A stretch of DNA of 64,000 nucleotides from Roseibium aggregatum IAM 12614 (lineage in GTDB: Bacteria > Pseudomonadota > Alphaproteobacteria > Rhizobiales > Stappiaceae): positions 62,001 through 126,000 of the forward strand of contig NZ_AAUW01000011.1 in the NCBI RefSeq assembly GCF_000168975.1. Reading direction: 5' to 3'. Made by a program: the position numbers and the translations under genes. Positions 1-64,000 of this stretch are shown here, piece after piece; position 1 is the stretch's first letter, and every line of letters begins with the position of its first letter. The notes beneath the pieces were generated by a model. The model did no database searches. It was given only the letters and a program-made list of their open reading frames with translations, and was not told the origin of the DNA.

Positions 1-1
1 C

Positions 2-28
2 AAAAATGGCCGCTCCCTTGAAGCGGCC
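2..28 (-). terminator. Rho-independent terminator after lpxC
   Basis: A 7-bp GC-rich stem (GGCCGCT at 8-14 pairing with AGCGGCC at 22-28, loop of 7) is followed on the minus strand by a run of five T (complement of 2-6). It lies 13 bases past the lpxC stop and would end the dcw-lpxC transcript. Confidence 0.8.
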
Positions 29-41
29 GATCACAATTGTA

Positions 42-986
42 TCAGGAAACGTCCGGGCCGAAAGCCGCAGCGGCTGCGATGCCGCCCTTGTCCACCTGAC
101 CAACCTTGCGGAACGCAGGGGACTCAACGATTTCGAATGAGCTCGGGTCCTCGAAAAGCTTGACCAGGATCGCGTGGTTCATCTTGTGACCGCCCTTGTA
201 GGAGCGGTAGAGACCCAGGATCGGCAGACCGGCCAAGGCCAGATCACCAACAGCGTCAAGTGCCTTGTGACGTGCGAACTCGTCCGGCCAGCGAGTGCCT
301 TCCGGATTGAGGACCTTGTCCTCGGAAATCGCGACGGAATTCTCCAGCGACGAGCCGAGGGCGAAGCCCATCTTCCAGAGCTGTTCAACATCCTTTACGT
401 AACCGAAGGTGCGCGCCCGGGACAGTTCATCACGGAACACATCCGGCGTGATGTCGGAAGAGAACTGCTGACGGCCGATCAGCGGCGTGTCGAAGTCGAT
501 GGTGATATCGAATTTGGTGCCGTTGTAAGGATGAAGCTCGCACCAGGCCGTGCCATTGTCGACACGAACGGTCTTCTTCACCTTCAGGTACCGGCGTCCG
601 CGATCCAGGCGCTTGAGGCCGATCTGTTCGATCGCCTCGACAAATTCAAAGCTGCTGCCGTCCATGACCGGCATTTCCGGACCGTCGATTTCCACGATCA
701 GGTTATCGACACCCATGCCGAACAGCGCTGCCATCAGATGCTCGACGGTCGCGACACCTTCCGTGGAAGGATCGCCAAGAACAGTGCAAAGCGCGGTCGC
801 GGACACCTTATTCCAGAGAGCCGGGACTTCGACTGAATTTTCCTGGTCGGTGCGGGTGAACACAATCCCCACACCAGCTTCGGCGGGTACCAGAGTGATC
901 GACGCGGGTTTGCCCGAATGAACGCCTATACCGGTCAGGGTTACCTGATCGGCTAGCGTCGTCTGTCGGTCAACATATGCGGTCAT
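42..986 (-). CDS. lpxC: UDP-3-O-acyl-N-acetylglucosamine deacetylase LpxC
   Basis: Zinc-dependent deacetylase for the committed step of lipid A synthesis in the cytoplasm. The 314-residue protein has the family's usual length. It shows the N-terminal TLTGIGVHSG segment, the VATVEHLMAAL zinc-site region with its HLM histidine, and the C-terminal HKALDAVGDLAL segment with further metal and catalytic residues. I chose the ATG at 986 (MTAYVDRQ) because an AGGG-type ribosome site sits just upstream. An in-frame start 33 bases earlier would add 11 residues that the family lacks. It is the last gene of the minus-strand dcw cluster, 256 bases after ftsZ, an order typical of alphaproteobacteria. A terminator follows. 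Confidence 0.96.
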   Translation of the reverse strand: MTAYVDRQTTLADQVTLTGIGVHSGKPASITLVPAEAGVGIVFTRTDQENSVEVPALWNKVSATALCTVLGDPSTEGVATVEHLMAALFGMGVDNLIVEIDGPEMPVMDGSSFEFVEAIEQIGLKRLDRGRRYLKVKKTVRVDNGTAWCELHPYNGTKFDITIDFDTPLIGRQQFSSDITPDVFRDELSRARTFGYVKDVEQLWKMGFALGSSLENSVAISEDKVLNPEGTRWPDEFARHKALDAVGDLALAGLPILGLYRSYKGGHKMNHAILVKLFEDPSSFEIVESPAFRKVGQVDKGGIAAAAAFGPDVS

Positions 987-1184
987 AAACCCTGCCCTTC
1001 CGGTTTGCGGCGGAAACAAGCCCTCTATTTGCCCACGAAGGCTTACGGACTTTTAACGATCCCGCGTTGGCTGGGAACATAGTCCCGAACCCCATTTGGG
1101 CGAAATAAAGCTTTATTACGGTTTGTAACGATTCACAGGCGAGCAACACACTGAATTAAAACGGGAATTTGTTCCGTAACGGAA

Positions 1185-1212
1185 ACAGCCCGGAGTGTGA
1201 ACTCCGGGCTGT
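1185..1212 (-). terminator. Perfect 12-bp hairpin after ftsZ
   Basis: ACAGCCCGGAGT (1185-1196) pairs perfectly with ACTCCGGGCTGT (1201-1212) around a GTGA loop, 30 bases downstream of the ftsZ stop. No U-tract follows on the minus strand, so termination may be weak or rho-assisted. The hairpin could instead protect the 3' end of ftsZ mRNA. The rest of the 256-base gap would have to hold any separate lpxC promoter; I see no clear -35/-10 pair. Confidence 0.5.
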
Positions 1213-1242
1213 AACGATCAGGGAAGATGATCGGGTCTCGAA

Positions 1243-3024
1243 TCAGTTGGCCTGACGGCGGAGAAACGCCGGAATTTCCAACTGTTCGTCTTCGGTCGCG
1301 CTGACCGGCTTCGGCGTTGCCCGTCCGGTGTTGTCGAGCTGGCCGGCAGCACCATGGGCTGCGGGGCGTTGCTGCGGCGCACGCGGAGCGGCCTGCTGGG
1401 CCGGCTGCATCTGCGGAGCGGGACGGGCAACCGGTGCGGCAGCCATGTCATGATGCTCCTCATCTTCTTCGTGATGACGGCCAAGGCCGCTTGCGAGACG
1501 GCGCAGCAGCCCCATCGGGCGGCGGTCGTCTTCACCGTGTTCTTCGTAGCTCGGTGCCGGAGCAGGCTGCTGCGGACGCTGCTGAGCGACCGGCTGCTGA
1601 GGCTGGGCTAGAGGTGCGGTCTGCTGCTTGGCCTGGATCTCACGCTGAGCGATCGGCGGGAAATCCTCGACCCGCGGCATGCGCGGAGCAGGATTGTGCT
1701 CGGCGGCAACCGGGGGAATGTAAGGCTGGCTGACCGGCGTATCTTCTGCAACAGGGGCCCGGGCTTCGTCTTCGATGTCGAGCATCTGCGGTTTGGCCGC
1801 AAGCGATCCAGCAGAAGGCTGCACTTTCTTGATTTCCACTGCCGGGTCGCTTGCAACGGCAACCGGCTGCGGGTCCGGAATGGCCAGCTCGCGTTCCAGG
1901 TTTGCAACGGCCTTGGCAGCAGCATCTTCCGCATGCGCCTTTTCAGCGGCTGCGGCCTGGCGTGCGGTGTTGATTTCCGGTGTCCGGCTCATTGCCGGAG
2001 CTTCTGCCTTTACAGGCTGAGCTGCTGTCCCGGGAAACGTGTTAGCCGCAAGGCCTTCCTCCCTGTCAATGCCGGTTGCAACGACGGACACACGGATGAG
2101 GCCATCCAGTGTTTCGTCAAAGGTCGCACCCAGAATGATGTTGGCGTCGGCGTCGACTTCTTCGCGGATACGGGTAGCTGCTTCATCCACTTCGAACAGC
2201 GTCAGATCGTTGCCGCCGGTGATGGAGATGAGCAGGCCTCTTGCGCCCTTCATTGAGGATTCGTCAAGCAGCGGGTTGGCAATGGCAGCTTCAGCCGCCT
2301 GCTGCGCGCGCTTCTCGCCGCTGGCTTCGCCGGTACCCATCATCGCCTTGCCCATGCCGCGCATCACGGAGCGAACGTCGGCGAAGTCGAGGTTGATGAG
2401 ACCTTCCTTCACCATCAGGTCGGTGATGCAGGCAACGCCAGAATACAGCACCTGGTCGGCCATCGCGAAAGCGTCGGCGAAGGTGGTCTGGGCATTGGCA
2501 ATCCGGAACAGGTTCTGGTTCGGAATGACGATCAGTGTATCGACGCTCCGCTGCAGTTCCTCAATACCGGAATCGGCGATCCGCATACGGCGTGCGCCTT
2601 CGAACTGGAACGGTTTGGTCACCACACCTACCGTCAGTATACCCTGCTCGCGGGCCGCCCGTGCGATGACGGGGGCAGCGCCGGTGCCGGTTCCACCGCC
2701 CATACCGGCGGTGATGAACACCATGTGCGATCCGGACAGGTGATCGTTGATTTCGTCGATCACTTCCTCGGCAGCCGCGCAGCCGACTTCCGGCTGGGAG
2801 CCTGCACCAAGACCTTCGGTCACGGCCACGCCCATCTGGACGAGTCTGTCTGAATGGTTCATGGCCAGCGCCTGGGCATCCGTGTTGGCAACGACGAAGT
2901 CGCAGCCCTGGAGACCTGCTGTGATCATGTTATTGACGGCGTTTCCGCCCGCGCCGCCTACGCCGAAGACCGTAATACGTGGCTTCAGCTCCTGAATGTC
3001 GGGCATCTTCAGGTTGATGGTCAT
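1243..3024 (-). CDS. ftsZ: Cell division protein FtsZ
   Basis: Tubulin-like GTPase that forms the Z-ring. The 593-residue protein starts [10 protein letters not shown], the conserved alphaproteobacterial start. The GTP signature GGGTGTG is at residues 109-115 and the T7-loop NLDFADV near 211-217. After about residue 320 comes a very long linker rich in Ala, Pro and Gln, then the C-terminal peptide [11 protein letters not shown] that binds FtsA and other partners. The linker makes it much longer than the ~380-residue enterobacterial protein, as in other Hyphomicrobiales. I chose the ATG at 3024 for its GAGGAT ribosome site. The frame stays open upstream to another ATG at 3135, four bases after the ftsA stop, which would add 37 acidic residues. 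Confidence 0.97.
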
Positions 3025-3139
3025 ATTATCCTCGCGACCCACTGGCGCCCCCGGTACGGGAGTAGCCTCTTCTTCCCTAATCTCCTCTGCCATTCCTGGC
3101 AGCTCAACTTCCTGGATGTCGTCTTCTTGGCTCATGTCG

Positions 3140-4462
3140 TCAGAAGCTTTCCCTGATCCATTGGCCCACGCGGGCCAGGTAACCAGATTGCCCGCCCCAC
3201 CCAGATCTTCTGTTCTTGTGTTCGAACTGTTCGATCTGAGCGACCTGCGGATAAATCAAGAGGCCAACAGCGGCGGCGAAAGCCGGACCTTTGGCAGCCT
3301 CGGGAAGACCGGCGACGCCTAGAGGCCGGCCAAGACGGACGTTGCGCCCCAGGATGTGACGCGCAACTTCTCCAAGACCCGTGAGCTGACTTGCGCCCCC
3401 GGTCAGAACGATCTGCTTACCGACACGCCCGGCAAAGCCGGACGCCGTAAGCCGATCTCTCACGAGTTCAAGGATTTCTTCCACGCGCGGCCGGATAACC
3501 CGGGTCAACGCCGAGCGTGGGATCTGGTTCGGCAGGTCGCTGTCGCTTTCCAGCGGCGGCACCGTGAGCATGTCACGGTCGTCGGAACTGGACGCCAGCG
3601 GCGAGCCGTAAAGGGTTTTCAGGCGCTCCGCATCCTGCAGACGGGTGGCGAAAGCGCGGGCGATATCGGTGGTGACGTGATTGCCGCCAACGGCAATCGC
3701 GTCCAGGTGCACCATGTGACCGTCGACGAAGACCGACAGCGTGGTCGTGCCGCCGCCCATGTCGATGCAGGCGACACCAAGCTCGGCTTCGTCGTCGACG
3801 ATGGTGGACAGGCCACTGGCAAACGGCGTCGCAACCATGGTTTCCACATGAAGGTGGCCGCGGTTGATGCACAGTTCCAGATTGCGCACCGGCGGGATCT
3901 CCGCCGTCACGACCTGCATGTCGACACCCAGCTTGTGGCCCATCATGCCGCGCGGATCGCGGATGCCCCGGCTGCCGTCCAGCGAATAGGAAATCGGGAG
4001 CGCGTGGGTCACGGCCCGGCCGTCGGTCACGGAATGGCTCGATCCGGCGGAAAGCACCCGCTGGATGTCGGCTTCACAAACGCTGTCGCCGGCCAGCGGA
4101 ACGTTGGCGCTGTAGATCTCGCTCTGCAGGCGGCCGCAGCTTATGTTGGCGATCAGCGACTCCACCGTAACACCGGCCATGCGCTCGGCGCTGTCGACGG
4201 CCAGGCGGATGGCCTGTTCGGCCGCATCCATATCGACAACGACACCGGACTTGATGCCGCGCGAGCGCTGATAGCCATACCCCAGCACTTCCACCTTGTG
4301 GGAACGGCTGGACAGGATCGCTTTTTCTTCCTGCGGCACCAGTTTGGCGATCAGGCAGCAAACCTTCGTGGAACCGACGTCGAGAACCGACATGATGACG
4401 GCGCGGCGGCTCGGCAGCGGGCGCATCTTCGGCAGGTAGAGGTTGTTGGAGGAGCGGCTCAT
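3140..4462 (-). CDS. ftsA: Cell division protein FtsA
   Basis: Actin-like ATPase that tethers FtsZ to the membrane and recruits the division machinery. The 440-residue protein shows the ASKHA phosphate-binding loops: [14 protein letters not shown] near residue 25, [14 protein letters not shown] near 230 and [12 protein letters not shown] near 350. The C-terminal [10 protein letters not shown] looks like the usual amphipathic membrane-targeting helix. The ATG overlaps the ftsQ stop as ATGA, which suggests translational coupling. ftsZ follows downstream. Confidence 0.97.
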
Positions 4463-5337
4463 GTGTCACGCTCCTTCTTGCCGGAGCGGCCCTTGCCGCC
4501 CGTCATGACCTTGCGCTGCTCGGCAGCCTCGTCGGAGAGGCGCACGGTCACGCGGTCGCCCAGACGCATGTCGATGGCAACGATATCCCGGGACAGAAGC
4601 CCGCTTTCTTCATCCATTTTCACCAGATCTGCCAAAGCGGCGTCGATGTTGTCTTGGGGCAAGCGGATCGAAATCCCATTCTCAAGCTGCAGGTCCCAGC
4701 GGCGATCGCTGATCAGGAACGCCGCGCGCACGCGCGGGCGCAGGGCCGGAACCTTTTCCAGCGCGGTGTTGATCTCGGACGCCCGGCGCTGAGCCCCGTG
4801 GTTCACGACAAGCAGCAGATTGGCGTAGCGGCCATCCACCTCATCGGTGATCACGTCACCTGATTCGTTTACGATGGAGACCAGGTCGCCGCGCTGCCAC
4901 AGCGCATAGGGCACCCGCTCCTCAATGTTGATCTGCAGCGTGCTCGGATAGAGCTTCATCACCGAAGCGCTTTTCACCCAGGGCATCTCGTTAAGACGTT
5001 CGCGGGCGCTGTTGGCGTCGAACAGGGCAAGCGAAGAGCCTTCGTGTATCTCCAGAGCTTCCAGGATCTGGAACTCGTTGATCTCACGCTGACCGGACAG
5101 CTTGACGGCTTCGATCCCGAAGCCCGCGGCGGACAGGAGGCTGTCGGCGACAAGCCGGCCATGCCCCCCTATGACTATTCCATAACCAATTGTTAAGGTT
5201 AAGAAAATCAGCGCAGCAGCAGACCCGGACCAGCGCGGCAGATCTGCCAGGCGTCCGGCCGAGCGCCACACCGGCTGGCGGTGCAAACGCGGCACACCGC
5301 GCCCGCGCGGAGCCAGTTCGGCCTCCAGCGGGGTCAT
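4459..5337 (-). CDS. ftsQ: Cell division protein FtsQ
   Basis: Bitopic inner-membrane divisome scaffold. It has a cytoplasmic basic N-terminus (residues 1-35), one transmembrane helix (about 38-58, AAALIFLTLTIGYGIVIGG), a periplasmic POTRA domain beginning near LSGQREINEFQILEALEI, and the FtsQ beta domain with the MPWVKSASVMKLYPSTLQI segment. The end overlaps ftsA by four bases. I chose the ATG at 5337 (292 residues). A TTG at 5373, with GAGGAC upstream and overlapping the end of ddl, would add 12 residues and cannot be excluded. Confidence 0.93.
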   Translation of the reverse strand: MTPLEAELAPRGRGVPRLHRQPVWRSAGRLADLPRWSGSAAALIFLTLTIGYGIVIGGHGRLVADSLLSAAGFGIEAVKLSGQREINEFQILEALEIHEGSSLALFDANSARERLNEMPWVKSASVMKLYPSTLQINIEERVPYALWQRGDLVSIVNESGDVITDEVDGRYANLLLVVNHGAQRRASEINTALEKVPALRPRVRAAFLISDRRWDLQLENGISIRLPQDNIDAALADLVKMDEESGLLSRDIVAIDMRLGDRVTVRLSDEAAEQRKVMTGGKGRSGKKERDT

Positions 5338-5360
5338 CGTGTCCCGGTAATGTTTGCGCC

Positions 5361-6287
5361 TTATCGACAGCAACTCGCGTCCTCAACCATCCAACTGACC
5401 AGGTCCTTGAAACTCATCCCCTTGTGGGCCGCCATTTCGGGCACAAGGGAAGTCGGCGTCATGCCTGGCTGCGTGTTCACTTCTAGGCAAATCAGCTCTC
5501 CGGACCCGTCTTCCCTTTCATCGAATCGGAAGTCGGCACGGGAAACACCGCGGCAACCCAAAGCCTGATGCGCCTTAACTGCTAGTGTCTCTATGGTTTG
5601 GTAAACAATCGGTGAAATTTTTGCAGGAAGAATGTGTTTTGAACCACCTTGTGCATATTTTGCGTCGTAATCGTAGAAGCCATGCCCTAACGGCACTATG
5701 TCGATGACACCCAGGGCCGTGTCGTCCATGACCGCACAGGTCAGCTCCCGTCCACCAATGAACTTCTCGCACATGAGTTCATCGGGGTAAGGCCAGTCTT
5801 CCCGGCCCAGCTCCTGGGGCGGAAACTCTTGATCTTCCTTGACAATCAGCACCCCGAAGCTCGACCCCTCGTTGATGGGTTTAAGCACGTAGGGTGGCTT
5901 CATCGGGTGCTCTCGGGTGATCTCCCGGCGGTTCACGACAAGGTGTTCGGTCACCGGAATTCCGGCTGCATTCATCACCGCTTTTGCCTTCACCTTGTTC
6001 ATTGCAAGGCTGGAGGCGAGCACACCGGAATGTGTGTACGGGATGTTAAGAACTTCTAATATTCCCTGAACGCAACCGTCCTCGCCGAAGGGACCATGAA
6101 GAGCGTTGAAGACCACATCGGGCTTCAGATCCTTCAGAACAGCGGAAATATTTCGGTCGACATCGACCCGGGTCACCCGATACCCCGCTTCCTCCAGCGC
6201 ATCCGCGCAGCCCTTGCCGCTTGCAAGGCTGACAGGCCGTTCGTTAACCCAGCCCCCCATCAGAACGGCGACGTGTTTGCTGGCCAT
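5361..6287 (-). CDS. ddl: D-alanine--D-alanine ligase
   Basis: ATP-grasp ligase that makes the D-Ala-D-Ala dipeptide for MurF. The 308-residue protein has the N-terminal VAVLMGGWVNERPVSL loop, the catalytic HGPFGEDGCVQGILE segment, the PYVLKPINEGSSFGV ATP-grasp strand and the C-terminal CLEVNTQPGMTPTSLVPEMA metal and ATP site. The start ATG at 6287 shares one base with the murB stop (TGATG). An open frame upstream of this ATG is only the shadow of murB. The ribosome site must lie inside the end of murB. Confidence 0.96.
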   Translation of the reverse strand: MASKHVAVLMGGWVNERPVSLASGKGCADALEEAGYRVTRVDVDRNISAVLKDLKPDVVFNALHGPFGEDGCVQGILEVLNIPYTHSGVLASSLAMNKVKAKAVMNAAGIPVTEHLVVNRREITREHPMKPPYVLKPINEGSSFGVLIVKEDQEFPPQELGREDWPYPDELMCEKFIGGRELTCAVMDDTALGVIDIVPLGHGFYDYDAKYAQGGSKHILPAKISPIVYQTIETLAVKAHQALGCRGVSRADFRFDEREDGSGELICLEVNTQPGMTPTSLVPEMAAHKGMSFKDLVSWMVEDASCCR

Positions 6288-7258
6288 CAGGCGGCCTCCC
6301 CTTCCTGGCCCAGGAACGGTTCGACAGCCCCTTCGGCGCCGAACTCTCCCAGGCGTTTGATCTCCCACTCCAGCCGGATGCCGCTGTGCGCCAGAACGCG
6401 CGAGCGGACGGTTTCGCCCAGCAGCTCGAGATCGTGTCCGCTGGCCGTGCCCGTGTTGATCATGAAGTTGCAATGCAGTTCGGACATTTGCGCGCCGCCG
6501 ATGGTCAGGCCACGGCAACCGGCCGCATCGACTTCCTTCCACGCCGAGGTTCCCGGCGGGTTCTTGAAGGTCGACCCACCGGTCTTTTCGCGGATGGGCT
6601 GAGCCCGTTCACGGTGAGCGACAACATCGGCCATTTCCTGCCGGATCGAAGCCTCGTCCTGTGGCACGCCCTCGAACACGGCGGAGGTGAAAATCAGGTC
6701 TTTTGAGGCATCCGAGTGGCGATAGGCATAGCCCATGTCCGCATTTGCCAGAACGTGACGATTGCCGTCCCGGTCGATGGCGGTCAGCTCCACCATGCGC
6801 TCGCGGGTTTCCGTGCCGTGAGCGCCCGCATTCATGCGCAGCGCACCGCCAAGCCCCCCCGGAATGCCGGTGTAGAAGGCAAAGCCGCCGAGACCGGCCT
6901 TGGCCGCAGCTTCTGCCAGACGCTTGTCGGGAACAGCTGTTCCCGCCTTCAGCCTGTTGCCGCCGATGTCCTCGATGGCCCCGAAGCCCTTGGCGCTCAA
7001 GCGGACGACAACACCTTTGAGCCCGCCATCGCGGATCAGAAGGTTGGAGCCAAGGCCGACCGGCAGCACCGGAACATCCCTGGGCAGCTTCTTCAAAAAA
7101 GCGGCAAGGTCGTCTTCGTCCGCCGGCTGGAACATCAACTGGGCCGGACCGCCGGTGCGGAACCACGTGACCGCGGACAATGCCTGGTTGGCTGTCAGCT
7201 TGCCCCGGATACCTTCGGCAAGCTCCGGATACTGCTCCAGCAGATCGGCAAACGCCAT
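6287..7258 (-). CDS. murB: UDP-N-acetylenolpyruvoylglucosamine reductase MurB
   Basis: FAD-dependent reductase that makes UDP-MurNAc. The 323-residue protein shows the FAD-binding [15 protein letters not shown] and [13 protein letters not shown] type segments, the [18 protein letters not shown] core, the catalytic-serine region GGSTFKNP and the C-terminal EWEIKRLG. The ATG at 7258 has a strong GGAGG ribosome site. It follows murC by 12 bases and overlaps ddl by one base. Confidence 0.97.
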
Positions 7259-7270
7259 GAGACGCCCTCC

Positions 7271-8671
7271 TTAAAGCTCTTCCAACTGCTTCGGCAGTGC
7301 GTAGGCCCACTGGGTGATGTTGCCGGCCCCGAGGCAGACAACGAAGTCGCCGGGCTCGGCCAGGTCCTTGATCAAGGCCGGTAGGTCCTCCGGCCCTTCA
7401 ATCGCCTGAACGTTTCTGTGGCCGCGGGTTTTCATGCCCGAGACGAGGTCGGTATGTGCCGCTCCCTCGATCGGCTGCTCTCCCGCCGCATAGACCGGTG
7501 CAATGATCACCGCATCGGCATCGTTGAAGCAGTTGGAGAAATCATCAAACAGGCTGTGCAGGCGCGTGTAGCGATGCGGCTGCATCACCGCGATCACCTT
7601 GCCCTTGGTCGACTCCCGTGCAGCATGGAGCACCGCCTTGATTTCAACCGGATGGTGGCCGTAGTCATCGAATACCTGAACGCCACCCACCGTGCCGGTG
7701 TGCGTGAAGCGCCGCTTGACACCGCCGAAAGCGGCAATGCCCTTTCTGAGCTCGTCAGCGCCAACGCCAAGCTGCGAGGCGACCGCGATCGCCGCAGTGG
7801 CATTCGAAACGTTGTGAAGGCCAGGCATCGGCAGCGTCAGGTTGTTCAGCTCGATCACCTGTCCGCTGCGTCGGTCGCGAAGCGTGACGGAGAACATCGA
7901 CTTGCCGCCATCCATCGACACATCCGTGTAACGGACATCGGCCTGCGGATTGGCGCCATAAGTGACGACACGCCGGTCTTCGATGGTCCCGATCATCGTC
8001 TGGACTTCGGGATGGTCGAGGCACATGACGGCAAAGCCGTAAAAAGGCACGTTTTCCACGAACTGCCGGAAGGCGGCGCGCACGCCGGCGAAGTCGCCGT
8101 AATGGTCCAGATGCTCCGGGTCGATGTTGGTGACGATGGCAACGTCCGCCGGCAGCTTGACGAAGGTGCCGTCGCTTTCGTCCGCCTCGACCACCATCCA
8201 GTCGCCCTCGCCCATCCGGGCATTGGTGCCGTAGGCATTGATGATGCCGCCGTTGATCACGGTCGGATCCAGACCTCCGGCATCCAGAAGAGCTGCGACC
8301 ATCGACGTGGTCGTGGTCTTGCCGTGTGTGCCACCGACGGCGATTGCCTGCTTGAAACGCATCAGCTCGGCCAGCATTTCCGCCCGCCGCACCACCGGGA
8401 TCAGCTTTTCGCGGGCCGCGACCAGTTCCGGGTTGTCCTTCTTGATCGCAGACGACACGACCAGCACCTCGGCATCGCCCAGATTTTCCGCGGCATGGCC
8501 GACGGTTACCTTGATGCCGTTGTCGCGCAGACGCTGAACATTGGCGTTTTCCGCCATGTCCGAACCTTGCACCGTGTAGCCGAGGGTCTTCAGCACTTCG
8601 GCAATGCCGCTCATGCCGATACCGCCGATGCCGACAAAATGAACCGGTCCAATGTCCTGCGGCATCTTCAT
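7271..8671 (-). CDS. murC: UDP-N-acetylmuramate--L-alanine ligase MurC
   Basis: First amino-acid ligase of peptidoglycan precursor synthesis. The 466 residues show the N-terminal [12 protein letters not shown] nucleotide loop, the Mur-ligase P-loop [11 protein letters not shown] near residue 115, the [11 protein letters not shown] segment and the YGHHPVEI motif. The start has an AAGGAG ribosome site. Its first four bases overlap the murG stop (ATGA), so murG and murC are probably translated in a coupled way. Confidence 0.97.
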
Positions 8672-9774
8672 GGCCGTTCTCCTTGGTTTTCTGCGACCTT
8701 CTCAACGAGGTCGGCAAGTCTTTTCACCGCGTCGGGCATGGCAACGCTGCGCGCCTTTTGCGCCGCCTCGCCCAGCAGTTCGGGTGCATTCATGAAACGG
8801 GTGAGTTCCTGAGCCAGCCGCTCCGGGACGAGGTCGGCCTGACGGATCGGCCAGGCACCACCTGCTTTTTCAAGCACCTTGGCATTGGCTGCCTGATCCT
8901 GGTCGATGGCACCGGGAAGCGGCACCAGAATGGACGGGCGGCCAAGCACGCTGAGCTCACTGACAGAGGATGCGCCAGATCGGCAGATCACCAGATGCGA
9001 CTGCGCAATCCGCTGGGGCATATCCCGGAAGAACGGTGCACATTCAGCCTGAACATTGAGGCTGTCATAAACGGCCTGCACCCGCTCCATATCTTCCGGA
9101 CGGCATTGCTGCACGATGCGCAAACGGGCACGCATGTCGGCAGGCAGTTGTTCCACCGCAGGCGGCAAGAGATCGGAAAAGAAGCGTGCGCCCTGGGACC
9201 CACCGAAGACCAGCAGATTGAATGCCCCGTCCGCAACCGGCGCCGAATACGGCAGCTCCGCAGCCGCCAGCACAGCGTCCCGAACCGGGTTGCCCGTTTC
9301 AGTCAGCTTGGCCTTGAAGTCTGCCGGAAGGTCTTCAATCGGCACGCTGGTGGCAATCGCGGTCACGCCCTTCGCCAACAGACGGTTGGCACGCCCCATG
9401 ACGCCATTTGCCTCATGCAGCACGGAGGGCGTACCGGTGAGGCGGGCGGCGAACATCGGCGGGAACGTCGGGTAACCGCCGAAACCGGCCACGACATCCG
9501 GCTTCAAGGCCTTGATCACCTTGCGCGCCTGCAGCGTGCCCAGAAACAGTTTCACTGCCGTTTTGGCCAGCAGAAAGGGATTTCGCCCGCGGATGGTCTC
9601 CGAGGCGATGAGGTGCACCTTGCGAGCTGGAAAGACGGAGCCATACTTGTCGGCCCGTTCGTCCGTTGCAAGTTCCACGGTCCAACCGCGCCGGATCAGC
9701 TCGCTGGCAAGCGCCTGTGCGGGGAAGAGGTGGCCGCCCGTTCCGCCGGCCGTCAGTAAAACAGTTTTGCTCAT
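8668..9774 (-). CDS. murG: UDP-GlcNAc:lipid I glycosyltransferase MurG
   Basis: Peripheral inner-membrane GT28 enzyme that converts lipid I to lipid II. The 368-residue protein has the N-terminal [14 protein letters not shown] loop, the [12 protein letters not shown] membrane-patch segment, the second-domain [11 protein letters not shown] loop and the [12 protein letters not shown] plus [17 protein letters not shown]-GlcNAc site. It begins 17 bases after ftsW, and the end overlaps murC by four bases. Confidence 0.97.
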
Positions 9775-9791
9775 AAGTTCGGCTTTTGGCC

Positions 9792-10949
9792 TTACATCAA
9801 GGATGAGGGTGAAAGCCGGCTCACGGTGACGACTTCACCGCGCGACGGCTGCGGCCGTCTGCGCGTGAGCGCCAGAATGGCACCGGCGGTCATGGCGGAC
9901 GACAGGAGCGACGAGCCGCCGTAGGACACGAAAGGCAGGGTCATCCCCTTTGACGGAATAAGGTGGAGGTTCACGGCCAGATTGATCGTGGCCTGCAAGC
10001 CGAACAGCACCGTGAGGCCCGCCGTTGCGAGACGACTGAAAGCATCCTGGTCCCGGCTGGCATGGCGCAGGCCCCGCAGGACGATGAAGGCAAAGACGGA
10101 AACAAGCAGCAGGCAGGCGATCACACCGAATTCCTCGCCCACCACCGCGAAGATGAAGTCGGTATGGCTGTCGGGCAGGATCCGCTTCACTGTCCCCTCG
10201 CCCGGTCCACGGCCGAGCCATCCACCGGCGAGGAAAGAATCCTTGGCCGTATCCACCTGGAAGGTGTCACCGGAGCTTGGGTCCAGGAACCGGTCGACAC
10301 GGTTGGTCACGTGCGGCAGGAAGGCATAGGCGGCGAAAAGGCCGACAATCCCGATGACGCCGAGCGCCATGATGATGAGCCAGGAAATCCCGTTCAGAAA
10401 GAACAGTCCTGCCCAGACAAGGCCAAGCAGCAAGGTCTGGCCGAAGTCCGGCTGGGCAATCAGGAGCGCCGCGCAAACCGCGAACAGGACGAAGGCGAAC
10501 AGCACCCCCGGCACCTCGCGCCGGCGGCCGCTTTCCGACAACAGGAAGGCAATCAGAATGACGAAGGCAGGCTTCAGGAATTCGGACGGCTGAATCGAAA
10601 GCCCGGCAATATAGATCCAGCGCCGGGCGCCCTTGGCCTCGAACCCCAGGAACAGGGTGGCGACCATCATCGTCAGGGAAACGATGAAGAGGATCAGCGC
10701 CGCGCGCCGCACCATGCGCGGCGTCATCAGCGAGCAGGCCAGCATGATCGTGAAGGCCGGGATCAGGAACATGGCCTGACGCTTGACGAAATAGAAGGTT
10801 TCAACGCCGATGCGCTCGGCAACCGGAGGGCTGGCAGCAAACGACAGCACCACACCGCCAACCATCAGCAGGCTGAAGGCGGCAAGCAGGTAGTGATCCA
10901 CTGTCCAGAGCCATTCCGCAAAGCGGCTGCGATCGGCGCGCGAAACCAT
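9792..10949 (-). CDS. ftsW: SEDS peptidoglycan polymerase FtsW
   Basis: Septal SEDS-family glycosyltransferase that works with FtsI. The 385-residue protein has about ten hydrophobic helices. It carries the RWIYIAGLSIQPSEFLKPAFVI region (AGLSIQPSE is the conserved core) and the C-terminal PSKGMTLPFVSYGGSSLL segment. I chose the ATG at 10949, one base after the murD stop. An in-frame start 51 bases upstream would lie inside murD and adds non-homologous residues. Confidence 0.96.
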   Translation of the reverse strand: MVSRADRSRFAEWLWTVDHYLLAAFSLLMVGGVVLSFAASPPVAERIGVETFYFVKRQAMFLIPAFTIMLACSLMTPRMVRRAALILFIVSLTMMVATLFLGFEAKGARRWIYIAGLSIQPSEFLKPAFVILIAFLLSESGRRREVPGVLFAFVLFAVCAALLIAQPDFGQTLLLGLVWAGLFFLNGISWLIIMALGVIGIVGLFAAYAFLPHVTNRVDRFLDPSSGDTFQVDTAKDSFLAGGWLGRGPGEGTVKRILPDSHTDFIFAVVGEEFGVIACLLLVSVFAFIVLRGLRHASRDQDAFSRLATAGLTVLFGLQATINLAVNLHLIPSKGMTLPFVSYGGSSLLSSAMTAGAILALTRRRPQPSRGEVVTVSRLSPSSLM

Positions 10950-10950
10950 A

Positions 10951-12351
10951 TCAGGCGACCTCCTGGGTGTTGCCGGAATTTGGCAAGGCACGCACCGCAT
11001 CTACAAAAGCAGCGCCCCGCAGTTCAAAATTCGGGAATTGATCAAAACTCGCACATGCTGGCGACAAAAGTATGGCGATTTCCTCTGCGCCATCTTCCGC
11101 AGCCTCGGCAGCGGCATCCTGCACAGCCTGGTTCAGCGTTCCGCTGATCTTGAAGGGAACGCGCCCATCCAGCGTCTTGGCAAAGTCCTGGGCGGCCTCA
11201 CCGATCAGAAAGGTCTTGGCGATCTTCGGGAAATATTCGTCCAGCGAAGAGATGCCACCTGCCTTGGCCCGGCCACCGGCGATCCAGTAGATCCGCTCGA
11301 AACTTGCCAATGCCCTTGCCGCCGCGTCCGCGTTGGTGGCCTTGGAATCGTTTATGTAAAGAATCCGGCCTTTCTTCTCCACCACTTCCATCCGGTGATG
11401 AAGTCCAGGAAATGTCTTCAGGGCCTCAGCGATCTGGGCCGCCGGAATTTCCAGCGCCCGCAGCGCCGCGAACGCAGCCGCCGCATTCTGACCGTTGTGG
11501 TCACCCCGGAGACTGTCGATCCCGCCGAGCAGCGCTACTTCGACCTGGCTGCCGTCATGCGCTTCGATCAGGCGTCCGTGCCGGGCATATATGCCGTTGG
11601 TGAGTTCTTTTTCTCCCGCGATCCGGCACACCGGTTTGCGCGCAAGTTCCATGCGGTCGGCAATTGCAGAGGACAGGCGATCATCGACGCCCACCACGGC
11701 CACCTTGGCACCGGCCACCAGCCGTTCCTTGATGGCGGCATAGTTTTCCATGGACCCATGCCGGTCGAGATGATCCGGAGACAGGTTCATGTGAATGCCG
11801 ACCGTGGCATCCAGGGTAGGTGCCAGGTCGATCTGGTAGGACGAGCACTCGACCACATAGTGGCGGCCAGGCTGCGGGGGATCCAGCTCCAGAACCGGCG
11901 TGCCGATATTGCCGCCAAGCTGCACGTCGCGGCCCAGGGCCTTCAGCAAATGCGCAATCAGCGCCGTGGTCGTCGACTTGCCGTTGGTGCCCGTAATCGC
12001 GATCAGCGGTGCCGCCGGGCATTGCTTGCGTCGTTCACGGCAGAAGAGTTCGACATCGCCGACAATCTCGACACCCGCATCGCGCGCCAGATCCACCGAC
12101 CAATGCGGCACCGGATGAGTCAACGGTACGCCGGGGGCAAGAACCAGCGCAGCAACGTTCGACCAGTCGAGATCCCGAAGGTTCTGCGTTGAAAGTCCCT
12201 CGCCGGCAGCCTGTGTGACCCGGGCTTCGTTATCGTCGAAACAGACCACATCCGCACCGCCCGCCTTCAGCGCGCGCGCCGTTGCAAGCCCGGACCCGCC
12301 GAGCCCGAAAAGGGCAACTTTTCTGCCTTCGAACGTGGTGACGGAAATCAT
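10951..12351 (-). CDS. murD: UDP-MurNAc-L-Ala:D-glutamate ligase MurD
   Basis: Adds D-glutamate to UDP-MurNAc-L-Ala in the cytoplasm. The 466-residue protein shows the N-terminal [16 protein letters not shown] Rossmann loop, the P-loop [16 protein letters not shown] near residue 120, the [16 protein letters not shown] segment and the [12 protein letters not shown] motif. It starts four bases after the mraY stop and ends one base before ftsW. Confidence 0.97.
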
Positions 12352-12355
12352 GCGC

Positions 12356-13441
12356 TCACCTCAGCTTCAAGGTTGCGAGGCCGATGAGGGCGAGCACGAC
12401 GGAAATTATCCAGAAACGGATCACCACCTGGCTTTCCGTCCATCCCTGAAGCTCGAAATGGTGATGGATCGGCGCCATGCGGAATACCCGCTTGCCGGTC
12501 AGCTTGTAAGAGAACACCTGCACGATAACGGACACGGCTTCGAGCACGAACAGACCGCCGATGATGGCAAGAACGATCTCGTGTTTGGTGGCAACGGCGA
12601 TGGCGCCAATCATGCCGCCGAGCGCCAGCGAACCGGTATCACCCATGAAGATCGCAGCCGGAGGAGCGTTGAACCACAGGAAGCCGAGACCGGCCCCGAT
12701 CACGGCGCCACAGATGACCGCAAGTTCACCGGTACCGGCAACATGATGGATCTGCAGGTAGCTGGCGAAAACGGCGTTACCGGAAAGATAGGCGACCAGG
12801 CCGAAAGACGCACAGGCAATCATCACCGGAACGATGGCAAGGCCGTCGAGACCATCGGTCAGGTTGACCGCATTGCCTGCGCCAACCATCACGAAGGCCG
12901 CGAAGGGAATGAAGAAGAGCCCGAGATTGAGCGTCAGATCCTTGATGAAGGGAAAGGTGATCGCTTCTGAATATTCGGAAGAATCCAGAAGTGTCACTGC
13001 AAAGGCCGCGCTTCCCGCAATCAGAAATTCCAGCCCCAGACGGGCCTTGCCGCCGAACCCCTTGTGAGAGGATTTGGTGACCTTCAGATAATCGTCGTAA
13101 AAGCCGATACTGCCGAAACCAAGGGTCACGCCGATGACCACCCAGACATAGGGGTTGGACAGATCCGACCACAGGAGCGCCGCGACCAGCGCGCCTGACA
13201 GGATCATCAGCCCCCCCATCGTGGGCGTGCCTTTCTTGGACAGGAGATGGCTTTCGGGGCCGTCGGCACGGATGGGCTGACCATGCCCTTGACGGATCCT
13301 GAGACTAGAAATGATTTTCGGGCCGAACAGGAACACGAAAAACAGCGCTGTCATGATCGCGCCGCCGGTCCGGAAGGTGATGTAACGGAACACGTTCAGC
13401 GCTGAAATCTGATCAGCGAATAGCCCCAAGAAATAAAACAT
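12356..13441 (-). CDS. mraY: Phospho-MurNAc-pentapeptide transferase MraY
   Basis: Integral membrane enzyme that makes lipid I. The 361-residue protein has ten hydrophobic segments and the family signatures [23 protein letters not shown] (Asp-rich catalytic loop), [13 protein letters not shown] and the C-terminal [12 protein letters not shown] histidine loop. It lies ten bases after murF and four before murD. Confidence 0.97.
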
Positions 13442-13451
13442 CCAATGCCCC

Positions 13452-14882
13452 TTACGCTGCTGCGGTATCGTCCGCAGGCGGATATTCTTTTTTCAAGGCC
13501 TCGACAAGCGGGCCCATCCGGGTTCCAAGAGATCCCTTGATCATAACAACATCGCCAGAGCGGACGTCGCTCAAAAGCACGTCTTCCAGGTCTTTTGCCT
13601 CTTCGCAGTAATGTCCGCGCAGATCATGCGGCAACAGCTTCCAAAGCGCATGCATGTGCGGGCCGGCGCAGTAGACAGCGTCGATGTTGGCATCCGTAAT
13701 CGGCTGCAGCAGCTCGGCGTGCAAACGGTCGGCGTCGCTTCCCAGTTCACGCATGTCCCCGATCACGGCGATGCGGCGGCCCGGCCGCGTCACCGGCGCT
13801 TCGCCCAGAACCGCAAGCGCAGCCTTCATGGACGCGGGATTGGCGTTGTAGCTCTCGTCGATGAGATTGAATTCGCCCTTCTGCATCGGCAGCCGGGTCA
13901 CTTCGCCTCGTCCCTTGGGCGCGCGCATAGCATCGAGTGCAAGACCGGCCTTCGCAAGATCGGCCCCCAGATCCACGACCGCGGTCAGAACCGCCAGGCT
14001 GTTCTTGACGTGATGCTTGCCCGAGGCGCCGATCTTGTAGGTGATTTCCTGCCCCAGAATGCAGGCGTCGACACTCGACCCGGCGGGATAGGAGACGGCC
14101 TTCTGAAGATGGCTGTCTGCCGAGAGGTCTTCGCCGAACGTGTGGATTTTGGAAACGCCGGCAGCGGCCGCCAGGAATTTCAAAAGGTCGAATTGCAGAT
14201 TGTCCTTGTTCAGGATGGCAATACCGCCCGGTTCCAAACCGTCGAAAATTTCCGCCTTGGCCTTGGCGATCTGTTCGACGCTGTCGAAGAATTGAAGATG
14301 CACAGGCTGAACGGTTGTGATGATCACCACGTGCGGGCGCACCATCTTCACCAGTGGCGAGATTTCGCCAGCGTGGTTCATACCGATCTCGAAGACACCG
14401 AAATCCGCGTCGGCGGGCATGCGTGCCAATGTCAGCGGCACGCCCCAGTGATTGTTGAAGGAGGCAACCGACGCATGCACCTTGCCGGACTCGGCGAGCG
14501 TCAGGCGCAGCGCTTCCTTCGTGCCGGTCTTGCCGACCGAACCGGTCACCGCAACGATACGGGCATTGCTGCGATCCCGCGCGGCAACACCAATTTTGCG
14601 CAGGGCTTCCAGCGGATCGTCCACGACCACATAGCGGCCGTCTGCCGGCAAGTCCGGCAGACGATCTTCGCCAACAAGGGCCACCGATGCACCGGCTTCC
14701 ATGGCAGAGACCACATAATCGTGCCCGTCCAGACGGTCGCCGGTGATCGCGACAAAGGCATCGCCCGGCTCCAGGGTCCGGCTATCGATGGAAATTCCGG
14801 TGATTTCAGCGCCAGCGTCACCCTGAAGGCGGCCACCGGCAGCTTCAACAAAGGCATCGAGGGTCCAAAGCGGGTCGCTCAT
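13452..14882 (-). CDS. murF: UDP-MurNAc-tripeptide:D-Ala-D-Ala ligase MurF
   Basis: Attaches the dipeptide made by Ddl. The 476-residue Mur ligase has the P-loop [15 protein letters not shown] near residue 113, in which a Gly replaces the second Thr of the textbook GKTT; this appears to be ordinary in alphaproteobacteria. It also has [26 protein letters not shown] and the C-terminal [15 protein letters not shown] motif. The start overlaps the murE stop by four bases. Confidence 0.97.
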
Positions 14883-16348
14883 GTGTTTCCTTCAAGACTG
14901 ATAGCGCGCTTAACGGCTTCGTGATCGGAAAAGGGAATCACTGTGTCGCCAACAATCTGGCCCGTTTCGTGACCTTTTCCGGCCACACACAGGATATCGC
15001 CATCCTTTAGGCGGCGAACTCCCTCCGCGATCGCTTCGTACCGGTCACCGATCTCGATGGCACCCGGAGCCCCACTCATGACCGCCTTGCGGATGGCGGC
15101 CGGATCTTCAGAGCGCGGGTTGTCGTCGGTGACGATGACCAGATCGGCCCGCCGGGCGGCTACCTCGCCCATCAGCTCGCGTTTGCCAGGGTCCCTGTCG
15201 CCGCCGGCGCCGATGACCACGGACAGCTTGCCGCGTGCAAACGGCTTCAAGGCCACGAGGGCGTTGTCGAGCGCGTCCGGCTTATGAGCATAGTCGACGA
15301 AAATCAGTCCGCCTGCGGGAGTCCGTCCGGCAAGCTCCAGACGGCCCGGTGCACCCTTCAGGTTTTCAAGGGCCCGCAAGGCCGTTCCCGTGTCGATGCC
15401 AGCGGAAATTGCGAGACCAGCCGCGATGAGAGCGTTGGAAACCTGGAACCGGCCGATCAGGGGCAGCGTCACCTTGTATTCACCGCGGACGCTCTGGATC
15501 GTCAGCTCCTGTCCGGCCCCCACCGGCCTCAACCCGGTCAGGGTCAGGTTCCGGCCGGTTTCGCCAACGGTGAAGACCGGCAGGCCGCGTTCCTGTGCCA
15601 CAGCCATGACACGATCCGCATATTTCTCACCCGGATCGAGGACAACGGTCCCGCCCGCTGGCAGCAACTCGGCAAACAGCCGGAGCTTGGCATTGAGGTA
15701 GTGCTCGATCGTCGGATGATAATCCATGTGATCGCGGCCGAGATTGGTGAAGGCAGCCGCCGTCAGACGCACCCCGTCCAGACGGTATTGATCGAGACCG
15801 TGAGACGAGGCTTCCAGTGCGGCATGATTGACGCCTTCGTCTTCCAGTTCGGCCAGTTGTTTGTGCAAGGCCACCGGGTCCGGCGTCGTCAGCCCGCCGT
15901 AGCTTTCCCCGTCCGGCTTGATCAGGCCCAGGGTACCGAGACTTGCAGCCGGATGACCCGCGGCCTGGAAGATCTGACGGGCGAAATGGGCAACGGATGT
16001 CTTGCCTGCGGTGCCTGTGACCGCAACGATGGTGTCAGGCTGCGCGCCGTAGAAGCGGGCCGCCATTTTTGCAAAGACCTGCCGGGGTTCAACAGCGCTG
16101 ACAACGGCAACCGTCTCCGGCACCAGTGCACGCACCTCCGCCGCAGCATCTTCAGCGCACAGAATGGCAATTGCCCCGGCCGCTGCTGCGTCCGGGGCGA
16201 ATTTTGTCCCGTCGACGGAAACCCCTTTGAAGGCGGCGAACAAAAAGCCCGGCTGAACTTTGCGGCTATCAGCCGTCAGCCCCGTAATTTTGCGAGCCCC
16301 TGCCGCTTCGGGCAAGGTCAGCCCGGCAGCTAAATACTCAAGATCCAT
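14879..16348 (-). CDS. murE: UDP-MurNAc-L-Ala-D-Glu:meso-DAP ligase MurE
   Basis: Adds meso-diaminopimelate to the stem peptide. The 489-residue protein has the P-loop TGTAGKTSVAHFARQIF at about residue 111, FTNLGRDHMDYH, and DDNPRSEDP near residue 410. The DNPR motif is the known signature for meso-DAP rather than lysine, so the wall is DAP-type. It overlaps murF by four bases and is separated from ftsI by 101 bases, the longest gap in the mur block. Confidence 0.97.
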   Translation of the reverse strand: MDLEYLAAGLTLPEAAGARKITGLTADSRKVQPGFLFAAFKGVSVDGTKFAPDAAAAGAIAILCAEDAAAEVRALVPETVAVVSAVEPRQVFAKMAARFYGAQPDTIVAVTGTAGKTSVAHFARQIFQAAGHPAASLGTLGLIKPDGESYGGLTTPDPVALHKQLAELEDEGVNHAALEASSHGLDQYRLDGVRLTAAAFTNLGRDHMDYHPTIEHYLNAKLRLFAELLPAGGTVVLDPGEKYADRVMAVAQERGLPVFTVGETGRNLTLTGLRPVGAGQELTIQSVRGEYKVTLPLIGRFQVSNALIAAGLAISAGIDTGTALRALENLKGAPGRLELAGRTPAGGLIFVDYAHKPDALDNALVALKPFARGKLSVVIGAGGDRDPGKRELMGEVAARRADLVIVTDDNPRSEDPAAIRKAVMSGAPGAIEIGDRYEAIAEGVRRLKDGDILCVAGKGHETGQIVGDTVIPFSDHEAVKRAISLEGNT

Positions 16349-16395
16349 TTCACCCGATCATCCGGTTTGTGCGTCGTCTTCAAAGAGCTTGTTCA

Positions 16396-16431
16396 GAAAA
16401 CCGGATTTCGGATGCGACCCCGCCGGTTTTC
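16396..16431 (-). terminator. Inverted repeat between ftsI and murE
   Basis: GAAAACCGG (16396-16404) pairs with CCGGTTTTC (16423-16431) in the 101-base gap after ftsI. On the minus strand the stem ends in TTTTC, so it could act as a weak terminator or attenuator inside the dcw transcript. The 18-base loop is long for a strong terminator. Confidence 0.35.
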
Positions 16432-16449
16432 CAAGCTCGACTCGTCTCC

Positions 16450-18162
16450 TTAATAGGAAATCTCGATTGGTTCATCTCCTTTGCTGAACCGCGGCATGAC
16501 GCCAAGCATTGGAGCAGCACGGCGAACGATGGCCCCGACCATCGGCGCAGCATTGAGACCTGCGGTGGCGCCGATGCCTTCGCGTTCCGGTTTCGGTTCG
16601 TCGATCACGACCAGAACCACATAGCGCGGGTCGTCCATCGGGAAGGCCGACAGGAACGAGTTGCGGCGCTTATTGCTGACATAGCGGCCGTTCTCGATCT
16701 TCTCTGCGGTGCCCGTTTTGCCCCCGACCGTATACCCCGGCACATCGGCCCGGCGGCCGGAACCGGAGAGCACGTTCAGTCTGAAGAGATACCGCATTAT
16801 CCGGCTTGTTTCCGGAGAAACGACTTGCTTTCCAAGCTTCTGCACGTCTTCCGGGCTGCGCGGCAGGAAGGTTGGCGGCAACAGTGTGCCGCCATTGACC
16901 AGCGCAGCCGCGGCAACGGCGGTCTGCATCGGCGTCACCGAAATACCGTGACCGAACGAGATGGTCATAGCCGCAAGCTCATTCCATTTCGGCGGCAGCA
17001 GAGGCGCAGCATTTTCCGGCAGTTCCGTCTGCAGACGGTCGGTCAGATGCAGGCGCTTCAGGAAATCCTGCTGCCGGGCGATGCCGGTTGCCAGCATCAT
17101 TTTCGCAGTGCCGATGTTGGACGAATAGATGAAGATTTCCGGCACCGACAGGATGCGGTGTTTCCCGTGGAAATCCGAAATCGTCCGGCCGCCGGCCCTG
17201 ATCGGACGGGTTGCATCGAAGCTGTCATTGATGGACACGGCGCCCGAATCCAGCGCCATTGCGGTGGTGAAGGTCTTGAACACCGACCCCATTTCGAAGA
17301 CACCACCGGTCGCCCGGTTGAGGCGATCTTTTTCCAGCGCCTGGGAACGGTCGTTCGGGTCATAGTCGGGCAAGGACGACATGGCGACCACTTCGCCGGT
17401 CTTTGCATCCAGCACGATACCGGCGGCGGCAATGGCCTTGTAGCGCTCCATCGCCTTCACGAGTTCGTCGCGCACGACGTGCTGAACACGCAGGTCGACG
17501 GACAGTTTGACCGGCTCCATCGTACGGTCCGACGTGAACCCCAGAGACTGAAGGTCCCGCAGCCAGGAGTCGTCGATGTATTTTTCGATCCCGGCGAGGC
17601 CCTGATTGTCGACGTTGACGGACCCGACAATATGCCCTGCGGTCGGCCCGCCCGGGTAGAACCGCTGGTTCTCCGACAGGAAGCCGATCCCCGGCAAGCC
17701 GAGATTATGCACCCTTTCCGCCTGCTGCGGCGTCATTTCCCGCTTCAGCCACACAAAGCCGGCACCACTTTCCAGACGCCGGCGCACGAGGCCTTCGTTC
17801 AGATCGGGCAGGATACGGATCAGCCCTTCAACCGCTTCATCCACATCCATGATGCGGCGCGGCTCGGCGTAAAGCGAGGCGGTCTTGATGTCCGTTGCCA
17901 GGATTTCGCCGTTTCTGTCGACAAGATCCGGACGGGAAGCTGCAACGGAATCCTGCGCCGAAATCCAGGCATGAGACGGCGCTTCTTCCATTTGCGCCAG
18001 CATCACCAGCCGGCCCGCGATCGCAACATAGACGCAGGCAAAGGCAAGCATCGCCACATAGACACGGGATTTGACCGCGCTGGCGGAAACAGAGTCCCTC
18101 GCCGCCCGCGGATGGGTCCGCCGCACCTGAAGGAAGCTCGCCGGTTCGCTAACCATCGTCAT
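16450..18162 (-). CDS. ftsI: Septal peptidoglycan transpeptidase FtsI (PBP3)
   Basis: Class B penicillin-binding protein that crosslinks septal peptidoglycan with FtsW. The 570-residue protein has a basic N-terminus, one transmembrane helix (about 34-54), a dimerisation (pedestal) domain, and the transpeptidase domain with SVFK (Ser293, Lys296), SSN (347-349) and KTG (482-484). All catalytic motifs are intact. It follows ftsL by ten bases. Confidence 0.97.
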   Translation of the reverse strand: MTMVSEPASFLQVRRTHPRAARDSVSASAVKSRVYVAMLAFACVYVAIAGRLVMLAQMEEAPSHAWISAQDSVAASRPDLVDRNGEILATDIKTASLYAEPRRIMDVDEAVEGLIRILPDLNEGLVRRRLESGAGFVWLKREMTPQQAERVHNLGLPGIGFLSENQRFYPGGPTAGHIVGSVNVDNQGLAGIEKYIDDSWLRDLQSLGFTSDRTMEPVKLSVDLRVQHVVRDELVKAMERYKAIAAAGIVLDAKTGEVVAMSSLPDYDPNDRSQALEKDRLNRATGGVFEMGSVFKTFTTAMALDSGAVSINDSFDATRPIRAGGRTISDFHGKHRILSVPEIFIYSSNIGTAKMMLATGIARQQDFLKRLHLTDRLQTELPENAAPLLPPKWNELAAMTISFGHGISVTPMQTAVAAAALVNGGTLLPPTFLPRSPEDVQKLGKQVVSPETSRIMRYLFRLNVLSGSGRRADVPGYTVGGKTGTAEKIENGRYVSNKRRNSFLSAFPMDDPRYVVLVVIDEPKPEREGIGATAGLNAAPMVGAIVRRAAPMLGVMPRFSKGDEPIEISY

Positions 18163-18172
18163 GACCGCCCCC

Positions 18173-18526
18173 TCACTGGATCACAGCAGAAGAGCCGGCA
18201 TAGCCGCCCATCTGACTGCCACCGATTGGCTCCAGCATGACGGGACGCGCCGGAAGATCTTCCGTTGTCACGATCTGCTTCACATCGAGCGGTTCCAGAA
18301 GAAGATAGTCGTTGTAGCGCTCGACCAGGGACTGCAGACGATCCGGCTTGTTCAGCAGGCTCCATTCCGCTTTCAGATGGCGAATGGAGTCGCGCTCTTC
18401 GTCGATCTGCCGTTTGAGTTCGGCAACCTTCTCCGCAGACTTCGTTGCCGCGAGCTTCATGTCGTACACGGTCGCCGCGCCGATCACGACCGCCAGTATG
18501 AACACGATGTTCAGCGTTCGAACCAT
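18173..18526 (-). CDS. ftsL: Cell division protein FtsL-like
   Basis: Small bitopic divisome protein of 117 residues. A hydrophobic helix sits at residues 3-22 (TLNIVFILAVVIGAATVYD), followed by a coiled coil (about 28-60, KSAEKVAELKRQIDEERDSI), as expected for the FtsL part of the FtsQLB complex. Sequence conservation in this family is low, so the call rests on the architecture and the position between rsmH and ftsI. Confidence 0.88.
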   Translation of the reverse strand: MVRTLNIVFILAVVIGAATVYDMKLAATKSAEKVAELKRQIDEERDSIRHLKAEWSLLNKPDRLQSLVERYNDYLLLEPLDVKQIVTTEDLPARPVMLEPIGGSQMGGYAGSSAVIQ

Positions 18527-18528
18527 TT

Positions 18529-19569
18529 TCAGCCCCCTAGACCATGAAAGGCTGCAAGACGTGGAACACCCGCCTGATGGATGTCCAGCTCTCGCGCCTC
18601 AGCTTCGGTCCGCCGCCCGGCTCGAAGCTTCGCGGACCTTGCCCGCGGATTGATGTCCGTTTCCGCGCTGGCAGCTTCCACCGCCTTGCGCGTCAACAAT
18701 TCGAAAGTCGCCGGAGGGACGTCCTCTTCCGGCATATGCCGTGACCCGCCACCACGGGTCCGGGTCCGGTCCTGAAAGAACCGCTTGACGATGCGGTCTT
18801 CCAGAGAATGGAAACTCACCAGCACCAGGCGTCCGCCCGGCTTCAGGATCCGCTCAGCCGCCCCCAGCGCTTCGGCAGCCTGATGCAGCTCGCCGTTCAC
18901 GTAGATCCGCAGCGCCTGGAAGGTCCGCGTCGCCGGATGGATCTGTGCTTTCTTGGGCGACCGGCCGAGCACCTTTTCGATCAGGTTCGCCAGCTCCAGT
19001 GTCCGCGTGAAAGGCTTCTCCTTGCGGGCCTTGTCGATGGCATGGGCAACAGTCGTCGCCCGCTTTTCCTCGCCCAGAAGGCCGATGACGCGGATCAGAT
19101 CCTTCACCGGCAGCTCATTGACAACATCGGCCGCCGACGGCCCGGCCTGCTCCATGCGCATGTCCAACGGCCCGTCGCGCAGGAAGGAAAATCCGCGCTC
19201 GGCCTCGTCGAGCTGCATGGAGGAGACGCCGAGGTCCAGAACCACACCGTCGACCCCCTCGAACCCGCAGGAGCGCGCATGCGTTTCCAGGTCGGCGAAT
19301 TGACCCGGCACGAGCATCAGCCGGCCTTCGGAAGCCTTTACAAGCTCCTGACCGCCGGCAATCGCATCCGGATCCCGGTCGATACCGACCACACGGGCAC
19401 CAAGCTCCAGAATGGCGCGCGAGTAGCCGCCGGCACCAAAGGTGCCATCGACAATCACATCGCCGGGCTGCGGCGCAAGCCACTCCAGAACCTCTTTCAG
19501 GAGAACCGGCACATGGCGCTCGGGTCCGCCAGCGTCAGGAGCAACGTCTCTGTCGCCAAGCGCCATCAT
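18529..19569 (-). CDS. rsmH: 16S rRNA m4C1402 methyltransferase RsmH (MraW)
   Basis: SAM-dependent N4-methyltransferase of 16S rRNA C1402. The 346-residue protein has the N-terminal [14 protein letters not shown], the SAM loop [42 protein letters not shown] and the C-terminal [17 protein letters not shown]. The ATG overlaps the mraZ stop (ATGA). A second Met directly follows and is an equally possible start. Confidence 0.97.
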
Positions 19570-20033
19570 ACCGGCTCTCCCTGAGAGGATGCGGAGCGTT
19601 GCTCCGACAGCATCGCGAGCGCACGCCGTTGGGCCTCTGCGCGGAACTCGCGAAACTTTTCAGGCTCCCAGATCTGGAACTTGTAGTTCATGCCGACAAA
19701 GGTGACCTGATCGGTAATTCCGGTGTGGTCGCGGATCGTGTCGGAAATGGTCATACGGCCATCCCCGTCGATCCGCAGGTTTTCACTGGCGCCGAACAGG
19801 GCAATAGCCAGCGCATCATGATCGGGGGAGAGCTTTGCAAAGGCTTCCGAGCGCTTGTTGATTTCAGCGAGCAGATCGTTTCCGCCAGCGTCAACAGCCG
19901 CGCAGTGTGGAGAAGCAATGCAATAAAGACCTTCAAAACCATCTCTCACCAATACCGAGCGGAAGGGCGCCGGGATCGACACGCGACCCTTGGCATCCAG
20001 CCGGTTGGTAAAGTGAGAAACAAAGCCGGCCAT
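19566..20033 (-). CDS. mraZ: Transcriptional regulator MraZ
   Basis: AbrB-like DNA-binding protein and first gene of the dcw cluster. The 155-residue protein contains two MraZ repeats, the first with [16 protein letters not shown] and the second with the related [18 protein letters not shown]. In Escherichia coli MraZ represses its own promoter through TGGGN direct repeats with 5-base spacers; a matching array lies about 165-220 bases upstream here. The ATG has a GAGGGG ribosome site. Confidence 0.95.
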
Positions 20034-20446
20034 TCATCCCCTCGAAACGGGTCCCCACCCGTTCAAATCCCGAATTCACCCGTGAATTAAGAGGAAGGCC
20101 GGCAACCTGCCCGGACATGCAATTTGCAAAACGACGCTTTCCGAGCCGTTAAAGCGATGTCCAGGACCCTACTGACATGGGCCCGCGCTCCCCGTTCTGG
20201 GTTATTATGGGATACCATGGGATTTGATGGGCGGTCAATGGAATCTCATGGATTCCGGCTCGATTTGATCGCACACGACCCCGTCGAATGACCTTAAGCC
20301 AAACATGCTTAATGAAGCCTTGACACAATCGAAGAATCGGATTCGCAGGAATACGGAGGTTTTCCGCGGCAAAGCCCGGAAACCCGGCAATTTCTGCCCA
20401 TTACGAAAGACTTGTGGAGAATGAAAACGCTGTCGCGCAGAGCGCC
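20034..20446. other. Regulatory region upstream of the dcw cluster
   Basis: This 413-base gap separates mraZ from an AraC-type gene on the same strand. It must hold the main promoter of the minus-strand dcw cluster. Its visible content is the phased TGGG array (listed separately) and an AT-richer stretch around 20290-20345. I do not see a -35/-10 pair I would defend and no small gene. Confidence 0.5.
20178..20252. promoter_or_regulatory. Phased TGGG repeats, probable MraZ operator
   Basis: On the plus strand TGGG occurs at 20178, 20198, 20208, 20218 and 20228, all in one 10-base phase, followed by TGGA at 20239 and 20249. The four central copies are contiguous 10-base units (TGGG plus six bases). 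This matches the published MraZ recognition rule of TGGGN repeats separated by five bases. The array sits on the strand opposite to mraZ transcription. Confidence 0.75.
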
Positions 20447-21445
20447 TCAACCGAACCTGTGCGCGCGTCCCGTGGCACCCGGCGTTTCACCGAACCGTTC
20501 CCGGTAGGCGACCGAGAACCGTCCCAGATGCCGGTGGCCCGAGCGATAGGCGACCTCCGCCACAGGCAGGCTTCGCCCCTCCGAGAGCAACAGGTGCCGT
20601 GCGTAGCTCAAACGCACATTCTGGAGATATTGCAGCGGGCTGCACCCGAATTCCTGCCGGAACTGCAATTGAAGGTTTCTGGGCGAGGTTTGTGCGTGGG
20701 TGCTGATATCCAGGAGACTGATGTCATCAGCAAACCGCTCGCCGATCAGCTTGACCGCCCGTTTGAGGATTGCTGGTGACTTGCCCGTCTCCTGCCGCTC
20801 AAGCAGCGGCGAGACGGTATTCGGCTGAAACTCCAGAAGCGTGCCGACAAGCGCCTCTTCCAGGTGGCGTTGCTCCGGGCTACCGGTTCCGTGAAAGACA
20901 CGCCCCTCTTCCACAGCCCCCAGAACGCCGCGCAGGCGGCGCGCCCACGCTGCCCCGTCCCGCGACAGAAGGTTGAACTCGGGCTCGAAGCGAACCTGCC
21001 CGACCGTAACGCCAGCCATTCTCGTGGCGACTTCCTGCAGAAAGCCCGTCTCTATCTGAAGAAGGATCTGCTCGCAGCCCGCATGCCAGCGCATGGCCGT
21101 ATGCCGGTCGGGATTGAGAATGGAAGCCGCCGCTGGTGTAGAGAGCATTGACCGGCAGCCGTTGCGCACTTCCGCCGCCCCGCTGATCGGAACCTGGATG
21201 AGGTAGAAGTCCGAAAGTTCTCCGGGCTCGATCGCCACGTCGGCGCCGTAGCGTAAGTAATTGAGGGAAAGGTGCTGTCCGCAGACACGGTTCTGGCAGG
21301 CATCAAACCGGTCGGAGGCTGAAAACCGACCCAGACGGTGGTTGCAGAAGTGCCGGGCAACGATCTCCCGAGCTTCGTCAACATCCGAGGTTTCGAAGCA
21401 TCTGAAGCGATCCAGCGGTGTTTTGCTTTCTGCCTGAGACAACAT
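20447..21445 (-). CDS. AraC-family transcriptional regulator
   Basis: Regulator of 332 residues. The N-terminal ~200 residues resemble the AraC-binding-like domain type 2 (FSASDRF..., DFYLIQVPISGAAEV). The C-terminal ~110 residues hold two helix-turn-helix motifs (LLDISTHAQTSPRNLQLQFR and the YRSGHRHLGRFSVAYRERFG tail). It diverges from the cupin and flavin monooxygenase genes across about 180 bases, so control of those genes is the simplest guess. The inducer is unknown. Confidence 0.88.
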   Translation of the reverse strand: MLSQAESKTPLDRFRCFETSDVDEAREIVARHFCNHRLGRFSASDRFDACQNRVCGQHLSLNYLRYGADVAIEPGELSDFYLIQVPISGAAEVRNGCRSMLSTPAAASILNPDRHTAMRWHAGCEQILLQIETGFLQEVATRMAGVTVGQVRFEPEFNLLSRDGAAWARRLRGVLGAVEEGRVFHGTGSPEQRHLEEALVGTLLEFQPNTVSPLLERQETGKSPAILKRAVKLIGERFADDISLLDISTHAQTSPRNLQLQFRQEFGCSPLQYLQNVRLSYARHLLLSEGRSLPVAEVAYRSGHRHLGRFSVAYRERFGETPGATGRAHRFG

Positions 21446-21623
21446 CCCGCCAGCATGCCCCCGCTGCCGAACCCGTTCAAGTGTCAGCTTCTGCGCAATG
21501 CGTCATTTTACTGCATCCAGCCAAGTAATTTCGCTTTCTGGATAAAGAAATCCACCCTGCCGGGCGTAGCCTTTTCCCGTCGAAAGACCAAAGCGCACCA
21601 AATGAGCGATGAGGGGAACAATC

Positions 21624-22070
21624 ATGAAAGATGGCGCAGGCATTACCGCCGCCAATGCGGGACTGGACAATCTTAGCTGGAACGTGGTCGGACAGACCTA
21701 CACGCCGAAACTCCTGAGCGGCAACGCCTTTATCTGGCATGCCGTCGTTCCGGCGGAAACCTTTGTCCCGCCCCATATCCATCCGACCCAGGACGAATGG
21801 ATTGTCATGCTGGACGGGGAACTGGAAGTCGAGATGGGAGGCCAGACCCACAAGGCCAAGGCTGGCGACACGGTCCGCATGCCCATGGGAGAGGCCCACG
21901 GCATCTTCAACCGGTCCGGAAAGACGGCGACCTGCGTCTTCGGCGTCGCCCCGTCACGCAAACTCTTCGATCTGTTCGGAGCGCTCGATGGCGTCAAGGA
22001 TCCGGCTGAACTGGTACGGATTTCCGCCCTGCACGAGGTCGATTTCCTGCCACCTCCCGATCAGGCCTGA
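21624..22070 (+). CDS. Cupin domain protein
   Basis: Small single-domain cupin of 148 residues. Cupin motif 1 is HIHPTQDEWIVMLDGELEVEMGG (metal-type His, His and Glu) and motif 2 is MPMGEAHGIFNRSG. I chose the ATG at 21624, preceded by GAGGGGAACAATC, over an ATG 15 bases upstream. It may be a small-molecule-binding or dioxygenase-like protein; the substrate cannot be read. It precedes the flavin monooxygenase gene by 93 bases on the same strand. Confidence 0.85.
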   Translation: MKDGAGITAANAGLDNLSWNVVGQTYTPKLLSGNAFIWHAVVPAETFVPPHIHPTQDEWIVMLDGELEVEMGGQTHKAKAGDTVRMPMGEAHGIFNRSGKTATCVFGVAPSRKLFDLFGALDGVKDPAELVRISALHEVDFLPPPDQA

Positions 22071-22163
22071 ACGCACACGGCAAGCACATCTATTGAAGTG
22101 ACCAGGTGGTCTGCCAGCGTTCGCGGGAGCGCTGGCCGCCCCTGATGCGAGAGGACATCGAGA

Positions 22164-23651
22164 ATGACGAAACGCAAGACTGTCGCCGTTATCGGCGGCG
22201 GCGTGAGCGGGCTTGCGGCCGCGAAAGCCTTCGACGAGCGCGGGCATCGGGTGCTGGGCTTCGAACGAAGCCACGATTTCGGCGGAGTTTGGGAACTGTC
22301 CAGATCCTATCCGGACGTGCAGACACAGTCGCCGAAGGATCTGTACCGCTTCACCGACCTGCCGATGCCTGAAGACTATCCCGAATGGCCGAAAGGCCCG
22401 CAGGTCCACGCCTATCTTCATGCCTATGCCAGGAAGCACAAGCTGGGCCGGCTGTTCCGGCTGAACACCAATGTCCTGTCGATGGACCGGCGCACCGACG
22501 ACAAGCCAGGCTGGACATTGACCCTTGAGGCCGCCGGCAGAACCTGGAGCGAAGACTTCGATTTTGTCGCCGTCTGCACCGGCCAGTTCTCCGACAAGAA
22601 CATCATTTCCCATCCCGGACAGGAAGCCTTTGAAGCCGCCGGCGGCCAGGTGCTGCACAGTTCGGACTATACCGACAGCAGTCTTGCGCAGGGCAAGCAT
22701 GTGGTCGTCCTGGGCGGCTCGAAATCCGCCACGGATCTTGTCGTCAACGCCTCCAGGAACGGCGCAAAATCGGTCACGCTGGTTTACCGCGAACCGGTCT
22801 GGCGCGTGCCCTATTTTGTGGGCGGCATCAACTTCAAACGACTGCTCTACATGCGCGCGCAGGAACAGCAGTTCAACGGCTGGGGCAGATCCGGCGTTGC
22901 AAAGGCGGTTTCCGCCGCCTTCAAACCACTGATCTGGGCGAATTTCCGGGGCCTTGAAACCCTTCTGAAGCTCCAGCTCAAACTGAAGAAGTGGGACATG
23001 GTGCCGGATATCCCGATCGAAAAGGATGCATCCTGTTCGCTGCCGATCGTGACACCCGGACTGTTTGAAGGATTTGAAGCGGGCAGCATTCGGCCGGTCC
23101 GCGGAACTTTCGACCACTATGAGACAGGCAAAGTCGTTCTGTCGACCGGTGAGGCGATCCCCTGCGATCTGGCTGTGCTGGCCGTTGGCTGGAAGCTCGG
23201 CATTCCCTATCTGGCGAAGGAATACCGGGACAGACTGATAGAGCCGGACGGGCAATACCGGGTCTACCGTCTATCTGTGAACCCGGACTTGCCCGACATG
23301 GGCTTTGTCGGCTTCAACTCCAGCTTCTGTACCGTTCTGTCGGCGGAAATGATCGCCAACTGGCTGGTACGCTATGCCGACGGCCAGTTGGCACACCAAC
23401 CGACCGACGCAGAAATGCGCGCCAATATCGACCAGATGCTTCATTGGCGGCGCAAGGAACGCCCGGCAGCCCAGGTCTATGGCGGTCTTTGTTCTGCCCC
23501 CTTCCACTTCCGGCATTTCGACGAGTTGCTGGCGGATATGGGGGCGACCAGGCGAAAACGTACAAACCCGCTGGCGGAGCAGTTCTCCTATCCGAACGCG
23601 GATGCTTACGGGACGTTTCTCGGCAGCACGCCGCAATATGCAGCGGGCTGA
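22164..23651 (+). CDS. FAD-dependent monooxygenase (FMO/Baeyer-Villiger type)
   Basis: Flavoprotein of 495 residues with the N-terminal FAD loop VAVIGGGVSGLAAAKAF, the GGVWELSRSYP segment typical of flavin-containing monooxygenases, an FMO-like GGQVLHSSDYTD motif, and a second Rossmann loop VVVLGGSKSATDLV for NADPH. It probably oxygenates a small nucleophile or ketone. Substrate and product are not readable. It is probably co-transcribed with the cupin gene, and its 3' end converges on RNase P RNA with only about 12 bases between. Confidence 0.88.
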   Translation: MTKRKTVAVIGGGVSGLAAAKAFDERGHRVLGFERSHDFGGVWELSRSYPDVQTQSPKDLYRFTDLPMPEDYPEWPKGPQVHAYLHAYARKHKLGRLFRLNTNVLSMDRRTDDKPGWTLTLEAAGRTWSEDFDFVAVCTGQFSDKNIISHPGQEAFEAAGGQVLHSSDYTDSSLAQGKHVVVLGGSKSATDLVVNASRNGAKSVTLVYREPVWRVPYFVGGINFKRLLYMRAQEQQFNGWGRSGVAKAVSAAFKPLIWANFRGLETLLKLQLKLKKWDMVPDIPIEKDASCSLPIVTPGLFEGFEAGSIRPVRGTFDHYETGKVVLSTGEAIPCDLAVLAVGWKLGIPYLAKEYRDRLIEPDGQYRVYRLSVNPDLPDMGFVGFNSSFCTVLSAEMIANWLVRYADGQLAHQPTDAEMRANIDQMLHWRRKERPAAQVYGGLCSAPFHFRHFDELLADMGATRRKRTNPLAEQFSYPNADAYGTFLGSTPQYAAG

Positions 23652-23663
23652 ACTGGAAAGATA

Positions 23664-24090
23664 AGAGCCAGCCGGCCTGTAAGCCGGGTTCTGTATGGCC
23701 CGGCCAGATACGAGACCTGACGCGGACGTGACAGCCATTCATCTGTGACGCCTGTTGCCAGACGCCTATCGCAACCAACCCGGACAACTGGCCTGGAAAC
23801 CGGCCTGGACCGGATTGCTCCGGTCCGCGCTGTCCCTATTCGGTTTTGCTCCCGGTGGGGTTTACCATGCCGCCGCTGTTGCCAGTTGCGCGGTGGGCTC
23901 TTACCCCACCCTTTCACCCTTACCCCGGGAAAATCTCTCGATCTGGCCGGGGCGGTTTGCTTTCTGTGGCACTTTCCCTAAGGTCGCCCTCGCCGGGCGT
24001 TACCCGGCACCGTGTTTCCATGGAGCCCGGACTTTCCTCCCCCGCGGCCTTTCGGCACTTGCGGCAGCGGCTGTCCGGCCGACTGACGCA
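23664..24090 (-). ncRNA. rnpB: RNase P RNA, bacterial type A
   Basis: Catalytic RNA that matures tRNA 5' ends. On the minus strand the conserved blocks are present in order: GAGGAAAGTCCGGGCTCC (P4 5' strand) near 24040-24020, GCCGGGTAACGCCCGGC, AGGGAAAGTGCCACAGAAA, ACAGATGAATGGCTGTC and ACAGAACCCGGCTTACAGG near the 3' end. P1 closes with CAGTCGGCC near 24077-24085 pairing with GGCCGGCTG at 23669-23677. The ends are approximate to about ten bases. Confidence 0.93.
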
Positions 24091-24544
24091 TGGGACTTAG
24101 GAGGCTTTGAGGATAAGGTCAAGCGACAGACGATGCGCTGACGTGCGAATTACCGGAAAACCATCCAGCGACGGGCTTTACCGACCAGTGCCCCCGTCGC
24201 AAGCGGTCAAGACGATTGTCCTTTTCCGGCCCTTAAGGCCCTCGTGAGACTACTCTCGCTTCGCCTCCACCCCTACGCAATCCTGGCGCAAGTCGCGTCC
24301 TGCAAAACTACCGGCAGGCAAACCGAAGAGACCGTTTTCTCGACGAAGATTTCGCCGATCTCGTTGGAGGTTTCGTTAAACGGGAAAGAACATTCAATAC
24401 AACTGCTAAATCTAACAGTGTGACTTTTTACATACATCTCGCATGAACCGCGAAAAATAAAAACTTTTCGCCGCCGTTGCGCAAATATTAAGCAATAAGA
24501 AACCGGCGTGACGGAGGGTAACGGGAATAAACAAGGAGACAAAG
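24091..24544. other. Intergenic region upstream of rnpB and of the Cache protein gene
   Basis: This 454-base divergent gap must hold the rnpB promoter (minus strand) and that of the Cache/chemoreceptor pair (plus strand). The part from about 24300 to 24500 is clearly AT-richer than its neighbours. A GGAG ribosome site precedes the ATG at 24545. I see no gene and no convincing operator. Confidence 0.4.
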
Positions 24545-25147
24545 ATGCGTCGACTGTGCACTTTCTTGCCAGCCCTTATGCTGGCAACTTCAGTTCATGC
24601 TGCCGAGACACCGCCGGACGCAAAAGCGCTGATCCAGCCGGAGGTGGTGGAAACCGTTGCCGAATGGCTCTCGAACCCGATCGTTGCGCTATCCATCAAC
24701 GCGCAGAACAATTTGCGCGGTGCGCTTTCCCAGGCCGAAATTGACGCGCTGGACACACAGTGGCGCCAGGAACGTGAGGCTGCGGACAAACCGTTGATCT
24801 CAGCGACCTTGTCTGCCCCCTTGTCGATCTATCTTCTGCGCGTGCAGGCAGGATCGCTCGGCCTCTATCCTGAAATCTTCGTCATGGATGCCAACGGTCT
24901 GAATGTCGGCCAAAGCGGAATTACGAGCGATTACTGGCAAGGCGACGAAGACAAGTTCCAGAAAACCTTTCCGAACGGCCCCGAGGCAGTGTTCATCGAC
25001 GCAGCGGAATGGGACGACGACAGCAAGATCTGGCGCGCCCAGCTCAATGTGACGATCACCGACCCCGAAACGAAAAAAGCCATCGGGGCAGCAACGGTGG
25101 AATTCAATCTGACCGAACTGATGCGCCGTCAGGGCACAGGATCTTAA
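24545..25147 (+). CDS. Secreted Cache-like (PDC) sensor protein
   Basis: The 200-residue protein has a signal peptide (residues 1-20, ending SVHAAE) and no transmembrane helix after it. The middle DANGLNVGQSGITSDYWQGDE and the C-terminal ITDPETKKAIGAATVEFNL match the core of periplasmic PDC/Cache sensing domains, here as a free soluble protein. It lies 12 bases before a chemoreceptor gene and is probably co-transcribed with it. I infer that it binds a ligand in the periplasm and presents it to that receptor. No direct evidence for the ligand is visible. Confidence 0.75.
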   Translation: MRRLCTFLPALMLATSVHAAETPPDAKALIQPEVVETVAEWLSNPIVALSINAQNNLRGALSQAEIDALDTQWRQEREAADKPLISATLSAPLSIYLLRVQAGSLGLYPEIFVMDANGLNVGQSGITSDYWQGDEDKFQKTFPNGPEAVFIDAAEWDDDSKIWRAQLNVTITDPETKKAIGAATVEFNLTELMRRQGTGS

Positions 25148-25159
25148 GCGGGAAAAACC

Positions 25160-26845
25160 ATGTTCAAAAACCTCTCCGTCAGCAAAAAGATCGCTGCAGG
25201 CTTCCTGACGCTCGCACTGATCGGTGCGGTGGCTGGTGGCGTAAGTGCCTACAAGACCCATTCCGCACTGAATGAAGTCAAGACGGCCAACAATCTTTCG
25301 GATCTCAATGCGGAAACGGCCGAACTCACCGAAAAAATTGCCGCCCAGGCTTTGTCGGTCAAATCCTTTCTGCTCACCGGCAACCGGGATCTCCTTACCC
25401 GGTCGCAGGACCTGAATACCGAAATTCAGACCGTTTTTTCCGACGTGGGCACTCGTGTTGACGCCACGATGCCGGAATTTCAAGATCACCTGGCCGAGCT
25501 GAAAGCGAGCTGGGAGACCTGGTACAGCCAGATTGCCGCCCGCCAGATCGAACTGATGCGTACGCCTGAAACGGTCGACATGGCCCGCGCCATTGACCTG
25601 ACACCGGAAAGCTCAGACCTCTTGCGGGCAGTGCAACAGCAAAGCCGTCAGCTTGCTCAAGATGTCGGGCTGGAACGGGAGAAATCCGTTGTCGCACAGA
25701 ACCAGGCTATGCAGATGGTCCAGATCGTCTCGATTGCCAGCACCCTGGTCCTGACCGTGCTTGCGATGATCCTTGGCTTCCTCAATCACATCGCGATTTC
25801 CGCACCGCTTTCGCGGCTCGCTGCCGTCACCGACAAGCTGTCGGCCGGTGACACCTCGCTGACGGCAGACGTCGGCGACCGGCGTGACGAAATCGGTCTG
25901 CTTGGCCGGGCCCTCGGCGTCTTCCGGGAAAACCTGATCCGCACGCGGGAACTGGAGGAACAGGCCGAAGAGGAACGAATCAATGCCGAGAAGATGAAGC
26001 GCGAGGAAATGGAGAAAGTTGCCAGCGACTTCGAAGCAACGGTTCTCGCCATCTGCGACGGCATGATTACAAGGCTCGACGCCCTGACCAGTTCTGCCGG
26101 ATCACTGTCGACAATTGCCAACACCACCACCGAACAGGCTTTGGCTGTTTCGGCAGCCGCAGAGCAGGCAACCACCAACGTGAACACCGTTGCCAGCGCC
26201 ACGGAGGAACTCTCCGCCTCCATCCGCGCAATCACGGATCAGGTCCGTTCTTCCTCGCAGATCGCTCAGGAAGCAGAAAGCGAAGTCGGACGCTCCAACG
26301 AAGCCGTGCAAACGGTGCAGCAGGTGGTTTCGCGCATCGGCGATGTCACGAAACTGATCACCGATATTGCCGAACAGACCAACCTGCTCGCTCTCAATGC
26401 GACCATCGAGGCAGCCCGTGCCGGTGAGGCCGGCAAGGGTTTCGCCGTGGTTGCATCCGAGGTCAAGGCGCTTGCCGAACAGACCTCAAAGGCAACCGAG
26501 GAAATCGACCGGCAGATCACCGAAATGCGCCAGGCTGCGGATGCTTCGACAGAAGCGACGGAGTCTGTTGCCGGCCTCGTTCAGAAGATTTCGGAAAACA
26601 CACACGCCATGTCGGGTGCAGCGGAAGAGCAAAACCTGGCGACGACCGAAATCGCCAGCAGCGTTTCCGAGGCAGCCCAGGGCACCGAGAGTGTTTCGAG
26701 ATCCATTTCCGAAGTCAGCAGCGCCGCCAGCGAAACTGCAAACCTGAGTTCCGCCATGGACGAGGCTGTGGGAGAGTTGCACGAACAGTCCAACACTCTG
26801 CGCCACGCCATGCAGGATTTCCTGGGCAAGGTTCGCGCCGCATAA
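25160..26845 (+). CDS. Methyl-accepting chemotaxis protein
   Basis: Chemoreceptor of 561 residues. It has a first transmembrane helix at about 10-30, a helical periplasmic region (about 31-190, CHASE3-like with [18 protein letters not shown]), a second helix near 190-215, a HAMP domain with [18 protein letters not shown], and a signalling domain with the conserved hairpin [20 protein letters not shown]. There is no CheR-tethering pentapeptide. The free Cache-like protein encoded just upstream is the likely sensory partner. Confidence 0.92.
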
Positions 26846-26936
26846 GAGGCCATGAGCCGACGCTCCTACAGGGCTCGGGCTCCGTAAAAACACTGCATCG
26901 CACAAACTTCATTTTGCTTGTGCAACGCCAGCGGCT

Positions 26937-26973
26937 AACGTCCCCTCAGGATCTCAATCCGGGGGACGTTTTT
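26937..26973 (+). terminator. Hairpin with T-tract overlapping the atoD ribosome site
   Basis: AACGTCCCC (26937-26945) pairs with GGGGACGTT (26962-26970), followed by a T run to 26973. This has the form of a rho-independent terminator for the chemoreceptor gene. Its right arm contains the GGGGGA ribosome site of the next gene, whose GTG start is at 26975. It can therefore act as a terminator, an attenuator or a translation block. Confidence 0.65.
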
Positions 26974-26974
26974 C

Positions 26975-27628
26975 GTGAAACACGCGCTCAAGACTCAAGA
27001 CGCCGCGGATCTCATTCCGGACGGCGCCACCCTTCTGGTGGGAGGTTTCATGGGGGTCGGTTCACCTCACAGGTTGATCGACGCCATCGTCGCCAAGGGC
27101 GCCAGAAACCTGACAATTGTCGCCAACGACACAGCGATGCCCGGCCGCGGCATCGGCAAGCTTGTCAGCGCGGGATGCGTTTCGAAGATCATCGCCTCGC
27201 ACATCGGCTTGAACCCGGAAACCCAGCAGAAAATGATTTCCGGCGAAATTGACGTCGAGCTGGTACCTCAGGGAACCCTTGTGGAACGCATCCGGGCCGC
27301 CGGCGTCGGGCTAGGCGGTATCCTGACACCAACGGGCATCGGCACGCTTGTCGAGGACGGCAAGCAGAAGATCACGGTTGATGGAAAAGAATACCTTCTT
27401 GAAACGCCGATCCATGGTGATTTCGCCCTGCTGGCTGCCTACCGGGCGGATTATGTCGGCAATCTGGAGTATTCCCTCACTGCTCACAATTTCAATCCGA
27501 TCATGGCGCTTGCGGGCAAAACCGTCATTGCTGAACCTCACAGCATCGTGCCGGTGGGCATGATTTCACCTGATAGTGTGAAAACCCCGGGCATACTGGT
27601 CGATCATCTTCTGGAAAGGGCAGCCTGA
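26975..27628 (+). CDS. atoD: 3-oxoacid/acetate CoA-transferase subunit A
   Basis: Alpha subunit (217 residues) of a heterodimeric CoA transferase of the AtoDA/ScoAB type, which activates acetoacetate or short-chain acids. It aligns from its first residues with E. coli AtoD: VGGFMGVGSPHRLIDAIV, IVANDTAMPGRGIG, ASHIGLNPETQQKMISGEI, VPQGTLVERIRAAG, GILTPTGIGT. The start is a GTG with GGGGGA eight bases upstream, inside a terminator-like hairpin. The stop overlaps the subunit B start (TGATG). Confidence 0.93.
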   Translation: MKHALKTQDAADLIPDGATLLVGGFMGVGSPHRLIDAIVAKGARNLTIVANDTAMPGRGIGKLVSAGCVSKIIASHIGLNPETQQKMISGEIDVELVPQGTLVERIRAAGVGLGGILTPTGIGTLVEDGKQKITVDGKEYLLETPIHGDFALLAAYRADYVGNLEYSLTAHNFNPIMALAGKTVIAEPHSIVPVGMISPDSVKTPGILVDHLLERAA

Positions 27629-28278
27629 TGGACGACAAGGAAATCATCGCCCGGCGCGTGGCACAGGAAATCAGACCCGATACGCTCGTCAACCTCGGCA
27701 TCGGCCTGCCGTCGCTGGTTGCCAACCACCTTCCTAAGGAAGTGCACGTCTTCTTTCAGGCCGAAAACGGCGTGATCGGCCTGGGCGCCCGCCCACCGGA
27801 AGGCATGGAGGACCCGGACCTGACCGACGCTGGCGGAGCCTTCGTCACCGCCGTTCCTGGAGCCGCATCCATCGACAGCGCCATGAGTTTTGGCCTGATC
27901 CGTGGCGGACACCTGGATATGACGGTTCTGGGTGGCCTGCAGGTGGACGAGCGTGGGTACCTCGCCAACTGGATGATCCCCGGCAAGATGGTTCCAGGCA
28001 TGGGCGGTGCAATGGATCTCGTGGCCGGCGCCAAGCAGGTGATCGTCGCCATGGTCCACACGGCCAAGGGACGCCCCAAAATCCTGAAGGAATGCACGCT
28101 GCCCCTGACGGCCCGCAGGCGGGTCAGCCTGATCGTGACGGAAATGGCCGTGATCGAACCGACGGAGGACGGCCTGGTGCTGCGAGAAACCGGGCCCGGC
28201 GTCAGTGTCGACGACATCCTGACGGCAACAGAAGCGTCCCTGATCGTGCACGGCGACGTTCCCGCGATGCGGCTTTGA
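27628..28278 (+). CDS. atoA: 3-oxoacid/acetate CoA-transferase subunit B
   Basis: Beta subunit (216 residues) that carries the catalytic glutamate of the CoA transferase. The active-site motif is AENG (FFQAENGVIGLGARP), where the family has (S/A)ENG. LVNLGIGLPSLVANHLP, GGHLDMTVLGGLQVDE and the C-terminal TGPGVSVDDILTAT-like segment are as in AtoA. It shares one base with subunit A and converges on the MocR gene with ten bases between the stops. Confidence 0.94.
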   Translation: MDDKEIIARRVAQEIRPDTLVNLGIGLPSLVANHLPKEVHVFFQAENGVIGLGARPPEGMEDPDLTDAGGAFVTAVPGAASIDSAMSFGLIRGGHLDMTVLGGLQVDERGYLANWMIPGKMVPGMGGAMDLVAGAKQVIVAMVHTAKGRPKILKECTLPLTARRRVSLIVTEMAVIEPTEDGLVLRETGPGVSVDDILTATEASLIVHGDVPAMRL

Positions 28279-28288
28279 GCATGCCTGG

Positions 28289-29761
28289 TCAGCAGGCCAC
28301 ATCCGCACCCAGCAGACCGGCAAGAGCGTCGACACCCTCCTCGATCTGCCGCGGGTTCGCTCCTGCAAAACCGACAATCAACCCCGGCCGGCCAGCCTCC
28401 GACAGATAACAGTTGCTGAGAGGTGAAACAGCAAAACCCCGGTCCTGCATGGCCAGTGCAACGGCAATATCGTTGACCGGTTCACGGAACATCACGGTCA
28501 ACTGCACATTGCCGGTAAGCGGCGCAACTTCAACCTGGTTTCCCAGCCGGTGCTTCAGCGTTTCCGCAAGCAGTGTCCCTCGTTCCAGATAGACCGGGCG
28601 AATCTGTTTCAGGTGTTTCTGATAGGCGCCGCTGTCCATGAAACGGGCGAGTGCTGCCTGCGCCTGCACGTTGGCGGAGCAGCCGATGTTGCGCATTGTC
28701 TGGGTGAGCGGAGCGACAAGAATGTCCGGCACGACACAATAGGCAATCCGGAGCCCCGGCAGCAGGCTCTTGGCGAAGGTGCCCAGATAGACGACCTGTC
28801 CTTCGTCCGCCAATCCATGCAATGCGGCGACCGGCCGTCCCTCGAACAGGAACTCACTGTCGTAGTCGTCTTCCAGGATGACCGCACCGCAGGTTCGTGC
28901 CACATCAAGAAGCGCAAGGCGCCGCGACAACGGCATGCGCGCGCCCAGCGGATAATGATGCGAGGGGGTGACGTAGATCAGCTTCGGCGGAGTGTCGAGA
29001 CGACCCATCTTCGAAGCATCCGCGCCGTCGCCGTCAGTCGGCAGAGGCCGGATCGTCAACGCCGCACCGGAAAAGGCAGTGCGGGCTCCGAGATACCCAG
29101 GCTCCTCAAGCCAGACTTCATCCCCCGGATCGGTGAGCACCTGCGTAAGCATCGTCAGGCTGGCCTGCGTCGAACTGGTGATGAGAATTCGTTCCGGTTC
29201 AGCCCGGACCCCGCGTTCTGCCGCAAGGTGACGGGCGATCTGCTGCTTGAGGGCCTGAAGGCCAGCGAAATTCTGATAGTGGAGATCCGCACTGCGTTCG
29301 AGCCGCGCAGCCCTACGCAAGCATCTGGCCCATTCTTCGTATGGAAAGAGGTCGAGCGCCGGCGCGCCAGGCTGCAAGCCGCCTTGTCGATAAGCCCACC
29401 CCTCACCGCGCAGATTGGCACTCAACGTCTGCCCGCGCCGGGACAATCTAGGCCCGCCTGCATCAGCCATGGGCCGTGCGTTAATGCCCTCAGGCAAGAG
29501 CCCTTCGGTAACGCGGGGCGCGGCACCGGTGCGCACGGTGATCACACCTTCCGCTTGCAACAGGTCATACGCCGTGTTGACGGTGTTTCGCCCGACGTCG
29601 AGCAACACCGCCAGCCGCCGCGTAGACGGCAGCTTGGTTCCGGACTGCAGCAGGCCTGTGCGCACCGCCTCCCGAAACCCGCGATAAATCTGCTCCGCCA
29701 GCGGGATCTCTCCCGACCGCTTGAGAGACAAGATGCCTTCAGGAAAAACTGGTTCTGTCAT
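28289..29761 (-). CDS. MocR-type regulator (GntR helix-turn-helix with aminotransferase domain)
   Basis: Regulator of 490 residues. Residues 10-85 form a GntR winged helix (LAEQIYRGFREAVRTGLL, LPSTRRLAVLLDVGRNTV). The rest is a fold-type I aminotransferase-like domain with the PLP lysine in GTFAKSLLPGLR and the DDYDSEF motif. The PNPOx-type gene is divergent across 84 bases, a common arrangement for MocR regulators that sense PLP or a related amine, so it probably controls that gene. Confidence 0.92.
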   Translation of the reverse strand: MTEPVFPEGILSLKRSGEIPLAEQIYRGFREAVRTGLLQSGTKLPSTRRLAVLLDVGRNTVNTAYDLLQAEGVITVRTGAAPRVTEGLLPEGINARPMADAGGPRLSRRGQTLSANLRGEGWAYRQGGLQPGAPALDLFPYEEWARCLRRAARLERSADLHYQNFAGLQALKQQIARHLAAERGVRAEPERILITSSTQASLTMLTQVLTDPGDEVWLEEPGYLGARTAFSGAALTIRPLPTDGDGADASKMGRLDTPPKLIYVTPSHHYPLGARMPLSRRLALLDVARTCGAVILEDDYDSEFLFEGRPVAALHGLADEGQVVYLGTFAKSLLPGLRIAYCVVPDILVAPLTQTMRNIGCSANVQAQAALARFMDSGAYQKHLKQIRPVYLERGTLLAETLKHRLGNQVEVAPLTGNVQLTVMFREPVNDIAVALAMQDRGFAVSPLSNCYLSEAGRPGLIVGFAGANPRQIEEGVDALAGLLGADVAC

Positions 29762-29845
29762 TTTCCAAAAACCGGACCTTCTTTGGAGCCAATTTATCGG
29801 AGAAACAGCACACTACAAGACAGACAGTCAATTGGAGACGAGACC
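29762..29845. promoter_or_regulatory. Divergent promoter region, possible MocR operator
   Basis: This 84-base gap separates the MocR start from the PNPOx start. It contains GGACC (29773-29777), TTGGAGCCAA (29783-29792, an imperfect inverted repeat) and CAATTGG (29829-29835). MocR proteins often bind GG(A/T)CC-like direct repeats, so this is the expected operator position. The exact sites are inference. Confidence 0.4.
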
Positions 29846-30520
29846 ATGTCCACTCTGGAAAAACGCCAGGCCAAGGACCTGCCCGGTTATGCCAGGATCC
29901 GCCAGATGAACCGTGGCGGCTATGACAAGACCGTTGCCTACGACATTCTGGACAAAGGTCTTGTCGCCCATTGCGGCTTCATTCATGAAGACCGGCCGAT
30001 GGTGATCCCCATGGCTTATGCCCGTATTGGGGACCGGATCTATATTCATGGAGCCAGCACCACCCGTATCATCAAATCGAACGCGGAAGGTGTACCGATG
30101 AGCCTTACGGTCACGCTGGTGGACGGCCTGGTGGTCGCGCGCTCCGCCTTCCATCACTCGATGAACTATCGTTGCGCGATCGTGCATGGCACTGCGAAAC
30201 ATGTCGAAAGCGAACAGGAACAGATCGACGCTCTGGCCGCCATCACCGACCACCTTTTGCCGGGCCGGTGGGACGAATGCCGGGAAATGATGTCGAAGGA
30301 GCACAAGGCAACAGGCGTACTCGTCCTGGAAATCGAACACGTAAGCACAAAGGTCCGCACAGGCGGACCGGTGGACGACAAGGAAGACCTTGGAACGGAT
30401 ATCTGGGCAGGTGTGGTGCCTGTCGTGACCGCACTTGGTCAGCCCCTGTCAGCACCGGATGTATCTGCCGAAACACCGGTTCCGGCGTCAGTACCCGCCG
30501 CCCGCAAGAAATTCGCATGA
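29846..30520 (+). CDS. PNPOx-fold (FMN split-barrel) protein
   Basis: A 224-residue protein of the pyridoxamine 5'-phosphate oxidase-like flavin split-barrel superfamily: LVAHCGFIHEDRPMVIPMAY, RIYIHGASTTRIIKSN and FHHSMNYRCAIVHGTAKHV. It is probably a cytoplasmic flavoprotein oxidoreductase; its exact reaction is unknown and it need not act on vitamin B6. The ATG at 29846 has GGAGACGA upstream. An in-frame open stretch before it is only antisense to the MocR gene. Confidence 0.88.
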   Translation: MSTLEKRQAKDLPGYARIRQMNRGGYDKTVAYDILDKGLVAHCGFIHEDRPMVIPMAYARIGDRIYIHGASTTRIIKSNAEGVPMSLTVTLVDGLVVARSAFHHSMNYRCAIVHGTAKHVESEQEQIDALAAITDHLLPGRWDECREMMSKEHKATGVLVLEIEHVSTKVRTGGPVDDKEDLGTDIWAGVVPVVTALGQPLSAPDVSAETPVPASVPAARKKFA

Positions 30521-30551
30521 GCCAATAGGCCCGAAAGACAAAAGAAAAAAG

Positions 30552-30582
30552 AAAACCCCGCCGGATGTCCCGACGGGGTTTT
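30552..30582. terminator. Bidirectional terminator between converging genes
   Basis: A 13-bp stem with one mismatch, AAAACCCCGCCGG (30552-30564) and CCGACGGGGTTTT (30570-30582), lies between the PNPOx gene (plus) and the transglycosylase gene (minus). It has A/T-rich flanks, so it can terminate both transcripts. Confidence 0.8.
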
Positions 30583-30614
30583 CGATTTGCCAACGGCTGA
30601 CCGCCCCGCAAGGG

Positions 30615-31292
30615 TTAGCTGGATGCCATGATCCGCTTGACCTTGGAGCAGTAGCGCTTGCTGACCGGGTTCATCCGCTTTGCGAAATGACCGGCATTGT
30701 AGCGCAGAATGGTGCCGCAAACGTCGCCACCAGCCTTCTTGTGCGCGCCGGCAAGATATTTCATGCCCCATTCCAGATTGGTTTCGGGGTCATAGAGTGC
30801 CTTGGTCGACCCGCGGTAACCGATACCCCGCGCGGTTGCCGGCTTGATTTGCATCAGCCCGACTTCACCAGCGCTGCCGCGTGCACGCGGATTGAAATTG
30901 CTTTCCACCTGAACCACCGCCTTGGCGATCTGGACCGGCACGCCATGTTTGGCGGCAGCCTTGCGGATAAGCTTTGCGTATTTATCGTTGCTGACGGTTG
31001 CTGTCCGCTTCGGCGATACGTTGCGCGTCAGGCTGGCAGTTTGGGTCTTCTTTGCAGGTTTTTCCTGCGCTTCCTGACCAACCGTTTCGATGATGTGCAG
31101 GATCGGCTTGGAACCTGAGCCAACCGACGGCCTGGATTCTGCAGCCTCGCTCTTCTTGTTCGGATCGATGATGTGAAGGATGGGTTCCGACCCGGAACCC
31201 GTACTGCTTGCCATTGCAGCCGGTGCTGCAAGAGTGGTTGCATAGGCGAAAAGGCACAGCGCCCCAGTGAGTTTTTGGAATGACCGTAACAT
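30615..31292 (-). CDS. Lytic transglycosylase (SLT domain), secreted
   Basis: Cleaves the MurNAc-GlcNAc bond of peptidoglycan in the periplasm. The 225-residue protein has a signal peptide (about 1-28), a low-complexity spacer with two near-identical copies of GSGSxPILHII (about residues 31-42 and 56-67), and a C-terminal SLT domain. The catalytic glutamate is in VVQVESNFNPRARGSAGEVGLMQIKP, and the YNAGHFAK motif is present. The spacer repeat is unexplained. Confidence 0.88.
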   Translation of the reverse strand: MLRSFQKLTGALCLFAYATTLAAPAAMASSTGSGSEPILHIIDPNKKSEAAESRPSVGSGSKPILHIIETVGQEAQEKPAKKTQTASLTRNVSPKRTATVSNDKYAKLIRKAAAKHGVPVQIAKAVVQVESNFNPRARGSAGEVGLMQIKPATARGIGYRGSTKALYDPETNLEWGMKYLAGAHKKAGGDVCGTILRYNAGHFAKRMNPVSKRYCSKVKRIMASS

Positions 31293-31632
31293 TCAGTCCA
31301 GCCCTTTTGGTTTTCGTTGCGTTGAAATCAGGGCGGAGGAATGCCGGAGCTATGAGACGAAATTGGGCGCCAAATGATCACGAATTATTTCAATTTATTT
31401 CAGGATATGATTGCGATTTAGTGCGATTTTTAGTTGTTTTGTGTAGTTTATGGCAAAAACTTGCAAGCAATTCGACGATCGCTTGGCCATCAGAAGATAT
31501 TCTGTGACCGCTTCTTGTTTCGGCTGCCCCAGAAATGCAGCGTAGCGGGAACCAAATCTGTCGACTGTGCGTTTTGTCGGTTGGCTGGACGTACCGATCA
31601 CTCAAGATGCGGCACGCCCCCCCCCCCTCCAA
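31293..31632. other. AT-rich intergenic region ending in an 11-C tract
   Basis: This 340-base gap between the transglycosylase start and the amidase stop is AT-richer than its neighbours around 31370-31460. It ends with an uninterrupted C11 run at 31617-31627 (G11 on the coding strand), six bases past the amidase stop. It must hold the promoter of the transglycosylase. I see no convincing gene in it. Confidence 0.4.
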
Positions 31633-32397
31633 TCAGCTCGCCAACGAAGGCAGCTTCCGCAGCAGGGCGTTTAGCGTTTCGATCGTGGACTGATCGGCGA
31701 CACCATCAACCTTCTCCGGGCGGAAATGACGCTGAAAAGCAGCGACCACCTGACGTGTCTTCAAATCGAAGGTTCCGGTGATGTCCAGTTCATAGCCATA
31801 GAGCGCGAGCATTGTTTGCAGCGCTTCAACCGGCTGGCCGCTGTCTCCTTCCTGCATCAGGAGGCCCGTACGGAGAGGAAACGGCGTTACGTAAAGACCG
31901 ATCCCGGCTGCCGCGAGGCGGTCCCAGGGAAACAACTCACCAGGGTCTTCCTTCCTCGCCGGGGCAATGTCCGAATGCCCCAGCACCATCCAGGGCTGGA
32001 TACCGTGGCGGGCGCAGATATCGCCAACGAGTGCGATGACGGCTTCGATCTGCGGTTCGGGAAACGACTGATAGCCGTGTTCGTGCCCGGGATTGACGAT
32101 CTCGACGCCGATAGAGCGGGAGTTGATGTCGGTCGCGCCCTTCCAGAAACTTTTGCCTGCGTGCCAGGCCCTGCGCGCTTCCGGTACGCATTGCAGGATG
32201 CTGCCGTCTTCGTTCACGATATAGTGGGCGGAAACTTCCGATCGAGGATCGCACAGGCGCTGCAAGGCCGCTTCGGCGCTCGGCATGCCGGTATAATGAA
32301 GCACGACCATATCCACCGCCGTCCCTTCAGCCCTCTGCCCGTGATTGGGAGACGGATGGACCCTGGCCTTCACGCCGGTATCAGTCGCAACGCTCAT
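31633..32397 (-). CDS. N-acetylmuramoyl-L-alanine amidase (AmpD/AmiD-like) with peptidoglycan-binding domain
   Basis: Cleaves the amide between MurNAc and the stem peptide. The 254-residue protein has an Amidase_2 domain (about 10-165) with zinc-ligand regions VVLHYTGM, RAWHAGKSFW and LGHSDIAPARKEDPG, followed by a C-terminal helical peptidoglycan-binding domain (about 175-250, VEALQTMLALYGYELDITG). No signal peptide is visible, so it may act in cytoplasmic muropeptide recycling. The start overlaps the TerB/DnaJ gene stop (ATGA). Confidence 0.9.
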   Translation of the reverse strand: MSVATDTGVKARVHPSPNHGQRAEGTAVDMVVLHYTGMPSAEAALQRLCDPRSEVSAHYIVNEDGSILQCVPEARRAWHAGKSFWKGATDINSRSIGVEIVNPGHEHGYQSFPEPQIEAVIALVGDICARHGIQPWMVLGHSDIAPARKEDPGELFPWDRLAAAGIGLYVTPFPLRTGLLMQEGDSGQPVEALQTMLALYGYELDITGTFDLKTRQVVAAFQRHFRPEKVDGVADQSTIETLNALLRKLPSLAS

Positions 32398-33086
32398 ATA
32401 CCTCTTTCCGCACAGATTTTCGCCCAGGCTTCGTTCAGGGCGGCCAGACGGTCGTTCGCGATCCTGACGAACTCCTCCGGAACGCCCCTGGCGATCAGCC
32501 GGTCCGGATGCGTTTCCTGAACCTCGCGGCGATAGTGTGCCTTGAGCTCGCCATCGCTTGCTTCCGGCCCCAAACCGAGGACCTCATAAGGGTTACCGTC
32601 ACTGCGCACGTGCCTGGCAAGTATCCTGGAAAATTCCCGATCATCGAACCCGAACACCTCCGCGACGCGGGAAAGGTACCCTATTTCGCTTTCGTGGACG
32701 ACGCCGTCTGCCTTGGCAATGTGAAAAAGCCCGTCGAGAATATCGAGCAGCGTCTTGCGGTCGTATGGGAACAGATCGGCCAGCTTCTTGGCGTAGACCT
32801 CAAAGCCCGCGATATCTTCCTGCGCCAGATTGAACAGGCGCGCAACATTGCGCTCTTCGTTGGGCGGTACATCGAACAGCTCGCGGAAAGCCAGGATTTC
32901 ATCAGTGGTTACCACCCCGTCCGCCTTGGCCATCTTGGCTGACAGAGCAATCATCGCGACCGTAAAGCCGACGCTGCTGGTGCCCTCCGGACGCGCAAGC
33001 ACAAGCTGGACCAGACGGTCGACGAACTGCGCGCCCCCCGTTCCGATCGCATTTACAATTGCTCCGAGGCTGCTCCAGACACTCAC
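32394..33086 (-). CDS. DjlA-like protein with TerB and J domains
   Basis: The 230-residue protein has a helical TerB-like domain (about 40-150, AKMAKADGVVTTDEILAFREL and the repeat AKADGVVHESEIGYLSRV) and a C-terminal J domain (about 165-225) with the HPD motif (THPDRL) that stimulates DnaK ATPase. The N-terminus is hydrophobic but is not a clear transmembrane anchor. The start is GTG with GGAGCTG upstream. It is translationally coupled to the amidase, which suggests a shared envelope role. Confidence 0.85.
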   Translation of the reverse strand: MSVWSSLGAIVNAIGTGGAQFVDRLVQLVLARPEGTSSVGFTVAMIALSAKMAKADGVVTTDEILAFRELFDVPPNEERNVARLFNLAQEDIAGFEVYAKKLADLFPYDRKTLLDILDGLFHIAKADGVVHESEIGYLSRVAEVFGFDDREFSRILARHVRSDGNPYEVLGLGPEASDGELKAHYRREVQETHPDRLIARGVPEEFVRIANDRLAALNEAWAKICAERGI

Positions 33087-33389
33087 TTTTCAGCTCCCGC
33101 TGGGCCGGTGGGAAAAGGCAGGCAGAACAGCTTGCCGCGAACCGCATGAATCGATGCGTTGCAGACTCTTATCGGCACAGGGGGGGTTTGACCAGATCAA
33201 CGGCCTTCTGTCCCCAAAAGCACGTCGGCCGAACAGGCCACGCAGCAACGATGAACGCGTAGCCCCGATCTAACTTCGTCGATGTTCCACAAGAACGTAC
33301 CTTAAGAAACACCGTCGTCACGTCCATTACCGGCCTCTATCGCAAAGCGCGAAGATGCCTTTCCTTTACTTCCGCTCAGCCCGGATGGC
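33087..33389. other. Intergenic region between arsH and the DjlA-like gene
   Basis: This 303-base gap lies downstream of arsH and upstream of the DjlA-like gene, both on the minus strand. It should hold the promoter of the DjlA-amidase pair. I see no gene, strong hairpin or repeat in it. Confidence 0.3.
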
Positions 33390-34136
33390 CTATGCACCAC
33401 CACCCAACGCTCCGACAGCCGCCTCCTGAGCAGCCGACTGCTTTTCCCGGTCCGCCTTGCGTTCGGAATAGCGGTCGACAAGATAGTCCGACCGCCCCCT
33501 GACGAGGAGCGTGAACTTGACAAGCTCTTCCATGACATCGACCACGCGGTCGTAAAGAGCAGACGGCTTCATGCGTCCGTCATCGTCAAATTCCTGGTAA
33601 GCCTTGGGCACAGACGACTGATTGGGAATGGTGACCATCCGCATCCAGCGGCCGAGAACACGCATCTGATTGACCGCATTGAAAGACTGAGACCCGCCCG
33701 ACACCTGCATAAGGGCCAGTGTCTTCCCCTGCGTTGGCCGAATGGCCCCGAAACTCAGCGGGATCCAGTCTATCTGGGATTTGAGAACACCGGTCATAGC
33801 CCCATGCCGCTCAGGCGAACACCAGACCTGTCCCTCGGACCAGGCGCAAAGCTCTCTCAGTTCGGCAACCTTGGGATGATCGGCGCCGCTGTCGTCAGGC
33901 AGCGGCAGACCCGATGGATCGAAGATCCGGGTCTCGGCCCCGTAGGCCTGCAGCAGCCTTTGCGCTTCAAGAACGAGAAAGCGGCTATAGGACCGCTCGC
34001 GAAGTGAACCGTAGAGCAACAATATCCGGGGCGGATGGGACGGCCCGTCCTGCTCCAGCAACCGGTTCCTGTCGATTTGCCGGAAGTCTGCCGCGCTCAC
34101 GTTCTTCAGGTCGCCACCTGACATTCCGTCAGGCAT
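33390..34136 (-). CDS. arsH: Organoarsenical oxidase/flavoprotein ArsH
   Basis: NADPH-dependent FMN flavoprotein that detoxifies trivalent methylarsenicals and arsenite. The 248-residue protein shows the flavodoxin-like FMN loop [13 protein letters not shown], then [20 protein letters not shown] and the ArsH segment [24 protein letters not shown] chose the ATG at 34136, which overlaps the arsC stop by eight bases and has GGAG seven bases upstream. An open stretch before it is arsC shadow. Confidence 0.93.
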
Positions 34137-34542
34137 CGGATGCTCCGGAGGAGACCACTTCGCCGTCTTCCTTGGTGAAGGAACCGATGTCCTGCGGCAA
34201 CAGGTCCAACACCTTCTCGGACGGTCGGCACAGGCGGACACCTTTTTCCGACACCACGATGGGCCTGTTGATGAGGATCGGATGCTCCATCATGAAATCG
34301 ATCAGTTGATCGTCCGTCCACTTGTCCTCGCCGAGGCCCAGTTCATCGTACGGCGTTCCCTTCTGGCGAAGAATGTCGCGAACCGGAAGACCCGTCCGCG
34401 CGATCAGGTCAACGAGTTCTTCCCGGCTCGGCGGCGTTTTCAGATATTCGATAACCTGAGGTTCGACGCCGGATTTGCGGATCATTTCCAGGGTATTGCG
34501 GGACGTGCCGCAGTTCGGGTTGTGATAAATCGTCATGCTCAT
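34129..34542 (-). CDS. arsC: Arsenate reductase ArsC (glutaredoxin-coupled)
   Basis: Reduces arsenate to arsenite. The 137-residue ArsC of the thioredoxin-like plasmid R773 type has the catalytic cysteine in [13 protein letters not shown] (Cys11), the arsenate-binding NRPIVV segment and the family's usual length. It is the middle gene of arsR-arsC-arsH. A second Met two residues in is an alternative start. Confidence 0.95.
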
Positions 34543-34558
34543 GTGAGGTGTCGTCCTG

Positions 34559-34897
34559 TCAAGGTCCCGTAGTTTTTTTGAAATCGGCAGCCGGAAAACA
34601 ACAGACGGCTGGATCGTTGCCGCAGCAGTCTTCCATCAGGAAGCCCAGGAGGTCCCGCATGCGGTCGTAATCAACCGCATAAAGAATATGCCTGCCCTCC
34701 CGGCGCGTCGTCAGCAGCCCGGCCCGTTCCAACGTCGTCAGATGAAACGACATCCTGGTCGGCTGTACGTCCAGCCGCTCGGCAACCAAGCCGGATGGCA
34801 ACCCACCCGGCCCAACCGTCATCAGCAACCGGAACGCCGCCAGCCTGTCTTCCTGTGCCAAGGCGCCCAACGCGGAGACTGCTTCCTGATCTTCCAT
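34559..34897 (-). CDS. arsR: Arsenic-responsive repressor ArsR
   Basis: ArsR/SmtB winged-helix repressor of 112 residues. The recognition helix region is RLDVQPTRMSFHLTTLERAGLL. There is no CxC metal site in that helix. Instead the C-terminal tail holds two Cys pairs (DCCGNDPAVCC), where several ArsR lineages bind As(III) in the tail. It is the first gene of the ars operon and probably represses it. Confidence 0.92.
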   Translation of the reverse strand: MEDQEAVSALGALAQEDRLAAFRLLMTVGPGGLPSGLVAERLDVQPTRMSFHLTTLERAGLLTTRREGRHILYAVDYDRMRDLLGFLMEDCCGNDPAVCCFPAADFKKTTGP

Positions 34898-34966
34898 AAT
34901 TCGATATTACAAGAAATTTTGGAATATTCAACAAATGAACGCGCACATCACCTTTTTCACGAAACA
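34898..34966. promoter_or_regulatory. ars operon promoter and probable ArsR operator
   Basis: The 69-base AT-rich gap upstream of arsR contains the palindrome GAATATTC at 34922-34929 and a related AATTCGATATT at 34899-34909, suggesting paired half-sites for the ArsR dimer. I do not assign -35/-10 boxes. Confidence 0.45.
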
Positions 34967-35503
34967 TCACATGGCGGCGGCAGCGCGAGCGGCCTGATCG
35001 TAATTGCCAGAAACCAGACGCAATGTGGCAGCAAGTTTGGAAAGTTCGTTTTCGTCCAAGCCCAGCGCCTTCATGGGCTTGACCAGCAGAGCTTCACGCA
35101 GACGCCGATACTCAAGGCAGGCTGTTTCGCCGGACTTGGTGATTTCGGCGGTTTTTTCCTTGCCCCGGCGTCCGGACGCGATCAGACCGGCCTTTTCAAG
35201 CTTCTTGAGCGCATAGGTGACGGTGTGCGTATCCTCGATGTTCAGCACAAGGCAAATGTCGGAGAGTGTCTTGGCTCGGCCACGATGGTTGACCGAATGG
35301 AGCACAAGCACATCCAGAGGCCCAAGCCCTTGTGAGCCGCTGGCCGCCATGCAGCGCACCATCCAGCGGTGATAGGCATTGACCATCATGGTCACCGCGA
35401 ATTCGATCTCCGACAGGGCAGGCATCGCACCGGAGGCAAGATGCGCAGCAGAGACAACAGGCCCGATAGGGGCATCGCTTCTGGAGTCGGGATTATCCGT
35501 CAC
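34967..35503 (-). CDS. MarR-like winged-helix regulator
   Basis: The 178-residue protein has a MarR-type winged helix at about residues 60-135: LGPLDVLVLHSVNHRGRAKTLSDI, then the recognition-helix region NIEDTHTVTYALKKLEKAGLI and a wing with GRRGKEKTAEIT. The start is GTG with GGAGATCAGAT upstream. It lies 125 bases after the TRAP permease on the same strand. It is the best local candidate for the regulator of the paired palindromes near dctP and the hydantoinase gene. Confidence 0.85.
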   Translation of the reverse strand: MTDNPDSRSDAPIGPVVSAAHLASGAMPALSEIEFAVTMMVNAYHRWMVRCMAASGSQGLGPLDVLVLHSVNHRGRAKTLSDICLVLNIEDTHTVTYALKKLEKAGLIASGRRGKEKTAEITKSGETACLEYRRLREALLVKPMKALGLDENELSKLAATLRLVSGNYDQAARAAAAM

Positions 35504-35628
35504 ATCTGATCTCCGGCACAGTTTGGTGTTTCAGCGGGCCTCCAACCGAAACCGGTCGGAAGCCCGATTGCTGATCGTTTCAAAAGTGTGCGTGCATCCG
35601 CCAGCTTTTATAGAGACGGCGAAATGCA

Positions 35629-36933
35629 CTAGTTGCTCAACATCGTCTGCGGCAACCAAAGAGCCAAGCCCGGAAAAGCCACAATCAAGACGATTGCCAG
35701 GATCATCAACAGGAAGAACGGCAAGGCCATACGGGCAACCTTGAAGATGTTGTACCCGGTCATGCCTTGCAGCACGAACAGGTTGAACCCGACAGGTGGC
35801 GTGATCTGGCTCATTTCGACGACCAGCACCAGATAGATGCCGAACCAGATGAGATCCAGACCGGCCTGCTCCACCATCGGCAGGATCACGGAAGTCGTCA
35901 GAACCACCACCGAAATGCCGTCCAGAAAACAGCCGAGCACCACGAAGAACAGGGTCAGGGCAATCAGGAGTGCATAGGGAGACAGGTTCAGCGAGCCGAT
36001 CCAGGCCGCCAGCTCGCGCGGGATGCCCGTGTAGCCCATGGCAACGGTCAGGAACGCAGCACCTGCCAGGATGAACGCGATCATGCAAGATGTCCGCGTT
36101 GCCCCCATCAAGGCTTCCGCGAAGCTCTTGCGGTTCAAGGTTCCGCTTACCCAGGACAGAAGCAAGGCCAGCATCACGCCGATGGCGGCTGCCTCTGTCG
36201 GCGATGCAAGACCCGCATAGATCGATCCGATCACTCCGACGATCAGACCGATGACCGGAAATAGCCTGCGCGTTGCGAGAAGGCGCTCGATGAAAGGAAT
36301 GACCTCCTCTTTCGCAGGCATCTTGTCCCGGTTCAGCAGTGCCCAGATCACGACATAGCCCATGAAAAGAAGGCAAAGCATTGCCCCCGGCAGAACGCCG
36401 GCCATGAACAGCCGGGCAATCGACTGCTCGGTCGCCGCGCCATAGACGATCAGGATAATCGATGGCGGAATGAGCAGGCCCAGTGTGCCGGAACCCGCCA
36501 GCGTGCCGATGGCCATGTGCTCGTCATAGCCGCGCTGCTTCAATTCGGGCAACGACATGCGCCCGATCGTGGCGGTTGTGGCAGCAGAAGAACCCGAAAC
36601 GGCGGCAAAGATACCGCATCCGAGAATGTTCACATGCAGCAGCCGACCCGGCAGATTGCGCATCCAGGGAGAAAGACCGGCGAACATGTCCTCCGACAGT
36701 CGCGAGCGGAACAGGATCTCGCCCATCCAGATGAACATGGGCAGCGCCGTTAGGTCCCAGGAATTCGAAGCGCCCCAGACCGTCGTTGCCAGCACAGGAC
36801 CGGCCGGCGCCGAGACAAGTGCCATCATTGCGGCCAGCGCGACCGAAAACAAAGCTACGGCCACCCAGATACCGGTCGCAAGCGCCGCCAGCATTCCAAG
36901 GCCGAGTAGCAGGGCGATGAGGGAGAGATCCAT
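35629..36933 (-). CDS. TRAP transporter large permease (DctM type)
   Basis: The 434-residue membrane protein has about twelve hydrophobic helices and DctM signatures: LPMFIWMGEILFRSRLSEDMF, the AVSGSSAATTATIGRMSLPEL loop, LAGSGTLGLLIPPSII, and EMSQITPPVGFNLFVLQGM near the C-terminus. It is the sodium-coupled transport subunit. The start shares one base with the DctQ stop (TAATG). Confidence 0.95.
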   Translation of the reverse strand: MDLSLIALLLGLGMLAALATGIWVAVALFSVALAAMMALVSAPAGPVLATTVWGASNSWDLTALPMFIWMGEILFRSRLSEDMFAGLSPWMRNLPGRLLHVNILGCGIFAAVSGSSAATTATIGRMSLPELKQRGYDEHMAIGTLAGSGTLGLLIPPSIILIVYGAATEQSIARLFMAGVLPGAMLCLLFMGYVVIWALLNRDKMPAKEEVIPFIERLLATRRLFPVIGLIVGVIGSIYAGLASPTEAAAIGVMLALLLSWVSGTLNRKSFAEALMGATRTSCMIAFILAGAAFLTVAMGYTGIPRELAAWIGSLNLSPYALLIALTLFFVVLGCFLDGISVVVLTTSVILPMVEQAGLDLIWFGIYLVLVVEMSQITPPVGFNLFVLQGMTGYNIFKVARMALPFFLLMILAIVLIVAFPGLALWLPQTMLSN

Positions 36934-37490
36934 TATTCTTTCCCCTCGATCGGATCGGCCTTTACGACCGATTCAAAACTGGGCGCCTTGCCCGTGAGCG
37001 CCATGATGAGATCGTCCAGCAGAGCGATGGAGAACATCAGCAGGCCGAAGGTCATCACCGACTGCGGAAAGACCAGCGGGATTGGAATAACGCCGTAGGA
37101 CGTTTCGTTGAACTTGTAGCTGTCGAAAGCGAGCAGGCCGGCGTTCCAGGTAAAGAACACCGCCAGAGCAAGAGCGACCGCGACCGCCCAGACATTCAGG
37201 ATGCGTGCTCCGACCTTGGGCACGGACTGAAGCAGGATTGCCACCCGGATGTGATCACCGTTCCGCAGCGTACCGGATAGCGCCAGAAAAGATGCGCCTA
37301 CCAGCAGAAAACCTGCAATTTCTGCAAGCGATGGAACTTGCAGTCCAAGTGGCTCCAGACCGACGACCGTTCTGGCCCAGTCGAATATACGCCCGAACAC
37401 CTGAAGAACCACGAGACTGGCAATGACAACGAGACAACACGCAGCCATGGCCGTTGACGCTTGATAAAGCGCATTCAAAGCCTTTCGCAT
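36933..37490 (-). CDS. TRAP transporter small permease (DctQ type)
   Basis: The 185-residue protein has four hydrophobic segments, including the LLVGASFLALSGTLRNGDHIRV region characteristic of DctQ. It supports the DctM subunit. It begins 75 bases after dctP, beyond a terminator hairpin, and is coupled to the large permease by a one-base overlap. Confidence 0.92.
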   Translation of the reverse strand: MRKALNALYQASTAMAACCLVVIASLVVLQVFGRIFDWARTVVGLEPLGLQVPSLAEIAGFLLVGASFLALSGTLRNGDHIRVAILLQSVPKVGARILNVWAVAVALALAVFFTWNAGLLAFDSYKFNETSYGVIPIPLVFPQSVMTFGLLMFSIALLDDLIMALTGKAPSFESVVKADPIEGKE

Positions 37491-37522
37491 CGGCTTCCCC
37501 TACCGGATGTGCAGCTGATATT

Positions 37523-37552
37523 AAAAAAACGCCGGACTTCTTGGGTCCGGCG
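37523..37552 (-). terminator. Terminator between dctP and dctQ
   Basis: CGCCGGAC (minus strand, 37552-37545) pairs with GTCCGGCG (37537-37530) and is followed by seven T (complement of 37523-37529). It is a clear rho-independent terminator 13 bases past the dctP stop. Partial read-through would give much more binding protein than permease. Confidence 0.85.
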
Positions 37553-37565
37553 CTTCTCTAGCTGT

Positions 37566-38561
37566 TTAGTTTTTATAGGCTTCGAGAACAGCTTGGCCGG
37601 TTTCACCGGCTTCCTCTTGCCATTCGGCGGCCATCGTCTCGCCAATTGCAGCAAGATCCTGGATCAGCTGGCTGCTCGGCTGAACAACAGTGATGCCGTT
37701 GTCGACAAGAACCTGGGTCTGCGTCTTGGTCTCCACCTTGGAGGCTTCCCAGCCGCGTTTTTCAGCAACGCCCGCTGCTTCCAGAACGGCTGCCTTTTCT
37801 TCGTCGCTCAGGGCATCGAAAGCGCCCTTGTTGACGATTACCATGTTCTTCGGCAACCAGGCCTGGGTGTCATGATAGTGGCTCAGGAAGTCCCACGCCT
37901 TGGAATTTGCACCGGTGGACGGCGACGTGATCATGGCTTCGACACGGCCGGTGGAGAAGGCTGTCGGAATATCCGGAACTTCAACCTGTGTCGGCACGGC
38001 GCCAGCCAACTGGGCAAGACGCTCGGTTGCGGTGTTGTAGGCACGGAACTTCAAGCCCTTGAGGTCGTCACCCTTGGTGATTTCCTTCTTGGCGTAGATG
38101 CCCTGGGGTGGCCACGGCACGGCATAAAGCAGTTGCAGCCCCTGTTCGCCGAGCTTTTCTTCAAGCGCAGGCTTCGACGCCTGGTAAAGCTTCCAGGCCT
38201 GATCATAGGACGGTGCGAGGAACGGTACGGAATCCACCCCGAAGACAGCATCTTCGTTGGAAAGGCGGGAGACCAGAACTTCGCCAATCGGAGCAAGTCC
38301 CTTGCGGACGGCATTCTTGATTTCGGGATGCTTGAACAGCGACCCGGCCGAATGGATCTGAATGACGAGAGAGCCATCCGTCTTTTCCTTCACTTCTTCT
38401 GCGAAGGCGGCAATGTTCTGTGTGTGAAAGTTGCTGTCGCCATAAGGCGTCGGCATGTCCCACTTTGTTTCAGCGGAAACAGCGGTCAAACCCGCCAGGC
38501 TAAATGCAGCGGCGGCTGCCAGATGGACTCCGGCACGGGTCAGGAAACGAGATTGCAGCAT
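37566..38561 (-). CDS. TRAP transporter substrate-binding protein (DctP type)
   Basis: Periplasmic solute receptor of 331 residues with a signal peptide (about 1-30, ending TAVSAET). DctP-family features include FAEEVKEKTDGSLVIQIHSAGSLFKHPEIKNAVRKG, FLAPSYDQAWKLY, and KGLKFRAYNTATERLAQLAGAVPTQVEVPDIPTAFSTGRVEA. I chose the ATG at 38561 for its AGAGGAG site and the signal peptide; an upstream in-frame start would hide the signal. An operator-like palindrome lies 117-136 bases upstream, shared with the hydantoinase gene. The substrate is not readable, but 5-oxoproline or a related cyclic amide fits the shared regulation. Confidence 0.93.
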   Translation of the reverse strand: MLQSRFLTRAGVHLAAAAAFSLAGLTAVSAETKWDMPTPYGDSNFHTQNIAAFAEEVKEKTDGSLVIQIHSAGSLFKHPEIKNAVRKGLAPIGEVLVSRLSNEDAVFGVDSVPFLAPSYDQAWKLYQASKPALEEKLGEQGLQLLYAVPWPPQGIYAKKEITKGDDLKGLKFRAYNTATERLAQLAGAVPTQVEVPDIPTAFSTGRVEAMITSPSTGANSKAWDFLSHYHDTQAWLPKNMVIVNKGAFDALSDEEKAAVLEAAGVAEKRGWEASKVETKTQTQVLVDNGITVVQPSSQLIQDLAAIGETMAAEWQEEAGETGQAVLEAYKN

Positions 38562-38677
38562 GATTTTCTCCTCTTGGAAGCGGGAATTGCCCGTCGGGAT
38601 GCTGCTCTGGGTGCATTCTTTGAACACCTTGGAAAGCGCATCTGCCAGAACACTAGACGGAAAAAGAGACGACATCA

Positions 38678-38697
38678 ACAATTTATCGATAAATTGT
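38678..38697. promoter_or_regulatory. Perfect 20-bp palindrome upstream of dctP
   Basis: ACAATTTATCGATAAATTGT is a perfect palindrome in the divergent region between dctP (minus) and the glycosyltransferase (plus). It differs by one base per half-site from the palindrome at 40579-40600. This is the form expected for a dimeric winged-helix regulator site (GntR or MarR type). Confidence 0.8.
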
Positions 38698-38767
38698 GAT
38701 TGTCATTATCTAAATGCATAGCGAGCTTCCCTCCATCAAAAGGATTGGCTAGCGTTCGGGCCAGACA

Positions 38768-40237
38768 ATGAGGAAACCTGAATTGGCGCCGCCACACAAC
38801 AATCGCCTCCTGACTGGACAAAGAGTTGGCCAAATGGTTTTGGCACTTATTCTGGCGGTAGCAGCCTTGCTTCGTTTTCAGAACCTGGACAGAACGAGCC
38901 TTTGGTACGATGAAGCCGTTAGCTGGAGCCAGTCCAAGGGAACATTTACGGAATTGTTGACCGCCGTTGCGGCTGACAATTACCCACCCCTGCACAATAT
39001 TTTGCTATGGCTGACAATGCCGGTGGCAGGAGACAGTGAAACGGCGTTGCGGCTCCCCTCCGTGTTCCTGGGTGTTCTTGCGGTCTGGCTGATCTATCTG
39101 ACTGGCAAATCCATGGCAGGAAACACCACTGGCCTGCTTGCTGCCGCTCTCCTGACCGTTTCCCCGTTCCACATCTGGTATTCGACAGAAGCCCGCATGT
39201 ACGCCTTGCTGGCAGCTTGCGGTCTCGCCTTCCTGCTTCTGGTACTTAAGAACCTTGAAAGGCCATCGACCTGGCGGCTGACTGGACTTGCCATTGCCGG
39301 AGCCTTGTTCCTTTACAGTCACATCTACGCCCTCCTTGGCTTTGCGTCCGTTGGCGTAATCTGCGCCATCCTGGCTTTGACCGGCATCTTGAAATCCGAA
39401 CGCCTCGGCCTCTCCAATGCAGGTCTTACCTGCCTCGCAATGGCAGCAAGCGCGCTCGCCTTTTTACCGTGGCTGATCATTCTGGCGTTGCGAGCAAGGT
39501 CGGTGGCCGAAGAAGGCTTCTGGATTGCCTATCCTGATCCGGCGTTTCTCATCAACATCGCCTTCAACATGGCCGGGTCGCTGACGGTGTTCTGGGTGCT
39601 GGCAGGCCTGGCCGTCGCCAGTCTCCTGACCATCTTACACCTGCCTGGTAGGTACTTCGGCAAACCACAAAGCGCGGATGCAATCCTCGTTTGCTTCGCC
39701 TATACCGCTGGCCCGCCGCTTCTGGCCTATCTTTATTCCATCTTCGTGCAGCCAATCCTCTTCGACCGATATCTGATTGCCGCCTGGCCTGGGGTTATCC
39801 TGTTGGCGTCAGCAACTGCCCAGCGCCTGGCACCACGTGTCGCACCGGCTGCTTTGCTCGCTTTAGCCATATGGCTGAGCTATCCCGAACTTAAATTCAC
39901 GCTGCTGGAAAAAATTCGCCCGGAGTGGCGCCAGATCGCGCAAGATTATCGCGCGCTGAAAGGCGAAGGAGATCACCTGCTGCTGTACAAGGGCTTTGCC
40001 GCCCCTGCCGTGTCTTATTACCTCCGCGACCCGAACGCCTTCACGGCAGTCGAGACAGTCGATGAACTGGGACAACGCGCCGAGAATGCGCGATGGCTAT
40101 TAATCGTCCATACAAGCAGCGAGGAAATGCGCGCAGCGGAAAAAGCCTTTGGTCCGGGGGGAAACTCTCCGGCAGCAAGACGATTTGGATGGGGAGCCAG
40201 TGGCCTCACCCTTCTGGAACGCGGACAGGCTGAATAA
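38768..40237 (+). CDS. Membrane glycosyltransferase, GT39/ArnT-like
   Basis: The 489-residue protein has about eleven hydrophobic helices and the first-loop motif SLWYDEAVSW (acidic pair of GT-C enzymes), followed by NYPPLHNILLW, and SPFHIWYSTEARMYALLA typical of the PMT_2 (GT39) superfamily. It probably transfers a sugar from a polyprenyl-phosphate donor to an envelope acceptor outside the inner membrane. The acceptor is unknown. The ribosome site before the ATG is weak. It diverges from the TRAP operon. Confidence 0.85.
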   Translation: MRKPELAPPHNNRLLTGQRVGQMVLALILAVAALLRFQNLDRTSLWYDEAVSWSQSKGTFTELLTAVAADNYPPLHNILLWLTMPVAGDSETALRLPSVFLGVLAVWLIYLTGKSMAGNTTGLLAAALLTVSPFHIWYSTEARMYALLAACGLAFLLLVLKNLERPSTWRLTGLAIAGALFLYSHIYALLGFASVGVICAILALTGILKSERLGLSNAGLTCLAMAASALAFLPWLIILALRARSVAEEGFWIAYPDPAFLINIAFNMAGSLTVFWVLAGLAVASLLTILHLPGRYFGKPQSADAILVCFAYTAGPPLLAYLYSIFVQPILFDRYLIAAWPGVILLASATAQRLAPRVAPAALLALAIWLSYPELKFTLLEKIRPEWRQIAQDYRALKGEGDHLLLYKGFAAPAVSYYLRDPNAFTAVETVDELGQRAENARWLLIVHTSSEEMRAAEKAFGPGGNSPAARRFGWGASGLTLLERGQAE

Positions 40238-40239
40238 TC

Positions 40240-40482
40240 TCACTCGAATGGACCCCATTCCGAATACAGCCAGAAGCAGAGCGCCACGACGCAAAGCACG
40301 AGTGCGCCAATTGCAAATTCCAAGAGCAGCCCCAACAGGGAAGCGCCCAATAACAACGCAACCAGCAGGCCGACAGCAACAAACCAGATGTCCGCAGTCA
40401 GAACGCTGATCGTAAAATCGACTGCATCCACTAGACGCAACAAGATTGGGTCCCGTTCCCCTGATCTTTCGTTAGCCGACAT
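40240..40482 (-). CDS. Small membrane protein of unknown function
   Basis: The 80-residue protein has a charged N-terminus and two adjacent hydrophobic helices (about 29-45 and 46-70; LTADIWFVAVGLLVALLLGA then LLEFAIGALVLCVVALCFWL). I do not recognise the family. I chose the ATG at 40482 (MSANERSG). It converges on the glycosyltransferase with two bases between the stops and diverges from the hydantoinase gene. Confidence 0.6.
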   Translation of the reverse strand: MSANERSGERDPILLRLVDAVDFTISVLTADIWFVAVGLLVALLLGASLLGLLLEFAIGALVLCVVALCFWLYSEWGPFE

Positions 40483-40578
40483 CCGCGCTTTCTCGGTTTT
40501 TCTTTGTGTCACAGGGACATATGGGAAAGATGGAAGCGATAAAAAGATCAAATAAAAACCTATTCAGATTTTTTCATC

Positions 40579-40600
40579 GACATTTTATCGATAAAATGTC
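40579..40600. promoter_or_regulatory. Perfect 22-bp palindrome upstream of the hydantoinase gene
   Basis: A perfect palindrome with half-site GACATTTTATC (centre TC|GA) lies 85-106 bases upstream of the hydantoinase ATG. Its inner 20 bases match the dctP-upstream palindrome in nine of ten positions per half-site. The same dimeric regulator should bind both. Confidence 0.82.
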
Positions 40601-40684
40601 AGCATAATATCATCTGCTATCAAAACGCTAATTACCGGCACGGAATCGCGTGTTCCCGAAGCCGGCAGCATCAGAGGGAAGATC

Positions 40685-43600
40685 ATGACAGCCAAGTGGG
40701 ATTTCTGGATCGACCGTGGCGGCACGTTTACCGACATTGTTGGCCGGTCGCCTGACGGCACGTTGCATCCGCATAAGGTGCTCTCCGAAAATCCGGAAGC
40801 TTACCGCGACGCCGCCATTCAGGGCATTCGGGAATTGCTTGGTGTGGAAAAGGGTGCAGGCATCCCCTCGGACAAGATCTCGACCGTCAAGATGGGCACA
40901 ACCGTCGCCACCAATGCGCTTCTGGAGCGCAAGGGCGAGCGGACGGCACTGTTCATCACGAAGGGCTTTCGGGACGCCCTGGAGATCGGCTATCAGGCTC
41001 GCCCGCACATTTTTGCCAAGGAAATCATAAAGCCCGAGCTGCTCTATGAGAGTGTCCACGAGATTGTCGAGCGCGTCCGCGCCGACGGGGAACTGGAACT
41101 CGCGCTGGATGAAGGGCAGGCCCGCAATGAAATGCAGGCTGCTTGGGATGACGGAATTCGCTCCATCGCAATTGTGCTGATGCATGCCTATGCCTATCCC
41201 GCGCACGAACAGCTTCTGAAGAAGATCGCGGAAGATATCGGCTTCCCGCAGATTTCGGTCTCTCACGAAGTGTCACCGCTGATGAAGCTGGTGGGACGGG
41301 GCGACACCACCGTGGTAGATGCCTATTTGTCCCCGATCTTGCGCCGCTACGTGAACCAGGTCCAAGAAGAACTGGGCGAAGGTCCACGGTTGATGTTCAT
41401 GCAGTCTTCCGGTGGTCTCACCGCAGCAGATCTCTTCCAGGGCAAGGACGCGATCCTCTCCGGTCCGGCTGGAGGTGTCGTCGGCGCTGTCGAAACTTCC
41501 CGCATGGCAGGCTACGAAAAGATCATCGGCTTCGACATGGGCGGGACATCAACCGACGTCTGCCACTACGACGGCGACTACGAACGCGCATTTGAAACGG
41601 AAGTTGCCGGTGTGCGCATGCGTGCGCCCATGATGATGATCCACACGGTTGCTGCCGGTGGCGGATCGATCCTTCATTATGCCGATGGCCGCTTTCAGGT
41701 TGGCCCGGATTCCGCTGGTGCCAATCCTGGGCCGGCCTGTTATCGCCGCGGTGGCCCTCTTACCGTCACCGACGCCAACTTGATGACCGGCAAACTCGCA
41801 CCGGAGTTCTTTCCGAAAATCTTCGGCCCGGATCAGGATCAGCCGCTCGACGGCGACGTAGTCCGCAAACGCTTCACAGATCTGGCCATGCGCATCGGCG
41901 ATGGCCGATCGCCGGAAGAAGTCGCCGACGGCTTTTTGAAAATCGCAGTCGAGAACATGGCCAATGCCATCAAGAAGATCTCGGTCCAGCGCGGATATGA
42001 CGTAACCGAATATGCTTTGACGTGTTTTGGTGGCGCCGGCGGTCAGACCGGCTGCCGCGTTGCAGACAGTCTCGGCATGAAGACCGTCATCCTGCATCCG
42101 TTCTCAGGCATCCTGTCCGCATACGGCATGGGATTGGCCGATATCCGGGCAGACCGGCAACAGGCCGTCGTCAAGACGCTGACAGACGAGCTCATCCCTG
42201 AGCTTCAGTCTCTACGCGATCAGCTCGCCAGCCAGACGGAAGCGGAACTCGACCGGCAGTCGATCTCCGCCAACGCACGCCGCACGACCGCGACCGCACA
42301 TCTGCGCTACGACGGCACGGATACTCCGCTGCCAGTCCCGCTCAGTTCCGTCTTTGAAATGCGCGCGGCGTTCGAGGATGCGCATAAGAAACAGTTCGGC
42401 TTTGCCTATGAAAAGAAGCCGGTCGTTGTGGAAGCTCTCGAAGTCGAGACAGCCGGTGGCGGCGCAGGTCTCACAGAGCCGGACCTGACATTGACCTCCG
42501 AGTCTCCCTCTCCGAACACATCCACCAGCATTTACTCCGAAGGGAGCTGGCACAAGGCGGGTATCTTCAAACGCGAGACTCTGAAACCGGGCATGAAGGT
42601 GACCGGTCCCGCAGTGATCATCGAGCCGCATGCGACAATCGCCGTTGAAGATGGCTGGCAGGCAGAAGTCAATTCAAAGGACCACGTGATCCTGAAACGT
42701 ATCGTGCCTTTGAAACGCGCCGAAGCCATCGGCACGCATGCTGACCCCGTCATGCTTGAAGTGTTCAACAACCTGTTCATGTCGATCGCCGAACAGATGG
42801 GTGTCACGCTTCAGAACACGGCCTATTCGGTCAACATCAAGGAGCGGCTGGATTTCTCCTGCGCGGTCTTCGATGCGGATGGTGCGCTCGTTGCCAATGC
42901 GCCGCACATGCCGGTACACCTGGGCTCCATGGACCGCTCCGTTGAAACGGTGATCAAGCTCAACAAGGGCAGGATCAAGCCGGGTGATGTGTTCGCGCTC
43001 AATGCCCCGTACAACGGTGGAACTCACCTGCCGGACATCACTGTGGTTTCGCCCGTCTTTGACGACGACGGCAAAGAGATCCTCTTCTGGTCCGCGTCCC
43101 GTGGCCACCATGCCGACGTCGGTGGATCAGCCCCCGGCTCCATGACCCCACGTGCAACCAACGTGGACGAAGAAGGTGTTCTCTTCGACAACTTCAAGAT
43201 CGTCGATGAAGGCCGCTTCCGCGAGCAGGAACTGGTTGAGCTCCTGACCAACCATCCTTACCCCGCCCGCAATCCGCATCAGAACGTTGCCGACTTGTCT
43301 GCACAGATCGCCGCGAACGAAAAAGGCATCCAGGAACTGCGGAAGATGGTCGCCCATTTCGGACTGGATGTCGTCCAGGCTTACATGGGCCACGTTCAGG
43401 ATAATGCGGAAGAGAGCGTTCGCCGCGTGATCGAGGCTCTGAAGGACTCAGAATACGAGTATCCGACAGACCAGGGCTCCGTGATCAAGGTCAAGATCAC
43501 CGTCGACAAATCGAAACGCGAGGCAACGGTCGACTTTACCGGCACCTCCGGTGTGAAGCCGAACAACTTCAATGCACCGGAACCTGTAACCCGCGCCGCA

Positions 43601-44269
43601 ATCCTGTATTGCTTCCGGGTCATGGTGGACGGCGACATTCCAATGAACGCCGGTTGCCTGAAGCCGATCAACATCATCATTCCCGACGACTGCATGTTGC
43701 GGCCGTCCTATCCGGCAGCGGTCGTGGCAGGTAACGTGGAAACATCACAGCATGTTACCAACGCCGTCTTCGCAGCGCTTGGTGCCATGGCCAATGCTCA
43801 GGGAACGATGAACAACCTGACATTCGGCAACGACACGTATCAGTACTATGAGACCATCTGCTCCGGCTCGCCGGCAGGACCTGGCTTCAATGGTACGGAC
43901 GGTGTCCACACCCACATGACCAACTCGCGCCTCACTGACCCGGAAGTTCTGGAGTTCCGTTTCCCGGTTCTCCTGGAAGACTTCCACATCCGCAAGGGAA
44001 CCGGGGGCAAAGGCAAGTGGTCCGCAGGAGATGGTACCAAACGGACCCTGCGCTTTCTTGAAAAGATGGACTGCGCAATCCTCGCCTCCCATCGCACCGT
44101 TCCCCCAAAAGGATTGGCCGGGGGCAGCGACGGCGAGCTCGGCCGAACAGAAGTTCGAAGGCTGGACGGCACGGTCCAACAGCTCGAAGGATGTGATCAG
44201 ACTGTGCTTGAAGCAGGAGAAGCAGTCACTGTAATCACGCCGACGGCCGGCGGCTGGGGCAACGCCTGA
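40685..44269 (+). CDS. Fused hydantoinase/5-oxoprolinase (HyuA-HyuB type)
   Basis: ATP-dependent cyclic-amide hydrolase of 1194 residues. Residues 1 to about 680 are the HyuA-like ASKHA part ([53 protein letters not shown]). Residues about 685-1194 are the HyuB-like part ([39 protein letters not shown]-type [21 protein letters not shown]). The fused length matches 5-oxoprolinases, so 5-oxo-L-proline to glutamate is the likely reaction; other hydantoin-like substrates are possible. A GAGGGAAG site precedes the ATG and a terminator follows. It shares its operator palindrome with the TRAP dctP. Confidence 0.93.
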
Positions 44270-44298
44270 GCCCAAATCGCACGATCCGATGAGTAAGC

Positions 44299-44329
44299 AC
44301 GGCCGCCTGTCAAGGCGGCCGTTTTTTTT
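44299..44329 (+). terminator. Terminator after the hydantoinase gene
   Basis: ACGGCCGCC (44299-44307) pairs with GGCGGCCGT (44314-44322), followed by a run of T to about 44329. It is a strong rho-independent terminator 30 bases past the stop. The IS630-type element is inserted at the end of its T run. Confidence 0.88.
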
Positions 44330-44330
44330 A

Positions 44331-45376
44331 GAGCGTTTCCTCTCTTGATTGAATCGCGGGGGATTCCTCTTTTCGGCGAATTGTGATTCAAGATGCTGGC
44401 TGGTGAGGAGGCCAGCATCTGATGACCCGACCTCTGTCCAATGATCTTCGCGAGCGTGTGGTTGCCGCGGTTTCGGCCGGTGAGACCTGCCGTTCTGTGG
44501 CAGCCCGCTTCGGTGTTTCGGTGTCTTCCGTCGTGAAGTGGTCGCAGCGGTATCGGGCGACAGGTTCGGTCGCACCGGGCAAGGTCGGCGGCCACCGCAA
44601 ACCCGTTCTGGAGCCGCATCGCGCCTTCATCGTGGAGCGGATCGAGCAGACGCCAGACCTCACCTTGCACCGGTTGAAGGACGAACTGGCGGTACGCGGA
44701 GTGAAGGTCTCGCACAATACGGTGTGGGAGTTCCTGCGCCGCGAGGGCCTGCGCTTCAAAAAAACGCTGTTCGCCCTTGAGCAGGCGCGCGCGGACGTCG
44801 CGCGCAGGCGTCGTCACTGGAAGGTCCGGCAAACCCGCCTTGATCCTGCCCGCCTCGTCTTCATCGACGAGACCTGGATCAAGACCAACATGGCGCCGTT
44901 GCGCGGCTGGGGGCGGAAAGGCAAACGGCTCAGAGGCTTCGCCCCGCACGGCCACTGGCGCACGCTGACTTTCCTCGGTGCCTTGCGCTGCGACCGCCTT
45001 ACCGCCCCTTGCGTCTTCGACGGGCCCATTAACGGCCGATGCTTCGCCGCTTATGTCGAGCAACAGCTCGTGCCAGCCCTCAAGGCCGGCGACATCGTCG
45101 TCATGGACAATCTCGGAAGCCACAAGTCCGCAGCGGTGCGCGACGCAATCAAGGCCGCCGGTGCCACGCTTCGCTTTCTGCCACCCTACTCGCCCGACCT
45201 CAATCCGATCGAGCAGGCCTTCTCCAAGATCAAGCACTGGATGCGACAGGCTCAGAAGAGAAGCATCGAGGAAACATGGCGCCACATCGGCACCCTTGTC
45301 GCTTCTATCGAGCCCAACGAATGCGCCAACTATCTCGAAAACGCTGGATACGCTGCCGTCAAAACATGAAACGCTC
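44331..45376 (+). mobile_element. IS630-family insertion sequence, complete
   Basis: The 1,046-bp element is bounded by TA on both sides (44329-44330 and 45377-45378), the expected IS630 target duplication. The ends are inverted repeats that begin GAGCGTTTC perfectly and extend to about 18 bases with three mismatches. One intact transposase gene fills it. It landed exactly at the end of the hydantoinase terminator, so it breaks no gene. Confidence 0.9.
44422..45369 (+). CDS. IS630-family transposase
   Basis: DDE transposase of 315 residues. An N-terminal helix-turn-helix (about 1-60, [22 protein letters not shown]) and a winged helix precede the catalytic domain. The DDE residues are visible: Asp149 in FIDETW, Asp229 in [11 protein letters not shown] and Glu264 in [15 protein letters not shown]. 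The frame is continuous with no frameshift, so the element may be active. The last codons run into the right inverted repeat. Confidence 0.95.
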
Positions 45377-45538
45377 TAGTTGCCCCCGGGAATACAACAT
45401 CGTCATTTCTACCCAGGCGAGAAAATTCTTATCCCTCAGGTAAAACGTTTACCGTTTTTTCAACCTGAATCCGCCTAAACTTAACCAGTTTCAACTCAGG
45501 CGCTGCCCACAGCGCCGAGGAATTCGGGTTTTTGAGAA

Positions 45539-47293
45539 ATGTTGGCATCAAATCCCATTGCAACCTCGGTTGCGGCGAAAATTCTCGCGCTGGTTGCCTT
45601 ACTCAGTCTTGGCCTGCTTGTCGTGGCTGCCGTTGCGATTGTCCAGATGGGAATGATCGGCAAGGAACTTCAGAATATCGCCGAGAAGGATATTCCGCTC
45701 ACCCATGCAATCAGTCAGGTTGCCAGCCATCAGTTGCAACAGGCAGCAGTCATCGAACGGATCATGCGCGTCTCCGGCCTGACATCTGAAGACGAAGCTG
45801 CATCGACCGAAGCCCTGAAATCAACGTTGGCAGCCTTGAATGAACAGGTTTCCGGTGAAATCCTGAAAGCGGAAGCTCTCGCCAGTCAGGCGCTCGAAAA
45901 ATCATCCAGCGAAATTGAACGAGACGAGTTTTCAAAAACGCTTGAACAATTGAAACGCATAGAAATTGAATATCAAACCTACTCGGCTGAGATAGCAGCC
46001 ATCTTGCAGAAGATCGAACAGAACAATCTGACGGACGCGAGTGAGTTGCTCGTTGAACTTGAAAAAGAACAGACCCGTCTGGACCACGAACTGGTCTCGC
46101 TGCTGACCGAGATAGAACGCTTTACACAAGTCGCCGCAACCACAGCAGAAAATCACGAGAAACAAGCTTTTCGGCAGATTGCGATTACCGCGGCTTTGAC
46201 TTTGGTCTTCTGCATTGTCGGTTCGGTACTTTTTGCGAAGTTTCTGATTTCCCGTCCGTTGCACCAGGTCACGACAGGACTTCTCGAGCTTTCGAGAGGC
46301 AACACGGATGTGGAAGTCAACGTTCACACAAGAGACGAAATCGGCCGCGTAGCAAGGGCATTCGAAACGTTTCGGGAAAATACTATTGAAATGAAGCGCC
46401 TGCAGGACCAGGCGCGCGAGGAGGAAATCCAGGCAGAAGCTGACCGCCGGGACACCAGGCTACGGTTGGCCGATGAACTTGAAAAACTTCTGATGACCAG
46501 CTGCGATACGGCCGTTTCCGCCTTGAGCGAACTTGCAACCGGTGCCGATGAATTGGCCCGGAACAGTCATGAGACCATTGAGAGATCCAACACTGTTGCT
46601 GCCGCGGCTGAACAGGCGACAGCTTCGGTTCAATCCGTTGCGTCCGCATCTGAGGAGTTGGCAAGTTCCATCCACGAAATCAGCCGACAGATTACGCTTG
46701 CCAATTCCTCCACATCTCGCACATCCGAGCAGGCGGAAGTCTCCGGTGAGACCGTTGGCAAGCTGTCAGCATCTGCTGAAGAGATCACGGATGTTCTCAA
46801 GCTGATCAGCGACATTGCCGCCCAAACGAACTTGCTTGCCTTGAACGCAACAATTGAAGCGGCAAGAGCCGGTGAAGCAGGCAAGGGCTTTGCAGTTGTC
46901 GCATCTGAAGTGAAAGCCCTTGCGACTCAAACCGGCCAGGCCACCGATCAGATCGGCTCTCAGCTAAGCGGTGTCCAGACAGGTGCCGCAACCTGCTCCG
47001 ATGCGATTACCACCGTGGTAAAGGCCATGATGGAAATTCGGGAACAGATATCCGGAATTGCATCGGCGATCGAAGAACAGAACGCCGTCACTTCAGAAAT
47101 AGCCCAAAACGCCCATCAGGTCGCGCAAGGCAGCGCTGACATCACAGCCAACATTTCGCAGGTGAACCAAGCGGCCCAGATTTCAGGTGACCGGGTGGAA
47201 GAGGTTGTCAGCAGCATCCAGAACATTTCGTCCCAGATCACGACAATACGAGACGGGTTGAGCGATTTTCTGGGGCATCTACGCGCAGCCTAA
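45539..47293 (+). CDS. Methyl-accepting chemotaxis protein
   Basis: Chemoreceptor of 584 residues. Transmembrane helix 1 is at about 13-37, a helical, coiled-coil-rich periplasmic region at about 38-210, helix 2 near 213-235, then HAMP ([20 protein letters not shown]) and a signalling domain with the hairpin tip [20 protein letters not shown]. No CheR-binding tail is present. The ribosome site is weak (TGAGAA directly before the ATG). It is about 35% alike by eye to the receptor at 25160 outside the tip and does not look like a recent duplicate. Confidence 0.92.
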
Positions 47294-47351
47294 GTATTGC
47301 CGACGCTCCTTTTCTGCCTTTCTTGACTTTGAATCACCACGTGTTGAACCG

Positions 47352-47374
47352 CCGTGTCCGCAACGCGGACACGG
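47352..47374. repeat. Perfect 10-bp hairpin downstream of the chemoreceptor
   Basis: CCGTGTCCGC (47352-47361) pairs perfectly with GCGGACACGG (47365-47374) around a three-base loop, between the converging chemoreceptor and DUF1062 genes. There is no T run on either side, so it is not a standard terminator but may block exonucleases or assist rho. Confidence 0.5.
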
Positions 47375-47500
47375 AAACCAGAAAATCGAATATGGGGTAA
47401 AGACTGGCAAAAGAGCCAAGCCTTTCCATGCGGGGCAATTTCCCCCTCGCCGCATGCATTCCCATCCGTCCTCAATCTCAGCCTGTGACCGGCTCCACAT

Positions 47501-48127
47501 TTATGGAAGGCTGAAGTCGAACAGCCGTTCAAACATGACTGTCTTGTCCGGTGCGGCAGGACGGTTGAACTCAACGACAAACTGGTCGGGAACACGCCTC
47601 TTCAGAGCCTTTGCGGTAATCGGTGGCATCTTCAGAGCGCCTTGCTTCACCATATTCACAAGGCTGCTACGCGACAGACCGAGCCCCATTGCAAGGACCC
47701 TATCAACTCGCGCCTCTACGCGGTTCGGATTGAGCAGTGTGAGCACCGCTTTGTCTGCATGCGAACTCACACCGGACACCAGCCGGCGCTCCAGGCCGAA
47801 ACCCGTATCGGGACAAGTTCCGGAAACCCCGGCAAGTTTGCAGGCAAAGGCATTTGCCAGCCCTTGATCGTTCCGCTGCAACGCCTCCAGCAGACCTGGC
47901 TGCAGGCTTCCGACAGGTCGACGTTCAAACATGGTCCTGTTCCATCTGCTGCTGCAATCTTCGCAGCGATAGATCAGCCAGGCATCAAGTTGGCCACCAT
48001 TCGCATTCACTCGAAATTTACCGGTCGAACCAAAAGGCTTCACAACTCCGCATCTTTGGCATGGGCGATTAATGTTTGGAGTTTCAGAACGGAAAACAAT
48101 CCATTCTACGTTCAATATAGACGACAT
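47501..48127 (-). CDS. DUF1062-family protein
   Basis: The 208-residue protein has two CxxC pairs near the N-terminus (CQRCG and CEDCSSRWN) that form a probable zinc ribbon, followed by RTMFERRPVGSL and a C-terminal region with LGLSRSSLVNMVKQGALKMP that looks like an S4-type or helix-turn-helix RNA/DNA-binding motif. DUF1062 proteins are found in many bacteria and have no established function. It stands alone here. Confidence 0.8.
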   Translation of the reverse strand: MSSILNVEWIVFRSETPNINRPCQRCGVVKPFGSTGKFRVNANGGQLDAWLIYRCEDCSSRWNRTMFERRPVGSLQPGLLEALQRNDQGLANAFACKLAGVSGTCPDTGFGLERRLVSGVSSHADKAVLTLLNPNRVEARVDRVLAMGLGLSRSSLVNMVKQGALKMPPITAKALKRRVPDQFVVEFNRPAAPDKTVMFERLFDFSLP

Positions 48128-48462
48128 TCCGCGGGTCTTCCTCGCACGGGAAGTCCGTCACAGGCAGTCGGGACGGCCGAAAGCGTCAGCTAACGGCGCT
48201 CAGTTTGGCTGGAAAAATGGAAATGTGTGCGATGAACCTGAACAGGATCAGATGCGCATGGCCAAGCCACACCGGTCCCGATCCGCCGCCAGGACGAACA
48301 AGTTCATGACGCATTCAACTGAATGCATGGCGGGATCGATGACCGGTCAGAGTGTTGGCAAAACAAACGTCCAGATTGAAAAAGACGACTTTCGATAGCG
48401 CTGCCAGCAACAACACGCAACGCTAACCTGGCCTCTTCTGAGGTATGCGAGTCGAATTGCTG
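48128..48462. other. Intergenic region, no gene seen
   Basis: This 335-base gap separates the HugZ-like gene from the DUF1062 gene, both on the minus strand. It should hold the promoter of the DUF1062 gene. I find no hairpin, repeat or convincing small gene. Confidence 0.3.
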
Positions 48463-49227
48463 TCAGGTGTTGCGCGCTTGCAAAGCCAAAGCCACTAACG
48501 CAGGCCGAAGTTCTGAAGGATCTTTCAACGAATTCGCAAACCAGAGCCGCTCAACCTTGTCTCCTGCAACGAGATCGAGACCTTCGGGATCCAGACAGGC
48601 AAGTCGCCAGTTGGCCTCCCCGGCTTTCAGAAGGGTTTGCGCGTAAAGTTTTACGGCATCCCGATGATCCGAATTCATGTGCGCAACTGCCCCCGCCTCC
48701 ATCGACGCCCAGTCGTCAAGGGTGCTCAGAGGCGTTTGCAGATCCTGTTTTTCCAGCTCGAACGCCTTGCCGAATCCCCCGTTCAGACTTGCTCGTGAAA
48801 GCTCCAGTCTGAAAAAGGAAAAGTCTCCGAAATCAACGTATAGTTCCGCTTTCGGATGCCGAGACAGGTATCTATTTCGCAGTCGCTCGTGGTCAGCGGT
48901 TTCTCTTGAAATCTTCATTGCCGTACAAAAGAGTGAAACCCTCGGGTGAGCAAGCGGATCACCTTTTCCTGGTTCACCTAACAACAAAGAACAAGAAGGA
49001 TCCGCAATAATTGCCGTGGTGTGTCCGGACAACGAGCTTGTCAGAATGACAGGCGTACCGTCCAGGTCAGTCGCAACGGCCACACGGCTCGCCAGCGGGT
49101 GTCGTGTTCCGGCTTCGAGCACCGCCAACGCGCCAAATCTAGCCGTTCTTATCAGTTCCTTCGCCAACCTCCTGGCTTGATCATCGGTCGGACGGATCAC
49201 TGATTTCGGTTCTTTTTCCAGGCTCAC
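48463..49227 (-). CDS. HugZ-like haem-utilisation protein (PNPOx fold plus DUF2470)
   Basis: The 254-residue protein has an N-terminal flavin split-barrel domain (about 10-150, ARRLAKELIRTARFGALAVL, PLASRVAVATDLDGTPVILTSSLSGHT, SLLLGEPGKGDPLAHPRVSL) and a C-terminal DUF2470 domain (about 165-245) with HMNSDHRDAVKLYA. This pairing is found in HugZ-type haem-degrading or haem-binding proteins. I chose a GTG at 49227 with GGAGGGG upstream; a longer frame from 49293 lacks homology. No haem transport genes are adjacent, so the haem role is by family only. Confidence 0.8.
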   Translation of the reverse strand: MSLEKEPKSVIRPTDDQARRLAKELIRTARFGALAVLEAGTRHPLASRVAVATDLDGTPVILTSSLSGHTTAIIADPSCSLLLGEPGKGDPLAHPRVSLFCTAMKISRETADHERLRNRYLSRHPKAELYVDFGDFSFFRLELSRASLNGGFGKAFELEKQDLQTPLSTLDDWASMEAGAVAHMNSDHRDAVKLYAQTLLKAGEANWRLACLDPEGLDLVAGDKVERLWFANSLKDPSELRPALVALALQARNT

Positions 49228-49409
49228 GGCCCCTCCAAATTTTGCAGCCTTTCGGCCAGATAAACAACCAATCCCATGGTTTCTCCCTGCCACGGAACCT
49301 GAACGTCAGATGAACAGACATCTCAGAACCGGTTCAGCCCTCCTGTGCGAATGTCTCACCATCAGATACGGCGCCAATCGGAAACAGCGCCTGCCTTTGG
49401 AGAAAACCG

Positions 49410-49862
49410 ATGAAGACCATGAGCAAACGTCTCGTTGCCGCCGCCCTGACGGGCACCCTTCTTTTGCCGACCTTCGCGTCCGCAGAAGCCGGGTCGCGCC
49501 ACGGCTGGCGTGACCAACGTGGCGGCCACCATCAAAGCTACAGACACCATAACCAAAATCATAAACGGAACAAAAACAATGACAATCTGGGCGCCGCTGT
49601 CGCTGCTGGCGTCATCGGTCTGGCTGCAGGTGCAATTTTACTGGGCGCAACCCGCCAGCCGAGCTACGCAGGCCCGCCGCCAGTGAACCACTACCCTCCG
49701 GCTCCCTACCCGGCGCCGTATCCGGGCCAAGTTCATACGGCTATCGGTTATCAGCCTTGGAGCCCCGCTTGGTATCAATATTGTTCTTCGAAATACCGGT
49801 CGTTCAACCCGTCAACCGGCACCTACACCACCTACCAGGGTGAACAGCGCTTCTGCCAATAA
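49410..49862 (+). CDS. BA14K-family secreted protein
   Basis: The 150-residue protein has a signal peptide (about 1-25, ending FASAEA), a His/Asn/Arg-rich stretch (about 28-57), a small hydrophobic glycine-alanine helix (60-80), a proline/tyrosine-rich linker, and the BA14K C-terminal motif YCSSKYRSFNPSTGTYTTYQ with paired cysteines (Cys129, Cys149). The family is known from the Brucella immunoreactive 14-kDa protein and is almost restricted to Hyphomicrobiales. Its function is unclear; lectin-like activity has been proposed. Confidence 0.85.
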   Translation: MKTMSKRLVAAALTGTLLLPTFASAEAGSRHGWRDQRGGHHQSYRHHNQNHKRNKNNDNLGAAVAAGVIGLAAGAILLGATRQPSYAGPPPVNHYPPAPYPAPYPGQVHTAIGYQPWSPAWYQYCSSKYRSFNPSTGTYTTYQGEQRFCQ

Positions 49863-49892
49863 GCCGCCCCTTGGTGGTGCACAATAACTTGG

Positions 49893-49937
49893 GGCAACAA
49901 ACGACAGATCGGCCGTACCGGTCACCCGTTTGTTGCC
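49893..49937 (+). terminator. Possible terminator after the BA14K gene
   Basis: GGCAACAAACG (49893-49903) pairs with CGTTTGTTGCC (49927-49937), with a smaller hairpin inside the loop, followed by GGTTTTC. It lies 31 bases past the stop. It is a good stem with a short T run. Confidence 0.5.
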
Positions 49938-50028
49938 GGTTTTCTGATGAAGCGGCACCCATCGATGCGTTGAAGTCAATTCAATCCCAACCTCAGCCAA
50001 GTCGTTGTGTCTGCGCCCGTTTTCACGT

Positions 50029-51249
50029 TTAATCTGCCATGGTTTCGATTGAAGCAAAGCCTTCCGGTGCCTCACCTGCGTCAAACGGGGTAGCGACCTC
50101 AATCACCTTGTCGGGATAAAATCCGTTGAACCGCGTGCGCAGCGACAAACTGTAGGCACCAATGTGGCCAATCTCGATCCAGTCTCCTGTATCGACCGTT
50201 TCCGGCAGCCAGAAGGGTCTGGAAAGAATATCCACACTGTCACAAGTGGCCCCGCAGACCTTGAACGGCACAATCTTGTCAGGCTGTCCCGCGCGGGTCT
50301 TGCGTGCCGGGTCAGGAATAAAACGAGCCGGCAGAGTGATCTTTCCAGTCCAACTGTCCGAAAGAGAAGCCCAAATTCCATCGTTGATGTAAAGGCGTCG
50401 GCCTTTTTTCAGCAGCACACGCACAATAAGCGAGATAGACCGCGCCACGATCACGCGACCTGGCTCGGCGACAAGTGGAAGATCGTCGAACTGCCAATCG
50501 GCGATATCTGCCTTCAGTTGCCCCATCAACGCCTCAAGTGTGGGCATCTCCGGCACCTTGCGGCGGGGATCGTGACCGTAGACGGCAGGAAATCCACCTC
50601 CAACATCCAGTTCAACAATAGGGACTCCGGCACGTGATCTTATCCAATCGGCAGAAGCGAGTGCCCTTTCGTAAGTTTCCGGCTCTTCAATCTGGCTACC
50701 AACATGAAAACACAAACCACACTTGAACCCTATGCGGTTTATCCGTTGAAGCAACTCGACCGCGTGGCCGGGAGCTGCACCAAACTTTTTCGACAGTTCG
50801 TAGGCAGCGTGTCCCTTGGTCGCGATGCGAACAAAAAGCGTGATGGTTCCAGGATCGATATCTAGAGCCCGAACAATGCGCAGGATCTTCGCGACCTCGT
50901 CTTCATGGTCGAGCGAAAGCGTTCGAATACCGTAGGTTTCAAGAGCCAATCGAATGTCCGACTGCGCTTTGATAGGATGCATGTAAAGCATCTCGGCTTT
51001 TGGCGCCGCCTTCTTCACTGAAGCAAATTCGGCCGGCGATGCCACATCGAAACAGCTGATTCCGGCCTTCGCGAGTGCTTCAAGAACAAATGGTTCACCG
51101 TTCGTCTTGACAGCATAAGCAGTCTTGCCGGGAAAGAGTGACTGAAATTGCTGTGCGTCATGCTTCAGCACGTCCGGGCGGAAACAATAAACGGGTTGAT
51201 CGGGACGAAGATCTAGGGCGGCTTCAATTGCTGTTTTATATCGTTCCAT
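50029..51249 (-). CDS. PLP-dependent ornithine/lysine decarboxylase, alanine-racemase fold
   Basis: Group IV (fold-type III) decarboxylase of 406 residues, likely making putrescine or cadaverine. The PLP lysine is Lys48 in YAVKTN. The phosphate-binding glycine segment is VELDVGGGFPAVYG, CFHVGSQ contains the stacking histidine, and the catalytic cysteine lies in CGATCDSVDIL near the C-terminus, as in ornithine decarboxylases. It follows the extensin-like gene by 73 bases. Ornithine versus lysine preference cannot be told from these motifs. Confidence 0.9.
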   Translation of the reverse strand: MERYKTAIEAALDLRPDQPVYCFRPDVLKHDAQQFQSLFPGKTAYAVKTNGEPFVLEALAKAGISCFDVASPAEFASVKKAAPKAEMLYMHPIKAQSDIRLALETYGIRTLSLDHEDEVAKILRIVRALDIDPGTITLFVRIATKGHAAYELSKKFGAAPGHAVELLQRINRIGFKCGLCFHVGSQIEEPETYERALASADWIRSRAGVPIVELDVGGGFPAVYGHDPRRKVPEMPTLEALMGQLKADIADWQFDDLPLVAEPGRVIVARSISLIVRVLLKKGRRLYINDGIWASLSDSWTGKITLPARFIPDPARKTRAGQPDKIVPFKVCGATCDSVDILSRPFWLPETVDTGDWIEIGHIGAYSLSLRTRFNGFYPDKVIEVATPFDAGEAPEGFASIETMAD

Positions 51250-51322
51250 CAGTCGTTCCGGCGTTAGAAGTCATCGGGTAGAAAGGACCAAGCTTGCGGC
51301 TGATTTGCAAGCCGGGATCGGA

Positions 51323-52111
51323 TTATTGGCAAATAACGTAGGTACAGCTTTTGCCATGGCACCCGATATCGAGATGAAAGTGGGACTTGTGGTTGGGGTC
51401 TGCATCGGGGCCAAGTACGGTCATAAAGCGTTTGCAGGCAGCCTGGTGGATCGACGACAAAAATTGGCCCTTCTCGGTCTTGCTTGCCCAATCCGTTTCA
51501 ACAGAGATCTCGGTCCCGTCACTCAACCGAAAAGCCGTGATATCAATGGCTTTGCCAAGTGCATGTTCCGAAAGCTTCCCGTCTGGCTGATTGTTTCTGC
51601 GGCGGCACTGATAACCTGGCCCCGTAAAAAACTCCGACACAGGTTGTCCAAACTCTGCCTGTGCCAATGGCACGACATCTTGAATGACCCACTCTGTGAG
51701 CGTCTTAACAAACCCACAAGACAAAGTGGCATTGGTCGGGAAGGCCACCTCGAAACTTTCGCTACGTAATCCTGTGAGATTTACAGGCACGGCGATCCCG
51801 CAGCCCTCGTCCCCCACCTCACCTTGCAACGGAGCAAGTCGATCAAACACTGCCCCTTGGATGTCGCAGGACGCAAGCTCAGATGTTTCTGTTGGCAACG
51901 ATTTTCCGCCACCTTCAACCGGCTCAGTAGAAAACAACTTTGTGTCCCCTGCAGGCTTGGTTGCCGGCACATCAATCCCCTCAATGAAGCGCGTTTGACC
52001 AAGCTCCTGAATGGGCTTTTCTTGTGGCAACGGAGGGCTTGCGTAAGCGTAACGAGGCAGAAGACAATGCACCAGCAAAACGGCGGAAACAAACACGACG
52101 CTTATCTGCAT
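51323..52111 (-). CDS. Extensin-like C-terminal domain protein, secreted
   Basis: The 262-residue protein has a signal peptide (about 1-24, ending YAYAS), a variable region (25-85) and an extensin-like C-terminal domain (about 90-262) with six or more cysteines. The conserved SEHALGKAIDI and KSHFHLDIG motifs carry the His and Asp residues of a metallopeptidase-like site (similar to D-Ala-D-Ala or L,D-endopeptidase folds). It may act on peptidoglycan. The family is common in Hyphomicrobiales and little studied. Confidence 0.85.
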   Translation of the reverse strand: MQISVVFVSAVLLVHCLLPRYAYASPPLPQEKPIQELGQTRFIEGIDVPATKPAGDTKLFSTEPVEGGGKSLPTETSELASCDIQGAVFDRLAPLQGEVGDEGCGIAVPVNLTGLRSESFEVAFPTNATLSCGFVKTLTEWVIQDVVPLAQAEFGQPVSEFFTGPGYQCRRRNNQPDGKLSEHALGKAIDITAFRLSDGTEISVETDWASKTEKGQFLSSIHQAACKRFMTVLGPDADPNHKSHFHLDIGCHGKSCTYVICQ

Positions 52112-52208
52112 TCCCTGCTCCGCATACTTCCATGATCAACAACCGTCATGATTGAACAACGCGTGCCCCGCGTCTATGGTTGCACCTGGGGGAAAATGAG
52201 GGATCCCA

Positions 52209-52835
52209 ATGACACTAGAGCTCTTCTCCGCTTACGTGGTTGCGACCGTGATCGTCCTCGCGATCCCGGGACCAACTATCATGCTTGTCGTCAGCTATGC
52301 CCTGACTCAGGGGCGTAAGTCTGCGGTTGCCAGTGTTCTCGGTGTGGGATTGGGGGATGCAACAGCAGCAACCGCCTCACTCATGGGTCTTGGCGCCATT
52401 CTGGCGGCTTCGGCGACGGCTTTCAGCATACTAAAGTGGGTGGGCGCAATCTACCTGGTCTGGCTTGGTCTTAAGATGTGGAGAAGCCGGCCAACTGCAC
52501 TTGGCCCGCATCAGGTCGCCGATGTCCCTGCCCGAAAGATATTCTGGCATGCGTATGTGGTTACAGCGCTCAACCCGAAGGGTATCGTTTTTTTCATGGC
52601 GTTCCTGCCACACTTTATCGCACCTCATGCCCCGGTTGTTCCACAACTCGCACTTCTGGGAACGACGTTCGTTGTTTTGGGGATCTTGAATGCAGCCGTT
52701 TACGCCTACGCAGCAGCGGCTCTTGGCCAAAAACTGAGAAACCCATCTCTGCTGAAGCTGATAACCAGGATTGGCGGTGGGTTCTTGATCTTTGCCGCAG
52801 CCATGACTGCGACCTTGCAGAGATCAGCCAACTAA
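52209..52835 (+). CDS. LysE/RhtB-family exporter
   Basis: The 208-residue membrane protein has about six hydrophobic helices. The LysE signature is near the start: IPGPTIMLVVSYALTQGRKSAVASVLGVGLGD, and GAIYLVWLGLKMWRS is typical. It probably exports an amino acid or related small molecule. A TGAGGGATCC site precedes the ATG. It diverges from the extensin-like gene and converges on the DUF2336 gene with 11 bases between. Confidence 0.9.
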   Translation: MTLELFSAYVVATVIVLAIPGPTIMLVVSYALTQGRKSAVASVLGVGLGDATAATASLMGLGAILAASATAFSILKWVGAIYLVWLGLKMWRSRPTALGPHQVADVPARKIFWHAYVVTALNPKGIVFFMAFLPHFIAPHAPVVPQLALLGTTFVVLGILNAAVYAYAAAALGQKLRNPSLLKLITRIGGGFLIFAAAMTATLQRSAN

Positions 52836-52846
52836 GGAAAGCAAAC

Positions 52847-53992
52847 TTAGCGACTGGACGCGAAGGGAATGTTTTTCTTGGACCGTACGGTTTCGGCTTC
52901 GATTCTTTCCTCTTCGGTTTTCAGCCCGAAATTCGCACCCGATTGTTTCAAGGTTTCAAGAGACCTTCGCGCACCATCTTCACTGAGCGCAGCATAGCGC
53001 TGGATTGCGGCATTCAACTCCAGTCCGCCAATGCGCAACCGACGGGCTCGCATCGTCAGAATATCCTTGTAGGCTTCGGCAGTAACGCCGTTTGCCTTGC
53101 AAAGAATGATCAATGGTTTGTCACTTGAACTGAACAAAAGCTGAGACACGGCGGCGGGTGGCAAATTGCTGACTTTGGCAAGCAATATACCAAGTTCCGC
53201 TGTTCTGTCAGACCGCGCAAACAAGGTCACCGCTTCATCTATTTTGGTCTTCTTGTTGACTACATCGCGGATCAACGCATTAGACTGTTCGCGAGCCTCT
53301 TCGAGCTTGTGAGCACGAGCTGCCACTTCGGTTGCAGCGCGCTCGGCCAGAAGCTGGACAAGCGTGCTGTCGGCCCCGAGCGCACTCACTCTCTCTTTCA
53401 GTTCTTCTGTCAAGAAAGGCAGCAAGGCATGCGCGGCCTCTTCCGGCAAATCCGTGCGGTTAATCAATGCCGCCTGAATGGCTTCGCTTGACCTGGCTTT
53501 GTCTACCAGTTTCAGGAATGACGCATCGGCGAACTCTGCACCCTGGTTTTCTGCTACCTTGCTCAAAACCGACGTATCTCCGCGGTCGACCAGTACACTG
53601 GTAACTGCCTTGTCGACGGTTTCACGCCCCGCAATTGCACCCAGATGCTCCATGGAGGCAGAAGATGCAATCGCCACGAGATCGTCTGAAGTCAGTGCTG
53701 GCGAGTTTTCCAGGACAGGCCCTGCAACGGGAAACGCATCCTGCGCCAGCTTCACCATCAGATCACGGGGAGCGTCTTTTTCCTTGCAAACGCGTTTGGA
53801 CAGAATGATCCGGGTTTCTTCTTCCAGCTGCCCAAGCACCTTCAGAACGATGTCACCGAAAAGCAGGCTGATCTGCTCATCGCGATCATCGCCGGAACTC
53901 ACGAAAAGGTCAGTCAGTGTACTGACCAAGCTTCTGCGCCCCGCAGCACTTGAGTCCCTTGCCAATTCAGCAAGTTTTGCAAGATTGAACAT
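52847..53992 (-). CDS. DUF2336-family protein
   Basis: The 381-residue all-helical protein matches the alphaproteobacterial DUF2336 family by its repeated HEAT-like segments: DAFPVAGPVLENSPALTSDDLVAIAS, MEHLGAIAGRETVDKAVTSVLVDRG and VLSKVAENQGAEFADASF. Its function is not established. The ATG at 53992 is preferred over a GTG two codons upstream. No signal or membrane segments are seen. Confidence 0.82.
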   Translation of the reverse strand: MFNLAKLAELARDSSAAGRRSLVSTLTDLFVSSGDDRDEQISLLFGDIVLKVLGQLEEETRIILSKRVCKEKDAPRDLMVKLAQDAFPVAGPVLENSPALTSDDLVAIASSASMEHLGAIAGRETVDKAVTSVLVDRGDTSVLSKVAENQGAEFADASFLKLVDKARSSEAIQAALINRTDLPEEAAHALLPFLTEELKERVSALGADSTLVQLLAERAATEVAARAHKLEEAREQSNALIRDVVNKKTKIDEAVTLFARSDRTAELGILLAKVSNLPPAAVSQLLFSSSDKPLIILCKANGVTAEAYKDILTMRARRLRIGGLELNAAIQRYAALSEDGARRSLETLKQSGANFGLKTEEERIEAETVRSKKNIPFASSR

Positions 53993-54351
53993 CAACACCC
54001 CGACGCACCAGTCGCGTAAGCGTGAACCCTATCAGCCGGCTCTTAACATTAAGCTACCGTTGACATCGGCGAAACTGGATGGACTGCGTGCTGCCGAAAT
54101 CCGCCCCACAATCAATTCGCTCCGCCAAACCATTCTTCACAGTCCGCGATCGCGACACCTGGGCAATTTAGTTCTGTTTTTTGCGCGGATGGCAGGGACC
54201 GTTTCCATTCAAGGCTTTACTTAATGCTTCCTCAACAACCACAACCCTAGAATGCAGCCTTCCGCTGCGCTGCAGCATCTTTTTTGCTTCGCTTCGGCAT
54301 TATGCTGACTTAGTATCGCCCAGTCAGAAAGAGGTAATCGGGAGCGGACAT
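53993..54351. other. Intergenic region upstream of the DUF2336 gene
   Basis: This 359-base divergent gap separates the DUF2336 gene from the 27-codon membrane peptide gene. It should hold promoters for both. Apart from short imperfect GC-rich inverted repeats around 54250-54285 I see no feature. Confidence 0.3.
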
Positions 54352-54435
54352 ATGACCCTTGTACGGAACCTGAACATGATTGCCTTCCTCGCAGCCTTTG
54401 CGTTTTTGGCTGCAATCGTAGTTGGTGTCATCTGA
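54352..54435 (+). CDS. 27-residue single-helix membrane peptide
   Basis: The short frame MTLVRNLNMIAFLAAFAFL continues to ...AAIVVGVI and stops at TGA. It has a GGGAG ribosome site seven bases before the ATG, a basic N-terminus and then about 20 hydrophobic residues, so it would span the membrane once. I recall similar tiny proteins in related genera but cannot name a family. A perfect hairpin lies 88 bases downstream. Confidence 0.5.
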   Translation: MTLVRNLNMIAFLAAFAFLAAIVVGVI

Positions 54436-54522
54436 GCCAAACGGCAAGAAACCTAAGAAAACGAGCTGCGCCGAGCAGACGTCGATTCAATTAAACAACA
54501 AAAATAGTTTCCCGGCGTAGCC

Positions 54523-54544
54523 GGCTGCACCAGAAGGTGCAGCC
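54523..54544. repeat. Perfect 9-bp hairpin
   Basis: GGCTGCACC (54523-54531) pairs with GGTGCAGCC (54536-54544) around AGAA, next to a smaller CCGGCGTAGCCGG repeat. There is no T run on either strand. It could close the short peptide transcript or the azoreductase transcript. The rest of the 301-base gap 54436-54736 shows no gene and is AT-rich. Confidence 0.4.
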
Positions 54545-54736
54545 GTCAAAGTCGCTTGGTTGATTCAGCTGTTGCTAGCTTGCCTGGCTTTGAGGGAACG
54601 AAAGTACAATTTCTTTCCTTAAAACAAGCCAACTTTTCCCGCCAGGAAACTACAACTAAAAATTTTACTCTGACGGAAGCCCGTTGCATTTCGCAATTTT
54701 ATATGACGGTACCTTCCACCTGGTCCACCGCTTCAC

Positions 54737-55336
54737 TCAGGCGGCTAGTTCCAATGTCTGAGCCAGTGCGGCGTCCCGGTTATCAGGGTCAATCATCAAC
54801 TGATCGGCGGCAATAATCGTCACATCGGAAATTCCGATGAAGCCCAGAATATGCTTCAGGTAAGTCCCGGCGAAGTCGATCTCTGATCCTACCTTGGTGC
54901 CACCGGAGGCAATGATGATATAGGCCTTTTTTCCCTGAAGCAGACCAACCGCTCCATTCTCCGTATACTGGAACGTCTCTCTTGCCCGCGCGATCATGTC
55001 GATCCACGCTTTTAGCGCCGCCGGAACGGAGAAGTTGTAAACAGGGGTGCCAATCACGATGGTATCTGCTGCCTTTAATTCCCCAACAAGCGTGTCAGAC
55101 AAAGCAAGCGCCTCTTTCTGTTCTGCGCTCCGTGCAGCAGGATCTGTAACAGTCGCTCCGATCCACTCTTCACTGAGGAAAGGCAGTCCCTGGGAAACAT
55201 CACGAGCAATGACTTCAACATCTGGTGATTTTGCCATTAAACGTGTCACAAAGGTCTGCCCAAGGTCCCGCGTCACCGAACCGGTGGCACGAGCAGAGGC
55301 ATTAATGTGCAGGATTGTTTTCAACGGCGCGGACAT
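54737..55336 (-). CDS. azoR: FMN-dependent NADH-azoreductase
   Basis: Flavodoxin-like quinone/azo reductase of 199 residues, the family's usual length. The N-terminal FMN loop is INASARATGSVTRDLG. IGTPVYNFSVPAALKAWIDMIARARETFQYTENGAVGLLQGKKAYIIIASGG contains the flavin ring loop (core PVYNFSVPAALKAWID). FAGTYLKHILGFIGISDV completes the fold. The ATG at 55336 has GGAGATCAAA upstream. It probably serves in quinone or electrophile stress. Confidence 0.93.
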   Translation of the reverse strand: MSAPLKTILHINASARATGSVTRDLGQTFVTRLMAKSPDVEVIARDVSQGLPFLSEEWIGATVTDPAARSAEQKEALALSDTLVGELKAADTIVIGTPVYNFSVPAALKAWIDMIARARETFQYTENGAVGLLQGKKAYIIIASGGTKVGSEIDFAGTYLKHILGFIGISDVTIIAADQLMIDPDNRDAALAQTLELAA

Positions 55337-55468
55337 TTTGATCTCCAATGTTTCAGAAAGAGAAACGGTTTCTGTTCGTGATCTGGAGATAGTCTTCGAT
55401 TTTTTTAATAACTAGCCTTGAATTGGTGAACAGTGCGTCAAGCCATCAAACGATGCCTTATGGGCATT

Positions 55469-55723
55469 TCAAGCCCCCCATCTAATTCCTGACAGGAGTT
55501 TGTAAAGTCCAGCCAGCGCCAGCGCCCCCACAATGGTGCTAACCAGTTTGCCCTTGACGCTGGACGTCCCTTTGCGCAAATCGCGCAGAAAATGCATATC
55601 CTTTTGAGCCTCAAACGGATGTTCAATATCGACGCCGAGCGCACGAAGCACTTCCTGGGCAGCCTCCCGACCGCCTTCTTTTCCGCCTTCTCTGGCAAAT
55701 TCCCGAAACTGATCTTCGTTCAT
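55469..55723 (-). CDS. Small phage membrane protein, DUF6127-like
   Basis: The 84-residue protein has a charged N-terminus (EFAREGGKEGGREAAQEVL), a middle HFLRDLRKGTSSVKGKLV and one C-terminal hydrophobic helix (about 62-80). Proteins of this shape sit beside holin genes in many alphaproteobacterial prophages, so a role in lysis is possible. The DUF name is from memory. The ATG has AGGGACGGG upstream. It is the last gene of the prophage module in this window. Confidence 0.62.
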   Translation of the reverse strand: MNEDQFREFAREGGKEGGREAAQEVLRALGVDIEHPFEAQKDMHFLRDLRKGTSSVKGKLVSTIVGALALAGLYKLLSGIRWGA

Positions 55724-55910
55724 TGCCCGTCCCTTGCGTAGCCATTTTTAATTTCGTCGTACCATCGGCTGCATCGCGTAAGCCCGCCGCAAAGAAGTCA
55801 CCCAGAAAGGGCAACGCCACCTCCGCGCCAGAGAGCAGCGCAGCAAGCAGCATAAGGCGCACGCTCCAAGCCCTTTGCAGGACCGCGCGCCAGTCTGAAA
55901 CCAGTTTCAT
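55623..55910 (-). CDS. Holin-like phage protein, possibly truncated
   Basis: The first ~40 residues (MKLVSDWRAVLQRAWSVRLM then LLAALLSGAEVALPFLGDFF) match small phage holin-like proteins (DUF7940-like) that normally have a second transmembrane helix. Here the frame instead runs into charged sequence and overlaps the next gene by 101 bases in another frame. In a different frame the reading ends exactly at the next ATG (ATGA). A frameshift or truncation near 55780-55800 is likely; the end given is the literal stop. Confidence 0.45.
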   Translation of the reverse strand: MKLVSDWRAVLQRAWSVRLMLLAALLSGAEVALPFLGDFFAAGLRDAADGTTKLKMATQGTGNERRSVSGICQRRRKRRRSGGCPGSASCARRRY

Positions 55911-55929
55911 TGGAGTGCCTTTCAGGCAT

Positions 55930-55952
55930 AAAAAAACCGCCTCAAGGGCGGT
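55930..55952 (-). terminator. Terminator after the tail-fibre transcript
   Basis: On the minus strand ACCGCC (55952-55947) pairs with GGCGGT (55941-55936) around a five-base loop and is followed by six T (complement of 55930-55935). It lies 25 bases past the 90-residue gene and before the holin-like gene. Confidence 0.8.
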
Positions 55953-55976
55953 GTGTTTCGGTCGGTTCGGTCGAAT

Positions 55977-56249
55977 TTAGTCAGCCGCGGGTGGCGCCCA
56001 TTCCGAAATGACACCTCCAGCATTTCGCCAAGCCTGCGCGGCTTCAATGACCTTGATGCTCCACCCAAAATTTTCGCCCGGCCTAAGCCCTGTTTCGAGC
56101 GTTTCCGTGTAACCGTTTGCGTGTTGAACATCGTAGGAGCACGCCCCGACGATCTTGGACATATCGGTTAGAGTGGGGTCGGTTTCATAGCCTGGGAAGA
56201 AGCCATGAAACTTGGTGATGACAGTTGTTTTAACATTGATTTCAGTCAT
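55977..56249 (-). CDS. Small phage protein, unknown
   Basis: The 90-residue soluble protein is rich in aromatic residues (FHGFFPGYETDPTLTDMSKI) and ends in ISEWAPPAAD. I do not recognise a family. It starts 11 bases after the tail-fibre stop with AGAGGAAA upstream and is followed by a terminator. Its position suggests a tail-fibre accessory or chaperone. Confidence 0.6.
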   Translation of the reverse strand: MTEINVKTTVITKFHGFFPGYETDPTLTDMSKIVGACSYDVQHANGYTETLETGLRPGENFGWSIKVIEAAQAWRNAGGVISEWAPPAAD

Positions 56250-56259
56250 GCCGTTTCCT

Positions 56260-58443
56260 CTATGCTACACGCTGATATATGGCGATTTGACCGGCCGCAC
56301 CGCGACTACGCCACGTACCAGACAGGCCCGTGGACTTGTTGGGGTCAGATGAGTCGGCATAGCCAGTGGATGCGCTGTGCAAGTAGCAGGCTCGTGAAGC
56401 ATTTCTGTTGATCGAGGCGGGCGCCGATGCCCAGATGATGTGTCCAATCGGATAGTTTGTTTCGTTCGCGTTGGACCCGTCATAGACAAGCCCTAGCTTA
56501 TGAAATCCGCCGTCGTTCTCTTCTGCAACGAGAGCGTTGGCGCTGTCGTCCCAGCCTAAGTATCTGTCCGTATTGCTGTTCTTGTCCCTGAAAATAATCC
56601 AGTTGTCGCCGGACCCGGCACGACCAAGATATATATGGTTGTTCGAAAGAAGCTGACCTGTTGCAGTCACGTTCCCCGAGATTGTCCCGCTTACATCGGA
56701 CCGCAAAAGCTGGTTTGGCCCAAGGCCGCCGACCGTGCCGGCGTCGTAGCTGGTTGAACCTTGTGGCCCTTCCGGCCCCGTTGCCCCGACCGGCCCCACA
56801 TCGCCCTTTGCAGCCAGCAAGCCCCAATCATCCGGCGAGATGCTGGGGTTCTGACCGATGTTCACCCGCAACGAGATATAGGACGACCCGTTATAGGTGA
56901 CCGTTTCGTCAGAATTGTACGTTTCGCCAGAAGACCAGAAGCCCCGATAGATCAACCCGGGATCGCCCTGCGGGCCTTGCGGACCCTGCGCACCTGTCGG
57001 ACCTTGCGGGCCGGGATCGCCTTTCGGTCCTTGGATGCCTTCCGGGCCTTGCACACCCTGCGGCCCTTCCGGCCCCTGAATGCCCTGCAATCCCTGCAGG
57101 CCGCGTTCCCCTTTCGCGGCAACAATGTCCCATTCAGCGGCGGCGTCTTCCGGGGTGACACCGGTATGGGCTGCCACGCAGATGAAGTAAGACCCGTCAT
57201 GGCTGACCGTATCTCGCTCAACGTAAGCGGTTGCCACGTTCCACGTTCCACGGTGGTTCAACCCGACAGGACCGGCCGGGCCTCGAATGCCCTGCGGCCC
57301 CTGCAAGCCCTGCGGCCCGCGCCCGAAGTTGACACCAGTCGACCAGGCGCCGACCGCGTTGGAGAGCTTCCAATAAACAATCCCGGCCTCGGTATCGAGA
57401 AAGGACGTGTCTTTGGGTTCAGCGTCATAGGCTGCACGGTCGGCCGTCAGGCCGGTGTAATCCGGATCAAATGACTTGCCAATCGGCCCCTCTGGACCCT
57501 GCGGGCCTTGCGGTCCAGTCGGTCCTTGCGAGCCAGTCGGACCGGATGGCCCTTCAGGACCTCGCGGACCTTCATAGCCGAGCGGGCCGCGTTCCCCTTG
57601 AGGCCCCTGCGGACCTGCAGGGCCTTGCGGACCGGCCGGACCCGTGGGGCCTTGGTTGCCAACCGGGCCTTTCGGTCCTTGAGCACCTGGGAGAGAGGCT
57701 ATTTCAAGAACCTGCTGAAGCGTCGGCAAGTCCTGATTTTCGGCCGCATCAAGCGCGTTGATCATTCGGCGGCCTTTCAGGTCAAAGCCGCCGTTGACCT
57801 CGATCAGCGCCCGGGTGGCGACCGACTGCATGTTGATCGCCGTCCGGTCCATGGCGCGTTCCATGACCGCCGGGTCAATCTCACCGCCCGCCAGGCTGTA
57901 AGGCTGATCGTATTTGCTCACCAGCAAAACCGTCAGCACTTCGCCAGGCTGCAAGGCGGCAGCATCAAACAGCACTGTACCGGTACCGAAGTTGCCCCCG
58001 GTAACACCGCCAAGCATCGCGCCGGTGGCGCTGATACGCCCCGCGCGGCGGCTCGAATGTGCCCGCTCCCGGGCAGTCTTCGCCTCGAAGGTCAGATTGT
58101 CCCGCTTGCCTTCCGCGCCATACCGGATGGCTTCGATGTTTTGAGCCACTTCGAAGGCATTGTCGTCCGCGACGTCGTTCAGCGAACCGGTTTGCGACAG
58201 ACCCCGTTCGGCTCCGGCAGCCCGGTTGAAGCCGAGCGCCCTTTCGTATTTGTCCAGGGTTCGTTTTCGCTCAAAAGAAGCCTGGGTCTGATTGACTGCC
58301 TTCTGGTGGTCGGCCAGTTCTGCACGGCGTTCTTCCGCCTTTGCCTGGGCATCTGCCTGCTGGCGCGCGCCTTGCGCTTGCACGGCGCCGCCGGCCAGCG
58401 ATCCCGCAACGGAGACCGCAGCCAATATTGCTGGATGACACAT
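56260..58443 (-). CDS. Fused internal virion protein and collagen-repeat tail fibre
   Basis: The 727-residue protein appears to join two phage proteins. Residues 1-150 begin [10 protein letters not shown] and are Ala/Gln/Arg-rich helices like T7 gp14-type internal virion proteins. Residues 151-248 resemble the N-terminal virion-attachment domain of T7 gp17 fibres ([19 protein letters not shown]). Gly-X-Y collagen repeats follow at 252-322, 376-395, 447-498 and 548-563. Between them are two ~50-residue modules with conserved W, Y and G (about 397-446 and 498-547) like CBM5/12 carbohydrate-binding modules. Residues 570-727 form the tip. It begins four bases after the gp12-like gene. The fusion is inference from segment similarity. 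Confidence 0.8.
57478..57690 (-). repeat. Longest collagen-type Gly-X-Y block
   Basis: About 23 consecutive G-X-Y triplets rich in GPQ, GPT and GPE are encoded here within the tail-fibre gene, with matching DNA-level short repeats (gcctTGCGG-like). Such tracts form trimeric stems and are prone to recombination. Shorter blocks lie at about 57259-57318, 56950-57105 and 56755-56802. Confidence 0.85.
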
Positions 58444-58446
58444 GAA

Positions 58447-60879
58447 TTAAGGCTCCGCGTCTCGGCCGAAATTGACGGCCAGGATGGTGCAGGGTTTGCC
58501 GCCGCTGGCTGCCAGCGTAAGCTGCCCCCCGTCTTCCCATCGCGTTTCGATTGGCTGGTCGAGCACGCCTGTGCGCAAGGGCGCCGGCTCTCCGGCGGGG
58601 TCACCCGCACGGTAGTAGATCAGCTCGTCCAGAAAGGTTTCGTCTGACCCGGCCTTGAGGGTCCCGGTGTCCAGAACCGCGATACTGCAACTGTCCACTC
58701 GCATCTTGCGGCCCATGGCCGAACCGTCCTGCGCATTAACGGGAAACGGCAAGGTCTTCGCCCTCGCCTCCACGTTCAGCCCTACCAGGATCTTTTCCGC
58801 CGTCTGGCCATTCGGCAGGCTCGCTTCTCCGGCGGTCACAATTGCCGGATAGTCGGTCCCATCGGCATAAAGGATCACCTCTTCGCCTTCCAGGTGTTGA
58901 AGTCCCGAGACCGTGTTTGCCGGCAGGCCTTCGTAGTGCGCGCCGCAATCGAGATGCCATGCATCCTCGATCGCCCCGCCCGGAAACGGCCGCTGCATGA
59001 TTTCGATGTACCGCCGTGTCTGTCCGTCGATGGTCCGTTTCACGATCATCCAGACGGTGTCCGCTCCAGCGCCCGAAAGGTCCGCCATACATTCCACCAC
59101 ACCACCGAAATCGTGGCGCTGCATGCCGTAGACCTGCTGCTGGCGTTCATAGGTGAAACCGATCCCACTGCCTTTCTGGTCCCACTGCCAGATGACGCTA
59201 TCGGGGTATTGCTGGTAGCAGGCCCCGGCAATACCGCTTTGAAACAGATGCGACTGCACCTCGCTCACCGCCTGAGACACCCGGCCATCGGAGCCGAAGT
59301 CATAGGCCATTTCGCGCATGTCGGTTCCATAAGGGCCGTAGTAGATCAGCACCGATCCCACCTTGATCGGGCTGACGTCATTGGCACCGAAATTCGTCTC
59401 AGGCTTCTGGTCGACATTCTCCGGCCCGTAGGGGTCCTGATCGGTCGCCTTGCCGACGGCACGCACCGCGCGGGTCGTGCCGACAATCAGGTCGTTATCG
59501 TCGACCAGCCACTGGATCCGGTTCACCTGTCCGGAAAGAATGCCCGCGGTCACCGCGTCGGATGCCTTCAGAACATGGGAAACGGAAAAGTTGGTGAAGT
59601 CCTCCGTCTGGCTTTCCCAGATCTTCTGTGGTTCCTCGCTGGTGCCCGCGAAGGCGAGCCTGTTCTTGTGCCAGCCGATTGTTTCCGGCCACCCCGTGGT
59701 GCCGGACCATGCCCCCAGCCGCCAGATGCTTTGTGCCTTGGTGTCCTGCAGTGCCTGGCCAAAAAGCTGCACCTTGACCGAGGTTGCCGACTGGCGGCTG
59801 TGGATCCGGAACCAGCGCCAGAACCCGTCCGACCCGCGAAACCGGATATGCCGCCCCACGTCAGACGGCTGAAAGCCAGCACCGCCATTGATGCCACCTG
59901 TCCCTGAAGCCGTCAGCGTGAACGGGCTCTGGTCGTTGCCGGCCCGGTGAAACACCAGTTGCCCGATCGCGGAATTGTCCGAAGCTGATCCGCCGCCTTG
60001 CGTGAAGCTCAGCCGGTAATGGGTAAAGGCGGTCTCGTTGTGAAAATCATATTCTCGCCATTCGTTGGAGGACCAGGTATCCTGACCGTCCTGCGTATCC
60101 AGGATTGTCCAGTCGGAGCCATTGTTCGACGCCTCGATGTTCCACTGCCAGGGCATGTCGTCGTTCTGGCTGTTATCGTTCGGCGCCTGCAGCATGTAGG
60201 CGTCGATCACGACACTGCCGGGAAACTGATATTGCACCCAACCCGTTGCCCCGGAGGAAAGCACTGTCTTGCCTTCCGAGCGATTGAACAGCTGCCAGGC
60301 CGAAGCGCTGCCGTTGGAGGCCGACACAGTCCCGCTTGGGGCTGTGTTCGATGTCATTTTGGGAACAGCATTGCCCGTCGCGGCCGGTTTCAGGTTCGTC
60401 GGCGAGATATTGACGTCCAGATAGGGCCCATCCCTGAACGACATCGGCTCGATCGCCCAGGAAAGCTCCGACAATCGCTTGAGGGCCTGCGGGGCAACGC
60501 CGCCACCGGCGATGAACAGCGTGTCGGTCGACTGTACGAATTTCAGCCGTGGCAAAACCCCGGAGGAATAGGGTGTCGCCACCTCAACAGTGCCGACCCG
60601 CCCCTCGCTGGTGAACACCCGGAAAATGTGGTGGCCGAACTCAAGCATGTAATATTGCCCGTTTCCGAACTCGAACGGGATCAACCAGCCTTGCCGACTG
60701 CTGTCCTTGAGTTCTGCAATGAATTTGGTGCCGCCGCGCCGGCGCAGACCGCCGCGTTTCAGGGTCAGGAAATTCCGGCATTCGGCCAGGGAGGACCGGA
60801 ACAGTTCCAGGTCCGAACGGTAGATCAGCTCCGGGTCGAGTTCGCCCCGGCTGAACGTGGCTTGAAGGTGATAGCTCAT
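58447..60879 (-). CDS. Phage tail tubular protein B (T7 gp12-like nozzle)
   Basis: The 810-residue protein is close to the length of T7 gp12 (794). The N-terminus is LQATFSRGELDPELIYRSDLELF and CRNFLTLKRGGLRRRGGTKFI, the usual start of podoviral nozzle proteins. TDTLFIAGGGVAPQALKRL and GWPETIGWHKNRLAFAGTSE are further family segments. It has an inserted discoidin-like (F5/8 C) stretch near residues 200-310 (WNIEASNNGSDWTILDTQDG). It would form the distal end of the short tail. The start overlaps the gp11-like stop (ATGA). Confidence 0.85.
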   Translation of the reverse strand: MSYHLQATFSRGELDPELIYRSDLELFRSSLAECRNFLTLKRGGLRRRGGTKFIAELKDSSRQGWLIPFEFGNGQYYMLEFGHHIFRVFTSEGRVGTVEVATPYSSGVLPRLKFVQSTDTLFIAGGGVAPQALKRLSELSWAIEPMSFRDGPYLDVNISPTNLKPAATGNAVPKMTSNTAPSGTVSASNGSASAWQLFNRSEGKTVLSSGATGWVQYQFPGSVVIDAYMLQAPNDNSQNDDMPWQWNIEASNNGSDWTILDTQDGQDTWSSNEWREYDFHNETAFTHYRLSFTQGGGSASDNSAIGQLVFHRAGNDQSPFTLTASGTGGINGGAGFQPSDVGRHIRFRGSDGFWRWFRIHSRQSATSVKVQLFGQALQDTKAQSIWRLGAWSGTTGWPETIGWHKNRLAFAGTSEEPQKIWESQTEDFTNFSVSHVLKASDAVTAGILSGQVNRIQWLVDDNDLIVGTTRAVRAVGKATDQDPYGPENVDQKPETNFGANDVSPIKVGSVLIYYGPYGTDMREMAYDFGSDGRVSQAVSEVQSHLFQSGIAGACYQQYPDSVIWQWDQKGSGIGFTYERQQQVYGMQRHDFGGVVECMADLSGAGADTVWMIVKRTIDGQTRRYIEIMQRPFPGGAIEDAWHLDCGAHYEGLPANTVSGLQHLEGEEVILYADGTDYPAIVTAGEASLPNGQTAEKILVGLNVEARAKTLPFPVNAQDGSAMGRKMRVDSCSIAVLDTGTLKAGSDETFLDELIYYRAGDPAGEPAPLRTGVLDQPIETRWEDGGQLTLAASGGKPCTILAVNFGRDAEP

Positions 60880-61463
60880 CTGTTTGCAATGATATCCAGA
60901 TCAATCATGGGAAGCGGCGTGCCCTGCAGGGCGTCGGATGTTCCGGCCTGGTCGAAGGCTTCCCGCGCCGCCTGGCGCAAGGCTTCCGCACGGCTGTTCT
61001 TTCCGGTGATCGAATGGGCGCAGCCTGCCGCCAGAAACAGGGCGAACCCGTTCACGAACAGCGGCGCGAATTCGGCCTCCCGCACCACCCGGCGCACATG
61101 GCGGAGCGGAAACGGCGGCGGATGATCCGACATGATGCGCTGCCCCACCACTTCGAAGGGAATGATCGTCCCTCCCGGCGATCCGCCAACACTCTGCTGT
61201 GGAATGCGAAGCGTGCCGGCTGGCAGCTTGTATTGATAGGCCCAGCGAAACGGCGGCTTTTCAGTCTCTGCGGGCAGGTTCACCAACTCGATGGCAAAGT
61301 CCCAGTCGTGCATGGCCAAATAGGCATCCCGGTGCGCCGCGTAGTGGTTCTTGAACCAGCGCGACGCGACGGAGGAAAAATCGAAGTCGCGGATGGGCGC
61401 TTCCTTCAGATGCGCAAGCGCAAGGTTCGCCATCTCAACGGCTGTGTTGACGGTTCCCGACAT
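60876..61463 (-). CDS. Phage tail tubular protein A (T7 gp11-like adaptor)
   Basis: The 195-residue protein matches T7 gp11 (196 residues) in length, position and pattern: EMANLALAHLKEAPIRDFD, WFKNHYAAHRDAYLAMHDWDFA, WAYQYKLPAGTLRI and FVNGFALFLAAGCAHSITG. It would form the ring between portal and nozzle. It starts 21 bases after the small helical protein and overlaps the gp12-like gene by four bases. Confidence 0.85.
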   Translation of the reverse strand: MSGTVNTAVEMANLALAHLKEAPIRDFDFSSVASRWFKNHYAAHRDAYLAMHDWDFAIELVNLPAETEKPPFRWAYQYKLPAGTLRIPQQSVGGSPGGTIIPFEVVGQRIMSDHPPPFPLRHVRRVVREAEFAPLFVNGFALFLAAGCAHSITGKNSRAEALRQAAREAFDQAGTSDALQGTPLPMIDLDIIANR

Positions 61464-61484
61464 GAAATAGTTTCCTTGAAAGGG

Positions 61485-61823
61485 TCAGGCGGCGGCAAGA
61501 TCGCCGGCTTTGGCCTCATAGGCAGCAAGCGCCTGAACGGCCTCGTATTTGTTGGCGGCCTTCACACCGGCATAATCCGCGGCCATGGCCTGCTGGGTCT
61601 TCCAATGCTCCTTGCGCCAACCTTTGGGCAGCGGCTTTTCGGCCCGTGGCTGCCTTGCCGCCCTTTGCTTGCGGTTCCAGTCCGCGGCCAGCGCATCGGC
61701 CAGGTGTTCCTGCCGCTTTTCGGCCTCCGTTTTCGGCGGGGCGCAACGAGCCAGGAAATCGGCTTCGTGTTGTTCTTCCAGGCGCTGGAGGTGCCGCAGG
61801 CGGCGCATGATGATCTCGTCCAT
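61485..61823 (-). CDS. Small helical phage protein
   Basis: The 112-residue protein is highly charged and all-helical (MDEIIMRRLRHLQRLEEQHE, then KTEAEKRQEHLADALAADWNRKQ, and an Ala-rich C-terminus). No known family is recognised. I chose the ATG at 61823 with AGAGG upstream, just after a strong terminator. It lies between capsid and gp11-like genes, where small accessory or scaffolding proteins are common. Confidence 0.6.
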   Translation of the reverse strand: MDEIIMRRLRHLQRLEEQHEADFLARCAPPKTEAEKRQEHLADALAADWNRKQRAARQPRAEKPLPKGWRKEHWKTQQAMAADYAGVKAANKYEAVQALAAYEAKAGDLAAA

Positions 61824-61841
61824 GTCTGGCCTCTTTTCGAG

Positions 61842-61869
61842 AAAAAAAAAAGGGCGGCAAACGCCGCCC
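61842..61869 (-). terminator. Strong terminator downstream of the capsid gene (distal)
   Basis: On the minus strand GGGCGGC (61869-61863) pairs with GCCGCCC (61858-61852) around GTTT and is followed by ten T (complement of 61842-61851). It lies 19 bases before the start of the 112-residue gene. Confidence 0.88.
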
Positions 61870-61927
61870 GAAGAAGTTTGACAGGCCCTGACTTGGTCAG
61901 GCCCGTGAGAGGTCGAACCGGTCAAAC

Positions 61928-61954
61928 AAAAAGCCCGCAGGAAAGGCTACGGGC
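61928..61954 (-). terminator. Terminator downstream of the capsid gene (proximal)
   Basis: On the minus strand GCCCGTA (61954-61948) pairs with TGCGGGC (61939-61933) with one G-T pair, followed by five T (complement of 61928-61932). Together with the terminator at 61842-61869 it forms a tandem pair between the capsid gene and the tail genes. Confidence 0.7.
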
Positions 61955-62032
61955 AAAAACGTAGATCGGTCCAAAACCGTTGGAGTGAATGTATGCGGTC
62001 GCTTGTCCCCAGACTGCCCCGAGGGTACGCCG

Positions 62033-63070
62033 TCAGATATTCACCTTCAGGCAGGCCAGCTTCACGTTCTTGCGGTTGTATTTCCGGTCCCAGTTGGCCG
62101 CGTTGCGCAGTTCGGCCAGGCTCGCGCCCTGGGATTTGGCAAGAGAAGACGCCGTGAAATCCATCCCGGCCGGATGGATCAACTCGAAACGTCGGGTGGT
62201 CAGATAGTCGGCACCGCCGCCGTCGCCAATATCCGGATCACGGGTGATTTCGGTGCCTTCGTTGCCGTAAATCGTCGAGCGGCTGGGCACTTCGTCGATA
62301 TGCATGAAAGCGCCCGGTGCAAACAGGAAGCAGGAGTATTCGTCCGAATTGGCACCGGCCGTCACCGGCATCATTTCCGAATGCACCACCATCATTCCGG
62401 CGTAATAAGGCACCTCGAACGGCGCTTCGGACGGTTTCTTGAACTCGATCTTTTCGTCGTCCAGAAGCGTGCCATAGACGAAGCTGTGCATGGCGATCAC
62501 GCGCAGGTCGTCCAGGTTTTCACCCATGGTCAGCCGGGCCCGGTTGATCGCCTGATAGCTGATGCGGTTGGCAGCCGTCGGCGAACCGACATCGGAATAG
62601 ATGGAATAGATCATGTCGCCGCTGTCATTGGCGACATTGTCGGCGATCACGCCTTCAGCCGTCGCAATGATGCGCTCTTCCTTGCGGCGTCCCCAATAGG
62701 CGCTGATCCGCTCCGCCACCCGGTTCATGGCGCTGTCGCCTCGCCCCGTTGCGGCATAGCTTGCCACCGTCTTGGCACCGTATTTCTTGGCCAGGCGGTG
62801 CTTGTAGGCCTTCATGTCACTGGCGGTGATCTTGCTGACACCGATCTTGTTGTCGCTGTCGTCAATCACCGTCGGCTCGGCATCGTCGAGGTCTTCCCAA
62901 TAGGGCACTTCAATCTGGTTGCCACCGGCCTTGAAGCGCTTGCCGATTTCCGGTGCCGGACCGGCCAGAATGCCGGATTTTTCCAGCATGATCAGCTTGG
63001 CCGGCTTGTTCTCCGCCATGTAGGGGGTAAACACACGCGGGACGACGATGTCTGAAATTTGAGATGTCAT
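62033..63070 (-). CDS. Phage major capsid protein
   Basis: The 345-residue protein resembles HK97-fold coat proteins: TSQISDIVVPRVFTPYMAE, an early FKAGGNQIEVPYW strand, ITASDMKAYKHRLAKKYGAKTVASYAATG, a central helix with RKEERIIATAEGVIADN, and C-terminal EVPSRSTIYGNEGTEITRD and TRRFELIHPAGMDF segments. The ATG has AAGGAAATT upstream. It stands upstream of the tail genes as T7 gene 10 does, and tandem terminators follow. Assignment rests on pattern and position. Confidence 0.82.
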   Translation of the reverse strand: MTSQISDIVVPRVFTPYMAENKPAKLIMLEKSGILAGPAPEIGKRFKAGGNQIEVPYWEDLDDAEPTVIDDSDNKIGVSKITASDMKAYKHRLAKKYGAKTVASYAATGRGDSAMNRVAERISAYWGRRKEERIIATAEGVIADNVANDSGDMIYSIYSDVGSPTAANRISYQAINRARLTMGENLDDLRVIAMHSFVYGTLLDDEKIEFKKPSEAPFEVPYYAGMMVVHSEMMPVTAGANSDEYSCFLFAPGAFMHIDEVPSRSTIYGNEGTEITRDPDIGDGGGADYLTTRRFELIHPAGMDFTASSLAKSQGASLAELRNAANWDRKYNRKNVKLACLKVNI

Positions 63071-63202
63071 TGAATTTCCTTGGGTTTGTGTAAGAGATTA
63101 CGTTTGAGCAAGAGGCAAACGAAGCGAGCCATCGCGAACCATTCGGTCACGCCTTCAAAATCGTTTCTTTCACGCTGCGTTTGCCTATTGGGGTGAGAAA
63201 CA

Positions 63203-63224
63203 AAAAAACCGGCGCAAGGCCGGG
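63203..63224 (-). terminator. Terminator upstream of the capsid gene
   Basis: On the minus strand CCGGC (63224-63220) pairs with GCCGG (63214-63210) and is followed by seven T (complement of 63203-63209). The stem is short. It would separate transcription of the capsid gene from genes to the right, so the capsid needs a promoter within 63071-63202; I could not identify one. Confidence 0.55.
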
Positions 63225-63288
63225 GTATCGGAGCAGCAAATTCGTCTTCGAGTAGCGTTGACATAGAACGCACTTAGCCTCGGGCCCC

Positions 63289-63564
63289 TCAGACCAGGAA
63301 CAATTCGGGGTCCCGGCCCGCAGCGAGGATAAGTTTACGCGCGACAGGCGGATTACGGTCCAGCATTTCAGCTTGTTTCTTGAGATCAGACCGCTTCACG
63401 TCGAACGGATTTGCTCCATTTTGAAGCCTCACTCCGGACCATCCATCAGTCCAGGGTTTCACGTTCGTTTTCGTTCCGGGTTTGCTCAGTCCCAGAATTT
63501 CCCGCGCCCGCTGTCTACCCTCTTCAGCAAAATCGACACGTCGAAATACATCTGTGCAGGCCAA
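63289..63564 (-). CDS. Hypothetical protein of the prophage region
   Basis: The frame gives up to 91 residues with a protein-like composition: DVFRRVDFAEEGRQRAREIL, GLSKPGTKTNVKPWTDGWSG, DVKRSDLKKQAEMLDRNP and ending RDPELFLV. I do not recognise it. The start is uncertain: the TTG at 63564 lies in the loop of a perfect hairpin, there is no good ribosome site, and the frame is open further upstream. It may be the remnant of a longer gene. Confidence 0.4.
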   Translation of the reverse strand: MACTDVFRRVDFAEEGRQRAREILGLSKPGTKTNVKPWTDGWSGVRLQNGANPFDVKRSDLKKQAEMLDRNPPVARKLILAAGRDPELFLV

Positions 63565-63576
63565 AAGGCCTGCACA
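63553..63576. repeat. Perfect 10-bp hairpin with four-base loop
   Basis: TGTGCAGGCC (63553-63562) and GGCCTGCACA (63567-63576) form a perfect stem around AAAA. No T run follows on either strand. It may be a regulatory hairpin or part of a mobile-element end. The flanking stretch 63577-63810 shows no gene I can support. Confidence 0.5.
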
Positions 63577-63810
63577 CTGAAATCGAAACTGAAAAAGGGG
63601 TGGAATTTGGCGATGCGCTTCGCTCGGAAGCCAACCGCGAAGGCAGAGGCACGGCAGTAAGCCGGGTCCGCCTTGCTCATCAGAACAGCCGGAAGTCAGA
63701 CCGGGCCCATACCGTGAACTTCAAAGCCGTTTCACAGTCCGGGAACCGGCCACACGGCTCTCGGATGAGTGTTCTGCAATTCGGTTTATCAGGTGAATAA
63801 CCGCAGAAGA

Positions 63811-63933
63811 TCAGTCGTTCGAAGATACACTCTCGAATGCAAGTCCCGCAGGCCGCATGAAAACCAGAGCCTGCATCTCCAGGCACTGAAGCTGCTCGGC
63901 CGAACCGGGTTCGGCGCCGGAATAAACAACCAT
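63811..63933 (-). CDS. Short or partial hypothetical protein at the window edge
   Basis: The 40-codon frame starts at an ATG (63933) with AGGAAA six bases upstream and reads MVVYSGAEPGSAEQLQCLEM, ending AFESVSSND. The same frame is open to the window end, so it may be the C-terminus of a longer gene that starts beyond 64000. The composition looks coding, but no family is recognised. Confidence 0.35.
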   Translation of the reverse strand: MVVYSGAEPGSAEQLQCLEMQALVFMRPAGLAFESVSSND

Positions 63934-64000
63934 GGTGTTTTCCTGTGTACCGTCGTCGAATCCTGCGAACTCGAAAACCGATGTGCAAGGCGTCTCTAGA

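What the first reader, a model, noticed from the sequence alone, without database searches (positions are those of the whole stretch)
56260..58443. Internal virion protein and tail fibre appear fused in one phage gene
The 727-residue protein starts like a podoviral gp14-type internal virion protein (MC start, Ala/Gln/Arg-rich helices to about residue 150). It then continues with a gp17-type fibre attachment domain ([19 protein letters not shown] near residue 217) and a collagen-repeat fibre. In T7 these are two separate genes separated by genes 15 and 16. Here both large internal proteins are missing and the two ends are joined. This is either a new architecture or a prophage deletion that kept the reading frame.
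Basis: partly seen in the sequence, partly recalled or inferred. Interest (0 to 1): 0.72.

Follow-up and report, generated by a model that had tools for sequence, protein, structure and literature searches.

The report
Prophage deletion fused two virion genes
A short deletion inside an old, decaying phage remnant in a marine Roseibium bacterium joined the front of one virus-particle gene to the back of another; close relatives still have two separate genes, so the fusion is a scar and not a new kind of phage protein.

Summary
The ORF is real. Residues 1-148 are a T7 gp14-type internal virion protein (Pfam T7_gp14, 36.3 bits, cut-off 27). The rest is a collagen-type tail fibre.

Close relatives carry the two halves as separate genes. 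Residues 1-148 are 97-99% identical to gp14-like proteins of 165-166 residues. Residues 148-247 are 99% identical to an intact fibre that begins 59 residues earlier.

The junction is an exact 5-base microhomology (TTACC). Relative to three intact relatives about 1.88 kb is missing: the gp14 tail, one gp15-position gene and the fibre's first 59 codons. Of 30 loci examined, only this genome and an identical database copy have the fusion.

The same element shows two more lesions: a lysis-cassette deletion and an effector-like gene cut by an in-frame stop. gp16 was found in none of the loci of this element type, so this deletion did not remove it.

The context is more interesting than the fusion. 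The element sits at one chromosomal site in many Roseibium genomes, lacks gp16, and carries effector-like proteins ending in a module shared with a phage gp15-position protein. That suggests, without proof, a podovirus-derived toxin-delivery particle.

The parts
58000..58443 (-). gp14-type internal virion protein part of the fused gene (residues 1-148; its last 17-18 residues are lost)
   Evidence: Pfam T7_gp14 36.3 bits, PHROG 418; 97-99% identity to separate 165-166-aa genes in L005-L008
58000..58004 (-). deletion junction: 5-base microhomology TTACC, present at both edges in the intact relatives
   Evidence: edges compared with L005, L007, L008 (both edges) and L011 (fibre edge); BLASTN blocks of L005, L007 and L008 overlap by exactly these 5 bases
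57805..57999 (-). remaining second half of the fibre's gp17-type attachment domain (intact-fibre residues 61 to about 125)
   Evidence: alignment A2 of 12 intact fibres; low-confidence model of the intact domain matches Carin1, T7 gp17 and LME-1 fibre or tail N-termini
56260..57999 (-). tail-fibre part of the fused gene, with collagen repeats (about residues 250-567) and a C-terminal domain
   Evidence: PF01391, PHROG 5073 and others; residues 148-247 99% identical to the fibre of L011
58447..60879 (-). gp12-like tail protein, intact (810 aa)
   Evidence: PHROG 376 tail protein E 3.5e-163; aligned over 810 residues in 28 of 30 loci, 809 in G031, not found in L014
60876..61463 (-). gp11-like tail protein, intact (195 aa)
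   Evidence: PHROG 394 tail protein
62033..63070 (-). major capsid protein (345 aa)
   Evidence: PHROG 247 major head protein E 5.9e-73; 91-96% identity in 14 other genomes with this element type
55623..55910 (-). holin-like ORF: about the first 45 codons are original, then joined to sequence from the end of an o-spanin-like gene
   Evidence: Pfam DUF7940 residues 2-44, PHROG 1356 holin; comparison with L005, L007, L008
55771..55777 (-). second deletion junction: about 1.06 kb absent relative to L005 (endolysin, i-spanin-like gene, most of o-spanin-like gene)
   Evidence: BLASTN blocks 13794 / 14855 in L005; sequences compared; exact junction not resolved; family matches of the lost genes (i-spanin only E 0.0094)
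54737..55348 (-). flanking chromosomal gene (Flavodoxin_2 fold) that sits beside this element in other Roseibium genomes

Best explanation
The gene is a deletion scar in a decaying, chromosomally fixed podovirus-like element of Roseibium. A deletion between two copies of TTACC joined codon 148 of the gp14-like gene to codon 60 of the downstream fibre gene, in frame. It removed the end of gp14, the one gene between them (in the gp15 position) and the first 59 codons of the fibre (shown by comparison with relatives). The protein, if made, should work neither as an ejection protein nor as a fibre: gp14 is stored inside the capsid and ejected, while the fibre must dock outside on the tail, and its docking domain is cut in half (inferred).
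For: Separate genes at 97-99% identity on either side. Exact 5-base microhomology at both edges. About 1.88 kb lost relative to L005, L007 and L008. Fusion in 2 of 30 loci, both the same sequence; in the genus search the only open frame longer than 223 aa among 18 matches in 17 of 45 genomes is this one. The gp15-position protein has no match at E 0.001 in this genome, while a local tblastn with the same query finds it in 19 of 22 loci of this type, the three misses being G000, its copy L004, and G031, whose contig ends just after gp14. Two further lesions in the same element. Sister genomes have lost other blocks at the same site. The lost fibre residues 1-59 are as conserved in 12 intact fibres as the rest (31 of 59 columns invariant, against 52 of the remaining 91; counted), and the domain's model matches solved T7-type fibre attachment domains.
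Against: The fused frame is still fully open over 727 codons. In the gp14 part this genome has only 1 private amino-acid change against 7 private silent ones, so there is no sign of decay since the fusion; it may be very recent, or the product may still be constrained. The 4 genes compared for this genome (capsid, gp11, gp12, gp14) show strong purifying selection against 8 relatives (dN/dS 0.008-0.152; the between-species values rest on high, partly saturated dS). Only one assembly carries the fusion, so a cloning or assembly error cannot be excluded from here.
Confidence: 0.93

Rival explanations
1. A new, functional architecture in which the outer-membrane pore protein and the fibre are one polypeptide.
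For: Frame open and both halves recognisable; few private amino-acid changes in the gp14 part.
Against: Found in no other genome examined; junction is a microhomology scar in the middle of a conserved docking domain; the lysis genes of the same element are deleted; one protein would have to be inside the capsid and outside on the tail.
Confidence: 0.03
2. Assembly or cloning artefact: the chromosome really carries the two separate genes.
For: A single draft assembly of 48 contigs; the IMG/VR copy L004 is identical over the 8,532 bases compared and probably the same assembly.
Against: Junction lies inside a 233-kb contig; the missing protein has no match on another contig; other lesions and sister-genome losses at the same site make a real deletion plausible.
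Confidence: 0.04
3. The N-terminus is an ordinary fibre-anchoring domain unrelated to gp14.
For: None found.
Against: Pfam T7_gp14 above its cut-off and near-identical stand-alone gp14-like genes directly after gp12.
Confidence: 0.005

Closest known systems
T7 gp14 internal virion (ejection) protein family, Pfam PF24072
   Same: Residues 1-154 match above the curated cut-off; the gene follows the gp12-like gene as in T7-type order.
   Different: Last 17-18 residues missing and replaced by a fibre.
T7 gp17-type tail fibre (N-terminal attachment domain, as in PDB 7ey9, 7boz, 8ck1)
   Same: The intact fibre of relatives has this attachment domain, then a collagen-repeat shaft.
   Different: In the window the first 59 residues of that domain are deleted.
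Phage-associated polymorphic toxins (MuF family, PMC12226406; Bxa of Bacteroides, PMC11699363)
   Same: For the surrounding element only: one conserved module shared by proteins with differing other domains, with small partner-like genes in 7 of the 11 loci that have such proteins, in a prophage-like locus.
   Different: The shared module is the C-terminal region of a phage gp15-position protein, not MuF, and lies towards the C-terminus; no toxicity data.

Membership tests
T7 gp14 internal virion protein | Sequence match to the family profile above cut-off | tested here: met
   PF24072 36.3 bits, cut-off 27
T7 gp14 internal virion protein | Complete stand-alone protein followed by gp15 and gp16 genes | tested here: not met
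   fused after residue 148; gp15-position gene and gp16 absent
T7 gp14 internal virion protein | Ejected from the capsid and forms an outer-membrane pore | not testable with these tools
   described for T7 in PMC8954989 (passages read)
T7 gp17-type fibre | Complete N-terminal tail-attachment domain | tested here: not met
   first 59 residues missing relative to 12 intact fibres; intact domain matches T7-type fibre N-termini
T7 gp17-type fibre | Fibrous shaft and C-terminal part | tested here: met
   collagen repeats and PHROG tail-fibre matches
Prophage deletion (decay) product | Near-identical relatives with the unfused arrangement | tested here: met
   L005, L007, L008 show both genes separate; L006 shows the gp14 side, L011 the fibre side at 99%
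Prophage deletion (decay) product | Short direct repeat at both deletion edges | tested here: met
   TTACC
Prophage deletion (decay) product | Other damage in the same element | tested here: met
   lysis-gene deletion; effector-like gene interrupted by an in-frame stop
Conserved new phage architecture | Same fusion in independent genomes | tested here: not met
   2 of 30 loci, both one sequence; the junction pattern gave 4 stretches in viral contigs, of which only the identical copy aligns to the window
Phage-associated polymorphic toxin system (surrounding element) | Conserved delivery module joined to variable domains | tested here: inconclusive
   a shared 150-aa module with differing N-terminal parts is present in 15 proteins from 11 of 30 loci; that the module serves delivery is not shown
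Phage-associated polymorphic toxin system (surrounding element) | Toxic enzymatic domain | tested here: inconclusive
   PIN-like fold, best Z 7.6, rmsd 3.7 over 131 residues, Foldseek nothing below E 0.09; DUF6973 below its cut-off in one of 6 proteins
Phage-associated polymorphic toxin system (surrounding element) | Adjacent immunity gene | tested here: inconclusive
   small ORFs with a DITGWR-type motif in 7 of 30 loci, all among the 11 with such proteins; function untested
MuF polymorphic toxins | MuF N-terminal domain | tested here: not met
   no such Pfam match up to E 0.1 in 6 effector-like proteins

The most novel reading that the evidence does not exclude
The fusion sits in a podovirus-derived element that Roseibium has kept at one chromosomal site and turned into a toxin-delivery particle. 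The element lacks the gp16 tunnel protein, keeps only the front part of the gp15-position protein, and carries separate effector proteins whose C-terminal sides are that protein's C-terminal module, which would load them into the capsid core and eject them into competitor cells. In the window strain the particle is being lost, and the fused gene marks the loss of the gp15-position remnant.
Probability: 0.3. Interest if true: 0.8.

Novelty: new member of a known kind. Interest (0 to 1): 0.3.

Why it matters
As a gene, the fusion matters little: it is one more in-frame deletion in a decaying prophage, and annotation should not list it as a new fibre or internal protein. It did lead to an element that may matter: a podovirus-like gene set at one site in many Roseibium genomes, with strongly constrained capsid and tail genes, no gp16, and effector-like proteins carrying a piece of a phage gp15-position protein. 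If those effectors are packaged and ejected, short-tailed phage particles would join type VI-like devices and MuF phages as carriers of polymorphic toxins.

Tried and rejected
New architecture: rejected because only one genome (plus its identical database copy) has it. Fibre-anchor-only reading of the N-terminus: rejected by the T7_gp14 profile match and stand-alone homologues. Loss of both gp15 and gp16 by this deletion: rejected, since gp16 was found in none of 22 loci of this element type (19 of which run through to a fibre; L006, L026 and G031 do not), while it was found in 6 of 7 loci with a long gp15-position gene, G021 being the miss. Isolated phages with a similar fusion: tblastn of the whole protein against 50,697 phage records gave matches in 48, none covering 80% of the query; the 40 rows listed covered only fibre parts, 8 were not listed. 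Three of four junction-pattern hits (L080-L082) were chance: no alignment to the window. A PDB sequence search with the gp14 alignment found nothing up to E 1. The fibre-domain model has low confidence (mean pLDDT 53.7); its matches are support only. The extensions of the gp15-position proteins of G015 and G013 have no Pfam match that names them; calling them toxin-like is recall. The name 'gp15' is by position: PHROGs gave no family for the 511-aa protein of L007, and only endolysin families for the 868-aa protein of L011. Literature: no title or abstract start that I was shown names this fusion or element (15 of 48 listed; 26: 3 of 3; 35: 1 of 1; 63: 9 of 9; 64: 5 of 5; 72: 12 of 988; 73: 12 of 43). 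This covers open-licence PMC only, and all but three of the listed papers were not opened.

Full report
The observation. The ORF at 56260-58443 (minus strand, 727 codons, ATG) exists as described. Its first 154 residues match the Pfam family T7_gp14 above the curated cut-off (36.3 versus 27 bits), and PHROG 418 'internal virion protein' covers residues 1-148; the remainder matches collagen repeats and tail-fibre families. Its upstream neighbours are in podovirus order: major capsid protein (62033-63070), a gene without a PHROG match, a 195-aa gp11-like tail protein, an 810-aa gp12-like tail protein, then this gene.

Relatives keep two genes. A search of viral contigs with residues 1-247 gave 11 loci. 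In L005-L008 the match covers residues 1-148 at 97-99% identity and that protein then ends normally after 165-166 residues; in L011 the match covers residues 148-247 at 99%, preceded by the fibre's own N-terminus. L005, L007 and L008 carry both genes with a gene of 511 codons (from its likely start) between them; L006 ends inside that gene.

The junction. On the coding strand the fusion reads GGTGTTACC|GGGGGCAAC. Intact gp14-like genes read GGTGTTACCCAGGC and intact fibres read ACTTTACCGG(G/C)GGCAAC, so the two edges share exactly TTACC, window 58000-58004. By my arithmetic from the block ends, 1878-1880 bases are missing relative to L005, L007 and L008: the last 17-18 gp14 codons, the gene in the gp15 position and fibre codons 1-59. 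Frame is kept.

How unusual it is. Across 30 loci the gp14-like frame runs into a fibre only in G000 (this genome) and L004, which are the same sequence; in 27 of the other 28 it stops 160-177 residues after the start, and the distant L014 (30% identity) also stops on its own. L030 and G019 give identical match lengths and identities and may be one genome. In the genus search 17 of 45 genomes have a match (18 matches), with open frames of 161-223 aa except the 728 of this genome. The gp15-position protein has no match at E 0.001 in this genome. That search has no built-in control; a local tblastn with the same query finds the protein in 19 of 22 loci of this element type (27% to 100% identity), and misses it only in G000, L004 and G031, whose contig ends just after gp14.

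What the deletion cut. Twelve intact fibres align over 150 columns with 86% mean column identity; 31 of the 59 lost columns are invariant, against 52 of the other 91 (counted). A model of the intact domain, of low confidence (mean pLDDT 53.7), has eight strands followed by helices; the junction falls after the fifth strand. Its best solved matches are T7-type fibre N-termini: Foldseek first hit 8ck1 (E 1.2e-5), with 7ey9 and 7boz (T7 gp17) in the first ten; VIA-align Z 9.1 (rmsd 2.9, 84 residues), 8.0 (rmsd 3.6, 82) and 7.5 (rmsd 3.6, 81) for these three. So the fused protein has half an attachment domain. In T7, gp14 is stored in the capsid core and is the first protein ejected, forming an outer-membrane pore (PMC8954989, passages read). 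One polypeptide in both places is unlikely; that step is inference.

Other damage in the same element. About 1.06 kb is also missing from the lysis region relative to L005: about the first 45 codons of a holin-like ORF run into the end of an o-spanin-like gene, and the 154-aa lysozyme and an i-spanin-like gene are gone (family matches, the i-spanin only at E 0.0094). Beyond the window an effector-like gene is interrupted by an in-frame stop, giving ORFs of 118 and 611 aa.

Results against decay. The fused frame is open throughout. Private codon changes of this genome in the gp14 part are 7 silent and 1 amino-acid. Pairwise dN/dS of the capsid, gp11, gp12 and gp14 genes between this genome and 8 relatives is 0.008-0.152; for the gp15-position gene it is 0.32 and 0.42 in the two of five comparisons where dS could be computed. 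The element was therefore under selection until recently, and the fusion must be young or its product still constrained. I cannot decide between these by sequence, but the cut docking domain and the lost lysis genes favour the first.

The element. A shared gene set (terminase and head-tail connector and Pfam Head-tail_con; a 305-aa gene in the scaffold position, a label that is recalled; capsid, gp11, gp12, gp14, a short gene in the gp15 position, fibre, lysis genes) occurs, whole or in part, in many Roseibium genomes, with the same chromosomal neighbours downstream (a Flavodoxin_2 gene, DUF2336, LysE, extensin-like and decarboxylase genes; labels). Sixteen genomes have a capsid or gp14 gene of this type. 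In 12 of them (G000, G002, G004, G005, G013, G015, G016, G017, G034, G035, G037, G040) it lies on the same contig and strand as the DUF2336 gene and within about 30 kb; in G024, G031 and G033 the two are on different contigs, and in G027 no close DUF2336 match was found. Of 12 further stretches next to this marker, 10 hold pieces of the element (G007, G018, G023, G026, G039, G042, G004, G020, G041, G021); G036 gave only a weak lysozyme match and G009 none. G004 is in both counts, because it keeps the capsid gene but has no gp14. In G026 and G007, 94-95% identical to this genome in the main shared element blocks, other blocks are missing.

Two kinds of relative. Seven of the 30 loci (G019, G021, G040b, L027, L029, L030, L031) have a gp15-position gene of 837-913 aa, and 6 of these 7 also have a match to the 1401-aa gp16-type protein of L011 (partial in L029 and L031, none in G021). 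L011 lies on the contig of L027; its gp16 matches PHROG 342 'internal virion protein with endolysin domain' (E 1.3e-89) and its gp15-position protein has a Phage_lysozyme domain. Twenty-two loci are of the window's type, with no gp16 match and, in the 19 that show one, a short gp15-position gene or part of it; L014 is a distant outlier. The C-terminal region of about 150 residues of the long gp15-position protein recurs, at E 1.9e-60 to 6.4e-69 by an iterated profile, in 15 separate proteins of 238-861 aa in 11 of the 30 loci, out of 4001 ORFs searched; the only other matches are the 7 long gp15-position proteins themselves. The N-terminal parts of these proteins fall into several types (13 of 15 printed). 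One type gives a confident model (mean pLDDT 85.0) whose VIA-align list holds many PIN-domain and VapC proteins (best Z 7.6, rmsd 3.7, 131 residues), though Foldseek alone gave nothing below E 0.09 and such Z values are common; another weakly matches DUF6973 below its cut-off. Small ORFs with a DITGWR-type motif occur in 7 of the 30 loci, all among the 11 with such proteins. This resembles phage-borne polymorphic toxins such as the MuF family (PMC12226406, abstract and passages read) and Bxa (PMC11699363, outline and abstract read), but with a different module. In 50,697 phage records the C-terminal region of L011's gp15-position protein matches only 2 and the effector module 1, all weakly. 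Toxicity, packaging and ejection are untested.

Conclusion. The fusion is a real sequence and an in-frame microhomology deletion in a decaying element: ordinary in kind. The element around it deserves its own study.

Noticed in passing
L015:15549-17381 (- strand), L051:3159-5411, L051:15282-17537, L055:440-2758, L055:13389-15284, L057:7310-9328, L065:9014-11284 and others: Effector-like proteins in this Roseibium element family share a 150-residue module with the C-terminal region of a phage gp15-position protein, behind differing N-terminal domains, one type of them PIN-like.
   Followed up: partly
L009:10410-13075 and L010:10522-12953: The gp15-position proteins of two relatives (747 and 669 aa) have a long basic C-terminal extension followed directly by a 141-aa gene, resembling a toxin-immunity pair (resemblance recalled).
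   Followed up: partly
L051:1400-3162, L051:13518-15285: Tandem related copies of small genes (157-173 aa, DITGWR motif) stand upstream of the effector-like genes, three in a row at each of the two places.
   Followed up: no
L011:9824-11788 compared with window 56260-58004: The fibre on a 44-kb prophage contig with a long gp15-position gene and gp16 is 99% identical to the window's protein over residues 148-247, while its upstream gp12-gp14 region is only about 75% identical in DNA: suggests recent fibre exchange.
   Followed up: no
L015:10737-11681 (- strand): A 315-aa protein with a Glucosaminidase domain (Pfam E 1.8e-14) lies between the 305-aa gene and the capsid gene of the element, just beyond the window's end.
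   Followed up: no
L117 (G026) and L114 (G007): Two genomes 94-95% identical to this one in the main shared element blocks lack different blocks at the same site; in G026 the stretch from just upstream of the capsid gene to near the end of the element is missing.
   Followed up: partly
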